Position numbers and translations under genes: made by a program | Source of the DNA: Methanohalophilus euhalobius | GTDB lineage: Archaea; Halobacteriota; Methanosarcinia; Methanosarcinales; Methanosarcinaceae | Reading direction: 5' to 3' | Assembly (NCBI RefSeq): GCF_900215215.1 | Contig: NZ_OBDR01000002.1 | Coordinates: 62,001-126,000, forward strand | DNA length: 64,000 nt | The notes under the pieces: model-generated | The model's database searches: none | The model's input: the letters and a program-made list of their open reading frames with translations, nothing else | What the model was told of the DNA's origin: nothing | Part shown: in pieces, positions 1 to 64,000 of the stretch | Position numbering within the stretch: position 1 is the stretch's first letter | Layout of the letters: the number at the start of each line of letters is the position of its first letter

Positions 1-189
1 CAGATCTTCCCATACAACCTGAAGAGCACAGCAACCAATCACTTCACCATTTTCCTCATAAACATAAAAATTCCTTATGTTTTCATATAGTTCCCCCACA
101 GAGCGGGGTAACATAATCTCTTTTTTCGCATAGCTGTTTATGAGGTCTTTCATGGGAGTTACATCCTCAATTACAGCCTTACGAATTAT
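1..189 (-). CDS. GNAT N-acetyltransferase, ArgA-like (N-terminal part, runs off window)
   Basis: The reverse strand reads IRKAVIEDVTPMKDLI, then MLPRSVGELYEN and VIGCCALQVVWEDL up to the window edge. This is the N-terminal half of a single-domain GNAT acetyltransferase of the type annotated in methanogens as N-acetylglutamate synthase-like, which would transfer acetyl from acetyl-CoA in arginine synthesis. The acetyl-CoA-binding motif lies beyond the window. The start is unclear: as I recall, homologs begin Met-Ile-Arg-Lys-Ala, but here the codon at 187-189 is ATA, not ATG. A good GGAGGAA ribosome site lies further upstream at 217-223 with no ATG, GTG or TTG in frame after it. A TTG at 253-255 is in frame but has no ribosome site. 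The family call is firm; the exact start is not. Confidence 0.7.
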   Translation of the reverse strand, partial: MIRKAVIEDVTPMKDLINSYAKKEIMLPRSVGELYENIRNFYVYEENGEVIGCCALQVVWEDL

Positions 190-291
190 ACCCGGTAACT
201 GCTTATGGATATTAGATTCCTCCGAAATAATAGCATGAATGGTACGAATGAACAAAAGATAAATAAAAATATCGAGTCAAAATTGTAATAA

Positions 292-319
292 CCCTGTCTG
301 GAAGTTGCAGGTGACAGGG
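292..319 (-). terminator. Hairpin downstream of the DUF1699 gene
   Basis: CCCTGTC at 292-298 and GACAGGG at 313-319 form a perfect 7-bp stem with a 14-nt loop. On the reverse strand it lies just past the DUF1699 stop and is followed by a T-rich stretch, as expected for a terminator or 3' end stabiliser. It also sits in front of the acetyltransferase gene. Confidence 0.45.
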
Positions 320-364
320 CTAAAGAATATAAAAATTGCAAATAATACTTATAAAAAACTATAA

Positions 365-640
365 TCACTCTTCAGAATCGATTTCCTTATACATTGAGAT
401 ACCAGTACTTTTCAGGTCACCTTCAAGTAACTCAACATCTTCCATTTCAAGGAATTTAATTGCCACATCTGACAGAGTTTTCCTGTAGGATGAAGGCAAT
501 TGCAGAGCCCTTAAACCCTTGCATCTGGTGATAATCTGCATAATATCCGTATTGCTCGGCCTGAAAGAAAGATGTACAACTTCTTCATCTTCTTTAAGAG
601 TTTCAATCTCATATTTGGAATTCAACATCCTTATTCTCAT
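365..640 (-). CDS. DUF1699 family protein
   Basis: A 91-residue protein beginning MRIRMLNSKYEIE. It contains the block VVHLSFRPSNTDIM, then LRALQLPSSYRKTLSD and VELLEGD, which I recognise as the signature of DUF1699, a small, strongly conserved family of Methanosarcinales with no known function. No membrane segment or metal motif is visible. The reading frame extends 27 codons further upstream, but AGAGGTG sits just ahead of the ATG at 638-640, so that start is preferred. The gene stands alone between a hairpin and tRNA-Arg on the same strand. Confidence 0.8.
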   Translation of the reverse strand: MRIRMLNSKYEIETLKEDEEVVHLSFRPSNTDIMQIITRCKGLRALQLPSSYRKTLSDVAIKFLEMEDVELLEGDLKSTGISMYKEIDSEE

Positions 641-810
641 CAACTCACCTCTATGAATTAATCGATATTGCGCAAATACATATAGTATTCTTTGTATAAC
701 AATATATAATTCGTACTTCATAGTATTTAATTACAATAGAGAATAGAAGAATTTACAAACTTAGGTATAAAAAGAAATACAATATAATAAATTACATAAT
801 AAGAGAATGG

Positions 811-885
811 CGGGCGTGAAGGGAGTTGAACCCCTGACTTACAGCTTAGGAGGCTGCCGCCATATCCTGGCTAGGCCACACGCCC
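811..885 (-). tRNA. tRNA-Arg (anticodon CCT)
   Basis: Read on the reverse strand, GGGCGTG pairs with CACGCCC as the acceptor stem, with discriminator G. The anticodon arm has a 5-bp stem and loop CTCCTAA, giving anticodon CCT, and the T loop is TTCAACT. The gene is 75 nt, has no intron and does not encode CCA. It reads AGG codons. Confidence 0.92.
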
Positions 886-916
886 GCTTCCGACACATGC
901 TGAATGTAAAAACAAT

Positions 917-928
917 CATTTATACTTA
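917..928 (-). promoter_or_regulatory. TATA box for tRNA-Arg(CCT)
   Basis: On the reverse strand the sequence AAGTATAAAT lies about 32-42 bases upstream of the tRNA 5' end. It matches the archaeal TATA element in sequence and distance. Confidence 0.5.
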
Positions 929-957
929 TTGGTAAAACTGAATCCCAGAAAATTCTT

Positions 958-1350
958 TCAGTCAAATTTGATGGAATACGGTTTAATGTCAAGTACAGGA
1001 GTGCCATCTATGGCATCCAGGCCTTCCACTTCCAGGGTTAATCCGTCGACTGAAAGAAGGTTTACCGTTGTTATCCCTATACTATTTGGCCTATGGGGAC
1101 TGCGGGTGGCAAATACCCCCACCAATTTACCATCGGTTCGACGCTTTTGCTTTAATTTATAGCCTTGACTTTTGTCAAACTGAAACAATATCTGGATTTT
1201 CTTAAATTCATCAACTCCATCCAGGGCTTCTGCAAAATCAGGATAGATTTCAATAAAGGAAATTGATGAATACATTTTTTCATCAAATACAGGTTCCTTA
1301 AAGGTACTTTTCACATAACCAACAGATTCCGGAAAACATATGTTTTTCAT
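958..1350 (-). CDS. trmO: tRNA (N6-threonylcarbamoyladenosine(37)-N6)-methyltransferase TrmO
   Basis: A 130-residue protein of the TrmO/YaeB (UPF0066) family, which methylates N6-threonylcarbamoyladenosine at position 37 of some tRNAs using S-adenosylmethionine. The signature RSPHRPNSIG spans residues 83-92 and DGTPVLDIKPY spans 115-125; both are characteristic of the family's small beta-barrel active site. The length equals the single-domain form; the C-terminal extension of bacterial TrmO is absent, as is usual in archaea. It is transcribed away from the upstream radical SAM gene. Confidence 0.9.
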   Translation of the reverse strand: MKNICFPESVGYVKSTFKEPVFDEKMYSSISFIEIYPDFAEALDGVDEFKKIQILFQFDKSQGYKLKQKRRTDGKLVGVFATRSPHRPNSIGITTVNLLSVDGLTLEVEGLDAIDGTPVLDIKPYSIKFD

Positions 1351-1426
1351 GTCTCAATCATACCTGCTATCAAATAAAAATATAACGGAAACATTTTTGA
1401 GATTTACCTGCAGGATTTATGGCTGC

Positions 1427-1608
1427 TTAATCCATCAACAAAAGAGCCTTATTTGGACAATGAGAAACACATTGCTCACAAGCATTACACTTTTGTATGT
1501 CTATTTGAACGCATCCGGAACTATAAAATTTGCATTCTCAATGCAAATAGATATACATTTTCTACAGCCTTTGCAGCCGAATACGGCTACATGTGACCCA
1601 GGTACCAT
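1427..1608 (-). pseudogene. Frameshifted two-cluster ferredoxin
   Basis: Starting at the ATG at 1606-1608 the reverse strand encodes MVPGSHVAVFGCKGCRKC, then ISICIENANFIVP, and hits a TAG soon after. Continuing in another frame from about 1510, it encodes CVQIDIQKCNACEQCVSHC and PNKALLLMD with a TAA stop. Together these make a complete 2x[4Fe-4S] ferredoxin with two CxxCxxCxxxC motifs, interrupted by one missing base between the clusters. The open segment is 182 nt, not a multiple of three. It may be a real frameshift or a sequence error. No clear ribosome site is visible. Confidence 0.75.
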
Positions 1609-1685
1609 GAAATGATGACTGATTTCATATTAGTTAATCGATGGGTAAAGAAAAAGTTATATACTTATATATTCATGCAAAAGCA

Positions 1686-2732
1686 ATGGCAAATATCCAG
1701 CAAGCAGAAGCAGGCTCTTTTTACAGTTATCTTTCAACCGGTTGCAAAATGTGCCGCGATGGTGCAAAAATGGTATTGTACATAACCGGTCGTTGCGGTA
1801 AGAATTGTTTCTATTGTCCGCTATCAGAAGAGAGAAAAGGCGATGCCGCATATGCCAATGAAAGGAAAGTGCAATGCGATGATGAAGTAATAGAAGAAAG
1901 CATGCGTATGCAGGCCCTGGGAACAGGAATTACGGGTGGTGAACCACTCCTTGAAATGGGAAAGGTCCTGCATTACATCCATCTACTGAAAAGCACATTC
2001 GGACAAAAGTACCATATTCATCTCTATACTGCCTTACCCGTAGATGAAAAAGCAATTAATAATCTTGTTGAAGCAGGACTGGACGAGATACGTTTTCACC
2101 CTCCTCTGCAGGAATGGGAGAATATTAAAAAAAGTAAATTTAAGACGGCAATTCTCAATTGTAAACAAGCAGAGCTGGAAACAGGAATCGAAGTGCCTGC
2201 CATAGAAGGTATTGGAAAGTTTGCTGATTTGTGTGATAACGTTGATTGTTACATCAATTTCAATGAACTGGAATTTACAGATACAAATTACAGGGAATTG
2301 CATCGCAGAGGGTACCGGTTAAAGGATGATATATCAAATGCGGTAGCAGGTTCACGAGATAGTGCATTAAAAGTCATAAAACTTTTTAGAAGGGGGCATT
2401 TCTGCTCATCTGCATATAAAGACGCTATACAGTTAAGGAAACGTCTTATTAGGATTGCAGAAAATACCTCTCGCTCATTTGACGAAATAACCGATGATGG
2501 AACAATCATATTTGGAATAATACATACCAAAAATACTGCTAAAATACTTGAGCAATTGCAGGAATTTGAAGTTCCTGAAGAAATGTATGAAATAAAGGAA
2601 AATATAATTGAGATCGCATCCTGGATACTTGAAGATATTGCAGATGATATCCGCGACATTAGTGATAAAATTGAAATTATTGAAAGATACCCTACCTCAG
2701 ATGGCCTGATTGTGGAAAGCATGCCTGTTTAA
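1686..2732 (+). CDS. Radical SAM protein, methanogen family of unknown substrate
   Basis: The motif CGKNCFYC (Cys37, Cys41, Cys44) is the CxxxCxxC site that binds the [4Fe-4S] cluster used with S-adenosylmethionine. GTGITGGEPLLE follows, as in other radical SAM TIM barrels. Two more cysteines before the motif (GCKMC) may bind a metal. The C-terminal third (ITDDGTIIFGIIHTKNTAKI onward) is an accessory region without a motif I recognise. The frame is open back to ATG 1641, but a TATA-like element at 1655-1672 lies inside that stretch, so the internal ATG at 1686 is preferred, not proven. It runs divergently from the broken ferredoxin. The substrate cannot be deduced. Confidence 0.75.
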   Translation: MANIQQAEAGSFYSYLSTGCKMCRDGAKMVLYITGRCGKNCFYCPLSEERKGDAAYANERKVQCDDEVIEESMRMQALGTGITGGEPLLEMGKVLHYIHLLKSTFGQKYHIHLYTALPVDEKAINNLVEAGLDEIRFHPPLQEWENIKKSKFKTAILNCKQAELETGIEVPAIEGIGKFADLCDNVDCYINFNELEFTDTNYRELHRRGYRLKDDISNAVAGSRDSALKVIKLFRRGHFCSSAYKDAIQLRKRLIRIAENTSRSFDEITDDGTIIFGIIHTKNTAKILEQLQEFEVPEEMYEIKENIIEIASWILEDIADDIRDISDKIEIIERYPTSDGLIVESMPV

Positions 2733-2897
2733 AGTGCAAAAATACCCTTGAACTTAAAATAAAACAATATGTTTTTATGTTAAAATGAATAATAAGGGGC
2801 AGTTCAAACCTTAAAAGGCAGGCAAACAGGTATCCCGCATCAGAAAAATAAAAGGTCTTGAGATTGTTTCTTTTCAGGGATACATATTACAAGTTAG

Positions 2898-2911
2898 CAT
2901 AAATATATATG
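2898..2911 (+). promoter_or_regulatory. TATA box for the DUF2551-uppS pair
   Basis: The sequence AAATATATAT about 33 bases before the GTG start matches an archaeal TATA element. It lies in the 200-base gap after the radical SAM gene, which shows no other feature. Confidence 0.45.
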
Positions 2912-2942
2912 CAAAAATAACATAGTTTAGATAGAGGTGTTC

Positions 2943-3248
2943 GTGCTGGAAACCATTGAAAACCGGGTAAGATCAAGGCTGATAAAATATCTTGGCCGGG
3001 ATGAAACAGGGATACGCAAAGTGGTGCTTAAACTGTTCCTTGACGGCGGGAAATATACCACCAATGATATCTATAAATACCTTCATGAAAAGAATTTTGA
3101 TATCAGTTACAGGGGAGTTTCAGCTATGGTTGGGCTCATGAACACACGCCTGGGAATCCTGAGTATTGATGTAACCGGCGACCACAATATCTATTTATTA
3201 AAAAATGATTACAGGGGTATTGTACGTTCAGTACTTGACAATTATTAA
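2943..3248 (+). CDS. DUF2551 family protein, winged-helix-like
   Basis: A 101-residue protein with LETIENRVRSRLIKYLGRDE, then VLKLFLDGGKYTTNDIYKYL and YRGVSAMVGLMNTRLGIL. I recognise it as DUF2551, a family of methanogenic archaea. The pattern of helix, turn, helix and a C-terminal strand pair suggests a winged helix, so a DNA-binding role is possible but not shown. AGAGGTG at 2933-2939 favours the GTG at 2943 over the GTG at 2937, which lies inside that ribosome site. It precedes uppS by about 20 bases and is probably cotranscribed with it. Confidence 0.7.
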   Translation: MLETIENRVRSRLIKYLGRDETGIRKVVLKLFLDGGKYTTNDIYKYLHEKNFDISYRGVSAMVGLMNTRLGILSIDVTGDHNIYLLKNDYRGIVRSVLDNY

Positions 3249-3268
3249 CATCACCTGTAGCTCTGATA

Positions 3269-4159
3269 ATGATGTGGCGGATATTACCTGAAATGTTGTA
3301 TAAAGGATATGAATTTTTTCTGGAAAAAAATATCCGTAATTCTAAATTACCGCAGCATATAGCTATTATAATGGATGGAAACCGCAGATATGCCAAAAAA
3401 CTTGGTAAATTCACCTCATACGGCCATGCCCGGGGAGCCGATATTACTGAAAAAGTCATTGAATGGTCCTATGAAAGCGGCATCAAGGAATTGACAATAT
3501 ATGCTTTTTCTACTGAGAATTTCAACAGGAAAAAAGATGAGAAGAAAAGTATACTAAAACTTATAGGAACCAGACTTGAAGAGATGTGTGTTGATGAAAG
3601 GACACATAAAAGACGCCTAAAAGTACGTGTAATTGGAGACAGAACCCTTTTGCCAGGGGACCTCTTGCAGAGTATTGATAAAGTCGAGATGGCAACAAAG
3701 GACTACGACAGGCTAAAACTTAACATTGCAATTGCTTATGGCGGAAGACAGGATATCATACAGGCCATACGTGAAGTTGCCAGGAAGATAAAAACAGGGA
3801 ATATCAAAACGGGTGAAATAACTGAAAAAACCATATCCAGACACCTATATCCGGAAGAAAATTCAGCCGTATCAAATGTTGATCTCATAATTCGCACAGG
3901 GGGAAATGAAAGGGTTTCGAATTTCCTCCCCTGGCAAGCATGTGGAAATGAATGTGCAGCCTATTTCTGCGCCCCATACTGGCCGGAATTCAGGAAAATT
4001 GATTTCCTTCGATCCATCCGTACATACCAGCAGAGACAGGAAGAGAGAAGCAGAACACTTTCCAACAGGACAATGCATTTTATCCATAATATAGAGAGAA
4101 AACTGGATGTAAGAGATGTTGATGCTCAACCAAATAAATTACCTGAAAAAAATAGCTAA
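3269..4159 (+). CDS. uppS: Polyprenyl diphosphate synthase, UppS/cis-prenyltransferase family
   Basis: A 296-residue cis-prenyltransferase that condenses isopentenyl diphosphate onto an allylic primer to make the long lipid carrier for glycosylation. IAIIMDGNRRYAKKLG near residue 36 carries the catalytic Asp of the pyrophosphate site. YAFSTENFNR follows, and RTGGNERVSNFLPWQ near residue 210 is the conserved substrate-binding block. PEFRKIDFLRSIRTYQQRQ is the family's C-terminal motif. The length is in the usual archaeal range. Two adjacent ATGs at 3269 and 3272 lack a clear ribosome site, so the start is approximate. Confidence 0.92.
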   Translation: MMWRILPEMLYKGYEFFLEKNIRNSKLPQHIAIIMDGNRRYAKKLGKFTSYGHARGADITEKVIEWSYESGIKELTIYAFSTENFNRKKDEKKSILKLIGTRLEEMCVDERTHKRRLKVRVIGDRTLLPGDLLQSIDKVEMATKDYDRLKLNIAIAYGGRQDIIQAIREVARKIKTGNIKTGEITEKTISRHLYPEENSAVSNVDLIIRTGGNERVSNFLPWQACGNECAAYFCAPYWPEFRKIDFLRSIRTYQQRQEERSRTLSNRTMHFIHNIERKLDVRDVDAQPNKLPEKNS

Positions 4160-4170
4160 AATTCATAAAA

Positions 4171-4217
4171 GGCCGGTATCATCAGAAACCATGACGGGAG
4201 GGTGATGAAAGCCGGCC
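4171..4217. terminator. Hairpin between the convergent uppS and small-ORF genes
   Basis: GGCCGG at 4171-4176 pairs with CCGGCC at 4212-4217, and CATCA at 4180-4184 pairs with TGATG at 4203-4207, giving a two-part stem. T-rich tails follow on both strands (CTTTTTATTG forward). It lies between convergent genes and could end both transcripts. Confidence 0.6.
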
Positions 4218-4230
4218 AGCCTTTTTATTG

Positions 4231-4305
4231 TTAATTGTTCCTAAAGTGGTCCAGTTTTTCATAGCGTTTGGTTCTCTCGATAAGTCCTTTGAAGAATTCA
4301 TCCAT
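4231..4305 (-). CDS. Small protein of 24 residues, function unknown
   Basis: The reverse strand contains GAGGTGATAAGT followed by ATG and 24 codons: MDEFFKGLIERTKRYEK then LDHFRNN and TAA. The ribosome site and its spacing are as good as those of the highly expressed genes here. The peptide is charged and amphipathic and would form one helix; there is no membrane segment or cysteine. A strong hairpin lies immediately downstream. I do not recognise a family. The gene fills what otherwise would be an empty 300-base gap. Coding is inferred from the ribosome site and context only. Confidence 0.5.
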   Translation of the reverse strand: MDEFFKGLIERTKRYEKLDHFRNN

Positions 4306-4462
4306 ACTTATCACCTCAATAAGAAATAAGAATATAAGCTATTTTAAGGACCTCCAAGCAAGGTGAAAGTAATATAAATGACTCAAAAACAGCCACTTTT
4401 TAGACAATATTTATTTATTCTTCCAGATAGGTTATGAAAATACCTGGCGTAAGGAGTTGAAA

Positions 4463-5476
4463 ATGAAGCCCGCTGAAATTTATGGGAATGTATTTTACAA
4501 TGAGGATTGCATTACAGGAGCTGCAACTCATATCCCCGATGGATCGGTAGATCTGATAATTACCGATCCTCCATATGGGATAAAAGGGGACAAATTACAC
4601 CAGCATTACAATAGGAATGAAAAATTTGTAATTGATGGATATGTAGAAATCCCGGAAGATAAATATGCAGATTTCAGTCTGACCTGGATTAAAGAAGCAG
4701 AAAGAATTCTAAAACCGGGTGGCTCCATCTACATTGTCTCCGGATACACAAATCTCTATCATATCCTCCATGCTCTGTACCAGACAAATCTGGAGGAGAT
4801 CAATCACATAATATGGAAATACAATTTTGGTGTTTACACAAAAACAAAATACGTATCCTCCCATTATCATATTTTATACTACCAAAAACCCGGCAAAAGG
4901 CGCACCTTTAATCTGGAATCAAGATACGGAACCTGTGAAAAAACAGAAGATGGGAGGTCACTGAATTACAGGGACAGGGAAGATGTCTGGATAATTAACA
5001 GGGAGTACAAACCCGGCAAAATTAAAAATAAGAATGAATTGCCCTATAAACTCCTGAAGAAAATTATACAATACAGTAGCAATGAAGGCGACCTTGTTTG
5101 TGACATGTTCCTGGGCGGATTTTCAACTGCAACCGTTGCAATTGGCCTGAATAGGCGTTGTACTGGCTTTGAAATATCCGAAACGATGTTTAGAGCAAAA
5201 ACCCGGGAAATTGGACAAAGCAGTGTCATTAAACCTGGATTTATGATCCCGGAATTACGCAAACCTATCATCAAGAATCTGGAAAACCAGGGAAACTCCT
5301 GGACTTCACATGAGGAAGACTACCTATTTACAAGATACAGGGAATTGCGCCAAAGTGGACAAAACAAAAAAGATATTATAGAGATAATTGGCGAAGAATT
5401 GGGCAGAGGTAGATGGAGTATCGAGAAAGCAATTAAGAAAATGGAAAAAAAAGATGAAAACAGACATCCACAATAA
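4463..5476 (+). CDS. Beta-type DNA methyltransferase with C-terminal SANT/Myb-like segment
   Basis: A 337-residue amino-methyltransferase (N6-adenine or N4-cytosine). The catalytic motif DPPY is at residues 35-38 and the S-adenosylmethionine-binding DMFLGGFSTATVAI begins at residue 214; this order (motif IV before motif I) defines the beta class. The last 55 residues, WTSHEEDYLFTRYRELRQS onward, resemble a Myb/SANT helix bundle, unusual as a methyltransferase tail and possibly a DNA-recognition module. AAGGAG lies 7 bases before the ATG at 4463; an upstream in-frame TTG at 4457 is less likely. No restriction endonuclease is recognisable beside it, so it may be a solitary methylase. The gene faces the DHH-like gene. 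Confidence 0.88.
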   Translation: MKPAEIYGNVFYNEDCITGAATHIPDGSVDLIITDPPYGIKGDKLHQHYNRNEKFVIDGYVEIPEDKYADFSLTWIKEAERILKPGGSIYIVSGYTNLYHILHALYQTNLEEINHIIWKYNFGVYTKTKYVSSHYHILYYQKPGKRRTFNLESRYGTCEKTEDGRSLNYRDREDVWIINREYKPGKIKNKNELPYKLLKKIIQYSSNEGDLVCDMFLGGFSTATVAIGLNRRCTGFEISETMFRAKTREIGQSSVIKPGFMIPELRKPIIKNLENQGNSWTSHEEDYLFTRYRELRQSGQNKKDIIEIIGEELGRGRWSIEKAIKKMEKKDENRHPQ

Positions 5477-5499
5477 AACCAATCTGGACTTAACCCGGA

Positions 5500-6471
5500 T
5501 CACAATTTAATTCCTGTTGTATAATTAATTGATTTTGACGTAGGAAATACAAAAGAAAACACATTATTTTTTAGCAGAAAAGAATCCAGATTAGTACTAT
5601 CTTTAAAAATATCGCTTAGAACAATACTCCTGCGAACACCTTTTATTTCGATAAATTTATGCGGGAATGTAGGGGCATGCCAACCTGTAATATGTTCTAT
5701 CAGTTCAAGCATCGCAAGAATACAGGCTCTTTCTTTTTCAGTAGATGTCCACTGGCATTGATAACCGGAAAGACCCAGATGATAAGACCTAACCTGACCC
5801 CTTGAGACATTCAACCCGGTTCCCTTAAGGAGAGGAAACAGCCAGTCGGATAATAAATATTCAAACTTATACGTATCAATTAATTCGAAAGAATCCAGAA
5901 ATGCCGGTGAACTGAAAAAATTCATCACCCATTCATGAACATTCGACCTGAATCTGTGACGCTGTCCATTTACATAAGAGGAATCCGCAAGCCATACAAG
6001 ACTTCTGGTCTTTATACCCAGACCCGCTTCTGATTCAAACAGCCAGAGAAGAAAGTGAATGGTACTTAACGGATACTTTCTCCTGTAACTTTGGAGATGG
6101 ATGCCCCTTAGAAGATTTGGATTCAGTGAACTGGAATGACCTTCAAGGCAGTCCTGACAGCTGGATCCTATTATGTGATGCCCAATGGAGAAGATACATG
6201 GATGATATATGTCCAGATCCACAGCAATATATTTTCCTTCAAGCAACTTATTATGGAAATTTTCTACAGTAGATGAAAAACTTAATGTTTCATAGTCATA
6301 GACACCAACTATGTCCCATCCAAATTTTGTTTTAAGAAAAGAGGCGCTCAGAAGGGAGTCAAGATCGTTGCCAATAATCATACCCTCAACGTTCTGCGGA
6401 TTATAGAATGGATAAAAATTTCTAACAATAGTAGAAGGGACATTGCATCCCGTATCCCTCAAAACAGACAT
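5500..6471 (-). CDS. DHH-like protein of unknown function
   Basis: A 323-residue soluble protein. Near residues 33-47 it has IIGNDLDSLLSASFL, followed by GWDIVGVYDYETL and, at 83-105, YIAVDLDIYHPCIFSIGHHI. The spacing of an Asp-rich loop, a second Asp pair and a His-His resembles the metal-binding motifs of DHH phosphoesterases, but the standard DHH triad and the DHHA1 domain are absent. The rest is rich in aromatic residues and has no motif I recognise. I recall similar NDxDSLLS proteins from mobile regions, but this is memory, not a search. It is convergent with the DNA methyltransferase, with 23 bases between them. Confidence 0.45.
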   Translation of the reverse strand: MSVLRDTGCNVPSTIVRNFYPFYNPQNVEGMIIGNDLDSLLSASFLKTKFGWDIVGVYDYETLSFSSTVENFHNKLLEGKYIAVDLDIYHPCIFSIGHHIIGSSCQDCLEGHSSSLNPNLLRGIHLQSYRRKYPLSTIHFLLWLFESEAGLGIKTRSLVWLADSSYVNGQRHRFRSNVHEWVMNFFSSPAFLDSFELIDTYKFEYLLSDWLFPLLKGTGLNVSRGQVRSYHLGLSGYQCQWTSTEKERACILAMLELIEHITGWHAPTFPHKFIEIKGVRRSIVLSDIFKDSTNLDSFLLKNNVFSFVFPTSKSINYTTGIKL

Positions 6472-6618
6472 ATAAATCTCCTTTCCATCATATAAATCAA
6501 AAACTTACGCCCATAAATAAATCAATTCTCGATTATTGAATATATAAAGTGAGTTCAAGCACTAATACTTTATCAATTTATTGCCGATTATTGGGAGTTA
6601 TGCAAAGAAAAGATGAAA

Positions 6619-7248
6619 TCAGGGTGAAAGATTACAAACTTCGGCTGGTTCGCAATAATCCATATTTGCACAAAAATCCGGTTTTAAATCCAGACCTAAC
6701 AGGAAAGTTCCCATAGAGTTGTTCGATTCAATACCCATCCTGGATTTGATATAGGAATCACTTAACCTTGAGGGTAATGCAACCATAGCTTCTGAAACAC
6801 AGGAGATATTCTCAACTTCAGGGAAAGGTTTTGCCTGAATTAACATTTCAAGTCCTAAACCCGGTGATTTGAGGGCTTTGAACCTATCATTATAAAACAC
6901 TATGTTACCCATCACACAGCAATCCTTGCATTTTTCAAGTCGTGCAAGCTCCAGAGGATCACTGATATCTTCACCCACAATTTCATCCCCGTATATGAGT
7001 TTCAGATTATTTTCTGGCCAATCATATTCCTGGTTTGTCAGGAAAGAGACAAGAATCTGTGAGCCAAGTGTTTTTTTTACCCCGGTATTATTTTTAATTC
7101 CAAGGCTGGCGGAGGATTTCTTTTCATCAGAAACCTCAAGCCCAAAAATATAATACCTGTCAGCCTGATTCAGTAAAAGAGTTTCTTCGATGCCTTTTAT
7201 TGACTTTAGTGTATTCTCTATTTTACCCCAGATATTCTTTATTGAAAT
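6619..7248 (-). CDS. Cysteine-containing hypothetical protein with no standard start codon
   Basis: The open frame reads ISIKNIWGKIENTLKSIKG at its N-terminus, continues through YYIFGLEVSDEKKSSASLG and GSQILVSFLTNQEYDWPEN, and ends CANMDYCEPAEVCNLSP. Cysteines cluster at KCKDCC and in the C-terminal CxxxxxCxxxxxC, so metal binding is possible. The amino-acid pattern is clearly coding back to about 7248, where an in-frame TAG lies a few codons upstream and no ATG, GTG or TTG is available. An AAGGGGGAT ribosome site precedes an ATT at 7246-7248, which may be the start. The first standard start, GTG at 6978, would discard 90 plausible residues. I do not recognise a family. Confidence 0.5.
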   Translation of the reverse strand: MSIKNIWGKIENTLKSIKGIEETLLLNQADRYYIFGLEVSDEKKSSASLGIKNNTGVKKTLGSQILVSFLTNQEYDWPENNLKLIYGDEIVGEDISDPLELARLEKCKDCCVMGNIVFYNDRFKALKSPGLGLEMLIQAKPFPEVENISCVSEAMVALPSRLSDSYIKSRMGIESNNSMGTFLLGLDLKPDFCANMDYCEPAEVCNLSP

Positions 7249-7504
7249 GAATAAATCCCCCTTTGACTATAGAGCGATATTTAATCAACTAATTTTGTAA
7301 TAACTCAATTCTATTTAACTATTGTGCAAAACGCAGACCTATCAAAACCACACTAAAAGATAAAGGAGGGTTTAAGTTGGCCTGCAGTAAACCCTAAACT
7401 TATCGTTAAAATAACACAGTTAAGGAGCGCCTATGTAATATTATGGGAAATAAAAATCAAGAAAGGTGAATATGCAAATGTTTTTAATGGCTTAAAAAAG
7501 TATT
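7249..7504. other. Intergenic region with an inverted repeat at 7367-7395
   Basis: No gene is evident. AGGGTTTA at 7367-7374 and TAAACCCT at 7388-7395 form a perfect 8-bp stem with a 13-nt loop. Just before it is the ribosome-site-like AAAGGAGG, and further on GAAAGGTGAAT precedes a 7-codon open frame at about 7472. These could belong to a leader or to remnants of a gene; nothing larger is open. Confidence 0.35.
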
Positions 7505-7507
7505 TGG

Positions 7508-7592
7508 TGCGAGGGAAGGGATTCGAACCCTCGAACTCCTACGAGACTAGGCCCTCAACCTAGCGCCTTTGGCCTGGCTGGGCAACCCTCGC
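7508..7592 (-). tRNA. tRNA-Leu (anticodon GAG)
   Basis: On the reverse strand GCGAGGG pairs with CCCTCGC; the anticodon loop TTGAGGG gives GAG, and the T loop is TTCGAAT. The long variable arm fits the class II shape of leucine tRNA. The gene is 85 nt without an intron, and the bases after discriminator A happen to read CCA. It follows rpoD on the same strand. Confidence 0.93.
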
Positions 7593-7625
7593 ACGCTGTT
7601 GTTTTTCGCCATAAATGGGTCAATG

Positions 7626-7636
7626 CTATATATACT
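7626..7636 (-). promoter_or_regulatory. TATA box for tRNA-Leu(GAG)
   Basis: AGTATATATAG on the reverse strand lies about 34-44 bases upstream of the tRNA, so the tRNA has its own promoter and need not depend on the ribosomal operon. Confidence 0.55.
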
Positions 7637-7687
7637 TTGCCCATATGGATGGCCAACAAAAATTCCAATTATGAACTTTTGCTTCTG

Positions 7688-7714
7688 CTATTAGATCCTA
7701 TAAAAGGATAATAG
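7688..7714 (-). terminator. Hairpin after rpoD
   Basis: CTATTA with TCC at 7688-7699 pairs with GGA and TAATAG at 7706-7714 around a short AT loop. It lies just downstream of the rpoD stop and ahead of the tRNA-Leu promoter, so it probably ends the ribosomal operon transcript. Confidence 0.45.
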
Positions 7715-7730
7715 GAAAAGATGTCTCCTA

Positions 7731-8531
7731 TTACAATTCACCCAGGATGTCATCAAGGGTTGAAGCTTTCGTCCTGATAGTATTAACTGCATTCATAATT
7801 AACTCTTTTGCACTATATGAACCATCGGATTCAAGAGTAAAAATAAAAGATGTATCATTCTCACGAACCGAGATTGCATCAATCCCACAGACTTCTACAC
7901 ACTGCTTGCAGAGAGAGCAATTCAATAGCCTATCATTCACAACTTCTGCAGATTCCTCACCAAGGGCCAATATATCGCGAGGACAGGCCTCAACACACTT
8001 TTCGCAGAGATCACAATCCTCAATTTTGATCACTGGCACATTTTTGTAACCACAGGCAACTCCTGCCTGCCATTTAGCGTGGTCGTGACCGTAACCCATC
8101 TTTGCAATCGCTTCAAGGACAAGTTGCTGCCCGCCTTTAAGCTTAACAACAGGGATGTTGGAATCAGCAGCTTTTACTTTAGGATCTGCGGATACAAGGT
8201 CCCCTGAATAAACAGTCTTTTCCTCACCCATTGGTGCTTCTACACTCAATGTGAGGGAAACCGTACAGGCCGGACACCCCTCTTCACAGGAACACTCTTC
8301 ATGAGGAGTAAACTCATCGAAACTTGTCACAAGAGGTACCAGGGCCAGTCTCAAAGCTATCTGTTCATCATAAAGGACTGAAGTATTGTTGTAAATATTG
8401 ACTTCATCGATTGCGAGAGTGGGGACATCGGCAAGCATAGCCCGCCTCAATCCGTTCGCAAAAGCTGCATCCACATCCGACAAAATAAATCTGGCAGATC
8501 TATCAGACAGCTCAAGTATATCGATTTCCAT
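7731..8531 (-). CDS. rpoD: DNA-directed RNA polymerase subunit D (Rpo3)
   Basis: A 266-residue subunit D, the archaeal counterpart of bacterial alpha and eukaryotic RPB3, which nucleates polymerase assembly with subunit L. MEIDILELSDRSARFILSD and FANGLRRAMLADVPTLAIDE form the dimerisation domain. The insert carries two ferredoxin-like motifs, CDLCEKCVEAC and CSLCKQCVEVC, as known for Methanosarcina subunit D. A further group of cysteines (CSCEEGCPAC) lies earlier. The frame opens at 8582, but GAGGT before the ATG at 8529-8531 sets the start. It is last in the rps13-rps4-rps11-rpoD operon. Confidence 0.95.
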   Translation of the reverse strand: MEIDILELSDRSARFILSDVDAAFANGLRRAMLADVPTLAIDEVNIYNNTSVLYDEQIALRLALVPLVTSFDEFTPHEECSCEEGCPACTVSLTLSVEAPMGEEKTVYSGDLVSADPKVKAADSNIPVVKLKGGQQLVLEAIAKMGYGHDHAKWQAGVACGYKNVPVIKIEDCDLCEKCVEACPRDILALGEESAEVVNDRLLNCSLCKQCVEVCGIDAISVRENDTSFIFTLESDGSYSAKELIMNAVNTIRTKASTLDDILGEL

Positions 8532-8582
8532 TTTCGGGAACCTCGTGAAATTACAAACCTGTCTATATGTGTTACACTGCAA

Positions 8583-8966
<384 letters not shown>

Positions 8967-8977
8967 TCAAACCTCCT

Positions 8978-9532
8978 TCATTCCTCCACAAGGGAAGATG
9001 CAATCTGAGCGGGTCTCTCCGGGTGTGACTCGGTAGTCATAGGTGATGTTCCATAGTAATCAATCATCATCTCATCCTGTTTTGATACCAGCATACCAGG
9101 AACTGTCAACTTCTTACCATCAATTGCAATATGACCATGGGTAATAAACTGTCTTGCCTGCTTGGGAGTTCTGGCCAAACCAAGTCTGTGGACAAGAGTC
9201 TGAAGCCTTCTTTCAAGAATAACTTCTGTATTTAGTGCCAAAATATCATCGATCTCGGCATCGCTTTTGATCATGGAATAACGAATCAGTTTGGATAGAA
9301 TCTGGTCTGCTTCAGTCTTTGCGTGACCGGTAAGTTCAGCTTCTGCAGAATCAGCAAGTAACCTACGGGCATCTGCCCTGTATCGTCTGAGAATACTATC
9401 TGCTTTCCAGAGTTCTTTTTTATTCCTGAGGCCGTATTTTTTGATCAGGTCAACCTCATTTGCCATACGGGAAGCTTGCCAGGGGTGCTTCGGAGTGTCA
9501 TAACTTTTTCTTTTCTTTCCGGGATAAACCAT
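8978..9532 (-). CDS. rps4: Small-subunit ribosomal protein uS4
   Basis: A 184-residue uS4, an early assembly protein of the 30S subunit that binds 16S rRNA. It begins [18 protein letters not shown], has [20 protein letters not shown], and contains the S4 RNA-binding domain around [19 protein letters not shown] and [17 protein letters not shown]. Length and order in the operon are as usual for Euryarchaeota. It starts 12 bases after the rps13 stop. Confidence 0.97.
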
Positions 9533-9544
9533 ATCAAATCACCT

Positions 9545-9991
9545 TCATCTTGTTTTGCTGACACCAATTGTGGACCCACCGCGTCCTGCGGATTTGGTTC
9601 TCTGTCCACGTACCTTCAAACCTCTTTCATGGCGTATACCACGATAGGCACGAATCTTTTTAAGATCGTTCAAATCTTCCCTTATGGTCAGGTCAATATC
9701 CTGTCCAAGAAGGTGTTTATTTTCACCTGTCAACAAATCCTTTTGCCTATTAAGCATCCACACAGGAAGGTGATTTTCAAATGTCTCTATAGCTTCATTA
9801 AGCCTGGCAATACCCTCATCAGAAAGATAACCAATGGTTTCTGATGGATCTACTTCTGCACTTTCTGCAATGAGTCTTGCAGTCCTTCTACCAATCCCCT
9901 TGATACCGGTGAGTGCATAAAGGACCTTCTGCTTACCCTGCAGGTCAGTGTTCATTATACGTACAAGATGTCTTATTTCTTCGTCTGCCAT
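9545..9991 (-). CDS. rps13: Small-subunit ribosomal protein uS13
   Basis: A 148-residue uS13, located in the 30S head where it contacts the P-site tRNA and the 50S subunit. The start [19 protein letters not shown] follows AAGGAGG by a normal distance; the longer open frame to 10051 is not needed. [18 protein letters not shown] is the helix-two-turn-helix motif, and the tail [19 protein letters not shown] is the conserved basic end. It is the first gene of the operon, with a TATA box about 125 bases upstream. Confidence 0.97.
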
Positions 9992-10114
9992 TATAAACCT
10001 CCTTAAGGACACATTCTTGCGTCCCGTAGCCCTGGAACTAAGGTCCAGCACTGCCCTTTTACAGGCTGTGTAAAAACCTATGATACAGACTTACTCGGCC
10101 CACTATGACTTTCT

Positions 10115-10125
10115 CTTATATAATG
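10115..10125 (-). promoter_or_regulatory. TATA box for the rps13 operon
   Basis: On the reverse strand CATTATATAAG lies about 125 bases upstream of the rps13 start, implying a leader of about 100 bases. The 240-base gap to the histidine kinase is otherwise AT-rich; a TATATATAATG stretch near 10270 may serve the kinase. Confidence 0.5.
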
Positions 10126-10292
10126 TTAATGTCTGAAATAAGATCAGGTCGATGTTAAACAGCATATGTGCCAATACCTTTCATATAAAAATAAGTTGTG
10201 ATCAAAAATAGTAGATATCTGTTTATTATAAGTAATAATTATAAATAAAAACCAAACAGATTATTTGTATATATAATGAGGAACCGATAGCC

Positions 10293-12191
10293 ATGACCAC
10301 TGAAAAATATACTGATGCTAAATTTGAAAATTTTTGTGGCCTTCAGATATTGGAATGTCTTGACAGTTTTTACGATATCCTGGCATCTTCAGAGAATACG
10401 GATAAGCTGATGAAAGATATTACAGAACTCCTGACAGGTAACAGTGGAGAAAATCAGTATTTCGCACGCATAACTTTTGAAGATAAAATATTCACAAGCA
10501 CCAGCTTCCTTGAAACGGACCTTAAACTTGAAAACAACATCAACATCAATGGAAATACAAAAGGCAAACTGGAGTATTACAAAAACAAATCCTCAAAGGA
10601 CACAGACTTCCTGGATGAAGAAAAAAAACTGATGGAATTGATGACAAAAAGCCTAAGCAAGGCTATAAAGAGCAGGAATGCGGAAGACAAACTAACCCAT
10701 TCTGAAAAAAAGTTCCATACTATTTTTGACAACGCAGCTGATGCAATTTTCATCCATGATCTGAAGGGCAATTTTCTGGAGATAAATCAAATTGCCTGCA
10801 AAAGACTTGGATACACCAGAGGAAAATTACTAAACCTGACACCCATGGATATTGATAGTCAAACAAATGCCAAAGAAGTACCCGAAATGATTGAACAAAT
10901 CCTGAAAAACGGTTCATTGATATTTGAAACAATCCATCTGACCAAAGACGGCAAAAAAATTCCCACGGAAATTAGCAGCAAAGTCATTGATTATCGTGAA
11001 GAAAAAGTAATACTCAGTATTGCACGGGACATCTCCAAAAGGAAAGAAGCGGAAGAACAGATTGGAAAACTACAACATCGCCTACAGAATGCAATGCGGG
11101 AAGGTAACCTTAGCTGGTGGGAAATGGAAATTCCTGGTGGCAAAGTAAACTTTGATCCCGGTAAAGTTACCAGACTGGGATATTCCCTGGATGAATTTAA
11201 AGATGCGCATTATACTGATTTCATTAAACTGCTGCATCCCCGGGACAAAGAAATTGCAATGGAAGCAATGCGCTGTCATATGGAAGGAATATGCCCTACC
11301 TATGAAGTGGACTACCGAATAAAAACAAAAGATGGTAAATGGAAATGGTATCACGACAGGGGTGCAATTACAGAAAGGGACAAACAAGGGAATCCGGTTA
11401 TTGTAAGTGGTATTGTAGTGGACATCACAAAACGTAAACATGCAGAACTTGAGATGGAAAATGCAAAAATCGAAGCTGAAACTGCCAACCGCACAAAAAG
11501 TGAATTCCTTGCGACAATGAGTCATGAATTGCGCACCCCACTTAATTCCATAATCGGATTTTCGGATATACTACTGGATCAGGTTTTTGGGGAACTGAAC
11601 GAAGAACAAACCAAGTATGTGGGAAATGTGCTTAAAAGTGGCAAACATTTGCTCGAGCTCATTAACAGCATCCTTGACATATCGAAGGTAGAAGCAGGAA
11701 AAATTGAACTCCATTACGAGATGTTCTATTTGGATGATGTTTTCAGAGAAGTTAAAACAATCATTTCACCACAGGCAGCCAAGAAATCCATAAACCTACA
11801 GATAGACCCAGCCGAAAACATTCCAAAAATAAGAGCAGATAAAGGAAAGATTAAGCAGATTCTTTATAACCTGCTAAGTAATGCGATAAAATTTACCCCG
11901 GAGGGAGGCAACGTGAGAATTATTCCTTCCACATCTGAAGACATGGTGCATGTAGCTGTAGAGGATACAGGCATAGGCATTGCTGAAAGTGATCGGGACA
12001 AATTGTTCAAACCCTTTGTCCAGCTTGATTCCACGTCAAATAGGGAATATGAAGGTACGGGGCTTGGGCTTGCACTTATAAATAAGTTCATAGAACTTCA
12101 CAGCGGATCACTTGAAGTGGAAAGTGAAGAAGGAAAAGGCAGCACATTTACTTTTTCCATACCTGTTGATCCTCCGGAAAAAACGAATTGA
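10293..12191 (+). CDS. PAS-domain sensor histidine kinase
   Basis: A 632-residue soluble kinase without membrane segments. Residues 1-135 are an unassigned sensor region. A PAS domain follows at about 140-250 (FHTIFDNAADAIFIHDLKG), then a second PAS/PAC at about 265-385 (RIKTKDGKWKWYHDRG). In the HisKA dimerisation helix, FLATMSHELRTPLNSI places the phospho-acceptor at His411. The HATPase domain has NLLSNAIKFTPEGG, DTGIGI and GTGLGLA. All boxes are intact. Its stop overlaps the first codons of a broken two-receiver response regulator, its likely former partner. The input signal cannot be read from the sequence. Confidence 0.92.
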   Translation: MTTEKYTDAKFENFCGLQILECLDSFYDILASSENTDKLMKDITELLTGNSGENQYFARITFEDKIFTSTSFLETDLKLENNININGNTKGKLEYYKNKSSKDTDFLDEEKKLMELMTKSLSKAIKSRNAEDKLTHSEKKFHTIFDNAADAIFIHDLKGNFLEINQIACKRLGYTRGKLLNLTPMDIDSQTNAKEVPEMIEQILKNGSLIFETIHLTKDGKKIPTEISSKVIDYREEKVILSIARDISKRKEAEEQIGKLQHRLQNAMREGNLSWWEMEIPGGKVNFDPGKVTRLGYSLDEFKDAHYTDFIKLLHPRDKEIAMEAMRCHMEGICPTYEVDYRIKTKDGKWKWYHDRGAITERDKQGNPVIVSGIVVDITKRKHAELEMENAKIEAETANRTKSEFLATMSHELRTPLNSIIGFSDILLDQVFGELNEEQTKYVGNVLKSGKHLLELINSILDISKVEAGKIELHYEMFYLDDVFREVKTIISPQAAKKSINLQIDPAENIPKIRADKGKIKQILYNLLSNAIKFTPEGGNVRIIPSTSEDMVHVAVEDTGIGIAESDRDKLFKPFVQLDSTSNREYEGTGLGLALINKFIELHSGSLEVESEEGKGSTFTFSIPVDPPEKTN

Positions 12192-13020
12192 TACCGGAAG
12201 ACAAAGTTGAAAAGAAACTGCCTGAACCGAAAGTTGACGAGGAAAGCTTTGTCGCTACACCTCACAATCCTAAAGGAGATGATCCATTAGTGGTGGTTGC
12301 TGAAGATGATCCAAAATCAAGAGAACTTATGCTTGCGATGCTGAGTTCGAAAGGATACCATGCAATCGGAGTGGAAAGAGGAGATCAGGTAATAAAAATA
12401 TCAAGGAACTCAAACCACTTGCCTTCACCCTTGATATAATGATGCCCGGTCAGGACGGCTGGAACGTACTTGATAAACTCAAAAAGGACAGCCATACACG
12501 GGACATACCTGTTATCATAACATCTATACTGGACAAGGGCAAAATCGACAGCATGTGGGCAGTTGAAGATTATTTTGTTAAACCTCTTGACAAAACCGAT
12601 CTTATCGAAACACTTGAAAGAGTCAGGAAAAGCATGAAACCAGAAGAGACAACGATTCTTGTGATAGATGATGAGGAAAAAGATAGAGAACTTATCCATT
12701 CCATGCTGGATTCGGAAGGTTTCGGGATACTGGATGCTTCCGGAGGAAAAGAAGCAATAGAAATTATCCAAAAAAAGCAACCTGACATTAGTACTGTTTG
12801 ACCTGATGATGCCAGAATTCAGTGGCTATGATGTTATTGAATATATCCAAAACCATGATCCTATTTCGAAGAGTCCATTATTGTCTGTACTGCACAGGAA
12901 CTTACCAACAAAAGCAGAAAAATGCTTGATGATAATGTTGCCTGCATTATGCATAAAGGAATGTTCCGGCGCCAGGAACTCGTACAACTGATTAATAATC
13001 TCAAACATAGAGATAATTAA
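12188..13020 (+). pseudogene. Two-receiver response regulator broken by three frameshifts
   Basis: Three frames must be joined to read this gene. The first gives LVVVAEDDPKSRELMLAML; a shift near 12392 is needed to reach IKELKPLAFTLDIMMPGQDG, the first phospho-acceptor Asp. The second receiver begins ILVIDDEEKDRELIHSML, and a shift near 12790 leads to LVLFDLMMPEFSGYDV. A third shift near 12866 leads to SIIVCTAQELTNKSRKMLD and ends LINNLKHRDN with TAA at 13018. The intact form would be a protein of about 278 residues with two receivers and no output domain. It overlaps the kinase stop by 4 bases, so the two were a translationally coupled pair. Confidence 0.85.
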
Positions 13021-13136
13021 TTCGCCAGATTTGCAGAAACCAGAACTAACTGAGAAGTCGAGGATATTTGTTGCATTGGTATTGTAATCGGTAATACCAA
13101 ATAGGATACAGCAGATATCGTAATACGGTGATCGAT

Positions 13137-13664
13137 ATGGATAATAAAAAGAAAATATTAATGGTAATCGCCCAGAAAAATTTCCGTGATGAAGAATTCC
13201 TTCAACCCAGAGAGATCTTTGAAAATGCGGGATTTGATATAACCGTTGCAACAAATCAAAATAAAGTTGCCAAAGGTATGCTTGGAGGTAAAGTCAAACC
13301 CGACACGACCATTTCCTCTGAAAAGGCCGATAGTTATGATGCCATTGTCATTTCAGGAGGCGGGGGGGCAAAGCAATATCTATGGGATAACAAGGAACTG
13401 CACGAAATTGTCCAGGATGCCTACAAACAGGACAAATTGATCGCTGCTATCTGTGTATCACCGGTAGTGCTGGCAAAAGCAGGAATACTGAAAGGTAAAA
13501 AGAGCACCGTATTCAGCGATCCGGAAAGTGTAAAACAGATCAAAAGGGGAGGAGCTGACTATAAGGACAAAGAGGTTATCAGAGATGGCCATATAATCAC
13601 TGCCAGAGATCCAAAAGCTGCTCGCTCATTCGGCAAAACTGTCACGGAATTCCTGAAAGAATAA
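13137..13664 (+). CDS. DJ-1/PfpI family protein
   Basis: A 175-residue protein of the DJ-1/PfpI superfamily, related to protein deglycases and stress proteins. ILMVIAQKNFRDEEF contains the conserved acidic residue, AIVISGGGGAKQYL is the glycine-rich loop, and AAICVSPVVLAKAGIL has the nucleophilic Cys in the sharp turn. Normally a His follows that Cys (A-I-C-H-G); here it is Val, so the catalytic triad is incomplete and the activity is uncertain. GGTGAT before ATG 13137 sets the start over the GTG at 13128. A T-rich run follows the stop. Confidence 0.88.
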   Translation: MDNKKKILMVIAQKNFRDEEFLQPREIFENAGFDITVATNQNKVAKGMLGGKVKPDTTISSEKADSYDAIVISGGGGAKQYLWDNKELHEIVQDAYKQDKLIAAICVSPVVLAKAGILKGKKSTVFSDPESVKQIKRGGADYKDKEVIRDGHIITARDPKAARSFGKTVTEFLKE

Positions 13665-13703
13665 TCTACCTTCCTTTTTTTGATTGTTAAAAAAATAAAA
13701 AGA

Positions 13704-13788
13704 CGCTGAGGGGGAGATTCGAACTCCCGGGGCGCAGAGCACCACCGGTTTTCAAGACCGGCGCCGTAGGCCGCTTGGCTACCTCAGC
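13704..13788 (-). tRNA. tRNA-Ser (anticodon TGA)
   Basis: Reverse strand: GCTGAGG pairs with CCTCAGC, the discriminator is G, and the anticodon stem CCGGT/ACCGG holds loop CTTGAAA, giving TGA. A long variable arm and the T loop TTCGAAT complete an 85-nt class II serine tRNA without an intron. Confidence 0.93.
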
Positions 13789-13830
13789 ACAATGAAAAAC
13801 AATCACAAGCATCGGGTGAACAGCGCTTAT

Positions 13831-13840
13831 GATATAAAAG
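13831..13840 (-). promoter_or_regulatory. TATA box for tRNA-Ser(TGA)
   Basis: CTTTTATATC on the reverse strand, about 43-52 bases upstream of the tRNA. It matches the archaeal TATA element and lies between the FKBP stop and the tRNA. Confidence 0.45.
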
Positions 13841-13851
13841 ATTGGCGAAGA

Positions 13852-14577
13852 TTACTCTTCACCTGATTCATAATCTTCGCTTTCTGCTTCTTCCTCTTCT
13901 GCAGATGCAGGGGATCCTACCGGATAAGTCTCGACAAATTTGACTTGTTCCATTCCGATGTTTTCGATTATCTCAGAAGCAATCCTGTTCTTTGACATGA
14001 GCCAGCGCTGGTTGAAACTCAGTGCAACAGGGATGTTGATAATGGCAGTCTTATCCTCAACTTCAACTTCGATTTCTGGTACACCTGTGTAAAGAGAAAG
14101 CAAACCATTTATTTTGTCAACATCACCTTCGAGTTTCTCATCAATAGTGTATTCATAGGTTACTTCTTTGCCTGCAAGGGGATGATTGAAGTCAACACGT
14201 GCACGTCTTCCGATGACCTTGGTGACCACACCACGTTTTCCTTCTATTTCTACACCCATCCCAGGAGTTGCTTTACGGTCCTCGAACTTATTCAGGGAAA
14301 TGGTCTCGACCTGCTTGGGGTCATGTTCTCCAAATCCTTTTTCAGGAGGAATGACAAGTTCTCCCTTGTATCCAACATCCTTGCCAACAAAATCCTCGTC
14401 AAGCCCTTTAATGGTATGACCGGCACCTACAACTACCACATCACCGCCATATACTCCACGTGGATTGAATATCTGGTTTTCCTTGGCCAGTTCCTCATCG
14501 GTAGTGTCAAAAATCAGACCGCCTTCGAATTTACCAGTATATGATACTTTTATGAAATCTCCGTTCTCGATTGCCAA
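13852..14577 (-). CDS. FKBP-type peptidyl-prolyl isomerase, SlyD-like long form
   Basis: A 241-residue cis-trans prolyl isomerase and chaperone of the archaeal long FKBP type. GDFIKVSYTGKFEGGLIFDTT opens the FKBP domain, interrupted by the insert-in-flap domain (GVEIEGKRGVVTKVIGRRA with DFNHPLAGK). The C-terminal region from about residue 150 is the extra domain of long archaeal forms, ending in an acidic tail rich in Glu. The His-rich metal tail of bacterial SlyD is absent. The preferred start is the TTG at 14577 (MAIENGDF), which follows GAGTTGAT; a TTG at 14586 is also open. Confidence 0.92.
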   Translation of the reverse strand: MAIENGDFIKVSYTGKFEGGLIFDTTDEELAKENQIFNPRGVYGGDVVVVGAGHTIKGLDEDFVGKDVGYKGELVIPPEKGFGEHDPKQVETISLNKFEDRKATPGMGVEIEGKRGVVTKVIGRRARVDFNHPLAGKEVTYEYTIDEKLEGDVDKINGLLSLYTGVPEIEVEVEDKTAIINIPVALSFNQRWLMSKNRIASEIIENIGMEQVKFVETYPVGSPASAEEEEAESEDYESGEE

Positions 14578-14642
14578 TATAATCAACTCTGAATTTAGCT
14601 TTTAATATGATATGTTAAAGGTCTGTCCCGTATAGCCTTCTG

Positions 14643-14656
14643 CCTTTATATAACTT
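14643..14656 (-). promoter_or_regulatory. TATA box for the FKBP gene
   Basis: AAGTTATATAAAGG on the reverse strand, about 70 bases upstream of the start; a canonical archaeal TATA box. Confidence 0.5.
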
Positions 14657-14823
14657 TTTGGAAACTAGACGACAGGATGGACGGGTAATACGACTATATG
14701 GGTCATTTATGCAAGAATATTGCAACAAAACATACTATATATATTTCACTCATAAAGATGGCGAAAAAGACATACATTGAAAATAAAAATAATATAACCA
14801 TTATAATATGTGTGGACTAGGTT

Positions 14824-15265
14824 GATGTTGGTGAAATCATAACGGATGCTATGGATAAAATGAAAGTCCACACAGAAGGAAAAGATGTCGATATAGGCAT
14901 TGATATTCAAATTAAATCATCCCTTCTCTATGGCGACAGGAACTGGTTAACATACGTTTTCCTGAATATACTGGACAATGCCTCAAAATTCACACAGGAT
15001 CCGGTAGAAAAATTACCCTGAAAGAGGAAGAAGAATATATGCACATAAAGATAAAGGATAATGGTATAGGCATACCAAAAGAAAAACTTCCGCGTATTTT
15101 TGACATATTTTACCAGATAGCTGGGTCCACAACCCGCATCTATAATGGTGTTGGCCTGGGATTCCATATATGCAAAAGGGTAATCATATTCATAACGGAA
15201 GTATATAGGCAAGGAGTATGGAAAGATTGGGTACTACAGTTTATGTGAAATTACCCAAAACATGA
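14824..15265 (+). pseudogene. Histidine kinase remnant (ATPase domain only)
   Basis: The forward strand encodes EIITDAMDKMKVHTEGKDVD, then DRNWLTYVFLNILDNASKFT, then in another frame HIKIKDNGIGIPKEKLPRIFD and GVGLGFHICKR, and in a third frame IHNGSI with GTTVYVKLPKT and TGA. These are the N, G1 and G2 regions of a HATPase domain. At least two frameshifts and an internal TAG occur, and the sensor and HisKA parts are missing. It is unlike the neighbouring kinase and ends overlapping the 3' end of the next, convergent, pseudogene. Confidence 0.8.
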
Positions 15266-18031
15266 ATTTCTATTGTGTTCAGGGTCTTTTTTTATATATG
15301 CCCAGAAAACACTACCCTACCCTTGTGGGTTATCTTCCACTCCAACACTGCCACCATGCAAATCTACAATTCTTTTTACTATTGCAAGTCCAAGACCTGT
15401 ACCCTTTATGCTTCCTTTTTGTGCCCTGTTAAACCTGTTAAATATGTATGTTTTATCATCATCAGCAATCCCAGACCCCCTATCCTTAATCATTACTTTA
15501 AATGAAGAGTCGTTTTCCTGCACCCCTATATGAATTGAACTTTCCGAAGGGCTATATTTGATTGCATTTGAAAGCAGATTGATAAAAACCTCCTTGATTA
15601 TAGGATTGGCTTTTAGAGGATATGGCTGTTGCAGATCGTGTATTATATCCATATTTTTATTTTCAGCCAGAGGGACCATCTCTGAAATGCAGGAAGTTAA
15701 TATTCGACCCAGGTCCATCTTTTGCAGCTCAAGGGTTTCAGTAGATTCAAGTTTGGACAGATAAGCTGCGTTTTCGATCATATCGATCAAGCGTTCTGTG
15801 TTATCCCTGATCTTTGATAAAAAATGAATCTTTTTTTCTTCCTTTTCTTTCTTAATGAGTACGTCTGTAAAACCTTTCACGATATTTGCAGGATTTAAAA
15901 GATCATGGCGCATTATATCGGTAAAAAGGTCCTTCATTTCATTAGATTTCTCCAATTGGTCTGCGTAATCCTTAAGGGCGATTTCAGCCTGTTTTCTGCG
16001 TGTAATGTCCTGTGCAGTAAAGATTACTTTTTGAGGAGAATCTTTCAAACCCAGTGGCTGGGAATTGAACTGTATACAGATGTGTTTTTTATTGCATACC
16101 CAGTGCAATTCTGTGGAAAATTGTTTTTCATGGATATCTGGCCCTAAGTCGCTATCAAGATACCTCGAAGATTCTTCAGTGCATATAGAAAATAGAGATT
16201 TACCTACAATATTTTCTCTAGGAATGCCAGTAATTTCGGCCATACCTTTATTAAGGTCAATCAATTCCAGATCTTTATTGAGCACACCGATACCTATAGG
16301 AGCATTGTCATAGAGAGCAGAGACCCAGGAATTGGCAGTTTGGAGTTCAGAGGTACGTTGATCCACAATTTCTCCCAGATGTTTGCGATAATTTTCCAGT
16401 TCCAGTTCTGAACTTTTACGTTCAGTAATATCTCGTACTATACTGAGCATGATACTATTTTCTTTATCAAGTACAGAAGAACTGATCTCAACATCAATAA
16501 CTGAATCATTCATATGTTTAATTTTCGATTCAAAACGTGTAGATCCTTCATTCAATGTTTTTTGGATTGCTGATTGGGACTGTGCCATATATTCAGATTC
16601 ATGAGGATAAAGATCAGCAATTTTCATAGATAAGATATCAGAATGAGAACAGCCAATTATTTTGCAGGCACTTCTATTGGCATCTATTATTGTACCCTCA
16701 GAAGAGTGGATTAAGATAGCATCATTTGATCTGTCAAAAAGAGAACGGTAAAGGTGCATTGTATTATCAAGCATCATATAGGTCTTACCACGTTCCTTTG
16801 CATTGAATATGGAATCAAACAATATCCTGAGGAGACCATCACTATAGGATGGCCAATTTTTGTTTTTTGTGGCCGAAACTACACCGATAAATCCTACTAA
16901 CTGATTTTCGACATGTACAGGCATAATCTGAGCCGATTCAATATCCAATGTTGTCAAGAGTCCTTTCAGATTTTTTTCAGAATCTGGAAGTTGCTCTATA
17001 GAATTCACGTAATAGGGCTCATTTTACTGGAATTTCTCAATTACAGTCGGGAATTGTGCAGTTGACAGTGAGCTTAATTTATCCATTGCCAGTTCGCATC
17101 TTCCTTTTAAGGGTGGCACACAAGTGTAATGTGTTAGATGCATATTATTTTCGCTATGGTTTAGTTCATATATAAAAATTGAATCTGCATCAAGAATTTC
17201 CCTGATCTTTTCCAGAATTGGTTCTATAAGCAGATCAATATCTTCAAAAAATGGGTCTACCAACTGATTACACGCTCTTGCTAGGAAACGAAACGCATTG
17301 GACTGTTTCTGAGAATGGATTTCCGCCTCTTTCCTCCTGTTTATATCATTAGCTATACCATTAATTCCCAAAAAGTTTCCCATTTCATCATATATTGGAT
17401 CTATACGGTTCTGGAACCAATGCAATTCTTTATTGCCATTCTGGATACGTATCTGTGCTTTAAGGGGTAAATTATCCACTGATTTTATTTTGTTAAATAT
17501 ATTCAACCACTCATCCCTATCACCCAGACATACATAATCTGCAAATGGCCGGGAATGCATTTGTTCAGGACGCAAACCGTATTCTTGAATGTTGGGTGAA
17601 ATATAGACAATTTTTCCTTCACTGTTGAGGGAATAGGGAATTTCATTTGTACTGCCCAGAAGGAAATCGTAATCATACCGGACTTTTTTCGCTTCGATCT
17701 CTTTATCAATAAATACAGACAAAATTTTTGCAATAAAATCAAGTTTTTGTTTTTCATCAGAAGTGAAAGGTTCGTAATTATTTTTCAATGAAAGATCCTT
17801 ATAAAATAACTCCAGCCATAACGCATGGCTTTTCTCTTCATTTTTGGGTATATTTGAAGAGGAGATTTGATATTTACCCTGCTTAAAAACAGGAGACTTA
17901 TAAGAATAAGGACCAAATAATATCCTTGCAGACGCCTTCTCCGGATATCGAAGTATTTGAGGAAGGACTTTTGCAATTTCTTCCATCTTTTGGTCAAATG
18001 ACATATCCTCTGCCAGGATTTCATAGAACAT
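15251..18031 (-). pseudogene. PAS/GAF sensor histidine kinase interrupted by TAA and TAG
   Basis: One continuous frame from ATG 18031 carries PAS (YDFLLGSTNEIPYSLNSEG), GAF, two more PAS domains (FDRSNDAILIHSSEG and LYDNAPIGIGVLNKD), HisKA with MRHDLLNPANIVKGF as the likely phospho-acceptor site, and HATPase with NLLSNAIKYSPSE and GTGLGLAIVKR. A TAA at 17024-17026 splits the GAF domain (VIEKFQ, stop, NEPYYVNSIEQLP). A TAG at 15317-15319 lies inside the terminal G box (DNPQG, TAG, GSVFWAYIKK), where Lys is usual; the frame then ends at TAA 15251. The TAG could be pyrrolysine or a stop; the TAA cannot be read that way, so the gene is probably inactive or makes two fragments. Confidence 0.8.
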
Positions 18032-18218
18032 ATTGCCAAATAATGAATTATGTAAGCTAGTACCCCCTTAACATCATACCAACTCCCATTTGCCATATAT
18101 TTCATCAAATATAATAACTCTTTGATTCACAAAAACAAAAAAAGAATTACATCCAATAACCAGAAGTAATATATAGGTACTCTAATATTACCAAATGATA
18201 TTAAAAGAGGTAGATTTC

Positions 18219-19721
18219 ATGGTAGAAAAATCCATAGAGGAGATAAACAGGAGAATAAAAGAGGATAATGTCAATGTTGTGACGGCTGAGGAAATGGCAG
18301 GTATAGTAGGAGAACTGGGTGCAAAAGAAGCTGCTAAGGAAGTTGATGTAGTTACCACAGGTACATTTGGAGCAATGTGCTCCTCAGGAGTCTGGCTCAA
18401 TTTCGGTCATTCAGAACCACCAATGAAAATGAATAAGGTTTTTTTGAATGGCGTGGAAGCCTACTCAGGCGTAGCTGCAGTAGATGCCTTTATAGGCGCA
18501 GGACAACTTTCCGAAACTGAAGGTTTCGATTATGGTGGGGCCCATGTAATTGAGGACCTGATACGCGGTAAATCCATTGATCTTCACGCCACATCTTATG
18601 GTACCGATTGTTATCCCAGAAAAACACTTGACACTACACTCAACATATATGACCTGAACCAGGCAATCATGATCAACCCCCGTAACGGATATCAGAAATA
18701 CAATGTTGCTACTAACGGCATAAACAGAACGATTTACACATATATGGGTTCGTTACTTCCCAACTATGGAAATGTAACCTATTCCGGCGCTGGTGTACTA
18801 TCACCATTATCCAATGATCCTGATTACCAGACAATAGGAGTTGGCACCCCTATCTTCCTTGGTGGGGCAAAAGGACATATTATTGGGGAAGGAACACAGC
18901 ACAGCCCGGAAACTAATTTTGGTACATTGATGCTTAGGGGTGACCTGAAAGATATGAGTGCCGATTATATTCGTGCGGCAAATTTCCATGAATACGGCAC
19001 TTCCCTCTACGTTGGGATGGGCATACCTATACCTATCCTGAATGAACAACTTGCACAATCAACCGCAGTTACAGATAAAGATGTAGTGACAAACGTACTG
19101 GATTACGGGGTGCCAAGTCGGGACAGGCCTGTTATCAGAAAGGTCAATTATGAAGAACTACGCTCCGGTAGCATCGAAATAAACGGCAAAGATACACCCA
19201 CCTCCTCTATGTCAAGTTTCAAAAAATCACGTGAGATTGCAGAGGAACTGAAAAAATGGGTCGCAGCTGGAGATTTTTTTGTAAACACCCCCTCCCAGAG
19301 ACTTCCTGCAAAAGCCACATGCAAACCGATGAGACAAACAACGAGAAACCCTCTGGTACAGGATATAATGGCAAAGGATGTAGTAGTCATCGATGAGAAT
19401 GCAACTTTCCATGAAGCAGCTAAAATGATCATGGAAAATACTTTTAGCCATTTGCCTGTTGTTTCAGAGGATGGAAAACTGGTAGGTATTGTGACTGCAT
19501 GGGACATATCCAAAGCTGTTGCTGAAACGGGATGTAATTATGTGAAGGATATAATGACAAAAAAGGTCCTCACCTCCAATGCCACCGATCCCATAGATAT
19601 TGCAGCACGCAATCTGGACATGAAAGAAGTATCAGCAATGCCTGTGATAGATAAGGACAGATATGTAATCGGTATAATCACGAGTAATGATATCAGCAAA
19701 CTGTTTGCCAGGAGGCGGTGA
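18219..19721 (+). CDS. Homocysteine biosynthesis protein (COG1900/DUF39) with CBS domains
   Basis: A 500-residue homolog of the M. acetivorans protein MA1821, which together with a ferredoxin partner converts aspartate semialdehyde plus sulfide to homocysteine (established by genetics in Methanosarcina). The DUF39 part runs to about residue 390, with VVTTGTFGAMCSSGVWLNFG near residue 46 containing a conserved Cys and GGAKGHIIGEGTQHSP further on. Two CBS domains follow (VQDIMAKDVVVIDENATFHE and YVKDIMTKKVLTSNATDP), probably an adenosyl-ligand sensor. AAAAGAGGTAG before the ATG at 18219 sets the start. It overlaps the ribosome site of the next gene. Confidence 0.9.
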   Translation: MVEKSIEEINRRIKEDNVNVVTAEEMAGIVGELGAKEAAKEVDVVTTGTFGAMCSSGVWLNFGHSEPPMKMNKVFLNGVEAYSGVAAVDAFIGAGQLSETEGFDYGGAHVIEDLIRGKSIDLHATSYGTDCYPRKTLDTTLNIYDLNQAIMINPRNGYQKYNVATNGINRTIYTYMGSLLPNYGNVTYSGAGVLSPLSNDPDYQTIGVGTPIFLGGAKGHIIGEGTQHSPETNFGTLMLRGDLKDMSADYIRAANFHEYGTSLYVGMGIPIPILNEQLAQSTAVTDKDVVTNVLDYGVPSRDRPVIRKVNYEELRSGSIEINGKDTPTSSMSSFKKSREIAEELKKWVAAGDFFVNTPSQRLPAKATCKPMRQTTRNPLVQDIMAKDVVVIDENATFHEAAKMIMENTFSHLPVVSEDGKLVGIVTAWDISKAVAETGCNYVKDIMTKKVLTSNATDPIDIAARNLDMKEVSAMPVIDKDRYVIGIITSNDISKLFARRR

Positions 19722-19723
19722 GG

Positions 19724-20110
19724 ATGATGATAAAGATCAGCATTTCGTCCAATGTCATAGGTGAGCCCATACTTGCAGAATCAATAATTGAAACCAGAAC
19801 TGCCCTGAACATTTCGCAGGCACATTTCGATTCCACATACGGAGAGATAATTGCCGAGGTAGAAACTGATGATTTCAAGGCTATAAGAAAAGCACTGGAA
19901 TCAAAGGGTGCTGAAGTAACAGTTCTAGACCATCCGATAGTCAGGGATGAGGAAGAATGTGTAGAATGTGGAGCCTGTATATCGGTTTGTCCCGGACATG
20001 TATTTTCCTTTGATGAGGAATGGGGTATTGTCCAGGACATAGAAAAATGTATACAGTGTGGCACCTGTATCAAAATGTGTCCGCATCGGGCCCTGAGCCT
20101 TGAGAAATAA
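19724..20110 (+). CDS. NIL-domain ferredoxin of homocysteine biosynthesis
   Basis: A protein of 128 residues. The first 75 residues form a NIL-type ferredoxin-fold domain ([19 protein letters not shown] with [19 protein letters not shown]). Then come two [4Fe-4S] motifs, [11 protein letters not shown] and [11 protein letters not shown]. It corresponds to MA1822, the partner of the COG1900 protein in homocysteine formation. The genes are tightly coupled: GGAGGCGGTGAGG lies across the upstream stop, and ATG 19724 or 19727 is the start. Confidence 0.9.
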
Positions 20111-20124
20111 TTATCTTGCAAAAC

Positions 20125-20838
20125 ATGAAAGAACATTATCGTCTCAAGGAAACTATAGTTAGCATCCATGCAGATGATGTCAGCCATGTGGAAGCAGCCA
20201 AAGAAGCTATTGGCTTCCACAGGTCACTGCTTGAGAATTATATTCGAAGGGACCCTTATTTTCAGATTACACTGGAACCCCATTCATGCCCCAAAGATGC
20301 TCCTGAAATAGTCAGAAGAATGACAGATGCTTCATCTACAATGGGACTTGGTCCTATGAGTGCCGTGGCAGGCACGATTGCTTCACTTGCTGTTGAAGCA
20401 ATGGTAGATGCAGGAGCAAGTTTTGCACTGGTCGATAATGGAGGAGACATAGCCTATGTAACAGACCGGCAGATTGTCGTAGGTATATATGCAGGAGAAT
20501 CCGCCGTAAAGGATATTGGTTTTGTGCTTGAACCAGTTGACAATGTGACAGGTGTATGCACGTCATCGGGTACTGTCGGTCCATCGATTAGTTTTGGGAT
20601 GGCAGATGCTGCAGTTGTTTTTTCCGAAGATGTATCCCTTGCTGACTCTGCTGCAACCGCTCTTTCAAATGCAACCGATCCTGGCAGGGAAGCTGTGGAA
20701 AAAGCATTTAAAGTTTTAGAAGGGATTGAGAGTATAAATGGTGCCCTTGTTGTTCAGGGTGAATATGTTGGTATGTGGGGAAACCTACCCAGGTTTAAAA
20801 AAACCCGTGTAAATTACGATTGTATCACAAAAGGGTGA
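20125..20838 (+). CDS. UPF0280 family protein (COG2122), ApbE-like, linked to homocysteine synthesis
   Basis: A 237-residue protein of UPF0280, a fold relative of the flavin transferase Apb[19 protein letters not shown] opens it; [20 protein letters not shown] and [10 protein letters not shown] are the conserved glycine-rich blocks, and [13 protein letters not shown] and [10 protein letters not shown] resemble the ApbE active-site region. In Methanosarcina a COG2122 gene was linked genetically to the COG1900/ferredoxin route, and here all three lie in one operon. A TTG at 20116 is an alternative start; the ATG at 20125 gives the usual N-terminus as I recall it. Confidence 0.85.
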
Positions 20839-20850
20839 TATAAATGAATA

Positions 20851-20876
20851 CCCTTATATACAACTATTTATAAATA
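20851..20876 (+). promoter_or_regulatory. TATA elements for the ftsZ leader
   Basis: CCCTTATATAC at 20851-20861 and TATTTATAAATA at 20865-20876 both fit archaeal TATA boxes. Transcription would begin at about 20882-20900, leaving some 290 bases of leader before ftsZ. Confidence 0.5.
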
Positions 20877-20896
20877 ATGAATCAGACAAAATGTAA

Positions 20897-21150
20897 GGAT
20901 TCAGTCAGACCAAAAGTGGATGCTTGGCCGCTGAAAGTCGGACTTTATTCAAGCAAGTGTCGAACGCCTCAGGGCTACAATAACGAAAAAGATACAGTTC
21001 AATTTCCAAAGAACAGTTGGTACTGATCATTCACATGTAGCTTGGCGAAATCCCCGTCCGTAATTGAAATATGCGGACGGCATGAGAGAATAAATCGGAG
21101 ATAGAGGTAAAGGTTTCTTCGCATATCGGGGATGCTGGATACCTTGTCAT
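20897..21150 (+). ncRNA. Candidate structured RNA or long leader upstream of ftsZ
   Basis: This 350-base gap has no long open frame but several nested pairings. GCTTG at 20922-20926 pairs with CAAGC at 20950-20954, enclosing CCG/CGG. GTTC at 20997-21000 pairs with GAAC at 21011-21014. CCGTCCG at 21055-21061 pairs with CGGACGG at 21074-21080. ATCCCCG near 21050-21056 could close with CGGGGAT at 21127-21133, competing for two bases with the preceding stem. It does not match the conserved motifs of RNase P, SRP or 5S RNA that I can recall. A 49-codon open frame from ATG 20878 overlaps it, but without a ribosome site. It is either an independent small RNA or a structured 5' leader. Confidence 0.35.
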
Positions 21151-21194
21151 TACTTAGGAGATCGTAAAATCACGAATCATCAGAGGGGATGAAT

Positions 21195-22355
21195 GTGCAG
21201 TCCATAGTGCAAGATGCATTGAAACTATCAGAACAGGAAAGAGAGTATCGCCAGAACTTTGAAGATGAAGAAGATTTTGAATTCGGGCTTCCCAGGATAA
21301 CCATTGTTGGTTGCGGAGGCGCCGGAAACAACACCGTCAACCGTCTGTATAATATCGGTATCGAAGGTGCCGAAACTATTGCAATAAATACGGACAAACA
21401 ACATCTTGATCACATACGTGCTGACAAGAAGATCCTTGTGGGTAAAACCTTAACTCGTGGACTTGGTGCGGGTGGCTTCCCGGAAGTCGGTGCCAAAGCA
21501 GCAGATCTTGCCCGTGGAACCCTTGAAGAAGTATTCAAGGAAAGTGACCTTGTTTTTGTAACTGCAGGTATGGGAGGAGGTACCGGTACCGGTGTTGCCC
21601 CCGTTGTGGCTGACATAGCAAAGGAACAGGGAGCAATTGTAGTAGGCATGGTCTCCAGTCCTTTCAGGGTAGAAAGGGCACGTGCTGTAAAAGCTGAAGA
21701 GGGAATAGAGGATTTCCGCCACGCAGCAGATACTGTTATTGTACTTGACAACAACAGGCTTCTCAACTATGTACCAAACCTCCCTATAGAGCAGGCATTT
21801 TCAGTAATGGACCAGCTAATCGCTGAAACCGTAAAGGGTATCACTGAAACGATCACACAACCATCTCTTATCAATCTGGACTATGCAGACATCCGTGCTA
21901 TTATGGGATGTGGTGGCGTGGCCGTAATGCTTGTCGGGGAAAGTAAGAATCAGGATAAGAGTGAAGATGTAGTCAGGGCAGCTTTGAATCACCCACTTCT
22001 TGATGTCGATTACCGCGGCGCCACGGGTAGCCTTGTACATATTACCGGAGGACCGGATCTAAGTCTCAAGGAAGCTGAAGAAGTTGCAGCATCCCTGACA
22101 TATGAATTGTCCTCAAATGCAAATGTAATCTGGGGAGCCAGAATTCGCGATGACTATGAAGGAAAGATTCGTGTAATGGCCATTATGACCGGAGTGCAGT
22201 CAGCACAGGTACTTGGACCTCAATATCAGGCCGATATTGTAGAAAAGAATACCGAATCACGTTATAAAAAGGTTCCAAACGGAAGCCGTCAGGTAGTCGA
22301 ACCAATGAATCGATCTTCTGACAATGGCGGTTCTATTATAGACATAATTAATTAA
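21195..22355 (+). CDS. ftsZ: Cell division protein FtsZ
   Basis: A 386-residue tubulin-like GTPase that forms the division ring. [17 protein letters not shown] is the nucleotide-binding start, [17 protein letters not shown] is the tubulin signature loop, and [20 protein letters not shown] follows in the T5-H7 region. AINTD and the T7 synergy-loop region ([16 protein letters not shown]) are intact. GAGGGG lies 6 bases before the GTG at 21195; the ATG at 21189 directly abuts that ribosome site and is less likely. It is a single-gene transcription unit with its own long leader and a terminator hairpin. Confidence 0.96.
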
Positions 22356-22361
22356 AATCTG

Positions 22362-22386
22362 GAAAGATGCCTCAAAAGCATCTTTC
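22362..22386 (+). terminator. Hairpin after ftsZ
   Basis: GAAAGATGC at 22362-22370 and GCATCTTTC at 22378-22386 make a perfect 9-bp stem with a 7-nt loop just after the ftsZ stop, followed by a TTATTTTTAAT run. Confidence 0.7.
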
Positions 22387-22424
22387 ACAGATACTTATTT
22401 TTAATATCCAACCGATTATTCCCC

Positions 22425-23903
22425 ATGAAAATTCTTGTAGCTACAGGTCAGCTGGCGGAAAACACAGTTCGTCATGCGGTTGGTTCTGAGACAAGTGTAC
22501 TTATTGTGGATACGGAAATAGCTGCTTTCATTACCCCACAAAGGTTAATTCATTCCTATGAAAACAATAATTTTAAACCCGGGCAATTTGATATGATCCT
22601 TATTCCTGGTCTTGTCCCCGGTGATTTCACAGAAGTTGCAAACAAAATGGGCTGCCCTGTCTACTTAGGTCCGAAACACGCCTATGACCTGGGTTACGCA
22701 ATACGGTTTGCCGGAGATGTGCAATTTTCAGATAAAATCCCTGCATGTGAATTACTCAAAGATATACGCCAACAGGAAGCATACAAAAAATTGAACCAGA
22801 TGGAAAAGAGTGCTTTTGCTCCTTTAATATTCAATGGTACGAAAATAGGGGGCAATTCCCAAATGAAAGTCATGGGCGAAATCGTTGATGCGGGAAATAT
22901 GGATTGTGACCTTCTTCAGAGTAAAGTGGCAGAATTCACCCGTAAAGGTGTTGATATCATCGATCTGGGCATGGCCATTGATACACCCACTGAAAGTGTC
23001 CATGAGGCCATTTTCAATGCAAGAAAAATGACCGGACTGCCACTAAGTGTGGATACCCTGGACCCTGCCCATATATGTAGTGCAATTGAAGCCGGTATTG
23101 ATATCGTCCTCAGCCTCAATGATACAAATATTGATGAGCTGGGAGACGAGATCGCTGCAAAGGGATGTGCTGTTGTGATTATCCCGGGCAGTGGCAATAA
23201 ATATGATACATTGATGCAGAATATCAAACGAGCAAAGGAATTCGGAATTGAAAACATAATTGCAGACCCTGTGCTGGATCCAATTGGTCATGGATTTACA
23301 TCTTCTGTAGAAAGATACAGAAAATTCCGTGATACCTACCCCGATATACCTCTATTCTTTGGAGCCGGTAATGTTACTGAACTTATGGATGCTGATTCAA
23401 TAGGTATAAATGCAACACTGTGCGGAATAGCACATGAGGTCGGCGCAGCCATTCTTTTCACACCCGAATATAGTGATAAAACCCAGGGTTCCATTGCCGA
23501 ACTAAAAACAGCCTCTTCAATGATGAAACTGGCAGAGGAAAGGCACAGTTCCCCAAAGGACCTGGGAATTGACATGTTCATGATCAAAGAAAAACGAAAG
23601 CGACCGGATATTGATATGCCCGATAATGCAACTGCTGCAAAGAGTAGCCCCCACTGGCAACTGGATCCAGCCGGAGCATTCCATATAGGAATTGCACATA
23701 TAAATGATGGAAAAAGGTACATCGTCGCAGAACATGCAAAGGAAACTATCATCGGTAAAAATGCTGCAGAAATACTGGACATGATAATAGATAAAGGACT
23801 TGTCACAAGCCTTGAGCATGCTGGTTATCTTGGAAGGGAACTGGAAAAAGCTGAAATTGCGATTGAATTTGACAGGAGTTATGTACAGGACGATGATTTT
23901 TAA
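22425..23903 (+). CDS. Dihydropteroate synthase-related protein (MJ0107 type)
   Basis: A 492-residue protein of the archaeal dihydropteroate-synthase-related family. The N-terminal 150 residues are a lineage-specific domain (MKILVATGQLAENTVRHAV). The middle is a pterin-binding TIM barrel: KVMGEIVDAGNMDCDLLQ, VDIIDLGMAIDTPTESVHEA, PLSVDTLDPAHICSAIEAG and DPVLDPIGHGF. The family is thought to take part in methanopterin synthesis, where the aryl part differs from p-aminobenzoate; the reaction is not established from this sequence. It leads a short run of forward genes to 26547. Confidence 0.88.
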   Translation: MKILVATGQLAENTVRHAVGSETSVLIVDTEIAAFITPQRLIHSYENNNFKPGQFDMILIPGLVPGDFTEVANKMGCPVYLGPKHAYDLGYAIRFAGDVQFSDKIPACELLKDIRQQEAYKKLNQMEKSAFAPLIFNGTKIGGNSQMKVMGEIVDAGNMDCDLLQSKVAEFTRKGVDIIDLGMAIDTPTESVHEAIFNARKMTGLPLSVDTLDPAHICSAIEAGIDIVLSLNDTNIDELGDEIAAKGCAVVIIPGSGNKYDTLMQNIKRAKEFGIENIIADPVLDPIGHGFTSSVERYRKFRDTYPDIPLFFGAGNVTELMDADSIGINATLCGIAHEVGAAILFTPEYSDKTQGSIAELKTASSMMKLAEERHSSPKDLGIDMFMIKEKRKRPDIDMPDNATAAKSSPHWQLDPAGAFHIGIAHINDGKRYIVAEHAKETIIGKNAAEILDMIIDKGLVTSLEHAGYLGRELEKAEIAIEFDRSYVQDDDF

Positions 23904-23914
23904 CAGGTGATATT

Positions 23915-24367
23915 ATGAAACTTGATTCAAAAGATAAAAAGGAAATTGCTGACATATTGGCCGGGAAATACTTTTCGCAGAATGAATGGAAATGGGTAAA
24001 CCTTGCAAAGGACATGCCCAGAATACAGAAAGCCTATGAAGAAATTAAGGATCAGTATGATTCCTACCCCTACATGAGCAAGGATTGGTATGTAGAAAAT
24101 TCTTCTACGAAAAGCCTGCACATGTGTAGTCGCTGGGATGAACTCAGGGATATGGTTGATTTTTTGAATGCTTATGTAGAACAATTTGATTTTTTGGTCG
24201 GAGCAAACCACAAGATGCTGTGCATAAGTTCTACCGAGGGATTAAGCGACAGACAAAAGACAGCTATCTCCGAGGCCAGGAAACTCAGGTATACTGTTTT
24301 TGTATTCATTGCAAGAGTCCCCGATGAAATGGAATTCGAGCTGTCCCAGATAGGGGGCGGCATGTGA
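23915..24367 (+). CDS. Conserved methanogen protein of unknown function
   Basis: A 150-residue soluble protein beginning MKLDSKDKKEIADILAGKYF. It contains DMPRIQKAYEEIKDQYDSYP and LCISSTEGLSDRQKTAISEA and ends FVFIARVPDEMEFELSQI. No membrane segment, metal site or nucleotide motif is apparent. GGTGATATT precedes the ATG, 12 bases after the pterin-related gene, so the two are cotranscribed. I do not recognise a characterised relative; its place between pterin and lipid-reductase genes does not fix a role. Confidence 0.7.
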   Translation: MKLDSKDKKEIADILAGKYFSQNEWKWVNLAKDMPRIQKAYEEIKDQYDSYPYMSKDWYVENSSTKSLHMCSRWDELRDMVDFLNAYVEQFDFLVGANHKMLCISSTEGLSDRQKTAISEARKLRYTVFVFIARVPDEMEFELSQIGGGM

Positions 24368-24413
24368 TTGATGAAATAGGTTTATAAGCAATACCAAAGT
24401 AGCAATTATTCCC

Positions 24414-25604
24414 ATGCATCCCGATGAAATATATGATGTGGTAGTTGTCGGAGCTGGTCCGGCGGGCACCACAGCTGCAATGTATGCCGCACAGGGCGGT
24501 GCATCCGTTTTACTGGTTGACAGGAAAAAAGACATAGGTGTACCCCTCCAATGCGGCGGGTTTATGCCCCATGCCGATACCCTGCAGGAACTTGTGCCCG
24601 ATGCACACCTTCCCCACACCCTGCTTGATTATCCGAAAAATTGTGTACATTCCACCAGCACCTATCAGCGTTTTATTGCACCGGATGGCTATTCAAAGGG
24701 GTTTGAAGTAAAAGCCGATTCTATTGACAGGAGAAGGTTTGACAGATTCCTGGCATCCCGGGCGGCTGAGGAAGGCGCCGAGTTGATGGTGGGAACCAAT
24801 GTAACAGATGTTAACGGAAATGCAATTGAAGTAGACGGGGTCTTTGGACCATCGACAATCAGGGGCAAAGTCCTGATAGGTGCAGACGGTCCAAATTCTA
24901 TTGTTGCAAGAGCCCACGGTATGAAAAGGGGACATGATCCAATGGGAATCGGAACTGCTTTTGAATATGAACTTGCAAACACCGCAGCGGACAGAGATGC
25001 CGTAGAGATGTATTTCGGAAAAGACTATGTTCCCGGTGGATATGCCTGGATTATTTCACAGGGAGGAAACACCGCAAACATCGGTGTGGGAATCCGGGAA
25101 GTCCTTTTCGAGAAGAATATGTGTGCCCGGGATTATCTGGAAAAGTTCATGTACAAACATCCTATTGCCAGCGATAAGCTGCAGGATGCCAGGATACTTT
25201 CCGTGGTTTCCGGAGTGGTGCCGGTAGGGGGCGCCCCCGAAAGAACTGTCTCAAACAGTGTAATGCTTGCCGGTGATGCTGCAGGCCAGTTGATCGCTAC
25301 CAACGGAGGGGGAATTCCCACGGCCATGATAGGGGGAAAACTGGCAGGAGAAACGGCTGGAGAATATATTGCAGGTAAATGCGAACTCTCTATTTATGAA
25401 AGGAGATGGAGGGAGCAAATGGGACTGGAGATAAAAACTGCTGTTTATATCCGTAAAATGATGGACAACCTGATGAGATCTGACAGATTGATGTCAAAGG
25501 CCATACGGACGATCTCACCACAACACATGAAAGCAATACAGTGTGGCAAACTTCCCGATCCTGTGAAAAAAACACTCACAAAACTGAATTTCGGATTGGG
25601 TTAA
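24414..25604 (+). CDS. Geranylgeranyl reductase family flavoprotein (digeranylgeranylglycerophospholipid reductase)
   Basis: A 396-residue FAD protein that saturates the isoprenoid chains of archaeal membrane lipids. DVVVVGAGPAGTTAAMYAA is the N-terminal dinucleotide-binding motif and VLLVDRKKDIGVPLQCGGF holds the conserved Cys of the family. GADGPNSIVARAHG and VMLAGDAAGQLIATNGGGIP are the two later FAD-binding motifs. The length is typical. It is followed three codons later by the AIG2-like gene. Confidence 0.93.
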   Translation: MHPDEIYDVVVVGAGPAGTTAAMYAAQGGASVLLVDRKKDIGVPLQCGGFMPHADTLQELVPDAHLPHTLLDYPKNCVHSTSTYQRFIAPDGYSKGFEVKADSIDRRRFDRFLASRAAEEGAELMVGTNVTDVNGNAIEVDGVFGPSTIRGKVLIGADGPNSIVARAHGMKRGHDPMGIGTAFEYELANTAADRDAVEMYFGKDYVPGGYAWIISQGGNTANIGVGIREVLFEKNMCARDYLEKFMYKHPIASDKLQDARILSVVSGVVPVGGAPERTVSNSVMLAGDAAGQLIATNGGGIPTAMIGGKLAGETAGEYIAGKCELSIYERRWREQMGLEIKTAVYIRKMMDNLMRSDRLMSKAIRTISPQHMKAIQCGKLPDPVKKTLTKLNFGLG

Positions 25605-25606
25605 TC

Positions 25607-25951
25607 ATGGATATTTTTGTGTATGGGACTCTTAAAAAAGGATTCTCCAATAATCATATAATCAGGGATTCTGTATTTATTGGAAAAGATATTACAGCTG
25701 ATCAATATTGCATGTTCGATCTGGGTAGTTTTCCAGCTGTTGTGAACAATGGTAATTGTTGTAATATCAAGGGAGAAGTATATTTTGACAGAAATATGTT
25801 AAATAGCCTTGATATACTTGAAGGCAAGTTTTTCACAAGAAAAAAAGTAAAACTGGAAAGCAACAGAGAAGCCTGGATGTATTTTCTTGATAATTCTGCA
25901 TGTAATACCTCTAACTATCCTCTTGTTCCCGATGGAGCTTGGAATAAATGA
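25607..25951 (+). CDS. Gamma-glutamylcyclotransferase-like (AIG2) protein
   Basis: A 114-residue protein with DIFVYGTLKKGFSNNHII, the YGTL(K)xG signature of the gamma-glutamylcyclotransferase/AIG2 fold, and LDILEGKFFTRKKVKL further on, with the usual Glu in the LExxxF context. Such enzymes act on gamma-glutamyl amines or peptides; the substrate here is unknown. The preferred start is ATG 25607, after the preceding stop. Its stop overlaps the next start by 4 bases (ATGA), so the two are translationally coupled. Confidence 0.85.
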   Translation: MDIFVYGTLKKGFSNNHIIRDSVFIGKDITADQYCMFDLGSFPAVVNNGNCCNIKGEVYFDRNMLNSLDILEGKFFTRKKVKLESNREAWMYFLDNSACNTSNYPLVPDGAWNK

Positions 25952-26547
25952 AAACTGATAAACCCTCTATATGCTATGAGGCCCATGGTAACCTGTACCT
26001 GAACATAACCAATCAATGCAGTGCAGACTGTTATTTTTGTATTCGCAACCAGGGAGAAAGATTATACGGATATAACCTGTGGCTTAAAAAAGACCCTTCC
26101 GAAAAAGAGATAATTGCAGAACTGGAAAAGCATGATCTGAAAAAGTATAAAGAGATCGTTTTCACAGGATTCGGAGAGCCTACAGCCCGTTTTGACGTGC
26201 TGCTTGCTGTCACCCGCTGGTTGAAAGCAAAGGGAACATATGTAAGACTGGATACCAATGGACACGGCCAGCTTATAAATCCCGGCATCAATGTGGTTGA
26301 TTGTCTTGTGGATGCCGGATTGGATGCAGTTTCAGTCAGCCTCAATGCAGAATCCGCAGAAGTTTATGACAGGATTTGTAAACCATTCTACCAAAACTCT
26401 TATGCTGCTCTGCTGAAATTTGCGGAAGAATCAAAAAAAGCAGGCCTTTATGTACGTTTCAGCGTGGTAGATGTTCCTGAAATTGATACTGATAAATGCA
26501 GCCAGATAGCCAGGGACATGGGTGTGGATTTCCGCATAAGGGGCTAA
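25948..26547 (+). CDS. Radical SAM protein, TatD-linked type
   Basis: A 199-residue minimal radical SAM protein. NLYLNITNQCSADCYFCIRN contains the CxxxCxxC cluster site near residues 27-34, and IVFTGFGEPTARFDVLLAV is the GEP motif. VSLNAESAEVYDRICKP follows in the barrel. It resembles the family described as TatD-linked radical SAM proteins, whose substrate is unknown; no tatD is in this window. It is convergent with engB, 13 bases between stops, and coupled to the upstream AIG2-like gene. Confidence 0.85.
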   Translation: MKTDKPSICYEAHGNLYLNITNQCSADCYFCIRNQGERLYGYNLWLKKDPSEKEIIAELEKHDLKKYKEIVFTGFGEPTARFDVLLAVTRWLKAKGTYVRLDTNGHGQLINPGINVVDCLVDAGLDAVSVSLNAESAEVYDRICKPFYQNSYAALLKFAEESKKAGLYVRFSVVDVPEIDTDKCSQIARDMGVDFRIRG

Positions 26548-26560
26548 CAATACCCTATTT

Positions 26561-27184
26561 TCAGATATATTTTAGCAAGGAATCCCTCTTAGCCGAATGG
26601 ATGCGCTTCCTTATAATAGAATTTAAGGCCTGCAGATCTCCTTTTTTAACACTTATCGGTGCTACCCTGTCAATCCACTGCCTCCATGGTGGAAAAAGCC
26701 CCAATCTTTCAATAATAGCATCGAGGACCCTATCTTTATCCTCTTCCCTGATCTTATCCATTTTATTTACAACTATCAGGGGTTCAAGATCCATTTCTGT
26801 AAAAAAATCGAATATTTCTATATCAATGGGAAGCTCGCCCCGTTGATCCCAGCGATCCACAACCTCAACAAAAGAACCTGCATCAACTACTATAGCAGCG
26901 ATGTTAATCCGCTGATTTCCTTCTTCTATATAACGTACGATCTTATCCTTTACGATATCCTGTTTGCGCTCTTTTACACCATTCATAAATCCAAAGCCGG
27001 GAAGATCTGTAATCACTAATTCCCCTTTCTTCACATGAGTGGGTTTCAGGGTGACACCAGGTCTTTTGCCGACCTTTACTTTGCGTCCTGAAAGGGCTTT
27101 TACAATAGAAGATTTGCCTACATTGGAGCGACCGGCAAATACAATTTCAAAATCATTGTTTTTGGGAACTGCAGTAGGTTTCAT
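26561..27184 (-). CDS. engB: GTP-binding protein EngB
   Basis: A 207-residue GTPase of the EngB/YihA family, linked in bacteria to large-subunit ribosome assembly. Walker A is FAGRSNVGKSSIVKAL; VITDLPGFGF is the G3 motif; VVNKMDKI is G4; and VAPISVKKGDLQAL is G5. The protein is complete and of usual length. It overlaps the DHH phosphoesterase gene upstream by 4 bases, and the pair is cotranscribed on the reverse strand. Confidence 0.93.
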   Translation of the reverse strand: MKPTAVPKNNDFEIVFAGRSNVGKSSIVKALSGRKVKVGKRPGVTLKPTHVKKGELVITDLPGFGFMNGVKERKQDIVKDKIVRYIEEGNQRINIAAIVVDAGSFVEVVDRWDQRGELPIDIEIFDFFTEMDLEPLIVVNKMDKIREEDKDRVLDAIIERLGLFPPWRQWIDRVAPISVKKGDLQALNSIIRKRIHSAKRDSLLKYI

Positions 27185-28158
27185 AAATCTCCCTGCTTTG
27201 TCTCAGCCATATTAACTCTCCGGTCAAATTCCTGAAGGAATGCATCAAGTTTTTCTTCCGGAATACGGGCCCCGGCAGCCATTGGGTGGCCGCCGCCACT
27301 ACCGCCATACTGGGGTGCAATATCTCGCAAAAGGAGGTTGATATCCACACTGCTGTTACGGGAGCGCAAGCTTAGATCATAAGCAGCTTTATTATTCCTG
27401 TGTTCGGCTGCAATCCCTATTCCTTTTCTTCCATAGGAGGCTGCATAGATTGCGGATTTGGAAAGGTAACCTTCGGGATCAAGTACATAAGCTACCGAAT
27501 GAAGCGGATGGACCAACTCCTTTACACGTATCCTCAACTCTTCTTCAATTCTTGATGCTTTTTTTGCATAGGGGATGAGATTGGGTATTTCAGAAGGAAT
27601 TAAATCAGTAGAAAGAGGGTCAATGATTTCTCTTTTAAAATCATAGTTTCTACCAACATATTGCAATGCCTGGATCAATGTTCCTGCCTGGAAATAGAGA
27701 CTTCTTTTGTCCCAGTCCCTTGTCCATTTCTTAATTTCAGGAGTATTATCCCTGTAATCACCTATGGCACCATACACAGCAATCCTGCGGATATCCCTTT
27801 CCAAACGAGATTTAAAAACCTTGTATGTAAGTTCTGCGGCACATGTGTTCAGGTCATGGTGAAACCAGGGTTCATCCCAGCACATCCTTGGAAGAGGATG
27901 ATGATCAATATAGGTAATATCTGTATGACTGGCAATATCATTAATCTTATTGTAGAGATTTACACATGAGCGTTCATCCACGGCTATGTCGCAGATAATG
28001 ATATTATCATAATCTTCAGCCATATCAAGTCTATTATGCAGACTCACTGGACTGGTAAAATAGACCCTGGCATCAGGGTATGCACTTTTGGCTATGGCTC
28101 CCGAACATACTCCATCCGAATCACCATGTGTGAATATAATTGTATCAGTTTTTTTCAT
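27181..28158 (-). CDS. DHH family phosphoesterase, RecJ/NrnA-like
   Basis: A 325-residue protein. THGDSDGVCSGAIAKS is motif I (D-x-D), VDERSCVNL motif II and TYIDHHPLP motif III with the DHH triad. The C-terminal DHHA1 domain has GGSGGGHPMAAGARIP. This is a manganese-dependent phosphoesterase or nuclease family; it may act on single-stranded nucleic acid or short oligonucleotides, which sequence alone does not decide. The frame opens at 28179, but the ATG at 28158 (MKKTDTIIFTHGD) fits the family better. Confidence 0.88.
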   Translation of the reverse strand: MKKTDTIIFTHGDSDGVCSGAIAKSAYPDARVYFTSPVSLHNRLDMAEDYDNIIICDIAVDERSCVNLYNKINDIASHTDITYIDHHPLPRMCWDEPWFHHDLNTCAAELTYKVFKSRLERDIRRIAVYGAIGDYRDNTPEIKKWTRDWDKRSLYFQAGTLIQALQYVGRNYDFKREIIDPLSTDLIPSEIPNLIPYAKKASRIEEELRIRVKELVHPLHSVAYVLDPEGYLSKSAIYAASYGRKGIGIAAEHRNNKAAYDLSLRSRNSSVDINLLLRDIAPQYGGSGGGHPMAAGARIPEEKLDAFLQEFDRRVNMAETKQGDL

Positions 28159-28344
28159 GTCTGTCCATATCAATATCACTACAATTATTAAAAATTGAGG
28201 GAATCATATATGATTTCCATTGTTACATTCACAAAATCTTTTATTAACCTCACCGAACCAAAGGAAGAAGTATTATTTGCCCCATTGATGGATTCGTAAT
28301 CTGGTTTTACTGGTTCATTTATTTTGCAAGGCCATTGAAAACTT

Positions 28345-28582
28345 TCATGAAAGGATAACCGATTGATTAGTACCCAAAACAGCAGTCCAGCTATAGGACT
28401 TATTTGATTTTATTGTATAACCACTAACATTAACCTCTTCACCCCAATCGAGAGTATCTTCCTCCGGGTCTTTCTGATCGATATACTCTGCAGAAACTGC
28501 CATTGCAGCTATATTTACTGCAAGAAGGATAACCAGAAAAAAGAAAAATCCTGAAAGACAAGGATGTGAAGTTGCGCTCCAT
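28345..28582 (-). pseudogene. Broken paralog of the adjacent CARDB surface protein
   Basis: AAGGAATAGT precedes ATG 28580-28582 on the reverse strand. The first codons read MERNFTSLSFRIFLF; a change of frame in a run of Ts then gives FFLVILLAVNIAAMAVSA, a signal peptide, and EDTLDWGEEVNVSGYTI, which matches the mature N-terminus of the next gene (ATLHWGDSVEDNGYTI). It ends at TGA 28345 after about 80 codons; the CARDB repeats are missing. It is a 3'-truncated, frameshifted tandem duplicate. The remainder of the gap to 28180 holds nothing I recognise. Confidence 0.7.
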
Positions 28583-28638
28583 ACTATTCCTTCAATTTTT
28601 AGAGCAGGAGTCTACTTTCGTAAGGGAGGGTAGTTGAC

Positions 28639-30243
28639 TTATCGCTTTATCCCAAATACATATATTCCTGTTAATACGAAAATTACCATCAATGCATCAA
28701 ATCCGGGTTGGACTTTGTTGTTTTCATTCGTTTCACCGGAACCGCCATTTGATTCGTCATCACTGAAAATACTATTATCGTCTCCACTATCATCGGATAT
28801 TTGTGAATCAGCCTTGTTTGACGCATCAGTTGCTGCATCCTGGGTTGAAGTGTTGATGACATCAAATTGCAGGATATTGGAGACCCTTTCTCCTTTGTAA
28901 TTTTCCATGTCGATAAAAGAAGCTCTAGCAGCTGGTACTGTGAAATTACCCTCATTTCCTGCACGAATAATATAATTGTAACTTTTTGATTTACCTTCTG
29001 GAATAACCTGATCCAGACTGGTTTCTCCTCTTACAAAGGTAACATCATCAGGTATTTCAGATACTGCCTTCACACTCGCATCCCTGTTACCTTTATTGCT
29101 TACCTTAACGGTAACTTTCACCTCATCAGAGGGTCTGATTGTTGAACTCTCCGTACTCTGCGTAACTGTTATTACTGGACCATCAACCTGAATTTCAGGT
29201 TGGTTAGATTCATATTCATAGATTTTCCCGTTAGATGCTTTGAAAGAAGCAATTGTAGCAGGCGCTTTGAATTCTCCTGATTTGGTGGGTTTCATTGAGT
29301 ATTCAAAAATTTTAATGGTTTCTCCTGCATCAAGAGAAATATTCTTATTAAGAACTACATCATCAAGCAGTTCCATATGATCGATGATTTTATCTTTTAC
29401 AGTAATATTACTCACATCATAAAGACCATTATTACGTATTGAAACTAAAACCCGGGCCGTTTCATCCATATATATTTCTTCAGGTATGGATTTGGTTATC
29501 ATTAACTCAACCTTAGGAGCGATTGTTACAGTTTCGATCTCCTCATTTTTATGCAAATCCCCGTTGATATCATATCCTTCTACTGTAGCAACAATATCTA
29601 AATCCGTTTCCTCCCACAGATGAGGAACCTTTAGAGTTAACTCGTATTCCTCTGTAGTTTCATCGATCTCAAGCGAAGATATGCTTTCTGTAAGGTCCCC
29701 TTCAACAACATCCATCCCTGCCGGGTCAACACTAAGCTGAACATCTTCAGCTTTCGCTGAACCATCATTTTTGATTTTCAATGTAACTTCTATTTCGGCC
29801 TTGGAAGTTATACGGGGGTCGTATTCATCCCTATCTGTTTCGATACTAATGTCAAACTCAGGTTTCCCTCGATTATAAATACTAATTTCAGCGGTGGGAT
29901 CTTCCATATTTCCAGTCCACTCATCAATGTTAACCTTTACTTCATTCGCATGAACCCGTATATCTTTTCCCTCTTCTGTATCCCTGTATTCAAGATTATC
30001 GCCAACAAGCAATGCTCCATGTTTCAAGGTTTGGCCATTTTTTGATATGCTTATATAGACGTGTTCATCCTTTTGAAAATCCTCAGCAGTAATAGTATAA
30101 CCATTATCCTCCACGGAATCTCCCCAATGAAGGGTTGCAGAATCGATACTTTTGTCCCACTGGATGTCATCAAGTGTGTAAGCAGATGCTGTAGTGGCCC
30201 CAGCACATATTAACAGGAGGGATAAGAAAATTCTTGAATACAT
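28639..30243 (-). CDS. Secreted CARDB-domain surface protein with C-terminal anchor
   Basis: A 534-residue protein. Residues 1-21 (MYSRIFLSLLLICAGATTASA) form a signal peptide ending in an ASA cleavage site. The mature part starts with an S-layer-like beta domain (ATLHWGDSVEDNGYTITAED), then has repeated immunoglobulin-like CARDB/NEW3 modules, for example ISIETDRDEYDPRITSKAEI, KSIPEEIYMDETARVLVSI and TESSTIRPSDEVKVTVKVS. A Ser/Asp/Asn-rich linker follows, and the end PGFDALMVIFVLTGIYVFGI resembles the PGF-CTERM sorting and anchoring signal of archaea. It is probably on the outer cell surface, attached to or part of the S-layer. A TATA-like element lies near 30271-30293. Confidence 0.8.
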   Translation of the reverse strand: MYSRIFLSLLLICAGATTASAYTLDDIQWDKSIDSATLHWGDSVEDNGYTITAEDFQKDEHVYISISKNGQTLKHGALLVGDNLEYRDTEEGKDIRVHANEVKVNIDEWTGNMEDPTAEISIYNRGKPEFDISIETDRDEYDPRITSKAEIEVTLKIKNDGSAKAEDVQLSVDPAGMDVVEGDLTESISSLEIDETTEEYELTLKVPHLWEETDLDIVATVEGYDINGDLHKNEEIETVTIAPKVELMITKSIPEEIYMDETARVLVSIRNNGLYDVSNITVKDKIIDHMELLDDVVLNKNISLDAGETIKIFEYSMKPTKSGEFKAPATIASFKASNGKIYEYESNQPEIQVDGPVITVTQSTESSTIRPSDEVKVTVKVSNKGNRDASVKAVSEIPDDVTFVRGETSLDQVIPEGKSKSYNYIIRAGNEGNFTVPAARASFIDMENYKGERVSNILQFDVINTSTQDAATDASNKADSQISDDSGDDNSIFSDDESNGGSGETNENNKVQPGFDALMVIFVLTGIYVFGIKR

Positions 30244-30353
30244 GGATATACCTCTTTATTTGTGGGAATGTATATAAGGCAGATTATATTTACTTTGTGT
30301 ATTGGCTAAATGTACCAATATTCATATAATTATCCCAATTATGTGGGAAAAAA

Positions 30354-30365
30354 GGTTTATAAACA
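30354..30365 (+). promoter_or_regulatory. TATA box for the UPF0182 gene
   Basis: GGTTTATAAACA is a palindromic archaeal TATA element 59-70 bases before the preferred ATG at 30424. Confidence 0.5.
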
Positions 30366-30423
30366 TGCAACTTCTTCTCTAAATGAGACTTTTATATGAG
30401 TCAGGTTACTCATGGGGTTTATT

Positions 30424-33171
30424 ATGAAAGATATGAAAATTATATTCCTGTTAATTCTGGCATTATTTTTGGGGATAAGTCCCCTGGTAGGAATTTACAC
30501 GGATTACCTATGGTTTGATATGATAGGATATACATCCGTATTTACAACAATATTACAATGGAAATTAATTGCAATAATTCCCGGTTTTATAATTGCATTC
30601 TTATTTCTTTATATAAATGCAAAATTTGCAAGAGATTCGATTGATAAGATCCTTACAGAGAAGAACATTACATCAGAAAAAGTAGATTCCCAGATAATCC
30701 TGGTGTCAATTGTGGCTGTATCATTTATTTTTGGCCTCATATTCAGTGGAAACTGGAAAACTATACTGTTATATTTTAACAGTACATCTTTCGGATTAGA
30801 AGACCCCATTCTTATGAATGACATCGGGTTTTACGTATTCCAGCTACCTTTCCTTCATATGATAAGAGGCGTTTTTCTCGGTCTGACAATTCTTTCTCTA
30901 ATACTGGTACTGGCTCTTTATTTTTACAGGCTTGAACCTTTATTCAGCTCCGACAAAATTGAAATAGAAGATTCTGAAGAACCTTATTTTTTGAATCAAT
31001 CAATTGATTTAAAGCAAATTATGGATAAATTGCCTACAAAAGTTCTTGTCCATATTTCTGCAATACTTGCATTCCTGTTTGCATTAATTGCTTTTGGATT
31101 TTTCCTTGAAAGATATGAAATATTATTCTCCCAGCAGGGGGTTGTCGCAGGCGCCGGGTATACCGCTGTCAATGTAAGCTTGCCGATTTTCACCATTCTG
31201 ACTGTATTGTCAGTGCTGACCTCAATTGCTTTACTGGCCAACGTCAAATTGAAAAACATAAAAATACCTTTTGTGGCTATAGCTCTTATAGCACTCTTTA
31301 TAGTGGCCAGCTCTTTTGTACCGGGTGTTTATCAGCAATTCAAGGTCGAACCGACTGAAATCCAGCTTGAAGAACCCTATCTGGAATACAATATAAATTA
31401 TACAAGAACTGCTTACGGACTTTCTGATATTGAAGAAAAGCCGTTCAAAGCCAATATGAATTTGACTTCATCAGAGCTGGAAGACAATTCAGAGGTAATT
31501 GATAATATAAGGATATGGGATCGGCGTGCCCTGGAGCAGACCTATAAACAGCTTCAGCAGATCCGAACCTATTATACTTTCAACGATGTTGATACAGACC
31601 GCTATCATGTTGAAGATGGATACAAGCAGTATATGATATCGGCCAGGGAACTGGATACCTCTCGCCTATCCCCTGAAGCCAAGACATGGGTCAATGAAAA
31701 ATTGGTATATACCCATGGTTACGGGATGGTTATGAATCCGGTCAGTACAAAAACCGAAGATGGCAGACCTGAATTGGTCTTACAGGACATTCCTCCAAGA
31801 GGAGAATTTGAAGTTGATAGTCCAGGGATATATTACGGGGAAATCAACAGGGATTACAATATAGTAAATACCGGAAAGGATGAATTTGATTATCCAAAAC
31901 AAGGGCAGAATGTATTTACACAATATGAAGGTAAAAGTGGAATACTACTGGATTCATTTGTAAAACAGCTGATATTCGCATATACCTTTAGTGAACCGAA
32001 TTTTATCCTGAGCCAGTATATCGATGATGAATCCCGCTTGTTGTACCGTCAACAGATTGAGGACAGGGCACAGGAAATAGCACCATTCCTCGAATATGAC
32101 AATGACCCGTATCCGGTAATCCATGAAGGCAAGGTCTACTGGATAATGGATGCTTACACTACGGCTAACAAGTATCCTTATTCTGAAACCTATTACGGAG
32201 CACAGTTTAACGGTATTAATTACATCAGAAATTCAGTGAAAGTTGTTGTAGATGCCTATGATGGAACGGTTGATTTCTATATGATAGAGGACGAACCGGT
32301 CGTAAATACCTACTCTAAGATTTTCCCGGATTTGTTTAAGTCATTTGATGAAATGCCGCAAGGCCTGCAAAAACATATCCGCTATCCCAAGAATTTCTTT
32401 AAGGTCCAGATGGACTTATACGAAAATTACCACATGAAATCTGCCCAAGAATTCTACAATAAAGAGGATTCCTGGCAAATACCAAGGGAAGTTTACAGGG
32501 GAAGCAGTATTGAAATGGAACCCTATTACATGGTCACCAAATTACCCGATGATGGTGGATTGGAATATGTGTTGCTGCAACCGTTTACACCCCGTAACAG
32601 AGAGAATATGATTGCCTGGATTGCAGCCAGATGTGATAAGCCAAACTATGGACAACTCAAGCATTACGAATTGCCAAAGGGAGAACTTGTCTATGGACCT
32701 ACCCAAATTGAATCCAGAATCGATCAGGACCCTGATATTTCTCAGCAACTGACCCTCTGGGGTCAAAGTGGTTCCCGTGTAATTAGGGGAAATCTGCTTG
32801 TAGTTCCAATCGGTAACTCGATATTGTATTCAGAACCCCTGTTCATAAGTGCTGAACAGTCTGAAATTCCGGAACTAAGGAGAGTTGTTGTTTCTTCGGG
32901 ACAAAGAGTTGTCATGGGGGAAGACCTGAAAGAATCCCTGCAAATGCTAGTTGAAGGCCGTGTTGACAGGGAAGAAGGAACCGATCAGCCGGAAGTATCC
33001 CAAACCTCCCGGGAGCTTGCACAAAAAGCACTGGACCATTACAATCAGGCCCGGGAATATCTGAAAGAAGGCAATTGGACCGGTTACGGGGAAGAAATAG
33101 ATCAGATGGAAGATGTACTAAACCAGCTTTCCCAGAGCCTGGCTGAAGACAATTCCACAGCAACAGAATAA
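30424..33171 (+). CDS. UPF0182 family membrane protein
   Basis: A 915-residue protein of UPF0182 (COG1615), found in archaea and actinobacteria, function unknown. About seven hydrophobic segments lie in the first 310 residues (for example IIFLLILALFLGISPLVGIY and VSIVAVSFIFGLIFSGNW). A large extracytoplasmic domain follows, with family blocks such as NIRIWDRRALEQTYKQLQQI, PEIYYGE-like PGIYYGEINRDYNIV and VYGPTQIESRIDQDPDISQQ. The acidic tail has a helical segment, LAQKALDHYNQAREYLKEG. GGGG before ATG 30424 favours it over ATG 30412. It stands alone and ends in a hairpin terminator. Confidence 0.92.
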   Translation: MKDMKIIFLLILALFLGISPLVGIYTDYLWFDMIGYTSVFTTILQWKLIAIIPGFIIAFLFLYINAKFARDSIDKILTEKNITSEKVDSQIILVSIVAVSFIFGLIFSGNWKTILLYFNSTSFGLEDPILMNDIGFYVFQLPFLHMIRGVFLGLTILSLILVLALYFYRLEPLFSSDKIEIEDSEEPYFLNQSIDLKQIMDKLPTKVLVHISAILAFLFALIAFGFFLERYEILFSQQGVVAGAGYTAVNVSLPIFTILTVLSVLTSIALLANVKLKNIKIPFVAIALIALFIVASSFVPGVYQQFKVEPTEIQLEEPYLEYNINYTRTAYGLSDIEEKPFKANMNLTSSELEDNSEVIDNIRIWDRRALEQTYKQLQQIRTYYTFNDVDTDRYHVEDGYKQYMISARELDTSRLSPEAKTWVNEKLVYTHGYGMVMNPVSTKTEDGRPELVLQDIPPRGEFEVDSPGIYYGEINRDYNIVNTGKDEFDYPKQGQNVFTQYEGKSGILLDSFVKQLIFAYTFSEPNFILSQYIDDESRLLYRQQIEDRAQEIAPFLEYDNDPYPVIHEGKVYWIMDAYTTANKYPYSETYYGAQFNGINYIRNSVKVVVDAYDGTVDFYMIEDEPVVNTYSKIFPDLFKSFDEMPQGLQKHIRYPKNFFKVQMDLYENYHMKSAQEFYNKEDSWQIPREVYRGSSIEMEPYYMVTKLPDDGGLEYVLLQPFTPRNRENMIAWIAARCDKPNYGQLKHYELPKGELVYGPTQIESRIDQDPDISQQLTLWGQSGSRVIRGNLLVVPIGNSILYSEPLFISAEQSEIPELRRVVVSSGQRVVMGEDLKESLQMLVEGRVDREEGTDQPEVSQTSRELAQKALDHYNQAREYLKEGNWTGYGEEIDQMEDVLNQLSQSLAEDNSTATE

Positions 33172-33203
33172 AAGGAAGAATAGCTTCTTTGCAGATAGTT
33201 ATT

Positions 33204-33223
33204 GCAGCCTTTAGCAAGGCTGC
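33204..33223 (+). terminator. Hairpin between UPF0182 and fmdE
   Basis: GCAGCCTT at 33204-33211 and AAGGCTGC at 33216-33223 form a perfect 8-bp stem with a 4-nt loop, followed by CTCTTTTA. It probably terminates the UPF0182 transcript. Confidence 0.65.
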
Positions 33224-33266
33224 ATAGCCTCTTTTATGGTAGGTCTGCGGGTTGATGCACATCGAT

Positions 33267-33280
33267 AATTATATATAATT
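33267..33280 (+). promoter_or_regulatory. TATA box in a palindrome, fmd operon promoter
   Basis: AATTATATATAATT is a perfect 14-base palindrome holding a strong TATA element, 74-87 bases before fmdE. The surrounding CATCGATA and TCATCG add weak dyad symmetry. It would give a leader of about 50 bases and could also bind a regulator. Confidence 0.5.
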
Positions 33281-33353
33281 TTCATCGCTATGTTCTTTAG
33301 GCATCCGGACGCTTATAAGCATCTCACCGGCCTTCTTTATTAGAGGTTTTTAT

Positions 33354-33965
33354 ATGGAAACTATGGATGAGATCCTAGAGAAGATAAAAGTGGAATATCC
33401 AGAACTATTTACACAGGTCGAAAAGGTCGTCCCATTCCACGGTTTTTTGAGCAGTGGTGCTTTAATAGGAATCCACATGCTAAATATTGCAAAAAGGGTA
33501 CTTGATGTAAAGGAAGGAGAAAGGATATACGTTCAAAGTGAAACGTATAATTGTATACCGGACCCTTTTCAGATACTTGAAAGTGCCACAACTGGCAATA
33601 AACGTTTGAGAGTTCACGATACAGGAAAAATGGCTGTGATCGTGAACAAACAAGCTCCATCGGGAATTGCTTCTGTTAAAGGAGTAAGAATATATCTCGA
33701 CCCGGAGAAGACTAAAGATTACCCTAAATTGCATGCCTGGTATATGAACACAAAGAAACTTCGCCACGAAGAAGTTGTTCCTGTGCTTCTTGAAGCCGGT
33801 GAGAATGTCTATTCCTGTGAAATGGTAGATATAGATGTGCCGGTAAAAAAGAAAAAGACAATAAAATTATGCCAGAAATGCAATGAAAGTTTTATTCAAA
33901 GAAACAATGAAGTTCTTTGTGATGCATGTAATGATAGCCAAACGGAGACTATACAATATGAATGA
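33354..33965 (+). CDS. fmdE: Formylmethanofuran dehydrogenase subunit E
   Basis: A 203-residue FmdE. VVPFHGFLSSGALIGIHMLN near residue 24 is the conserved FmdE start with His and Gly-rich turn; VQSETYNCIPDPFQILESAT has the family's Cys; RVHDTGKMAVIV follows. The last 35 residues form a CxxC...CxxC zinc ribbon (LCQKCNESF and VLCDACND). FmdE is a non-essential accessory subunit in Methanosarcina whose exact part in the complex is unsettled. Its stop overlaps the fmdF start, and it leads the six-gene operon. Confidence 0.93.
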   Translation: METMDEILEKIKVEYPELFTQVEKVVPFHGFLSSGALIGIHMLNIAKRVLDVKEGERIYVQSETYNCIPDPFQILESATTGNKRLRVHDTGKMAVIVNKQAPSGIASVKGVRIYLDPEKTKDYPKLHAWYMNTKKLRHEEVVPVLLEAGENVYSCEMVDIDVPVKKKKTIKLCQKCNESFIQRNNEVLCDACNDSQTETIQYE

Positions 33966-34983
33966 AACAGTGATTTCGACAAAGGACAACAAACAGGTGA
34001 TATACATTCCTGAGAAGTGTATCGGCTGTGGAACTTGTGTCATGGTGTGTCCAAAAGAGACACTGGTCATCGGTTCAGTCGGGCCGGTTGCCAGAGGACT
34101 CATCGACAAAGAGTTCCTGGAGATCAGACCGAACACATGTATAACATGTGGAATGTGTTCCAAAGTTTGTCCTACAGGTGCTCTTGAAATGAGAGAAGAC
34201 GGAAAGCCAGTCGAGGAAAAAACCTTCCTCATAAATGCTATTAAACCAACCACTGTCAATGATGATTGTGTACACTGCGGACTTTGCGAGCAGGTATGTC
34301 CACAGGGTTGCATCGAAGTGGATCAGTGGCTTTCCAACGATAATGAAGCAAAAATCGATGGTACAACAACAATCAATCAGGAATGCTGCGTGCATTGTGG
34401 ATGGTGTGAATCCGTTTGTCCGGTTGATGCCATAGAAGTGGAGAAACCATTTGAAGGAACTTGGTTCAGGGACGAGAATGTCTGCCAGGCGTGCCGTACC
34501 TGTGTGGATGTATGCCCATGCAATGCATTATTCAATCCGGAGTGGAAAGCCGGGGAACGTGTTGACAAAGTAGCCCAGAGGCCGGATGCATGTATCTACT
34601 GTGGAGCATGCGCAGTTTCCTGTCCAGTACAGGCAATTGATGTCAGGAAAACTGCAATTACAGCTGAAATGGAAAAGAAGAAAGTATTCGAGAAAAAACT
34701 CCTCGACAAACCTTCCCCCGAGCCAACACTTACTTCCAAACTTGTCACCGACGAATATGACTGTCTTGGCTGCGGAAACTGTGTAATTGTCTGTCCTGTG
34801 AATGCCTATGCAAACAAAGAACTTGCTGCGGGGCACCTCAATAACATGGATGAAAAAGCATTGCTGGAAGTCAAGAACGGAGCAGTTAATATAATTGATC
34901 AGGACGTTTGTGGCTCCTGTGGCGCATGTGCCATGATCTGCCCGACAAACGCTATATGGCTGGAGAAGAGAGAGGTGGAATAA
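33958..34983 (+). CDS. fmdF: Formylmethanofuran dehydrogenase polyferredoxin subunit F
   Basis: A 341-residue polyferredoxin with eight CxxCxxCxxxC motifs (CIGCGTCVMVC, CITCGMCSKVC, CVHCGLCEQVC, CVHCGWCESVC, CQACRTCVDVC, CIYCGACAVSC, CLGCGNCVIVC, CGSCGACAMIC), so up to eight [4Fe-4S] clusters. It carries electrons to and from the FmdB active site. The preferred start is ATG 33958, overlapping the fmdE stop; the longer frame from 33883 runs inside fmdE. The fmdA start follows its stop immediately. Confidence 0.95.
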   Translation: MNETVISTKDNKQVIYIPEKCIGCGTCVMVCPKETLVIGSVGPVARGLIDKEFLEIRPNTCITCGMCSKVCPTGALEMREDGKPVEEKTFLINAIKPTTVNDDCVHCGLCEQVCPQGCIEVDQWLSNDNEAKIDGTTTINQECCVHCGWCESVCPVDAIEVEKPFEGTWFRDENVCQACRTCVDVCPCNALFNPEWKAGERVDKVAQRPDACIYCGACAVSCPVQAIDVRKTAITAEMEKKKVFEKKLLDKPSPEPTLTSKLVTDEYDCLGCGNCVIVCPVNAYANKELAAGHLNNMDEKALLEVKNGAVNIIDQDVCGSCGACAMICPTNAIWLEKREVE

Positions 34984-34984
34984 T

Positions 34985-36742
34985 ATGGCAGCTACTATTG
35001 CAATAAAAAATGGACATGTTTTTGATCCCCTCAATGAGATAAATGGGGACATCATGGACATCTATATCAAGGACGGAAAAGTAGTCCCTGAATTATCTGA
35101 TGCGGAAATGAAAAACGCAAAGGTCGTTGATGCCACTGGTAAAACTGTAATGCCAGGCGGTGTGGATTCACACACCCATATTGCGGGTGCCAAAGTAAAC
35201 TCCGGCCGTCTGATGCGGCCAGAGGACAGTTATAAGTGGAATCGTCCAAAGACCTCAATAACCCATGGCGGAACCGGGGAAACCGTACCTTCTGTATATC
35301 TTGAAGGATATGAGTATGCCCAGATGGGATATACAACAGCTTTTGAAGCTGCAGTCCCGCCTATGGAAGCACGTCACACCCATGAAGAGATGCATTCCAT
35401 CCCAATGCTTGACATGGGAGGATACCTTGTTCTTGGTAACAACTGGTTCATGATGCGCTATCTCAAGGAAGGCGATCTCGAAAAGGCTGCTGCATATGTG
35501 GCCTGGATGATGAGGACACACAAGACCTATGGTATAAAATGTGTGAACCCTGCCGGTGTGGAGAACTGGGGATGGGGTAAGAATGTCAAATCCCTGGATG
35601 AGACCAACATCCATTTTGAAATTACACCAAGGGAAATCATCGAAGGACTTACCGAAGTCAATGAAATGCTCGGTATTCCTATGCCAGTACACCTGCACGC
35701 CAACAATCTGGGTCATCCGGGATGTTATGAAACAACAAAGGAATCCCTTACCATTCCATCAAAAGTCAAACCCAATCAGGATATGGGAGTAGAATGGGCA
35801 GAAACCAAGATCGATCCTACAAAGGATAAATCCATCTACCTGACTCACTTGCAATTCAATGCTTTTGGCGGAACATCCTGGAGAGACTTTGAATCCGGTG
35901 TGAAGGATATTACAGATTATGTTAACAGTCAGGACCATGTGGTAATTGACAGTGGTAGTGTACCTTTCGGTGAAGCCACATGTATGACCGGTGACGGTCC
36001 GTCTATTCATGATATCGCAGTCCTTACAGGCGGTAAATGGTCCAACTGTGATGTAGAACTTGAATGTGGTTCCGGTGTATGCCCGTTCACATATCTTAAG
36101 AGCAACCCCGTACACAGTGTCCAGTGGGCAATGGGACTTGAATCTCTGCTTCTGATCGATGATCCATGGAAGACCATCATGACAACCGATAATCCTAACG
36201 GTGGACCATTCACCAAATATCCGAATGTCATGACCTGGTTGATGTCAGAGGCTTACAGGAATGAAACATTCAACGAAGTCCACAAATGGGCAAATGACAG
36301 AAGTACACTCGGTGGTGTCAGCCGTGAACTGTCGCTCTATGACATTGCAACCATTACCCGTGCCACTCCTGCAAAGACCAATGGTATGGCACACAGGAAA
36401 GGAAGTCTTGCTGTTGGAGCAGATGGTGATGTAACCATTTATGATATCGATCCAACCAGGTTGGACGTTACAGCCAACTACAATGACCTGCTCACCAAAT
36501 TCAGGTATGCCGATTATACTGTCAAGGGTGGAGAAATTGTAGCCCATAACGGCGAGATAATGTCGATTCCCGAAAGAAGGACCTACTACAGTGACATAAA
36601 GGTCGATGCAAACGAGGAAAAGAAGATGCTTGAGGACGTGAAGGATTGGTTCAGGTACTACACCCTTGGTTTCGAGAACTATCCGACACCTGAGAAATAC
36701 CTCGTCAACCCAACCCCCATCAATGTAAACATGGAGAAGTGA
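34985..36742 (+). CDS. fmdA: Formylmethanofuran dehydrogenase subunit A
   Basis: A 585-residue amidohydrolase-type subunit that transfers the formyl group between formate and methanofuran at a dinuclear metal centre, after formate is made in FmdB and passes through a tunnel. GGVDSHTHIAGA holds His63 and His65; the Lys in YGIKCVNPAGVENWGWG is in the position of the carboxylated metal-bridging Lys; VHLHANNLGHPG supplies further His ligands and TTDNPNGGPF the catalytic Asp. The length fits FwdA/FmdA. It lies third in the operon, 4 bases before fmdC. Confidence 0.96.
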   Translation: MAATIAIKNGHVFDPLNEINGDIMDIYIKDGKVVPELSDAEMKNAKVVDATGKTVMPGGVDSHTHIAGAKVNSGRLMRPEDSYKWNRPKTSITHGGTGETVPSVYLEGYEYAQMGYTTAFEAAVPPMEARHTHEEMHSIPMLDMGGYLVLGNNWFMMRYLKEGDLEKAAAYVAWMMRTHKTYGIKCVNPAGVENWGWGKNVKSLDETNIHFEITPREIIEGLTEVNEMLGIPMPVHLHANNLGHPGCYETTKESLTIPSKVKPNQDMGVEWAETKIDPTKDKSIYLTHLQFNAFGGTSWRDFESGVKDITDYVNSQDHVVIDSGSVPFGEATCMTGDGPSIHDIAVLTGGKWSNCDVELECGSGVCPFTYLKSNPVHSVQWAMGLESLLLIDDPWKTIMTTDNPNGGPFTKYPNVMTWLMSEAYRNETFNEVHKWANDRSTLGGVSRELSLYDIATITRATPAKTNGMAHRKGSLAVGADGDVTIYDIDPTRLDVTANYNDLLTKFRYADYTVKGGEIVAHNGEIMSIPERRTYYSDIKVDANEEKKMLEDVKDWFRYYTLGFENYPTPEKYLVNPTPINVNMEK

Positions 36743-36746
36743 TGTC

Positions 36747-37556
36747 ATGACAGAGGTAGTACTTACACCAAACACTGAAATTGATATTAAGATCGAAGCC
36801 GATGTAATCAAACCAGATGAGTTTGCAGGCAAGAGCAAGGAAGAAATTGAGCAGTTGATTGTCTGGCAGGGACCGGACAAATTGCCCTTGAAGAATTTCT
36901 TTGATGTGAAAGGTCAGGGTGGAAGCTCTGCTGAAGAGACTTCCATTGTGATTAAAGGGGATGTAGCCCGCGTAAAAATGATCGGAGCGGAAATGACCGC
37001 CGGTAAGATCACTATACAGGGTTCCATCGGCCTGAAAGTCGGAGCTGAGATGAAAGGCGGCGAAATTGTCGTAGAAGGGGATGCAGATTCCTGGGCAGGA
37101 ACCGAGATGAAAGGCGGTTTGCTCCATGTAAAGGGCAACACAGTCGATCACCTGGGATGTGCCTACCGCGGCAGCTGGAAAGGAATGACCGGTGGTCGTA
37201 TCGTTGTTGACGGAAATGCCCAGAGCCAGATCGGCGGAGGATTAACTGGTGGCGAGATCATCGTTAACGGTAATGCCGAAAATTTCTGTGGTATACGCCA
37301 GTCCGGTGGTCTTATTGTCATCAGAGGAAATGCTATACGTGCAATTGGTGCCGAAATGAGCGGTGGGACAATTGTGGTCGAAGGCCATATTACCAATTTC
37401 ACTCCCGGTATGCAGTATGAAGACGAGCAATATGATCTCTGTTTCGAAGACATCGAATGTGGCGGAGTATTCAAAAGATTCACAGGTGACTTTGCCATAT
37501 CCAAAAAACCAAAAGGGATCCTGTATGCTGGCAAGGAAGCAAACCTGGAACTCTGA
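36747..37556 (+). CDS. fmdC: Formylmethanofuran dehydrogenase subunit C
   Basis: A 269-residue subunit with a right-handed beta-helix related to the C-terminal domain of glutamate synthase. Repeats of the type GAEMKGGEIVVEGDADSWAG and GGGLTGGEIIVNGNAENFCG run from about residue 75 to 215. It holds subunits A and B together in the complex. The length is typical. The next gene, fmdD, starts 9 bases later with AGGTGAT as ribosome site. Confidence 0.95.
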   Translation: MTEVVLTPNTEIDIKIEADVIKPDEFAGKSKEEIEQLIVWQGPDKLPLKNFFDVKGQGGSSAEETSIVIKGDVARVKMIGAEMTAGKITIQGSIGLKVGAEMKGGEIVVEGDADSWAGTEMKGGLLHVKGNTVDHLGCAYRGSWKGMTGGRIVVDGNAQSQIGGGLTGGEIIVNGNAENFCGIRQSGGLIVIRGNAIRAIGAEMSGGTIVVEGHITNFTPGMQYEDEQYDLCFEDIECGGVFKRFTGDFAISKKPKGILYAGKEANLEL

Positions 37557-37565
37557 GGTGATATT

Positions 37566-37955
37566 ATGAAAGCATTACTAAATACCGGAAGTACAATTTA
37601 CGAAGGACAATTTGCCAAGGGTGGCGAAAAATATTCTGAAGGTTACATGAAGGAATGTGCCCTGTGCTGGATCTCCCCCTTAGATTTTGAAGAACTGGGA
37701 TGTCCTGAAAAGGTTAAAGTAACCAGCATGGATGGTAAACATACCGTAGCTGTATACACAAGATGCACTGACAGGGTAATGTGCGGTAACATATTCATGC
37801 CCCGTGCTATCTGGTCCAATGTGGTAATCGACCCACACACCTTCTCCACAGGATCACCGATCTACAAGGGAAGTCCTGTAGATATAGAACCCACTGACGA
37901 GGAGGTTCTTACAGCCGAGGATATTGTATTGAAAGTATATGCAGGAGGTAAGTGA
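37566..37955 (+). CDS. fmdD: Formylmethanofuran dehydrogenase subunit D
   Basis: A 129-residue subunit of the molybdopterin-dinucleotide-binding fold that completes the cofactor pocket with FmdB. CALCWISPLDFEELGCPEKV and VKVTSMDGKHTVAVYTRC are typical of the beta-barrel that caps the pterin. The start follows GAGGTGATATT. Separate D and B genes are the rule in methanogens; the two together equal the catalytic subunit of bacterial formate dehydrogenases. Confidence 0.93.
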   Translation: MKALLNTGSTIYEGQFAKGGEKYSEGYMKECALCWISPLDFEELGCPEKVKVTSMDGKHTVAVYTRCTDRVMCGNIFMPRAIWSNVVIDPHTFSTGSPIYKGSPVDIEPTDEEVLTAEDIVLKVYAGGK

Positions 37956-37956
37956 A

Positions 37957-39264
37957 ATGTTCAAGAACATATTCTGTCCCGTCTGTGGTGCTTCTTGTGA
38001 TGATGTACAGGTTGAACTGAAAGATAACAGCATCACTGTCAAGAACGCATGTAAGATGGGCAATGCAAAGTTCCAGGAGGTCGTAAGCGACCACCGTATC
38101 AAAAAACCCATGGTAAAAAAAGATGGGGAATTCGTGGAAGTCAGCTGGGAAGAAGCCCTGACAAAGGCCGCAGAAATTCTCGCAGCATCTAGAAAACCCA
38201 TGCTCTTTATAGGAAGTGAAACCTCCTGCGAAGCCCAGGAAGTTGGTCTGCATATAGGCGAATATCTTGGTGGAACAGTAGACTCCAATGCGACAATCTG
38301 TCACGGCCCAACTGTAATGGGTATCCAGGAAGCAGGATGTGCCGCAGCAACTGCGGGTACAAAAAAGAACCGCAGTGACGTAAGCATCTACTGGGGTACC
38401 AACCCACTGGAATCCATGCCCAGGCATATGTCCAAGTATGGTATTTTCCCCAGAGGTTACTGGACCAAGAGAGGACGTTTCGACAGGAAAGTTATTACTG
38501 TAGATCCAAGAAGAACCCCTACAGCCGATGCTTCAGACCTTCATGTCCAGCTCAATCCCAACAGTGACTATGAACTGTTCAATGCTCTTTTGACAATCCT
38601 TAACGGCAAAGAGCCTCACCATTCCGTTGAAAAAGTAACCGGTGTTCCGATTGCTGTCATGGAAGAAATGGCGGACATGATTCTCGATGCCAACTTTGCC
38701 AGTTTCTCCGTTGGTCTGGGTGTAAGTTCATCATATGGAAAACACCGCAACATCGAAATGGCGCTTAACGTGGTCAAAGAACTGAACAACAACCACGGTA
38801 CTAAAGCCAGTATCGGTGCCCTTCGTGGTCACTGCAATGTTGCAGGATTCAACATGGTTGCATCCTATCTCTACGGTTATCCCTTCGGTCTTGATTTCAC
38901 ACGCGGCTACCCCAGATACAACCCCGGTGAAACCACCTGTGTGGATATTCTCAGGGAAAAGGACACGGATGCGGCAATGGTTGTAGGTGCCGACCTTATG
39001 GCACATACTCCGGCAGACTGTGCATCCTATCTTGCAGAAATTCCAATGGTATGCATAGACATTGCTCCAGGCCCAACACCAACTGCAGCTGATGTAATAC
39101 TGCCTGGTGTAATTGATGCCATGGAATGTGACGGTACATTCTACAGGCTGGACAACGTGTCTGTCTATTTCAAACCCTTTACTTCCTCTCCCTTTGACTT
39201 CACAGAAAGCAATGAGGATACCCTCAAACAACTCTTTGCGAAGATAAAGGAAATGAAGAGTTAA
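37957..39264 (+). CDS. fmdB: Formylmethanofuran dehydrogenase catalytic subunit B (molybdenum type)
   Basis: A 435-residue molybdopterin oxidoreductase that reduces CO2 to formate. The N-terminal Cys7, Cys10, Cys14 and Cys32 (CPVCGASC and KNACKMG) bind a [4Fe-4S] cluster, and Cys115 in NATICHGPTV is the probable metal ligand, a cysteine rather than selenocysteine. GVSSSYGKHRNIEMALNVV and PGPTPTAADVILPG bind the pterin dinucleotides. GGAGGTAAGTGAA before ATG 37957 gives the start. The order E-F-A-C-D-B matches the molybdenum operon of Methanosarcina, not the tungsten operon. Confidence 0.95.
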   Translation: MFKNIFCPVCGASCDDVQVELKDNSITVKNACKMGNAKFQEVVSDHRIKKPMVKKDGEFVEVSWEEALTKAAEILAASRKPMLFIGSETSCEAQEVGLHIGEYLGGTVDSNATICHGPTVMGIQEAGCAAATAGTKKNRSDVSIYWGTNPLESMPRHMSKYGIFPRGYWTKRGRFDRKVITVDPRRTPTADASDLHVQLNPNSDYELFNALLTILNGKEPHHSVEKVTGVPIAVMEEMADMILDANFASFSVGLGVSSSYGKHRNIEMALNVVKELNNNHGTKASIGALRGHCNVAGFNMVASYLYGYPFGLDFTRGYPRYNPGETTCVDILREKDTDAAMVVGADLMAHTPADCASYLAEIPMVCIDIAPGPTPTAADVILPGVIDAMECDGTFYRLDNVSVYFKPFTSSPFDFTESNEDTLKQLFAKIKEMKS

Positions 39265-39266
39265 GC

Positions 39267-40037
39267 ATGAGTAAAGCAGACTGGCACTTCGATAAGAAAC
39301 CGGATACAGAGATTACGTGGAAAGAGGAGGAGCGGGATACTACCGCTCCTTATATTCCCATCCAGTGTATCGAAGTGAAAGGAGATGCTTCTCCAAAAGA
39401 GATCAGTGTAGATGTTGTTATTGAGAAAATGTATGAAGTATTCCTCAATGGCAACTTCATATCTTCTTTTTTGGCAAGCCCCCGACAACTTAAGGAAATG
39501 GCTGCAGGTCACCTCATATGTGAAGGACATATTGAAAATATTGACCAGATCATTTCTATTGTTATAGATAAAAATAAGTTGTTCTGCAAAACAAAACCAT
39601 CATCCTTAGATAAGACCACTCCTAACCCTGAAATGAAGGTCAAAAGCAGTACCCTGTTCGATCTTATCGACTACATTTTTGAAAAGGGCAAGATCTGGAG
39701 GCGTACCGGTGGTGCCCATTCGACTGTAATCGCAACATCTAAAGGAGAAATCCTCACATTTTGTGAGGATGTCAGCCGGGCATCAGCAGTTGATAAAGCA
39801 ATCGGTAAAGCTGCAATGGGGGGTGTGGAACTTGATAACTGCATAATGGCAACTTCTGGCAGATTGTCCGTTACAATGGTAGGAAAAGGCGTCAATGCCA
39901 GAATTCCCCTCATGGTAAGTAAAGCTGCACCAATGGATAAGGGAATCAGGCTCGCAAGACAAAATAATATGACGCTTGTGGGATTTGCACGCAGGCCCAA
40001 TCTTTACATCTATTCCAATCCTGAGCGATTGATCTAA
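39267..40037 (+). CDS. FdhD-like protein lacking the catalytic CxxC
   Basis: A 256-residue homolog of FdhD, the sulfurtransferase that hands sulfur from a cysteine desulfurase to the molybdenum cofactor of formate dehydrogenases. FdhD blocks are present: FLASPRQLKEMAAGHLICEG, RRTGGAHSTVIAT at 145-157, SRASAVDKAIGKAAMGG, TSGRLSVTMV and APMDKGIRLARQNNMTLVGF. The CxxC loop that normally lies about 20 residues before RTGG is missing; the segment reads PNPEMKVKSSTLFDL. Two bases separate it from fmdB, so it is cotranscribed with it and probably matures or inserts its cofactor by a changed mechanism. Confidence 0.85.
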   Translation: MSKADWHFDKKPDTEITWKEEERDTTAPYIPIQCIEVKGDASPKEISVDVVIEKMYEVFLNGNFISSFLASPRQLKEMAAGHLICEGHIENIDQIISIVIDKNKLFCKTKPSSLDKTTPNPEMKVKSSTLFDLIDYIFEKGKIWRRTGGAHSTVIATSKGEILTFCEDVSRASAVDKAIGKAAMGGVELDNCIMATSGRLSVTMVGKGVNARIPLMVSKAAPMDKGIRLARQNNMTLVGFARRPNLYIYSNPERLI

Positions 40038-40046
40038 GGATAATAT

Positions 40047-40820
40047 TTACTGAACAAAAGATATCTTTGTACCACAATTTCTGTGAAGCTGCTTTGTCCC
40101 GCCAGCCTGGCTAACTATTCTTAACATTGTTGGTGCATCATCAATTCTTGTACCCATTACAGCAGTAAAGCCTTCCTCAAAGAAAGGTTCTGGATACAGG
40201 GGAGTAGTAGGTCCAAGCAGAATCGCGTTAGATGCCTGGCTTACTGATTCCATCAAAGGACCAAGGGAGTTGTTCAAAAGAGTGGTACCTGTGATTATAG
40301 CAACATCTGATGATGCTATTGTTTCTTTCAGCTCTTCCTCGGGTACAATGGTTATCCTTTCATCTTTTATTGGCCTTTTTTCCGCCACATAAAGGGTTGA
40401 GGCTTTTTTTAGTATACCGGGAATCATGGGGGCAAAATGGCCCACCATTGCTACCCTGTCATTATTTTTAATAATATCCAATACACTGGTATCTGACGAT
40501 TCGTAAGAAGAAATCTCTTCCCCGGTTTTTTTGATGAAAGCATTGAGTGCACTGGTCGCAACTGTTCGTTTTAGGGAATTGGATGATTTACCCATCTCAA
40601 GAACCCGGGGCAAAGGGTTATTATGAATTTTACCTGCGGATGAAAGGATTTCACAATGGGCTGATTGAGGAATCTGAGTTGCAGCAACACCGCCGTGGAT
40701 ACCAATTCTGGCACCACTGTAAACCACTCCCAGAGATATTTCATCTACAATGCTTTCAGGAAAAGTATCAGCATTTTCTTTAGCAAGCCTGTCAATCAAT
40801 CCGGTTAGTATATCACCCAT
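40047..40820 (-). CDS. DUF364/DUF4213 protein, putative metal-chelation domain
   Basis: A 257-residue protein of the DUF364 family, annotated elsewhere as a putative heavy-metal chelation domain. The N-terminal part has VVYSGARIGIHGGVAATQIP; the C-terminal Rossmann-like part has VAMVGHFAPMIPGIL, DVAIITGTTLLNNSLGPL and AILLGPTTPLYPEPFF and ends FGTRI-like TAVMGTRIDDAPTML. It is convergent with the FdhD-like gene and lies 9 bases after the ModD-like gene, with which it forms an operon. A molybdenum or tungsten role is inferred from this context only. Confidence 0.8.
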   Translation of the reverse strand: MGDILTGLIDRLAKENADTFPESIVDEISLGVVYSGARIGIHGGVAATQIPQSAHCEILSSAGKIHNNPLPRVLEMGKSSNSLKRTVATSALNAFIKKTGEEISSYESSDTSVLDIIKNNDRVAMVGHFAPMIPGILKKASTLYVAEKRPIKDERITIVPEEELKETIASSDVAIITGTTLLNNSLGPLMESVSQASNAILLGPTTPLYPEPFFEEGFTAVMGTRIDDAPTMLRIVSQAGGTKQLHRNCGTKISFVQ

Positions 40821-40829
40821 TGGAACACC

Positions 40830-41621
40830 TCAAATTCTTTCAATTCTGGTGGTCAGATCAAGAGGTTGAGCATAATAAGGTGCAGTGGAGACAATAATAT
40901 CCACATAAGGAGCATATTGCGGAATCTCATCCGATTTAATACCACCCACAGCAATCTCAAGGCCGGGATTTATTGTTTTAAGTTTGGTAACAAGCACAGC
41001 CATTTCTTCGGGAGAATAATGATCAAGTAACAGGACATCGGCAATTTCAGCGTATTTGAGTGCTTCGTCATTATCACGTGGTTCTATTTCTATTTTTTTC
41101 ACTGCCTTGAGATTCTCAAAAGAATCTGCCACATCCAGATGGTTCTGTGTCACAAGAATGGAATCACTCAAGGAATTACGGTGGTGAGTTCCTCCGGCTA
41201 CCTTTACTGCCTTTAATTCGTATTTCCTGAATCCCGGATGGGTTTTGCGACTTGTGGCAATCATTATATCGGGATTTTCTTTTCTTGCAGCCTCTACGAA
41301 ATTATGAGTCCGCGCTGCAATCGCACATACTATTGAAAGGAAAGTCTGAGAGACACGCCAGAGTTTGAACAATATTCTGAGGTTTCCTTGTGCGGAGAAT
41401 ATTACAGCCCCTCCTTCGAAATATTCACCGTTCTCAACCCTGTAGGTCACATCCAGTCCTTTGTTTTTGTAGAATTGTTCCAGATCATCAGCACATGCTC
41501 CAATTCCCTCATCCCGTGACAGAATGTTCAGGGTACCTCCACCATTTATCTGAAGCAATTCTGTGGTTTCATCCCCGTAAGGACAGTCTTCCTGCAAGTA
41601 ATGTTCAAAATTCTCTATCAT
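40830..41621 (-). CDS. modD: ModD-like protein (nicotinate-nucleotide pyrophosphorylase homolog)
   Basis: A 263-residue relative of quinolinate phosphoribosyltransferase. EDCPYGDETTELLQING is the ModD version of the N-terminal motif, ATSRKTHPGFRKYELKAV is the phosphate-binding region, and GGTHHRNSLSDSILVTQNH holds the conserved His-Arg block. The family is found next to molybdate transport genes and named ModD, but its reaction is not known; NadC itself would have TRKTTPGLR and different N-terminal residues. It is first in a two-gene operon facing the fmd genes. Confidence 0.85.
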   Translation of the reverse strand: MIENFEHYLQEDCPYGDETTELLQINGGGTLNILSRDEGIGACADDLEQFYKNKGLDVTYRVENGEYFEGGAVIFSAQGNLRILFKLWRVSQTFLSIVCAIAARTHNFVEAARKENPDIMIATSRKTHPGFRKYELKAVKVAGGTHHRNSLSDSILVTQNHLDVADSFENLKAVKKIEIEPRDNDEALKYAEIADVLLLDHYSPEEMAVLVTKLKTINPGLEIAVGGIKSDEIPQYAPYVDIIVSTAPYYAQPLDLTTRIERI

Positions 41622-41926
41622 ACTAAACCAACCTTTAATTTACGCCAGCCTTTCAAATCCTAAGTGTATAAAAGTTCCTGGACATCCCTCATTTTGCCAG
41701 CTGCATAGAATATAACACTTTCCGAATAGAATAAAAAGGTTTGGAGACTACCGATAAATGATGCATGTAACGATTTTTAAGAGAGGTAACATCTATTCGG
41801 CCAGTGTTTTTTCCGACAGAGACAATCGGCTATTTCCTATGCGTTATGTACATACATACATATCAATAAAAAGCTATCGATCTAAAACCCGACAGTTTGA
41901 TATTGGGATAAATTAATTTCAGGAAT
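41622..41926. other. Intergenic region, divergent promoters
   Basis: A 305-base gap between the divergent modD-like and nif3-like genes. It is AT-rich and contains TATGTACATA and repeated TACATACATACATA near 41848-41860. No open frame, RNA gene or clear hairpin was seen; it presumably holds both promoters. Confidence 0.4.
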
Positions 41927-42667
41927 ATGAACCTTTCAGAAATTGTCAGAAAATTGGAAGTAATTGCACCTCCTGAACTTGCAGAAGATTTTGATGAAGG
42001 CAGGATTGGATTGACGCTGGACCTGAAAAATGAAGTTAATCGAATAGCTGTGGCCCTGGATCCTACTGAATATACGCTTAGCCGGGCAGCAGATATTGGA
42101 GCAGACCTGCTTATTACACACCATACCCTATTATTCCATTCGATTAATTCAATATCCTGCAAGCTGGCCACAAACCTGAAGATCGCGCTGGATAACAATA
42201 TTTCCCTCTATGCAATGCATACCAACTATGACCGCGCAGAAGGAGGAGTGAATGACATTCTTGCTGAAAAGCTGGGTCTTAAAAATATTGAGAAACTGGA
42301 CATGGGATGTATAGGAGAAATGGATCCTGTCTCGAAGGATGTTTTCATCAATCACGTGTGCAGGTCCCTGAACACCCATGTACAATACGTCGGTGAAAAA
42401 GAGATGATTTCCAAAGTTATGGTCTTCGGTGGGAGTGGATTTAAAGGACCTTTTCTTGATATTGCTAATTCAATGGAGGTAGATGCCTATGTGTCCTCCG
42501 AACTCAAACATGATGTGATCCGCAGTTTTACAGATATGCTGCTGGTGGATGCAACCCATTATGCCACCGAAAATCCTGCAATGCAAGCACTTGCAACCCG
42601 TTTGGAAAATGACCTGGGTATCGACACCGAATTTATTGACCACAATCCCCTGATACGCACTTCCTGA
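41927..42667 (+). CDS. Nif3-like dinuclear metal-centre protein
   Basis: A 246-residue protein of the Nif3/DUF34 family. DLLITHHTLLFHSINSI holds the His-His metal site, and LYAMHTNYDRAEGGVND supplies His and Asp ligands. The C-terminal block TDMLLVDATHYATENPAM contains the last His/Glu pair. Members form toroidal hexamers with two metals per subunit; the substrate is unsettled, and the name GTP cyclohydrolase 1 type 2 is not well founded. The following 49-codon gene is probably cotranscribed. Confidence 0.9.
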   Translation: MNLSEIVRKLEVIAPPELAEDFDEGRIGLTLDLKNEVNRIAVALDPTEYTLSRAADIGADLLITHHTLLFHSINSISCKLATNLKIALDNNISLYAMHTNYDRAEGGVNDILAEKLGLKNIEKLDMGCIGEMDPVSKDVFINHVCRSLNTHVQYVGEKEMISKVMVFGGSGFKGPFLDIANSMEVDAYVSSELKHDVIRSFTDMLLVDATHYATENPAMQALATRLENDLGIDTEFIDHNPLIRTS

Positions 42668-42676
42668 AGTGATAAT

Positions 42677-42826
42677 ATGGGTTCAGATGAAATATCGGAT
42701 GATGAACTGGAAAACATGCTTGCAGAATCATCCAGAAAAAGGGATCGCAAACACCGGGGATTTGGTGGATACGAGCGCAATAAGATATACAGGGGTGCCG
42801 AGGTAAAGGACAAAAAGGAAGACTGA
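42677..42826 (+). CDS. Small basic/acidic protein of 49 residues, unknown function
   Basis: GAAGTGATAAT precedes an ATG 9 bases after the nif3-like stop. The 49 codons read MGSDEISDDELENMLAES, then SRKRDRKHRGFGGYERNK and IYRGAEVKDKKED. The acidic first half would be a short helix, and the second half is a basic, Gly-rich, probably flexible segment. No metal or membrane motif. The close spacing and the ribosome site support a real gene cotranscribed with nif3; it meets the Trm56 gene tail to tail with one base between. Confidence 0.65.
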   Translation: MGSDEISDDELENMLAESSRKRDRKHRGFGGYERNKIYRGAEVKDKKED

Positions 42827-42827
42827 A

Positions 42828-43355
42828 TCAGGGATTTTCGATTATTTTCTTCCCGTGATCCATTGGTACAACATGAAGTTGTGCATCTTTAAATTCATTC
42901 TTCAAGGGCTCATCTTCTGCGATCCTGTCCAGAGTAACAGCTACAGCGGCCACTTCTGAATGAGGCTGGTTACCCACCGCAACATTCCAGTCAGCCAGTT
43001 CATAGACCTCAAAGGGGACTTTTTCCGCACCGACAACGATCATGAGTTTTTCACATTCCTGCATAGACGCAACGGCATCTGGCAGATTGATACCATACAT
43101 TGAAAGATGGCAAACCTTCCCGCCTTCTGATTTCCATTTTTTAATCTCGGTCTTCCATTTTACATCATTGCGGATATAAAATTCTCCTCCCCAGCGTTGG
43201 CACAGCTGGGTCACGCTCCGGGTAATAGAGGGATCGTTACTTGCAAGGAGTATCCCTTCAGCACCGAAAGCCCTTGCTGTAAGGGCCACGTGGGTTGTGA
43301 TACGTTTATCTCTTTGAGGCCTGTGTCCCAGACGCAGTATTACAATTCTTTTCAT
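42828..43355 (-). CDS. trm56: tRNA (cytidine(56)-2'-O)-methyltransferase
   Basis: A 175-residue archaeal Trm56 of the SPOUT superfamily, which methylates the ribose of C56 in the T loop of tRNA. MKRIVILRLGHRPQRDKRI is the typical N-terminus; LTARAFGAEGILLAS and MIVVGAEKVPFEVYELADWN form the trefoil-knot SAM site, and VGNQPHSEVAAVAVTLDRI is the conserved end. The start is ATG 43355; an upstream TTG is open but unnecessary. It is followed by the small gene on the other strand. Confidence 0.93.
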   Translation of the reverse strand: MKRIVILRLGHRPQRDKRITTHVALTARAFGAEGILLASNDPSITRSVTQLCQRWGGEFYIRNDVKWKTEIKKWKSEGGKVCHLSMYGINLPDAVASMQECEKLMIVVGAEKVPFEVYELADWNVAVGNQPHSEVAAVAVTLDRIAEDEPLKNEFKDAQLHVVPMDHGKKIIENP

Positions 43356-43397
43356 GGGCAAAAATAGGAAAAAGGATATTAAAGCGTAATGGCCGCT

Positions 43398-44918
43398 TTA
43401 CACTTCCTTAAAGGATTGTACTCGTTCAAGTAGCATACCTTCAACCACTATAGGGGAGTCTCTTTGGGCATTCCGCAGAGCTGTTTCCAGTTTATTTTTC
43501 TTTTCTGCGTGAATGGTAAGAACGGGTTCACCTTTTTTGACCGGCTCTCCCTGTTTCTTATGAATCAGCACACCCGCTCCCTTATCATTGGGTGCACCGG
43601 CAAGCCGTGCAATCTGCACCACTCTCTTATTTTTGAATTCAAGTACATATCCATTTGCAGGTGCGGTTATCTCAGCTGTATGCTCACCGGCAGTAATATC
43701 CTTGTAAGTCACATCGGGATTGCCGCCCTGTACTTCTATTATTTCCCGGAATTTGGCAAGAGCTTTGCCATTTTTAAGAGTTTCCATGGCAAGTTCATTA
43801 CCCTGGCCACGGGCAGCCACTCCACCCATCTCAAGCAGCATTCCTGCAAGAACCATACTTTTTTCGATAAGACTGTTAGGTCCTTCACCTGTTTCCAACA
43901 CTTTGAGAGCCTCTCGTACTTCAAGTGCTGGTCCCACAGTCCGACCAATCGGAGAAGCACCGTAGGTAAGGGCACAGTCCACATTCATTCCGAGTCGCTC
44001 ACCCAGATTGATAAGATCACGAGCAAGTTTTCTACCTTCCTGCACGTTTGCAATCTTGGTACCGGGGCCGGTGGGTATGTCAATAACCACATTATCAGCA
44101 CCAACAGCTCCCTTTTTAGCCATTATTGATGCCAACAGCTGACAGTGTGGATCAATGGAGAGGGGGTATTCTACTTTGATAAGTTTGTCATCTGCAGGGG
44201 CTATGTTGGTGGCACCACCCCATACCAGAACACCTCCAACCTTTTCTGTCATTTCCTTTACCTGGGAAGCGGAAAATTCAACGGGTGCCAGAACTTCCAT
44301 AAGATCGGATGTCCCCCCTGCACCTGTAATTGCACGGGAACTTGTTTTTGGAATAAGTAGCCCGTTAGCTGCTACAATAGGTACTACCAGAAGAGAAATT
44401 TTATTACCCGGCACTCCTCCGATAGAATGCTTATCCATGATCGGACCCTTCGCAAATTCAAGTTTTTCTCCTGTATCTATCATCGCCCGGGTAAGCCATT
44501 CGGTTTCGTCATCCGTCATATCATTTATATAAGTGGATGTCAGGAAAGCAGCTAGTTCGATTTCACTCAAGTTCTCTTCCACAATATCTTTGACAAGGCC
44601 ATATATCTCTTCCTGAACAAGTTTTTCCCCATCCATGTTTTTGCGGATCAATCGTGCAGATTTGGGTTTCTCTGCAGGTTCGATCTCTACAATTTCAGTC
44701 CACTCCCTCTGAAGCTGTTCTTTAACTTCGTGATACAGTCCGATCATTCCCGGAGATATCATATCTTCTGTAAAATCCACAATTGCTGTAACTGTAACAT
44801 GCCCTGTTACACGAACCCGGTCTCCTTCATAAACACCCAGTTCTTTAGCATCTATGGAGTTAAGTATAATTTTGTATTTTCCGACTTTGATATCGATTGG
44901 CTGGACTTTAAGTTCCAT
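43398..44918 (-). CDS. deoA: AMP phosphorylase
   Basis: A 506-residue archaeal AMP phosphorylase, related to thymidine phosphorylase, which splits nucleoside monophosphates with phosphate to give ribose 1,5-bisphosphate for the archaeal AMP pathway feeding type III RuBisCO. The first 80 residues are the archaeal N-terminal domain (MELKVQPIDIKVGKYKIIL). DKHSIGGVPGNKISLLVVPI, PKTSSRAITGAGGTSDLMEV and AADDKLIKVEYPL-like APADDKLIKVEYPLSIDP are the active-site segments. The isomerase and RuBisCO are not in this window. The length fits the family. Confidence 0.94.
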   Translation of the reverse strand: MELKVQPIDIKVGKYKIILNSIDAKELGVYEGDRVRVTGHVTVTAIVDFTEDMISPGMIGLYHEVKEQLQREWTEIVEIEPAEKPKSARLIRKNMDGEKLVQEEIYGLVKDIVEENLSEIELAAFLTSTYINDMTDDETEWLTRAMIDTGEKLEFAKGPIMDKHSIGGVPGNKISLLVVPIVAANGLLIPKTSSRAITGAGGTSDLMEVLAPVEFSASQVKEMTEKVGGVLVWGGATNIAPADDKLIKVEYPLSIDPHCQLLASIMAKKGAVGADNVVIDIPTGPGTKIANVQEGRKLARDLINLGERLGMNVDCALTYGASPIGRTVGPALEVREALKVLETGEGPNSLIEKSMVLAGMLLEMGGVAARGQGNELAMETLKNGKALAKFREIIEVQGGNPDVTYKDITAGEHTAEITAPANGYVLEFKNKRVVQIARLAGAPNDKGAGVLIHKKQGEPVKKGEPVLTIHAEKKNKLETALRNAQRDSPIVVEGMLLERVQSFKEV

Positions 44919-45266
44919 TCTTACACCTTATATGAGTTTTATATTATATTACATCGATAATTTATTTAACTTTTCAAGAAGATTTTGTTTATCCAAGTTA
45001 TCTACTTTTCATTTATGCTTATTCAAAGCAAATCTTAATGGAATCATATATCGAAAAAGCTATATAAACTTCTGCAGGAAAACAAATCTTAATATATAAT
45101 AAATGAACTGTACCACGCTTACACATGGAGATCCCTACAAGTGTCCATATCACCCATTGGATGTTTTTTTGTGATAATAATTACCATGTGTGTACATTGA
45201 TATTATATCACGCTGGGTGGACATTATACTAATAAGTGTTGTAGATCTACATCCAATAAACAAGGA
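44919..45266. repeat. Gene-free stretch with two interleaved inverted repeats
   Basis: Between AMP phosphorylase and the protease remnant there is no open gene. CACATGG at 45122-45128 pairs with CCATGTG at 45184-45190. TGTCCA and CACCCA at 45142-45156 pair, with a 3-base bulge, to TGGGTGGACA at 45214-45223. The two pairs interlock. A good TATA box (CTATATAAA) lies near 45058. This may be a regulatory region or the scar of an insertion or deletion. Confidence 0.35.
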
Positions 45267-45584
45267 TTGAATCTGCTTCCTGCAGGACAGCTTGATGATG
45301 GGCATATATTAAAAGCAATATTTGGTAACAAATCCAGATAAATATCGTCGACCATGCCGTTTTTATTTCTTGGTATCGGCATATATGTAAATTATATACT
45401 AAATAAAAATGGTTCTATATGGCTGATATGGGGGATTTATATTGTCGTTTTTTCAATGGTTGGACATCCAGAACCTCTTGAAGACAATATAAACCTTGAT
45501 AAAGGAAGACTTGGAGTAGGAATTGTTACTTTTGCTCTTGGAGCACTCTGCTTCACATTGGTACCTTTCACGATTGTGCAGTGA
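45267..45584 (+). pseudogene. Site-2 protease family remnant (C-terminal part)
   Basis: The frame from TTG 45267 reads LNLLPAGQLDDGHILKAIFG, a TAA, then STMPFLFLGIGIYVNYILN and GHPEPLEDNINLDKGRLGVG, ending at 45584. The pattern LPAGQLDGGH is the C-terminal metal-ligand motif of site-2 protease (M50) proteins; here its first Gly is Asp, and an in-frame TAA at 45324-45326 or nearby interrupts it. The HExxH half is absent. It is therefore a 5'-truncated remnant. The 76-codon open frame after the TAA is its transmembrane tail, not a gene of its own. Confidence 0.7.
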
Positions 45585-45585
45585 T

Positions 45586-46758
45586 TCAGGTGTCTGTTGT
45601 ATAGATTTTGTGTCTCATTATGAAGGTAGATATAGCAACACAAAAACCCAGCAAACTTGAGATTATAAAGACTACAGCAAGGTTGGAATTTAACAGTATT
45701 ACACCAAGTACCGCAGGTGCTGCAGTTTGGCCGACATACTTCATTGTATTAAACAGTGACACAACACTTCCCATTTCATCATCAGGAGCCACCTGAGTGA
45801 TAAGTGCGTTTAGCAACGGTTGAACCATCCCAAAACCAACACCAAAAACCAGCAATAACATGAATACCAGTGGTATAGAGTTAGCACCAGACATTCCCAC
45901 GACTGCAATACCTAGTAAGGTGAACCCAATCCCAAGTATGGTATATTTTGGATATTTTGATGCCAGACGTTTTGCTTGGGATGCAAATATCACCACAGAA
46001 GCACCCTCTACACCAAGAGCCAGACCTGCACCCTGTGATGTAAAACCAAAATTATCTTTCAATATAAATGGGACATAAATTACAATTGTGTATAAAAGGA
46101 AGAATACTGCAAAACTTAAAAACACTGTATATGCCACTCTGATATCTTTGAGAGACATGAACATTTTTTTAAAACCTGTTCTTTGTTCTGGATTGGCCTT
46201 CATGTTCATGGTTTCGGGCAAGACAAGCATTGCTATAAATGCAAGAGGAATAGTCAACCCATAAAACAGGAAGGAGTAATTCCACCCGAAAACTGCAAGG
46301 GTTCCCCCAATAAATGGTGCCGACACCGAACCTACGGCTGTGGTCATGCTCATTATGCCCATAGCATGAACTCTTTCAAGTCCATCATAGAGTTCGCCTA
46401 TCATGGTCATTACCACAGGCACCATGCCTGCAATACCGATACCCTGGATAAATCTGAATACAAGAAGTATTGGAAGGTTTGGTGCAAAATAACCCGCCAA
46501 ACCAGCTACTCCATTTATTAAAAGACAGGGTATGAGCACTTTTTTGCGACCTATTCTATCTGTCACCACACCTAACAGTACCATGAACAATGCGGTAGAA
46601 ATCGTATATACACCAAGCACCCATCCAACCGCTTCACGGGATGTATTAAGCGGCTCGACCATTGATGGTAATACAGGCCCCATTAGTGCACCGCCAGCCA
46701 TACCGAAAAAAGCAACAAGACATATGATAGAAAGCACCAACTCATCCATGAATCCCAT
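45586..46758 (-). CDS. MFS transporter, drug:H+ antiporter-like
   Basis: A 390-residue major facilitator with about 12 membrane segments. The signature GVVTDRIGRKKVLIPCLL lies between segments 2 and 3, and RFIQGIGIAGMVPVVMTMIG is the conserved segment 4 region. MGPVLPSMVEPLNTSREAVG is the usual first periplasmic loop. This is the DHA1-like architecture of multidrug or metabolite efflux, but the substrate cannot be told. ATG 46758 and ATG 46749 are both possible starts. It stands alone, tail to tail with the protease remnant. Confidence 0.88.
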   Translation of the reverse strand: MGFMDELVLSIICLVAFFGMAGGALMGPVLPSMVEPLNTSREAVGWVLGVYTISTALFMVLLGVVTDRIGRKKVLIPCLLINGVAGLAGYFAPNLPILLVFRFIQGIGIAGMVPVVMTMIGELYDGLERVHAMGIMSMTTAVGSVSAPFIGGTLAVFGWNYSFLFYGLTIPLAFIAMLVLPETMNMKANPEQRTGFKKMFMSLKDIRVAYTVFLSFAVFFLLYTIVIYVPFILKDNFGFTSQGAGLALGVEGASVVIFASQAKRLASKYPKYTILGIGFTLLGIAVVGMSGANSIPLVFMLLLVFGVGFGMVQPLLNALITQVAPDDEMGSVVSLFNTMKYVGQTAAPAVLGVILLNSNLAVVFIISSLLGFCVAISTFIMRHKIYTTDT

Positions 46759-46853
46759 TATAATCAGTCCTATCAGTATTGTATTTTAACCGGGATATCA
46801 TTATTTATAGATCCCTGAATTATCGATAAATATAATATTTATTGGGTAATAAA

Positions 46854-47131
46854 GTGGCTTCAATTTATACATTTGCCCGGGGAAAGAGAAAAACGGCAAA
46901 ACTACTGTTTCTGCCAATGTAGCCACATCTCTTGCAGGTGCAAGAAGCCAATTCACAGGTGTTTTTGATCCGGATCAGTTCACCCGTATATTATTCCATG
47001 CTTCTGTGATCCAGGGGTTTGTTACAGGAATCGTAGCGGGCCAGATGAGGGAAGGACAGGTGTCAGCAGGCTTAAAGTACTTCTTATTGCTGACCATCAT
47101 AGCACGGACCACTTTCACCTTCCTTATCTGA
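46854..47131 (+). pseudogene. Deletion chimera: MinD-like N-terminus joined to TadC-like C-terminus
   Basis: GTG 46854 opens MASIYTFARGK, the start of a MinD/CpaE-type ATPase. After a frame change the sequence reads GKTTVSANVATSLAGA, the rest of its P-loop and first helix. In the same frame it runs straight into FTGVFDPDQFTRILFHASVI, QGFVTGIVAGQMREGQVSAG and LKYFLLLTIIARTTFTFLI with TGA. That end matches the C-terminus of the TadC gene at 61553-63757 (LDEYTRLFKHACLIQGLSSG, GEGKVLAGLKHSIVMM). The ATPase body, any TadA gene and most of TadC are gone. It overlaps the fumB stop by 8 bases. Confidence 0.75.
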
Positions 47132-47699
47132 GAGCCTTTTCAAGATTTTCGTTTACCTTTTCCCTGATATTCCTGAAAAGGTCTTCTCCCCCAGTATCTA
47201 TTCCCACAACCAAGGGGCCGAATTCATTCATTTCAAGTACCCATATTGCTTCTGGCATACCCAGATCAAGCCAGTGGACATCACAAACCTTTGTTATGGA
47301 ATTGACCGCCAGTGCAGCGCATCCTCCCGTATAGGCAAGATAGACACATTTTCCTTTCATTGAATCGGCGACATTGTCCATTCCACCCTTACCTATCAAC
47401 ATTCTCACATTGTGCTTTTTCAGAAGTTGAGGAGTCATTGCAGACATGCGTGCACTGGTGGTCGGGCCGGCTGCCACAGGTTGCCATATTCCAGGTTCCT
47501 TTTCCTGAATAAGAGGACCACAATGATAGATAGTAGACCCGTCCAGATCAAAGGGCATATTTTCCAGAGGGGTTTCCAGAATACGTTTATGAGCCTCATC
47601 ACGGGCTGTGAGGACTTTGCCTGATATGTAAACTATATCACCAATTCTCAAGGGTGATATGTCCTCGATGGAAAGAGGGGTTTTCAGATGATATTCCAT
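47124..47699 (-). CDS. fumB: Fumarate hydratase, beta subunit (class I)
   Basis: A 191-residue beta subunit (C-terminal domain) of the heterodimeric iron-sulfur fumarase. GDIVYISGKVLTARDEAH, GPTTSARMSAMTPQLL, IGKGGMDN and AYTGGCAALAVNSI are conserved. With the alpha subunit it interconverts fumarate and malate in the partial citric-acid route of methanogens. The gene overlaps the end of the alpha-subunit gene by 16 bases. Confidence 0.93.
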   Translation of the reverse strand: MEYHLKTPLSIEDISPLRIGDIVYISGKVLTARDEAHKRILETPLENMPFDLDGSTIYHCGPLIQEKEPGIWQPVAAGPTTSARMSAMTPQLLKKHNVRMLIGKGGMDNVADSMKGKCVYLAYTGGCAALAVNSITKVCDVHWLDLGMPEAIWVLEMNEFGPLVVGIDTGGEDLFRNIREKVNENLEKALR

Positions 47700-48538
47700 T
47701 TGCCATTACCTCCAATAACAGCTGTGGCATGCCTGTTGGCCCAGCACTGGATGTTGATAGCCACGGGCAGGGAAGCAGTGTGGCAGTGGGCTGTCCTGAT
47801 ATGTACCGCCAGAGCCGTCGTATCGCCACCTGTACCCATAGGACCAACCCCAAGGGAATTGACTTTTTTCAGCAGAGCATTTTCCTTTTCATCCATGTCA
47901 TTTACCGGCTCCAGCAAAGCGCACTTGGCAAGCAGAGCGGCTTTGTCAAATGATCCACCAACACCAATACCCAGGATCACAGGCGGGCAGGGCTTTCCCC
48001 CGGCATTCCTGACGGTTTCAAGGACAAGACGGTCGATTGAATCACCTTCTGTGGGATTAAGCATTTTCAGTATGCTCATATTTTCCGAGCCTGCACCTTT
48101 GGGAACGGCTGTGATCCTCAATTCTTCTGAATTATTTAAATAATATTTTATATCCGGTAACCCATCTCCAGTATTATCCCCACTATTAATACGTGTCAGG
48201 GGATGTACGGCATTGGGCCGCAGAGGTACAGCAGATGTGGCCTTCATCACCCCCTCAATAAGAGCTTGTTCAATATCTGGAAGGGGTGAGAGTTTGCGGC
48301 CGATTTCCACAAAAAGAATGATAATTCCGGTATCCTGACATATGGGCACAGAATGTCTGCGAGCAATCCCTGTATTTTTCAGTATTGCCTGCAAATGGGA
48401 GCGTGCAATCTCACTGCTCTCCTCCTGCTCAGCGTTTTCCAGACAAGCAACCACATCATCAGGCAATTCAGTCTCTGCCCTTTGTATGGCCGAGACTGTT
48501 GCCTGCACAATGTCTTCATATTTTATTCCTGATTCCAA
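47684..48538 (-). CDS. fumA: Fumarate hydratase, alpha subunit (class I)
   Basis: A 284-residue alpha subunit carrying the [4Fe-4S] cluster of class I fumarase. PICQDTGIIILFVEIG holds the first Cys ligand; ILGIGVGGSFDKAALLAKCA supplies another, and GVGPMGTGGDTTALAVHIRT closes the active site. The start is TTG 48538, which follows AGGTGATTTTTC. Translational overlap with the beta subunit suits 1:1 production. Confidence 0.94.
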   Translation of the reverse strand: MESGIKYEDIVQATVSAIQRAETELPDDVVACLENAEQEESSEIARSHLQAILKNTGIARRHSVPICQDTGIIILFVEIGRKLSPLPDIEQALIEGVMKATSAVPLRPNAVHPLTRINSGDNTGDGLPDIKYYLNNSEELRITAVPKGAGSENMSILKMLNPTEGDSIDRLVLETVRNAGGKPCPPVILGIGVGGSFDKAALLAKCALLEPVNDMDEKENALLKKVNSLGVGPMGTGGDTTALAVHIRTAHCHTASLPVAINIQCWANRHATAVIGGNGKWNII

Positions 48539-48604
48539 GAAAAATCACCTGCATTATAAAAAAAGGAAGATGACTACGCTGCATTATAATTTTCAGACCA
48601 GCTG

Positions 48605-49660
48605 TCACATTCCCTCTTCAAACTGGAATTTGTGCCTGTTCATTTTCATTATCTTTACAAGTGATAACATTACAGGTACTTCTACCAGTACACCTACTAC
48701 AGTTGCCAGCGTTGCTCCTGAAGTTGCACCAAACAGTATTAATGTGGTGGCTACTGCCAGTTCAAAGAAGTTACTTGGTGCAATAAATGTAGAAGGTGCA
48801 GCTTCATAGAAGGGGATTTTCAGTTTTTTTGCGCCATAATAGCTGATTGCAAATATAAAATATGTTTGCACTATGATAGGTATAGCAATCAGGACAATAT
48901 GTAAAGGATATTTGATTATCATTTCACCCTGAAGAGTGAAAATCAAGACCAAGGTTATAAGGAGTCCCGCGGGTGTAATCCATTCTATTTTATTGATGAG
49001 ATTGTTTTCAAACCAGCTTAGGCCTTTGCTTTTAATGACATAATGTCTGGTTAACATTGCGAGGACGAGAGGGAGCGCTACATAGAATAGTACAGAATAG
49101 AATATGGTCAGTACAGGTATTGGGAAGTCAGTGGTCTGGCCAACAAGAAACGCTCCCAGGGGAGCAAACAATATCAATATAATCAGGTCATTTACAGAAA
49201 CTTGTACAAGAGCGTAATTGATATTACCGTTTGCTAAATATGTCCATACCAGTACCATTGCGGTACAGGGTGCAAGTCCCAGTATAATTAAACCCGCAAT
49301 ATATTCCGCTTGAAGATTAAGCGGTATAAGACCAGAGAAAAATATACTGATAAATATCCAGGCAATTATGGTCATTGTAAATGGTTTGATTGCCCAGTTT
49401 ACAAAAACGGTCAGATAAAGAGGTTTTTTATTTTCTTTTACTTTTAGTATTTCTTCAAAACTTATTTTTAACATGATGGGATACATCATGATCAAGAGGA
49501 CGATTGCAATTGGAATAGACACATTTGCAATTTCATATTGACCAATTGTATCTGCAAATTTGGGGAACAGGGAACCTATTGCAGTACCCAGTACAATACA
49601 GATGGCTACCCATATGGACAAATACTTGCTGAAAAAATCAAGTTCTCTTTCTTCTTCCAT
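48605..49660 (-). CDS. ACR3-type arsenite efflux transporter
   Basis: A 351-residue membrane protein with about ten segments of the ACR3/bile-acid-sodium-symporter superfamily. GLAPCTAMVLVWTYLANG contains the conserved Cys in segment 4 that is essential in ACR3, and AAPSTFIAPSNFFELAVAT matches the family's segment 9. It probably exports arsenite by proton exchange. AGGTGAAAACA before ATG 49660 (MEEERELD) favours that start over the GTG at 49669. No arsR or arsenate reductase is adjacent; the upstream neighbour on the same strand is a stress protein. Confidence 0.9.
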   Translation of the reverse strand: MEEERELDFFSKYLSIWVAICIVLGTAIGSLFPKFADTIGQYEIANVSIPIAIVLLIMMYPIMLKISFEEILKVKENKKPLYLTVFVNWAIKPFTMTIIAWIFISIFFSGLIPLNLQAEYIAGLIILGLAPCTAMVLVWTYLANGNINYALVQVSVNDLIILILFAPLGAFLVGQTTDFPIPVLTIFYSVLFYVALPLVLAMLTRHYVIKSKGLSWFENNLINKIEWITPAGLLITLVLIFTLQGEMIIKYPLHIVLIAIPIIVQTYFIFAISYYGAKKLKIPFYEAAPSTFIAPSNFFELAVATTLILFGATSGATLATVVGVLVEVPVMLSLVKIMKMNRHKFQFEEGM

Positions 49661-49665
49661 TGTTT

Positions 49666-50520
49666 TCACCTGTTATCTGCAGGAATTAGCAATATTGGTT
49701 TGACAGTATTTCGGAGGAGGTTTTCGGCAGTACTTCCCAGAAGAATATCCTTTAATGATTCGGTTCCATGTGTGGTTATCATTATCAGGGTGATTCCCAT
49801 TTCTTCTGCAAGTTCATCCAGTATTTTTGCAGGTTTGCCTTCCTTTACAACATAATTGACTACCAGCTTTTTCTCCAAATCATTACCGATCTCATAGAGT
49901 TTATCAAGACTTCCCTTTTTCTTATGTTCAAGTTGAGGCTTATTTTTTGCATTTTCTATAATATGTACAAAGACAACTTCATGGATGACATCTGTCATTT
50001 GCCGGAGCATATCAAGTATTTTACTTGAATTATCCGAGAAGTCTAACGGAACCATTACTTTTGAAAACTTTGCAGAACATGCCTTCGCATATAATTCTTC
50101 TTCACCGTTTTCAAGTTTATTGTATTTCTCAATGAGCAGAATCTTATCGGACCTTCGGGAAATATAGTTTGTAGTCCTGCCTGTAAGCTTTCCTTTTATA
50201 ACTCCCGATGTGGTTGCACCCATAACAATACAATCTACGTTTTCTTCATCTGCAACTTTAATTATAGTTTTATTAACATCGCCTTCAACAACATGTGTGA
50301 CTGTATCGATTCCCATTTCTTCCAGCAGTTGCTTGTATTCAGCAATTTTTTTCTTTGCATTTTCCTCGAACATGGGAGCAAGTCCCTGGGATTTAAAAAT
50401 GTCCACAACATGCAACAATATAGCTTTCTTCAAGCCTGTGTTTTTCAATTCTGCAATACAGGAGAGCAGTTTCTCACTCTCAATCGTAAAATCAGTAGGT
50501 ATAAGTATAGTTTGAATCAT
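49666..50520 (-). CDS. Tandem universal stress protein
   Basis: A 284-residue protein with two UspA domains. The first has TILIPTDFTIESEKLLSCIA, then VDCIVMGATTSGVIKGKLTG; the second has VMVPLDFSDNSSKILDML and ITLIMITTHGTESLKDILLG with STAENLLRNTVKPILLIP. The GxxG(9x)G(S/T)-type ATP-binding pattern is present in the second domain and partial in the first. It probably forms a stress or energy sensor. It precedes the ACR3 gene closely and may be expressed with it. Confidence 0.9.
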   Translation of the reverse strand: MIQTILIPTDFTIESEKLLSCIAELKNTGLKKAILLHVVDIFKSQGLAPMFEENAKKKIAEYKQLLEEMGIDTVTHVVEGDVNKTIIKVADEENVDCIVMGATTSGVIKGKLTGRTTNYISRRSDKILLIEKYNKLENGEEELYAKACSAKFSKVMVPLDFSDNSSKILDMLRQMTDVIHEVVFVHIIENAKNKPQLEHKKKGSLDKLYEIGNDLEKKLVVNYVVKEGKPAKILDELAEEMGITLIMITTHGTESLKDILLGSTAENLLRNTVKPILLIPADNR

Positions 50521-50598
50521 GTTTTCCCCAAATATTATCTACTTAATAGACAAGGAGATCTTGATATAATATCAGATATCTATTTACAATACGATAAT

Positions 50599-50913
50599 TT
50601 ATTGGAAATCGATGCTGACTCTTCCGGATTTCTTTGCCAGGGATTCAGACAGAATTCCCATTTCCATCCTGCACACATGTAATATTCCACAGGGCACAAG
50701 ACAATTGGATGAGCAGTTCAATTCCTGGGCCTTTGATATCACATAATTGTCCTTGATATCAAGTGTCTGATCAATGGGTACTTCCATATGCGACATCTTT
50801 TTTATTTTAGCACAATCCGTTTCGATGTCAATAATTATGTTTTTTCCTTCCTTTTTCCCAACAACTTTATGTTCAAATCCACATATGCTTGAATTAATGG
50901 TAATTTCAGCCAT
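50599..50913 (-). CDS. Conserved cysteine-containing small protein, unknown function
   Basis: A 104-residue protein beginning MAEITINSSICGFEHKVVGK. It contains IIIDIETDCAKIKKMSH and ELNCSSNCLVPCGILHVCRM, with six cysteines in all, four of them in one cluster, suggesting a metal or iron-sulfur site or a redox function. I recall similar proteins in methanogens as a domain of unknown function, but give no name. A TATA-like run lies near 50940. Downstream of it is the stress-protein gene, 79 bases away. Confidence 0.65.
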   Translation of the reverse strand: MAEITINSSICGFEHKVVGKKEGKNIIIDIETDCAKIKKMSHMEVPIDQTLDIKDNYVISKAQELNCSSNCLVPCGILHVCRMEMGILSESLAKKSGRVSIDFQ

Positions 50914-51383
50914 TCTTTATCTCCGTTGTGTGACAACTAATATATCGAATATCGCTAGTTAATTGGTTGTTATTTCTTGTATATATATGTATTTCAACGA
51001 ATTTTGAAATACCAGCATGTAAATAGATTTTTTGCGTGTACTTTAATTGATTCATCCTATTTTAAAGAAATTTTTATCTAAACCCTGTAGAGGTACAGAC
51101 GATCTTGAAAGCTCTTTGGTTGATCGATTCAGTGTGGATAAAGGGGCTACATAAGTATCAAAGTCATGGAGAATTAATCATGACAGAAGAACTGAAATTT
51201 TGAAAATGTAAATATGAAATACTCACATAGTGTTATTTAAAATTAAAAACAACAACCTACAAAAATAAATGCAACAAAATACATTTACATTTCTGCCCTA
51301 AATGATTCTTGAAAACTGAGAAAATATAGCCGGTTAAAGAGGTAGTTGTTAAATGAAGTTAAAACATGTAAAATATGGATTGG
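50914..51383. other. Gene-free region with a short decayed frame
   Basis: A 470-base AT-rich gap. Around 51095-51205 one frame reads VEVQTILKALWLIDSVWI then KGLHKYQSHGELI and MTEELKF before TGA; it lacks a start and is too short to identify, so may be a gene remnant or chance. Nothing else was seen apart from the adjacent tRNA. Confidence 0.3.
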
Positions 51384-51466
51384 TGCGAGAGGGGGGATTC
51401 GAACCCACGAACTCCTACGAGAATGGATCTTGAGTCCATCGCCGTTGGCCGCTTGGCTACTCTCGC
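51384..51466 (-). tRNA. tRNA-Leu (anticodon CAA)
   Basis: Reverse strand: GCGAGAG pairs with CTCTCGC; the anticodon stem ATGGA/TCCAT encloses CTCAAGA, giving CAA; T loop TTCGAAT. The gene is 83 nt with a long variable arm and no intron, and the bases after discriminator A read CCA. A TATA-like TTTATAAAA lies near 51540, some 75 bases upstream. Confidence 0.93.
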
Positions 51467-51710
51467 ACACTTTTTATTGCAGATTTGGTTTGACATTTTC
51501 CTGCAACCAGAATATGCAACCTCTAAATAACATGATTTTTTATAAATCTATCGCAGGAGACCTGTAATTGAGACAGCACCGACAACTTGCTAGCCATTCC
51601 AATAAGTGCCCTAAAAAGTACATTTTTTATTGCAAGCAGGGACACCTCAATACATCATACAAAATCTATTTTTGCAATAAGTTCCAGGTTCCATATACAG
51701 AGGTGGTTTC

Positions 51711-52366
51711 ATGAAACATCCAATATTTCTTTTCCTTATCATTATAGTGCTTGTAGCAGGCTGTATTTCCAACACACCGCAGGAAACAGAAGATGGTGTG
51801 CAGGACAATGAGACAGAAACACTGGAATATGACGGTGTTGAACTTACACCGATTGAAGAGCAGCGCAACAATGGCATCAAGGGAACCCAGTATATTGATA
51901 GAGAGACCTACACACTCAAAATCAGTGGAATGGTAAATGAAACTACACATACAAGTTATGAACAGCTCGCCTCTTACCCGGCCGTTTCCAGGGTTGTGCC
52001 GCTTGACTGTGTAGAAGGCTGGCGCTTTACAGCACTGTGTACCGGTACAGACCCTGCTGGAAGAAGCCGGAGTCAGGACAGGGGTGAACACGGTTATTTT
52101 CTATTCAAAAGACGGTTATTCTACATCCCTTTCCCTGAATTACCTGATTGATAACAATATTATCGTTGCCTACAAACTTAACAACGTCACCCTCCCCCCG
52201 GGAAAGAGGTTTTCCCCTGCAACTTGTAGCAGAGGGAAAATATGGTTACAAATGGGCTAAATGGATTACCGGGATCGAGGTGACGGACGATGAGAATTAT
52301 GAAGGATCCTGGAAAAGGCGTGGCTACAATAATGATGCAGATGTGGATAGCCCAAAGTTTCAATAA
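51711..52366 (+). pseudogene. Frameshifted molybdopterin-dependent oxidoreductase, lipoprotein type
   Basis: The first frame encodes a lipoprotein signal (IIIVLVAGC), then YTLKISGMVNETTHTSYEQL and VVPLDCVEGWRFTAL, where the Cys before EGW is the molybdenum ligand of sulfite-oxidase/YedY-like enzymes. A shift near 52050 leads to VQTLLEEAGVRTGVNTVIFY and SLNYLIDNNIIVAYKLNNV. A second shift near 52205 leads to RGFPLQLVAEGKYGYKWAKW and ITGIEVTDDENYEGSWKRRG with a TAA. The intact protein would have about 218 residues. Two frameshifts inactivate it unless the sequence is wrong. Confidence 0.85.
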
Positions 52367-52666
52367 TCATAAATGAATTTCAGAAATTGGAAGGAGACAG
52401 AGATATTAAGAATCGGGTGCAAACCATACAATTTGGGACTTTATGTATCTAAGCCTAAATACCTCCGCCTTACTCTTCCAGAATTTACAATCAATCCTCT
52501 GTTGCGTTTATACTTCTACAATATAATATACAGAGTATATAGAATAAATATATCACAGAACCACAGGTCAGAACCAATTGTACCTGACATATACTGATAC
52601 TACCGGATAAGTCTGCAATTTTCGGGAAATAAACTTTTTAAATAGAAACCCTGTCTATTATTAACG
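52367..52666. other. Gene-free region
   Basis: A 300-base AT-rich gap. A 74-codon open frame from 52373 has no ribosome site and no pattern I recognise and is probably chance. TTTTTAAATAG near 52635 is a possible TATA box for the SnoaL-like gene. Confidence 0.3.
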
Positions 52667-53110
52667 ATGGGAAAAAATGAGACTAACGATGAGCAAATCT
52701 GTGGCTCTCTTGATAAAAACAAAGAAATCGTGCTGAAAGTCGCCAGAGAAGGCTGGAATCCTGTTATAATAGATAAGCACTGTACAGATGATTATCTGAT
52801 GCATTATGGCGGAGAAAAGCTGGACCGAGAAAATCTCAAGGAATTCATGGGTGCCATACACCATGCCCTTCCAGACCTCCATTTTGAAATAGAAGATATA
52901 ATAGCTGAAAATGACAAGGTTGTTACACGCTGGAAGGCAGAAGGGACCCATAAAAAAACATTTCAGGGTGTGTTTCCTACAAACCGTAAAGTTAGTTTTA
53001 CAGGCATAACCATAAGCAGGGTAAAGGATGAAAAGATTGCCGAGGACTGGGAAGAAGTAGACCAGCTCAATTTCACCCAGCAGTTTGGTGTCTATCCCGA
53101 CAATATATAA
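52667..53110 (+). CDS. SnoaL-like/ester cyclase-type protein
   Basis: A 147-residue protein of the NTF2-like SnoaL fold. LDRENLKEFMGAIHHALPDL and FEIEDIIAENDKVVTRWKAE, then GTHKKTFQGVFPTNRKVSFT and EKIAEDWEEVDQLNFTQQFG are the usual blocks of so-called ester cyclases or polyketide-cyclase-like proteins. The family is diverse and its bacterial name does not imply polyketide synthesis here; the substrate is unknown. It stands alone, with a short leader. Confidence 0.82.
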   Translation: MGKNETNDEQICGSLDKNKEIVLKVAREGWNPVIIDKHCTDDYLMHYGGEKLDRENLKEFMGAIHHALPDLHFEIEDIIAENDKVVTRWKAEGTHKKTFQGVFPTNRKVSFTGITISRVKDEKIAEDWEEVDQLNFTQQFGVYPDNI

Positions 53111-53151
53111 TTTATTCTATAGCAGGCTACACTATCCTTTGCCCATTTGAT

Positions 53152-53165
53152 TTTAATATAAAAAG
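53152..53165 (+). promoter_or_regulatory. TATA box for the site-2 protease gene
   Basis: TTTAATATAAAAAG lies 52-65 bases before the TTG start at 53217 and fits an archaeal TATA element. Confidence 0.45.
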
Positions 53166-53216
53166 ATATTAATTCAACCACCTAATCATCACTGGCATAA
53201 CCATCGGAGAATTCAA

Positions 53217-54890
53217 TTGGACACTACTAACCTCATATTGGCGATATTTTTAGTATACTGGGCTGCAGTTGCCTATCTTAACAAAAAGGGAGTACTGGAA
53301 AAGTACAACATATCCGCATACGGCCCCATACTCATGATCAGAACTGTCAGGGGGCTGGCTCTTCTGGATAAACTTGCAAAACCCCGCCGTTACTGGAGAG
53401 TATTTGCAAATACCGGCATTGTGCTAATGTTCATAGGCATGTTTGCCATGCTTTTTATTGTCATTCTTTCAGATATCGCGCTTATTTCTTCCCTTACAGA
53501 GAATGCAATGCCTCAACCTGGGAAATTCAACGAGGCCCGCAATGTATTCCTGATTCCGGGAGTCAACGAATTTATTCCGCTTACCTGGGGCATCATTGCC
53601 CTGGTAATAACACTGGTGGTTCATGAATTTGCCCATGCCATTCTTGCCAGGGTAGAAGATATCAGGGTAAAATCCATGGGAATACTTTTTGCCCTGGTGC
53701 CTATTGGAGGATTTGCTGAACCCGATGAGGAGCAACTTTTCGGGGAAGGGAAAGACGAATTTGGAAGTCCTGCAATAAATGAGAAAAAGGCCACCAGAAA
53801 CCAGCGTGCACGCATCCTGGCCGCCGGAGTGATGTCCAATTTTGCAGTGGCTCTGATTGCTTTTGTTCTCTTTTTCGGACCAGTACTGGGGGCTGTAGCT
53901 CCTATGAGCGACACAATGGTAGTGGATGTTAAAGAAGACTCTGTAGCTGATATTGCAGGTATTGAAAAAGGAATGGTAATTACCGGCATCGATGACAGGG
54001 AAGTACGTTATGCCAACGATGTTGTAGCCTATTTGAACAAAACAGAAACCGGTTCCACGGTCACCTTGAAGGCAGCCAAAGACCGAGAGATAAGAGAGTA
54101 TGAACTGAAAGTAACCGACAGGCAGGATACCGGAGATTTTGGGATATATATCAATGATATTGTAGATGGTTCACCTGCAGAAAGAAGTAATCTTGAAAAA
54201 GGGATGTTTTTACTTTCCATCAATAATGTTACCACCCAAACCCCTGAAGAGTTTGTCAATTTCATGAATACCACAACTGCCGGCCAGGAAGTGGAAATTG
54301 AGGTGAAGACACCCGAGGGAGAAAATGAAATATACACCCTTACACTGGGGCAACACCCGGATGGCAATTCCGAAAAAGGGTTTTTGGGAGTTTATTATGG
54401 CACAGATGGAGTAAAAAATATACCGCTAGGACTTTCCATCGGCGAGTACCCCGCCCACGAATATCTGGATATGCTCAAAGGCCTGCCTTCTATGCTTACA
54501 GGTGTAGCTGGCTGGGTAATTCTATTAGGTCTGCCCATAATAGGATTTGCAGGAGAAGGTTTCCCCGGCTTTAGTGGCACTTTTGCTCAGTTCTATGAAC
54601 CTGTTGGATGGGGTGAGCCTCTCGGTGTAGGAATTTTCTGGATTGCCAACAGCCTTCTCTGGATTGGATGGCTGAACTTCTATGTAGGTTTATTCAACTG
54701 TCTTCCGGCTGTCCCGCTGGACGGAGGACATGTATTCAGGGATTACCTCCAGTCATTCCTCAAAAGGTTTACAGGGGATGAAATCAAGTCAACCACCCTT
54801 GCAGGGACCATAGCAGGCACATTTACAATCCTAATCATATTATCCTTTGTCCTGATGATATTCGGACCCTATATAGTTCATGGTTTCTAA
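53217..54890 (+). CDS. Site-2 protease (M50) with two PDZ-like domains
   Basis: A 557-residue membrane metalloprotease. HEFAH at residues 136-140 is the zinc-binding HExxH, and LPAVPLDGGH supplies the third ligand, Asp502. Two PDZ-like domains lie between (about 240-310 and 320-390; SVADIAGIEKGMVITGIDD and SPAERSNLEKGMFLLSINN). Membrane segments flank both halves. Such proteases cut transmembrane substrates, often regulators. The start is TTG 53217, after GGAG at a 7-base distance. It precedes the potassium-channel gene by 12 bases. Confidence 0.92.
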   Translation: MDTTNLILAIFLVYWAAVAYLNKKGVLEKYNISAYGPILMIRTVRGLALLDKLAKPRRYWRVFANTGIVLMFIGMFAMLFIVILSDIALISSLTENAMPQPGKFNEARNVFLIPGVNEFIPLTWGIIALVITLVVHEFAHAILARVEDIRVKSMGILFALVPIGGFAEPDEEQLFGEGKDEFGSPAINEKKATRNQRARILAAGVMSNFAVALIAFVLFFGPVLGAVAPMSDTMVVDVKEDSVADIAGIEKGMVITGIDDREVRYANDVVAYLNKTETGSTVTLKAAKDREIREYELKVTDRQDTGDFGIYINDIVDGSPAERSNLEKGMFLLSINNVTTQTPEEFVNFMNTTTAGQEVEIEVKTPEGENEIYTLTLGQHPDGNSEKGFLGVYYGTDGVKNIPLGLSIGEYPAHEYLDMLKGLPSMLTGVAGWVILLGLPIIGFAGEGFPGFSGTFAQFYEPVGWGEPLGVGIFWIANSLLWIGWLNFYVGLFNCLPAVPLDGGHVFRDYLQSFLKRFTGDEIKSTTLAGTIAGTFTILIILSFVLMIFGPYIVHGF

Positions 54891-54902
54891 AAACAAGGAT
54901 GG

Positions 54903-55913
54903 ATGAAAATGAAATTACCGGCCATATGGAGGCGATCACTGTACCATTACCTGGGAATTTTCCTGGGAGTGGTAATCATAGATACGATCATCTTCCTCCT
55001 GCTGGTAAATTATGAAGGGCAAACGCAGTTTTCTAATCCTGTAGATGCTCTATATTGGGTAATTACAACTACCACTACTGTAGGTTACGGAGACATTGTA
55101 TTAACAAGTCCAATTGGCAAATTTTTTACCATCTTCGTAGAATTGAGTGGTGTAGTCATGGTATTTGGTATTTTGATTACTTTTGTCATAACACCGTGGT
55201 TTGAAAAAGCCCTGAACATGCCCCTTCCAACAAAAGCGCCGGACTCCTTTTCTTCCCATATAATCATTTGTGGCTACAACCGGTTAATGGAAACGCTTAT
55301 AGATGAACTTGAGGAGCAGAAAGTCAATTTCATAATCATTGAAGACAATGAAGAGATACTTCGAAGCCTTATTGAAAAAAAGCTACCATGCATATACGGT
55401 AAAGCCACAGATGATGAAACACTGGAAAATGCCAGGGTTGGCAATGCTCGCTTTTTGATAGCAAATCGCTCTGATGAAGAAAACGCCAGTATTGTCCTTG
55501 CCGCTTCCAGTCTTGCAGATGTTCACATAATAGCAGTAGCCGAAGATTCAGCAAATATCAAATACCTCAAATATGCAGGTGCAAATCGTGTAGTTTCCCC
55601 AAAGCTTGTACTTGGCAGGTTCCTGGGAAAAAAAGCACTGGACCCTTATGTAATGGGTCTTGGTGGTGCAACTACATTCCTGGATAAATACAGCATTGTA
55701 GAACTTCCCGTATACCCTGCAAGCCAGCTTGTTGGCAAATCATTCAACGAAGCTAATATCCACAAGAAAACAGGAGCGAATATAATAGGAGTAAGGAAAG
55801 AAGGTAAATTGTTCCTGAAAGTTGAGGATGAAGAAATAATTAAAGAAAATACTGTACTGCTTGCAACCGGTACAATGGAACATTTGAGTGAATTAAAAGA
55901 TCTTACAAAATGA
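54903..55913 (+). CDS. Potassium channel with RCK (TrkA-N/TrkA-C) domains
   Basis: A 336-residue protein of the two-membrane-segment channel type. Segment 1 is LGIFLGVVIIDTIIFLLLV; the selectivity filter TVGYGD is at residues 59-64; segment 2 follows (SGVVMVFGILITFVI). Then a TrkA-N Rossmann domain, HIIICGYNRLMETLIDELEE, and a TrkA-C domain ending TVLLATGTMEHLSELKDL. The architecture equals that of MthK-like channels gated by a cytosolic ligand. ATG 54903 and 54909 are both usable. A separate TrkA gene follows at once. Confidence 0.93.
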   Translation: MKMKLPAIWRRSLYHYLGIFLGVVIIDTIIFLLLVNYEGQTQFSNPVDALYWVITTTTTVGYGDIVLTSPIGKFFTIFVELSGVVMVFGILITFVITPWFEKALNMPLPTKAPDSFSSHIIICGYNRLMETLIDELEEQKVNFIIIEDNEEILRSLIEKKLPCIYGKATDDETLENARVGNARFLIANRSDEENASIVLAASSLADVHIIAVAEDSANIKYLKYAGANRVVSPKLVLGRFLGKKALDPYVMGLGGATTFLDKYSIVELPVYPASQLVGKSFNEANIHKKTGANIIGVRKEGKLFLKVEDEEIIKENTVLLATGTMEHLSELKDLTK

Positions 55914-55926
55914 TAGGTGATCTGGA

Positions 55927-56610
55927 ATGCAAATGGGCCATATAATCGTTCTTGGATACGGGGATGTAGGTAAAAGAATTGTAGAAGTACTTGACGAGAA
56001 CGACATCCCTTTTGTCATTGTTGATTCAAAAGAAGGGCTTTTCCCAAGACCTGATTTTGAATATATAGTGGGTAATGGTACGGAAGAAGAGGTACTCAAA
56101 AATGCAGGTATTGAGAATGCCTCTACAGTGATAATTTGTCTGAATCAAGATACAGATATTATTTTTGCCACTCTTATCTCCAGAGGGTTGAATCCGGAGT
56201 CCACAATATATTCCAGAGCAAATTCAGTAGAATCCATTGACAAAATTTACAAAGCAGGAGCGGATTACGTTGCTTCCCTTTCTATAGTTGCCGGCCAGAT
56301 GCTGGCAAAAATAACTTCTGTTTGTTATGGGACCGGAGGATACTGTCCGATAGAAGACATAATGCTTTATGAAGGAATTGAAATTGAGCGTCATGTCGTG
56401 GGTAAGAATATGGAGAATAAGACAATCGGCGAACTTGACCTCTATAATACTCTAGGATGCCGTGTAATCGGCTATATGCAAGGAGATAAGAAAAAGATAG
56501 AAGAACTGGATGATGTAGTACTTGAAAAGGGAGATGTCATATCTGTTGTAGGCACACGTGGGGATATTGCCCGCTTCAAAGAAAGATACAAAGATGTAAA
56601 GGACAAGTAA
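55927..56610 (+). CDS. TrkA-N/TrkA-C potassium regulatory protein
   Basis: A 227-residue soluble RCK protein. GHIIVLGYGDVGKRIVEVLD is the nucleotide-binding loop and FVIVDSKEGLFPRPDFEYIV holds the Asp for ribose binding. The TrkA-C domain follows (MENKTIGELDLYNTLGCRVI with EKGDVISVVGTRGDIARF). It has no membrane segments. It follows the channel gene with AGGTGAT as ribosome site, so the two probably assemble into one gating ring or regulate related uptake systems. Confidence 0.92.
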   Translation: MQMGHIIVLGYGDVGKRIVEVLDENDIPFVIVDSKEGLFPRPDFEYIVGNGTEEEVLKNAGIENASTVIICLNQDTDIIFATLISRGLNPESTIYSRANSVESIDKIYKAGADYVASLSIVAGQMLAKITSVCYGTGGYCPIEDIMLYEGIEIERHVVGKNMENKTIGELDLYNTLGCRVIGYMQGDKKKIEELDDVVLEKGDVISVVGTRGDIARFKERYKDVKDK

Positions 56611-56616
56611 GATATA

Positions 56617-57390
56617 ATGGCTGTAGATCCCTTTCTTCTTACAATCCTAATCCTGGGACTTTCCTCCATTTTTGCATTATTGGGAATTGGGGGGGCAGTA
56701 ATATATGTACCCCTTTTTTACTGGATGGGCATTGACCTGAGAATAGCAATCCCGCTTGCCCTTCTACTCAATGTGACCACAGCCGGTTCAGCTTCATTGA
56801 CATACCTGAAAAAAAAGATGATTGATTTTCATACTGCAATTCCTTTCCTTATCTTTTCAGTGATCGGAGCACCAATTGGAACACATATTGGCATGAGAGT
56901 CTCAGAGGAAACAATTCTCTTTATTTTCAGTATTGTAATCGTTCTTGTCGGATTAAGCATGCTCATTAATGGCAAAAAACAAGCACATATAGCAGAACCA
57001 GCAACCCACAGGAGACTGTTTTTGGGATCACTTGTGGGTATTGGGGTAGGAATATCTGCGGGAATGCTGGGTATCGGAGGGGGAACTTTCGTGGTGCCCC
57101 TGCTCCTTGGTCTTGGCTACGGGATAAGGGAGGCACCCGCCACTTCATCACTAATTGTGATGATCTCTTCACTGTCCGGCCTTCTCTCCCATCTCAACAA
57201 TATAGAAATTTCTGGTACTACAATGCTTTTATTTGCGACTGCCTCGCTGATTGGAAGCCAGTTTGGATCCAGGATTATGTACACCTCTAAATGGAATCTT
57301 GAAACCCTTTCCAGAAAATATTTCAAAAAAATTTTCGGATTGATGCTGATAGTAGTCGCTATATTGTTGCAATATCGCATCAATTTTTAA
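56617..57390 (+). CDS. TauE/SafE family (TSUP) membrane exporter
   Basis: A 257-residue membrane protein with about eight segments. FALLGIGGAVIYVPLFYWMG and its internal repeat SAGMLGIGGGTFVVPLLLGL are the two TSUP motifs, showing the two-fold repeat of the family. LSSLSGLLSHL-like ISSLSGLLSHLNNIE follows. TSUP proteins move sulfur compounds such as sulfite or sulfoacetate; the substrate here is unknown. It starts 6 bases after the TrkA stop and so belongs to the same run of genes. Confidence 0.9.
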   Translation: MAVDPFLLTILILGLSSIFALLGIGGAVIYVPLFYWMGIDLRIAIPLALLLNVTTAGSASLTYLKKKMIDFHTAIPFLIFSVIGAPIGTHIGMRVSEETILFIFSIVIVLVGLSMLINGKKQAHIAEPATHRRLFLGSLVGIGVGISAGMLGIGGGTFVVPLLLGLGYGIREAPATSSLIVMISSLSGLLSHLNNIEISGTTMLLFATASLIGSQFGSRIMYTSKWNLETLSRKYFKKIFGLMLIVVAILLQYRINF

Positions 57391-57446
57391 CTGTGGCTAT
57401 AGAAAAGTTTAATAGACGTTATCACTATGATAAGGCTGCTTCCTGC

Positions 57447-57545
57447 GGGCCCGTGGGGTAGCCAGGATATCCTGATGGGCTTCGATGTAACCTGAAAAAG
57501 GTGCGAAGATACCCATTGACTCGTGTTCGAATCGCGGCGGGCCCG
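57447..57545 (+). tRNA. tRNA-Arg (anticodon TCG) with a 25-base intron
   Basis: GGGCCCG at 57447-57453 pairs with CGGGCCC at 57538-57544, with discriminator G. The anticodon stem ATGGG/CCCAT is separated by CTTCGA, an intron and A. Removing 57486-57510 leaves loop CTTCGAA, giving anticodon TCG. CTTCG of the exon pairs with CGAAG of the intron to make the bulge-helix-bulge site of the archaeal splicing endonuclease, and ACCT/AGGT closes the intron hairpin. The intron is in the canonical place after position 37. Confidence 0.88.
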
Positions 57546-57578
57546 TTCTGTTTTAAATGGTAGTTGAATATCGGTTAC

Positions 57579-59198
57579 TTATTCATCCAGATTGATCTCA
57601 AAACCTACAACCGGTTGCCCAAGCCCGAAATTAAGTATGACTTGCGGATGAATTTCTCCCATTACACCCACCTTTGTGCCATTTACCAGAATATCTGCTC
57701 TCCTGCCTTCAATAAATGCAGGGTCTTCTGATGGCTTGACTGAATAAGGGATATTTCGCTCCATCATCATTGAATCAACAATTTCTCTTATTTCCTCGAA
57801 ATTTGCCAGTGCATGGATAGACATAGCTGCCAGATGCAGTTTATTTGCACAATTTACGATTGCCTCACCGACCTCAAATATGCGCTGAGGTAGTTCATGA
57901 TGCTGGTTCAGGGAAAGAATTTCCAGCTGATTGGGCAGAAGGGTCGTGCGTATCATTGTCTGATCTTCACTGATGGGATGCATTACAGGTGTCACATCTT
58001 CTGTATGTGGCCTTCTCATATTATCAAAATGCACCTTCTCACTGGTAAGAGTGAAAGGCATCACTTCAGAATATCCCAACCCAATCATGATCTCCCTGAT
58101 ATTATCCTGCAGCATGGAAAGGGGATGTGCCTTACCTGTCGTGGAGGTGGAGGGGAATATTGCTTCAATATTGTCAAAACCTACCGAAATTGCAATGTCT
58201 TCAATTATGTCATAATTATGGAGGATATCTGCCCTGTAGGGAGGAATTTCTATCTCCACTGCATTGGTGCCTGCAGGTGATGCTGCATAACGCATTCTTC
58301 TCAAATGACCTGCTACTTCCTCTGATGTGAAGTCCATACCAACAAGGGATTTTACTTCATCCATTGAAATAATACGTTTTTCCGGTGAGAGATCAGGAGT
58401 GATCTTTGATTCCCCATCGGGATTATTAATCTTAACTGATTCAATCCGGCCTCCACGATCGGCTAGTGCAGCCACAACAATGTTGAGGGCTGTATAAACT
58501 TCGCCACTCAGGCCTGTTACATCTATGAAAATATCGGTGGTATTTTTGTTCACCATGGTTAGTGTTCCGTTAATTATAGGTGGGAAGGAAAGCACCTGAT
58601 CATCAGCATCAAGTATAAGGGGATATTTGGAATAGCCTTTAAGGAGATGGGCAAAACGTGTGCCCTTTGGGTGCTTTTCAAGAATGTCGGCCAGGTTCAT
58701 GGGTTCGGTGAAATCGAGAGGAACAAAATCCACTGATGGGTCGCCACCAATATACTTGAAAGGTGGTTTGACCCCGGAGAGATCATGAACCCCGATTGAC
58801 ACTTTCTTACGGTCTCTGCCCAATCCCCAATGCAGGGATTCCTGCAGATCCATCAGGGATTTTATTGAGGATTCGGTGAATTTGACTCCGCGGACAATAG
58901 CACAAGCAAGCACAGGACGGATACTCTTTATATCGTTGTCCAGAAATATTTCAACATCTGAATCGTTAATATTATATTTTACAGGCCCTGTTTCAATATC
59001 CATAAAACCCCGCATTGCTCTGGAAACACCTTCAACACTATATAGATCGGGACGGTCGGGGAAGAATTCGATATCAATGGATTTGTCTTCAAGACGTTCG
59101 ATATCTGCTCCGATCATGGGAACCCTATCTATTATGCTATCCCGGTCAGTACCTGTAAGTTTCTCAAGGTCTTCATAATCCAGTGTTATAATGGGCAT
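57579..59198 (-). CDS. pheT: Phenylalanyl-tRNA synthetase, beta subunit
   Basis: A 539-residue archaeal-type PheRS beta subunit, the partner of the catalytic alpha subunit. [19 protein letters not shown] and [20 protein letters not shown] are the archaeal/eukaryotic N-terminus; RVKFTES-like [20 protein letters not shown] and [20 protein letters not shown] belong to the B3/4 editing domain, and [20 protein letters not shown] to the catalytic-like domain. The anticodon-binding extension of bacterial forms is lacking, as usual. The alpha subunit is not in this window. ATG 59198 is preceded by GGGGATCTTCC-like purines. Confidence 0.95.
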
Positions 59199-59384
59199 GG
59201 GGATCTTCCGTAAAGTTGGTTTGTATGCTTGGAAAATGGGTATCTAAGATTTAATGTTTTTCATGGATAGAAGGAGAATATTATCCATAACTATAATAAT
59301 GATTATAATATTATTACTGATATATATGTACGCTGCATATAGGCTCATAATACCCATAAATAATAATTGATTTCCGGTGACAAA

Positions 59385-61538
59385 ATGAGTGATGAAGATT
59401 CCGTAAAAAGGGGTATGGATTATTCAGGCAAGGGAGATAATTCAAAGAACAATAAAAGCTCATCCACTGGCAAGCGAGAAGGACCGGGAGTAATAGAACC
59501 AAAACTTTTCAAACCCGGCTCCTTCCGTAAAAAAGAAAAAACTTCTCAAAAAGATACCTTGTTTGTTAAAGAAAAAAAGGATGAAATTATTTTCTCACCT
59601 TCCAAAGGTGAAAAAATCATAAGTAGAGAAAATCCATCTGCAAACGAAAATAATGAAGAGCAAAGAATACTATCAGGTGGAGAATCAAATACTTCCGATT
59701 CTAAAGAGGATTTGCCAAATATATTCACTCCACATCCAGAAAACGAAACTGCTGACAAAAATATTGATGAGGTACAGAAAAAAACAAATGAAGCCCTTGA
59801 CACAGAAGACCTAAATGACAACGATATGATGAAAACGTCTTTATCTCAAACTCCTACTGCCACTGATAATACGGAAAATTTACAAGAGGATGAACCAAAA
59901 GGAGAAAATAAAGAATCAGGCGAAGAGACTGATTCACAAACTAAAATAAAGACAAGTTTTAAAAATATTAATTTCATCCAGAAAATACGTAATCTCCTCG
60001 AAAGAGAAATCGAACCAATAGAACAGTATGACCCTGCTATCCATGGCCCCATTACATATTTTGAAGGGATAGCAAATTATGAAGAAATTGAGAGATATTG
60101 GCTTGATGAGCCATTTTGTTTTGTAGTCATTCTTTATAATGAACTCCTCAATGATTATCTGTACCAGATAGTAGAGCCAAAATTGGATGAATTTGAAGAA
60201 GTCTTCCTGACAGAGATAAAAGATCGTCTGCGTGATGTTTTACTCGTGGAAAATATTGACAGGCAGGCGGACAAAGAAAAGATACTGGAAGAGAAGATAC
60301 TGATCATCCTTACGGATTATGCTATTAAATTTACCCCCCTTATGCTGGGAAAAATCATTTATTATATAAAAAGAGATTTTGTCAGGCTGGGAAAAATAGA
60401 TCCACTGATGTATGACGAAGGGATAGAAGATATATCAGGTAACGGACACGACAAGCCTATTTTTCTCTACCACAAGAAATACAGCAATATTTCCACCAAT
60501 ATCTACTTTGAGGAAGATGAACTCAATTCCTTTATAGTCCAGCTTGCTCAAAAAAGTGGTAAACATATATCTGTAGCCGAACCAATGATAGATGCCACAA
60601 TGCCTGATGGGTCCCGTATCCAGATGACTCTGGGTACAAGTGTAACCACTCACGGCAGTACCTTCACCATTCGTAAATTCAGTGAAACTCCTATTACACC
60701 AATTGACCTTCTTGAGTGGGGCACCTTCTCTTCGGCAGGAATGGCATATCTGTGGTTGTGTATTGAAAATAATAAGAGCCTAATATATGCTGGAGGGACG
60801 GCTTCAGGTAAGACTTCATCATTGAACGCAGTCTCCTTATTCATTCCTGAAAAGGCAAAAATCGTTTCCCTTGAGGATACAAGAGAACTTAAATTGCCGC
60901 ATATTAATTGGATACCGGGAGTTACCAGGGATTCATTTACAGCAGATGAAAGGGGAGCTGTTGATATGTATGACCTGCTGAAGGCGGCTTTGAGGCAAAG
61001 ACCGGAGTACCTGCTGGTAGGTGAGGTCAGAGGCAAAGAAGCACTGACATTGTTCCAGGCGATGTCTACAGGCCATACCACATTTTCCACCATGCATGCT
61101 GATTCGGTGTCATCGGCAATTCACAGGCTGGAAAATCCTCCTATAAGTGTACCCAGGAATATGATCCAGGCTCTTGACATAATGAGTATTCAGGCACAGA
61201 CATTTTCAGCAGGTAAACGTGTCAGGAGAAACCTGAAGCTTGTGGAGATCACCGACATAGATCCAAATACCCGCAATATTCGAACCAATGACATATTTAC
61301 GTGGGATTCATCTGCTGATTCCTTCAGGCATACCGGTAAATCCAAAGCATTGAACGATATAAAACTACAAAGGGGCTGGAAAGAAGAAGATATAAAGCGA
61401 GAACTGCAAACCCGGCAAAATATACTTGAATATATGCTGGACAATGGTATCCGGGATTTCAAAGAGATTGCTACCATCATTAAAGAGTACCAGGCAACAC
61501 CTGAAAGGACCCTTACCAGATTTGGAATGGATCAATAA
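59385..61538 (+). CDS. Type IV pilus/archaellum-type secretion ATPase (TadA/GspE family)
   Basis: A 717-residue ATPase. Residues 1-200 are low-complexity, rich in Lys, Glu, Ser and Asn, and probably disordered. A TadA N-terminal domain follows (RLGKIDPLMYDEGIEDISGN with HKKYSNISTNIYFEEDELNS). The core has Walker A GGTASGKTSS with Lys476, the Asp box VSLEDTRELKLPHINWIPG, Walker B LLVGEVRGKEALTLFQAM and the His box STGHTTFSTMHAD. It would power pilus or surface-filament assembly with the TadC gene downstream. GGTGACAAA precedes ATG 59385; the frame is open 18 bases further. Confidence 0.93.
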   Translation: MSDEDSVKRGMDYSGKGDNSKNNKSSSTGKREGPGVIEPKLFKPGSFRKKEKTSQKDTLFVKEKKDEIIFSPSKGEKIISRENPSANENNEEQRILSGGESNTSDSKEDLPNIFTPHPENETADKNIDEVQKKTNEALDTEDLNDNDMMKTSLSQTPTATDNTENLQEDEPKGENKESGEETDSQTKIKTSFKNINFIQKIRNLLEREIEPIEQYDPAIHGPITYFEGIANYEEIERYWLDEPFCFVVILYNELLNDYLYQIVEPKLDEFEEVFLTEIKDRLRDVLLVENIDRQADKEKILEEKILIILTDYAIKFTPLMLGKIIYYIKRDFVRLGKIDPLMYDEGIEDISGNGHDKPIFLYHKKYSNISTNIYFEEDELNSFIVQLAQKSGKHISVAEPMIDATMPDGSRIQMTLGTSVTTHGSTFTIRKFSETPITPIDLLEWGTFSSAGMAYLWLCIENNKSLIYAGGTASGKTSSLNAVSLFIPEKAKIVSLEDTRELKLPHINWIPGVTRDSFTADERGAVDMYDLLKAALRQRPEYLLVGEVRGKEALTLFQAMSTGHTTFSTMHADSVSSAIHRLENPPISVPRNMIQALDIMSIQAQTFSAGKRVRRNLKLVEITDIDPNTRNIRTNDIFTWDSSADSFRHTGKSKALNDIKLQRGWKEEDIKRELQTRQNILEYMLDNGIRDFKEIATIIKEYQATPERTLTRFGMDQ

Positions 61539-61552
61539 ATGGTGGGATAAAC

Positions 61553-63757
61553 TTGGATGGATCAAAAGATGGAGAAGATGACGCCACAGTTGAGCCCAAT
61601 GTAATCGGGGAATCTACGAATCCTGTCAATAAGACATCCCGCCTGCCTCAAACCAATAAAATATCGCACAAACAAAAAATAATAAATTCTTCCAGGCATC
61701 TGAAGACACGTTTCAAATTAAATGGAACAAGCAATTCAGAAAAAGATTATGGTCAAATTCTTTTTGAACTTGCCAGAAAAATTCCTTTTGCCCTTCTGGG
61801 AGAGAGGGTAAAGAAAAAAGGTGACAGGTATTCAAGTCTCCAGCTCCAGCTAAAACAGGCACGAATTCCTGTGTCTTATGAAATGTATGTATCAGCAGGG
61901 ATATTTTATTCTGTTGTTGCCGGGGTTTTCGGGGCTTTGCTGGGACTTTTATGCGCATACCTCATAGTCACAGTCATAGGATTACCCGATCAGCTAACCG
62001 GCATCCAGATCAATTCATCGTTTGTATGGTTGCTGGCTTACAGGGATATTATAGTAGGTTTTTTTATTGTTATTTTCCTGGCACTTGTGTTGGGAGGTAT
62101 AACTTATGTCCTTTTCATGTTTTATCCTGCATTCCAGGCTGGCGAGAGGAAAAATAATATCGATCAACAACTCCCCTATGCAGTAACTTTTATGTATGCA
62201 TTAACAAGGGGCGGGATGAATATCCTGGATGTATTCAAAGCCCTTGCAAAAGCGGAAGATACCTATGGGGAAGTGGCTGTCGAAGTCGATACCATTGTAA
62301 AGGATATGGAATATTTCGGCAACGACATCAGAACAGCACTGACAAATATATCCAGTACTACCCCTTCAGACAGGTTTCAGGATTTGATATACAATCTTGT
62401 TACAATTATAGATAGTGGAGGAGATATTGCAAAATATTTCCAGGATAAATCAGACCAGTACTTGCAGAAAAGTATGGTGGACCAGAAAGGTTTCCTGGAA
62501 ACACTGGCATTGCTTTCTGAATCATATGTAACCGCATTTGTGGCCGGCCCACTGTTTATAATAATAATGGGAATAATGATGATCATTATGGGTTCCGGCT
62601 CAAAATCAATGGTATATGCAATCATATATGCTGTCCTACCCATCGGTTCCCTAATGTTTGTTGTTATGATCAGCATAATAACACCTGGCGAGCTCGGGGA
62701 ACCAAAGTTACTCAAGACCAATGATACATATGATCATGGAATTCCCGAAGTACCTCTACACCTCCAGCCTGTTTATGACGAAAAGGGGGATGTTATAGAT
62801 GAAAATGAGGAAAAAGTACAAAAACGCGGATATTTTGAAAGTTTCATTAAATCAAAAAAAGGCCTTCAGTATAAGAAATATATAAAGAATCCTTTAAAGC
62901 CAATGCTGGAAAAGCCCGAATATACACTGGTTATAACGGGTCCGATTGGTGTATGCATAATAATAATTCCTCTCCTGCTCAATATGAATGATGGAGGATT
63001 ACCCTCCGGGATAATTGATTTTATTGATGATTATCTTGTATTTGGATTTTTTGCAGCAGTTGTTCCCCTGACAATATTCTATGAGAAGAAAAACCGGCGC
63101 AAGAAGAAACTGGAACAAAATATTCCTGACCTGTTGAAAAAACTGGCCAGTACTAACGAGACCGGGATGACCTTACAGGATTCAATAAAGCTTATGTCAA
63201 GAAAGGAAACTGATACTCTCAGTAAGGAAATAAAAAAGGTATGGAGGGATATTTCCTGGGGAGTAAACATAAATGACAGTCTTATCAGGTTTGCAAACCG
63301 ACTGAGGACCCAGGTTGTGGCAAGGTCATTTACCCTTATTACCAAGGCCAATGAGTCCAGTGGAGATATAGGTCAGGTTTTACTCGTAGCATCCCGTGAT
63401 GCATCATCTGAACAGGATATGAAACGGGAACGTTCAATGAGCATGATGATTTATATAGTAATTATCTACATTGCTTTTTTTGTTTTTGTAGGTGTGATCT
63501 ATGTAATATCCACTACCTTCCTGACAGAAATGGCATCTGCAGGTGCGAAAATGGCTTCTTCGGGAACACAGGCAAGTTTCCTTTCGAGTTTTAACCTGGA
63601 TGAGTATACGAGATTGTTCAAACATGCCTGTCTGATACAGGGACTGAGTTCCGGCCTGATGGCAGGTGCAATGGGTGAAGGGAAAGTCCTTGCCGGATTG
63701 AAACATTCAATAGTGATGATGACAATTGCATATGTTATCTTTACTTTATTTATATGA
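61553..63757 (+). CDS. Type II/IV secretion membrane platform protein with two T2SF (TadC) domains
   Basis: A 734-residue polytopic membrane protein. Residues 1-85 are charged and soluble. The first T2SF module contains DQQLPYAVTFMYALTRGGMN and LDVFKALAKAEDTYGEVAVE, the second LEQNIPDLLKKLASTNETGM and LQDSIKLMSRKETDTLSKEI, each followed by membrane helices. It is the inner-membrane platform moved by the TadA ATPase. The double-module form is common in archaea. The start is TTG 61553, after GGTGGGATAAAC, 14 bases past the TadA stop. No pilin or prepilin peptidase is next to it. Confidence 0.9.
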   Translation: MDGSKDGEDDATVEPNVIGESTNPVNKTSRLPQTNKISHKQKIINSSRHLKTRFKLNGTSNSEKDYGQILFELARKIPFALLGERVKKKGDRYSSLQLQLKQARIPVSYEMYVSAGIFYSVVAGVFGALLGLLCAYLIVTVIGLPDQLTGIQINSSFVWLLAYRDIIVGFFIVIFLALVLGGITYVLFMFYPAFQAGERKNNIDQQLPYAVTFMYALTRGGMNILDVFKALAKAEDTYGEVAVEVDTIVKDMEYFGNDIRTALTNISSTTPSDRFQDLIYNLVTIIDSGGDIAKYFQDKSDQYLQKSMVDQKGFLETLALLSESYVTAFVAGPLFIIIMGIMMIIMGSGSKSMVYAIIYAVLPIGSLMFVVMISIITPGELGEPKLLKTNDTYDHGIPEVPLHLQPVYDEKGDVIDENEEKVQKRGYFESFIKSKKGLQYKKYIKNPLKPMLEKPEYTLVITGPIGVCIIIIPLLLNMNDGGLPSGIIDFIDDYLVFGFFAAVVPLTIFYEKKNRRKKKLEQNIPDLLKKLASTNETGMTLQDSIKLMSRKETDTLSKEIKKVWRDISWGVNINDSLIRFANRLRTQVVARSFTLITKANESSGDIGQVLLVASRDASSEQDMKRERSMSMMIYIVIIYIAFFVFVGVIYVISTTFLTEMASAGAKMASSGTQASFLSSFNLDEYTRLFKHACLIQGLSSGLMAGAMGEGKVLAGLKHSIVMMTIAYVIFTLFI

Positions 63758-63771
63758 AGATGAGGAAAACT

Positions 63772-64000
63772 ATGAAAATTGCAGGAATTGACGAAGCTGG
63801 CAAAGGACCGGTAATCGGACCAATGTGTGTTGCCGGTGTTATTATGGATGAATCAAACATAAACGCCCTGAAGAATCTGGGTGTGGCAGACTCAAAAAAA
63901 CTGTCTCCTAAAAAAAGGGAAAATCTCGCCCGCCAAATACGTAAATATGCAGAAGGGATATTTATTCAGGAAATCGAAGCCTGCCAAATAGATGAGTTAC
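63772..64000 (+). CDS. rnhB: Ribonuclease HII (N-terminal part, runs off window)
   Basis: From ATG 63772 the frame reads MKIAGIDEAGKGPVIGPMCV, the catalytic start of RNase HII with Asp-Glu-Ala-Gly-(K/R)-Gly, then LGVADSKKLSPKKRENL with the conserved Asp-Ser-Lys-Lys. RNase HII removes ribonucleotides and RNA primers from RNA/DNA hybrids. GAGGAAAACT before the ATG is a good ribosome site. It starts 15 bases after the TadC stop; the C-terminal two thirds lie outside the window. Confidence 0.95.
   Translation, partial: MKIAGIDEAGKGPVIGPMCVAGVIMDESNINALKNLGVADSKKLSPKKRENLARQIRKYAEGIFIQEIEACQIDEL

Follow-up and report, generated by a model that had tools for sequence, protein, structure and literature searches.

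The window, by which is meant the whole analysed stretch of 64,000 nucleotides from Methanohalophilus euhalobius, carries a small open reading frame of 24 codons on the reverse strand (positions 4231 to 4305), which was delimited by its reading frame and its conservation and encodes the peptide MDEFFKGLIERTKRYEKLDHFRNN. An earlier sequence-only reading had proposed a 24-codon reverse-strand gene with a ribosome site at this place, and the frame, as well as the sequence GAGGTGATAAGT-ATG at its start, was confirmed. On the same strand, the Shine-Dalgarno sequence GAGGTGA occupies positions 4311 to 4317, and a probable TATA box, TTAAAATA, which aligns with TTAATAAG/TTAATATA in relatives, lies at positions 4340 to 4347; judging by this TATA-like box, transcription would begin immediately before the ribosome site. 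Further upstream, positions 4354 to 4372 (reverse strand) are taken up by the element TTACTTTCACCTTGCTTGG, which resembles a damage box, has one mismatch to ATACTTTCACNNNGCTTGG and starts 67 nt before the ATG. Behind the stop codon, comparison with relatives outlined a 3′ hairpin (4171 to 4217, reverse strand) with the core GGCCGG ... CCGGCC, a covarying stem and a conserved loop. The convergent neighbour is uppS (3269 to 4159, forward strand; Pfam Prenyltransf), with 94–95% identity to the genes of Methanohalophilus sp. RSK and M. profundi, the nearest named relatives, and upstream of it lies a DUF2551 gene (2937 to 3248, forward strand; Pfam). The hairpin sits between the convergent uppS and the small ORF and is flanked by T-runs on both sides. 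A similar order of a DUF2551-like gene, uppS and the small gene was seen by eye at loci L064 (genus g7) and L071.

Methanohalophilus is a genus of Methanosarcinaceae, and family f1 of the genome set was taken to be this family. A profile built from 30 peptides, with which 185 genomes of the order were searched, found matches in 106 of the 111 Methanosarcinaceae genomes and in none of the 74 others, some of which are incomplete (E ≤ 0.01). Four of the five genomes of the family lacking a match (G016, G027, G089, G099 and G106) are less than 90% complete. The DNA search gave matches in all eight Methanohalophilus genomes, six of them across all 361 bases and those in G032 and G037 over only about 117. 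The tblastn search found the small frame unbroken in all eight genomes; thus, neither absence in close relatives nor frame-breaking changes between strains, either of which the earlier reading had held to speak against the gene, occurs within Methanohalophilus.

The same reading's view of the frame as coding is borne out by the changes within the genus, which are mostly synonymous per site. Between the window and locus L010, changes were found at 10.8 of 11.0 synonymous sites and at 5.2 of 52.0 non-synonymous sites. For 61 distinct cores of 21 codons, pN/pS is 0.07 in near-identical pairs and climbs to 0.30 in distant pairs, where pS is saturated, and the entropy per codon position (0.79/0.45/1.33) is highest at the third position. 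In an alignment of 30 peptides, which were shortened to 29 residues where longer and include some from loci first found via the hairpin model, residues M1, F5, L8 and R11 are invariant, and Y15, E16 and E19 are nearly so. The pN/pS values and the retention of the frame indicate that the small ORF is a gene under purifying selection, and the supposition of a chance ORF was rejected on pN/pS and the codon-position pattern. The small ORF is almost certainly a translated gene, as judged from these substitution patterns, and the Ribo-seq data for Methanosarcina mazei may already record translation of the Methanosarcina orthologue.

The copies are mostly 24–29 residues long outside genera g4, g5, g11 and g13; the g11 copies have 41 residues, and those of g4, g5 and g13 have 36–57. 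Many g5 and g13 genomes hold a second or third copy. The primary copy of G002 (genus g2) is cut by a stop at codon 19, and internal stops occur in the second copies of G078, G088 and G101. Locus L110 (G028:C136:39 onward) contains an 85-aa ORF with tandem small-protein cores, FFAGLIRRARYYEEIE ... FFAGLIQRIRYYDAFE. For a 47-residue relative, AlphaFold2 run on the single sequence predicted one helix spanning residues 2–27, with modest confidence (mean pLDDT 66.8), and the Protein Data Bank, searched with its sequence, returned one meaningless match (E 0.98). The Pfam and NCBIfam searches assigned the peptide to no accepted family; one relative had two Pfam matches far below the cut-off.

The neighbours of the small gene vary by genus, as found by reading the loci by eye. 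The uppS gene adjoins it in the g1 and g7 loci read, while in g13 and g5 it lies behind a flavoprotein/rubrerythrin-type cluster, in g10 and g11 beside a toprim-type gene, and in g9 and g12 in other contexts. The small gene is free-standing: the element, the TATA-like box, the short leader with the ribosome site and the ORF stay together across contexts. Of 92 distinct copies, 81 have the consensus of the element, ATACTTTCACnnnGCTTGG, with at most three mismatches and with its first base 66 to 69 nt ahead of the ATG, and the figure is still 81 of 92 when the loci fetched by the motif are left out; none of 4600 mononucleotide shuffles had fewer than four mismatches. The motif GAGGT lies at most 22 nt from the ATG in 74 of the 81 copies bearing the element. 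All 11 copies lacking it are second copies, one in G105 (g14) and ten in g5/g13. The latter, which are nearby second copies (L012, L034, L035, L037, L053, L057, L058, L059, L060 and L161), use another promoter and ribosome site.

The element was defined from the small gene alone and then searched for genome-wide. Within two mismatches, 163 sites, those of the small gene included, were found in 22 chosen genomes versus 23 sites of the reversed control; in G037 and G005, the count equals that of the control. A looser 16-mer gave 145 sites versus 51 control sites in Methanohalophilus, and the weak matches therefore include many chance sites. The sites of four genomes (G000, G041, G061 and G109) were examined in full, together with 11 of the 14 sites of G105, and those targets having no NCBIfam or Pfam result, as well as the gene neighbours, were named by eye. 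The window genome, G000, has six sites, located at the small ORF, a conserved RNA, RadA (L270), Hef (L269), a 94-aa protein (L268) and L271, which has no plausible target. The seven sites of G041 belong to the RNA, a radical-SAM gene, the small ORF, UvrA and Hef, with two lacking a target. The 12 sites of G061 precede the RNA, the small ORF, Hef, the radical-SAM gene, RPA, UvrA and, twice, an 86-aa protein, and four have no target. Among the 23 sites of G109 are the radical-SAM gene, the RNA, RPA, RadA, the small ORF, Hef, RecQ and DinD, as well as four BRO-N-type genes, a YhcG-type nuclease and two transposase-like genes, some of them named by eye; 8 of the 23 have no recognisable target. Besides, the element was found before RPA in g13 (L277 by NCBIfam, L283 by eye) and before DNA polymerase IV in g5. 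Among the members tested, RadA, RPA, RecQ, Hef, DinD and DNA polymerase IV scored above the NCBIfam cut-off; UvrA, scored on a partial ORF, was below it, and the radical-SAM repair-type proteins were below the cut-off of TIGR03916. Pfam matches to Bro-N, YhcG and RmuC back up individual targets of the element.

A combined element-plus-TATA pattern, drawn up once the first targets were known, gave 26 sites versus 1 control site in the eight Methanohalophilus genomes. In the window genome it occurs three times, at RPA, at the radical-SAM gene and at the RNA, and two other sites in Methanohalophilus, L244 and L261, have no plausible target. In ten further genomes of the family, 64 sites were counted versus 6 in the control, overlapping matches included; G073 shows no enrichment (1 versus 2) and G065 hardly any (3 versus 2). 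Five genomes outside the family demonstrated no clear enrichment (9 versus 5). With both patterns taken together, the window genome carries the element at RadA, Hef, RPA and the radical-SAM gene, and in the radA genes of G000, G032 and G109, identified by NCBIfam, it lies upstream of the TATA box. One promoter element common to repair genes, which is what an SOS-like damage regulon calls for, was thus found, and it is very likely that the small gene belongs to this repair regulon. Two of the nine sites outside the family precede RadA genes of another family of the order (L288 in G119 and L289 in G125, named by eye), and the small gene was not found in these genomes; the element may therefore be older than the small gene.

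Several other sequences were observed behind the element. A conserved RNA-like stretch, GCACACGCCTTTACAAGTTTCAAGGCTAGGTGCC...CATCCCCTC, follows it directly in g1, g10 and g14 (L272, G000:C19:35128 onward; L100, L174, L175, L273 and L274). This second RNA holds CAUCCCCUC, which is largely unpaired in the predicted fold. Six of the 24 pairs of that fold have changes on both sides, but several pairs are broken, and covariation gives it no net support (term +0.28); Rfam gave no match in L089, a locus holding this RNA. In Methanohalophilus, a protein of 85–94 aa with the pattern FNDGxQMLSYxINNMEVxGTVTEE lies behind the element (L268, G000:C14; L251, G031), and the L268 protein has no Pfam or NCBIfam match. 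Two copies of the 86-aa protein of G061 (L219 and L225) each lie behind an element, L219 having no Pfam match. In g14, BRO-N-type, DinD and YhcG-type genes (L196, L197, L200, L206, L207 and L238, in G109 and G105; most named by eye) have the element together with a common leader, TATATAnnCAAAAAAAnCAATTA, an arrangement suggestive of mobile genes that carried the damage promoter with them.

The 3′ end of the small gene has a conserved structure of its own. A stem was found behind the stop codon in all 33 copies from seven genera (g1, g3, g7, g9, g10, g12 and g14); seven of these hairpins were re-cut by rule, among them L115, which has no C-rich loop. The alignment comprised 25 of the 33 copies and left out three from g12, where MAFFT misplaced the 3′ arm, four from g9 with a shorter or different loop, and the near-duplicate L003. 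Five of the eight stem pairs are changed on both sides, the cells with such a double change number 24, versus 5.6 in shuffles, and the stem has a covariation score of 0.426 versus 0.208, with none of 500 shuffles as high. Two of the five measures were unremarkable: 38 of 500 shuffles had at least as many pairs changed on both sides, and 205 had at least as many further pair types. When the partner was shifted by 1 to 3 columns, every stem measure dropped. The 99.4% of paired cells is partly a product of construction, because the sequences were trimmed to stems already found, several being shortened further by hand; this effect touches neither the 27 model matches in unused genomes nor the compensatory changes. 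The loop keeps CCUCC and UCCCGUCA and, in several genera, GUUUGCUUUC too.

The covariance model of the hairpin gave 52 matches in 50 of the 111 genomes of the family, representing six genera, with weak E-values in Methanohalophilus (0.02–0.05). All 52 lie directly 3′ of the small ORF on the same strand, and 27 of them are in genomes outside the model. Ten matches were inspected, nine from genomes missed by tblastn and one second match; the ORF and the element were directly visible in nine, and the tenth, L135, is counted among the 52 located behind the ORF. The copies read from g13, g5, g4, g11 and g2 have no such hairpin and no model match, a g2 copy, L020, having a different stem, and no accepted Rfam family was found for the hairpin. 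In the window alone, the fold on the strand of the small gene is modest (z −1.66; 13 of 200 shuffles as good), whereas that on the uppS strand has a z of −3.11 (0 of 200 as good), and only the cross-genome comparison shows that the hairpin is conserved.

The sequence-only reading took the hairpin to be shared with uppS. As to position, this stands, since the hairpin lies between both genes; however, it also follows the ORF in genera where uppS is not a neighbour, which indicates that it belongs to the small gene. The assignment of the hairpin to uppS as a part of that gene was rejected for its occurrence behind the small ORF in other contexts, and it may have a putative second role as the uppS terminator. 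Pairing of the loop with the gene's own ribosome site was rejected too: in 32 of the 33 hairpins, with loops cut crudely, 8 bases at each end, the pairing was no better than that of shuffled loops (mean z +0.35). The hairpin may act as a terminator or stabiliser, a protein-binding loop or a trans-acting RNA.

The last of these would make the transcript a dual-function RNA, encoding the peptide and acting besides as a trans-acting sRNA through the C-rich loop directed against ribosome sites. A conserved structure beside an ORF, as expected of such an RNA, is present in seven genera, with a covarying stem and a long conserved loop that keeps CCUCC and UCCCGUCA in several genera; moreover, the second RNA under the same element shares CAUCCCCUC, predicted to be largely unpaired, and dual-function RNAs such as sRNA154 have been proposed for M. 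mazei, according to the accessible text of the report (PMC11456600). Against this, the only pairing examined, that with the own ribosome site, gave the negative outcome above, albeit for crude loop cuts, and the hairpin never occurred without the ORF among the 52 model matches. This reading is considered rather doubtful.

The hairpin could also be merely a terminator, possibly bidirectional, or a stabiliser shared with uppS. Its place between convergent genes with T-runs on either side speaks for such a function, and the fold on the uppS strand beats 200 of 200 shuffles; however, the hairpin accompanies the ORF even at loci with another neighbour than uppS, and its loop sequence, which a terminator would not need, is conserved. 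A purely terminating or stabilising role seems somewhat unlikely. A broader variant, in which a nearly universal member of the SOS-like regulon is a bifunctional RNA whose peptide of 24–28 residues serves as a damage checkpoint, braking division or replication, and whose conserved 3′ loop is an RNA regulator or a protein-binding site, is unlikely; if true, the regulon would gain an RNA arm through the second structured RNA that stands behind the same element.

The small gene probably belongs to an SOS-like DNA-damage regulon of Methanosarcinaceae, to which it would contribute a small protein translated from an mRNA whose 3′ end is structured; this appears to be the most suitable explanation. 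From the CTTTCA core and the position, which match the motif of Halobacterium, and from the agreement with the Sulfolobus motif ANTTTC, we infer that the element is a damage-response element of Methanosarcinaceae, with the small gene among its most regular members. The gene is likely to be damage-inducible, by analogy with Halobacterium, from which the induction is carried over and whose 11-mer is related and not identical. A putative regulator would act at the element, and DNA damage would turn on the repair genes and the small gene alike. Through its single predicted helix, the peptide would dock onto a protein partner, and it would most likely be a damage-time brake or modulator of division, replication or a repair enzyme, like the small SOS proteins of bacteria; a checkpoint-type role, rather than another, is proposed only tentatively. 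The hairpin would end and protect the short transcript, and its conserved loop may bind a factor.

Instead of a damage switch, the element might be a promoter element of DNA-metabolism genes that is either general or tied to replication or growth phase, with the peptide serving normal replication or cell-cycle control. RPA and RadA are needed in unstressed replication as well, the element is close to the TATA box, and damage induction in Methanosarcinaceae is carried over from Halobacterium. However, the targets include the dedicated damage genes UvrA, Pol IV, DinD, Hef and RecQ, and a related motif is described at UV-B-induced genes of Halobacterium in the accessible text of the report (PMC2556686); this reading is quite improbable. 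Finally, a gene for a non-coding RNA in which the ORF is fortuitous, and to which the short transcript with its structured 3′ end and the stop at codon 19 in the primary copy of G002 could be referred, is strongly disfavoured, to the point of being negligible, by the low pN/pS (0.07–0.30), by the frame kept across genera and by the preserved ribosome site.

Archaea are not known to have a LexA-type SOS system, and the proposed SOS-like regulon controlled by the element bears on how euryarchaea turn on their repair genes. The family-wide element linking RadA, RPA, UvrA, Hef, RecQ and Pol IV constitutes a testable regulon in the genetically tractable Methanosarcina. In addition, a role is suggested for a gene that, with its length of about 25 codons, is usually missed by gene finders; it is present in nearly all genomes of the family searched and carries a conserved RNA element in seven genera.

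Bacterial SOS regulons contain small brake or modulator proteins such as SidA, SulA and YneA. Like these, the peptide is a short, lineage-specific protein under the control exerted on repair genes, and the likeness is one of logic and not of sequence. Unlike them, the small gene has an archaeal promoter and a structured 3′ RNA, and a block of division is putative here.

In Halobacterium, the UV-B-induced genes radA1, top6B, vng17 and vng280 have the common motif TTTCACTTTCA upstream of the TATA box; according to the accessible text, the authors propose it to be the site of a regulator, and radA of Methanospirillum hungatei has the motif as well (PMC2556686). The Methanosarcinaceae element resembles it in the CTTTCA core, in the location upstream of the TATA box and in its presence at radA and other DNA genes. 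It differs in that it is 19 bp long, in contrast to the 11-mer of Halobacterium, and has GCTTGG as its second half; the consensus is ATACTTTCACnnnGCTTGG and not the exact TTTCACTTTCA. Induction was shown for Halobacterium and is extrapolated to Methanosarcinaceae, and no small-protein gene is reported in the accessible part of that paper (PMC2556686). In Sulfolobus, Orc1-2 is described as binding ANTTTC in damage-response promoters, as far as the accessible text of the report goes (PMC9738581). The ACTTTC within the Methanosarcinaceae element fits this motif, and the agreement concerns only six bases and a distant archaeal lineage.

Among the matches listed by a text search of the open literature, which mostly does not extend to subscription papers and preprints, neither the peptide nor a repair regulon of Methanosarcinaceae was described. 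MtrI and MtrR of M. mazei are likewise Methanosarcinales small proteins encoded by short, long-overlooked ORFs (PMC12774963, PMC13370731). These two and sORF_05 and sORF_06 of M. mazei were compared with the peptide as described in the accessible parts of the papers, and identity with any of the four was rejected because residues, size and context differ: MtrI has 68 aa, with contacts through Cys40, Trp34 and Tyr44, and no conserved Cys or Trp occurs in the alignment of the small peptides; MtrR has 49 aa and no aromatic residues, and the core of the small peptide is rich in aromatic residues, with the invariant F5 and the nearly invariant Y15. A parallel in organisation is offered by sRNA154/sORF_154 of M. 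mazei, which, according to the accessible text, is proposed to be both a regulatory RNA and an mRNA, participates in nitrogen regulation and contains a leaderless ORF of 20 aa (PMC11456600). It is similar to the small gene, by description and not by sequence, in being a short transcript with a proposed dual use.
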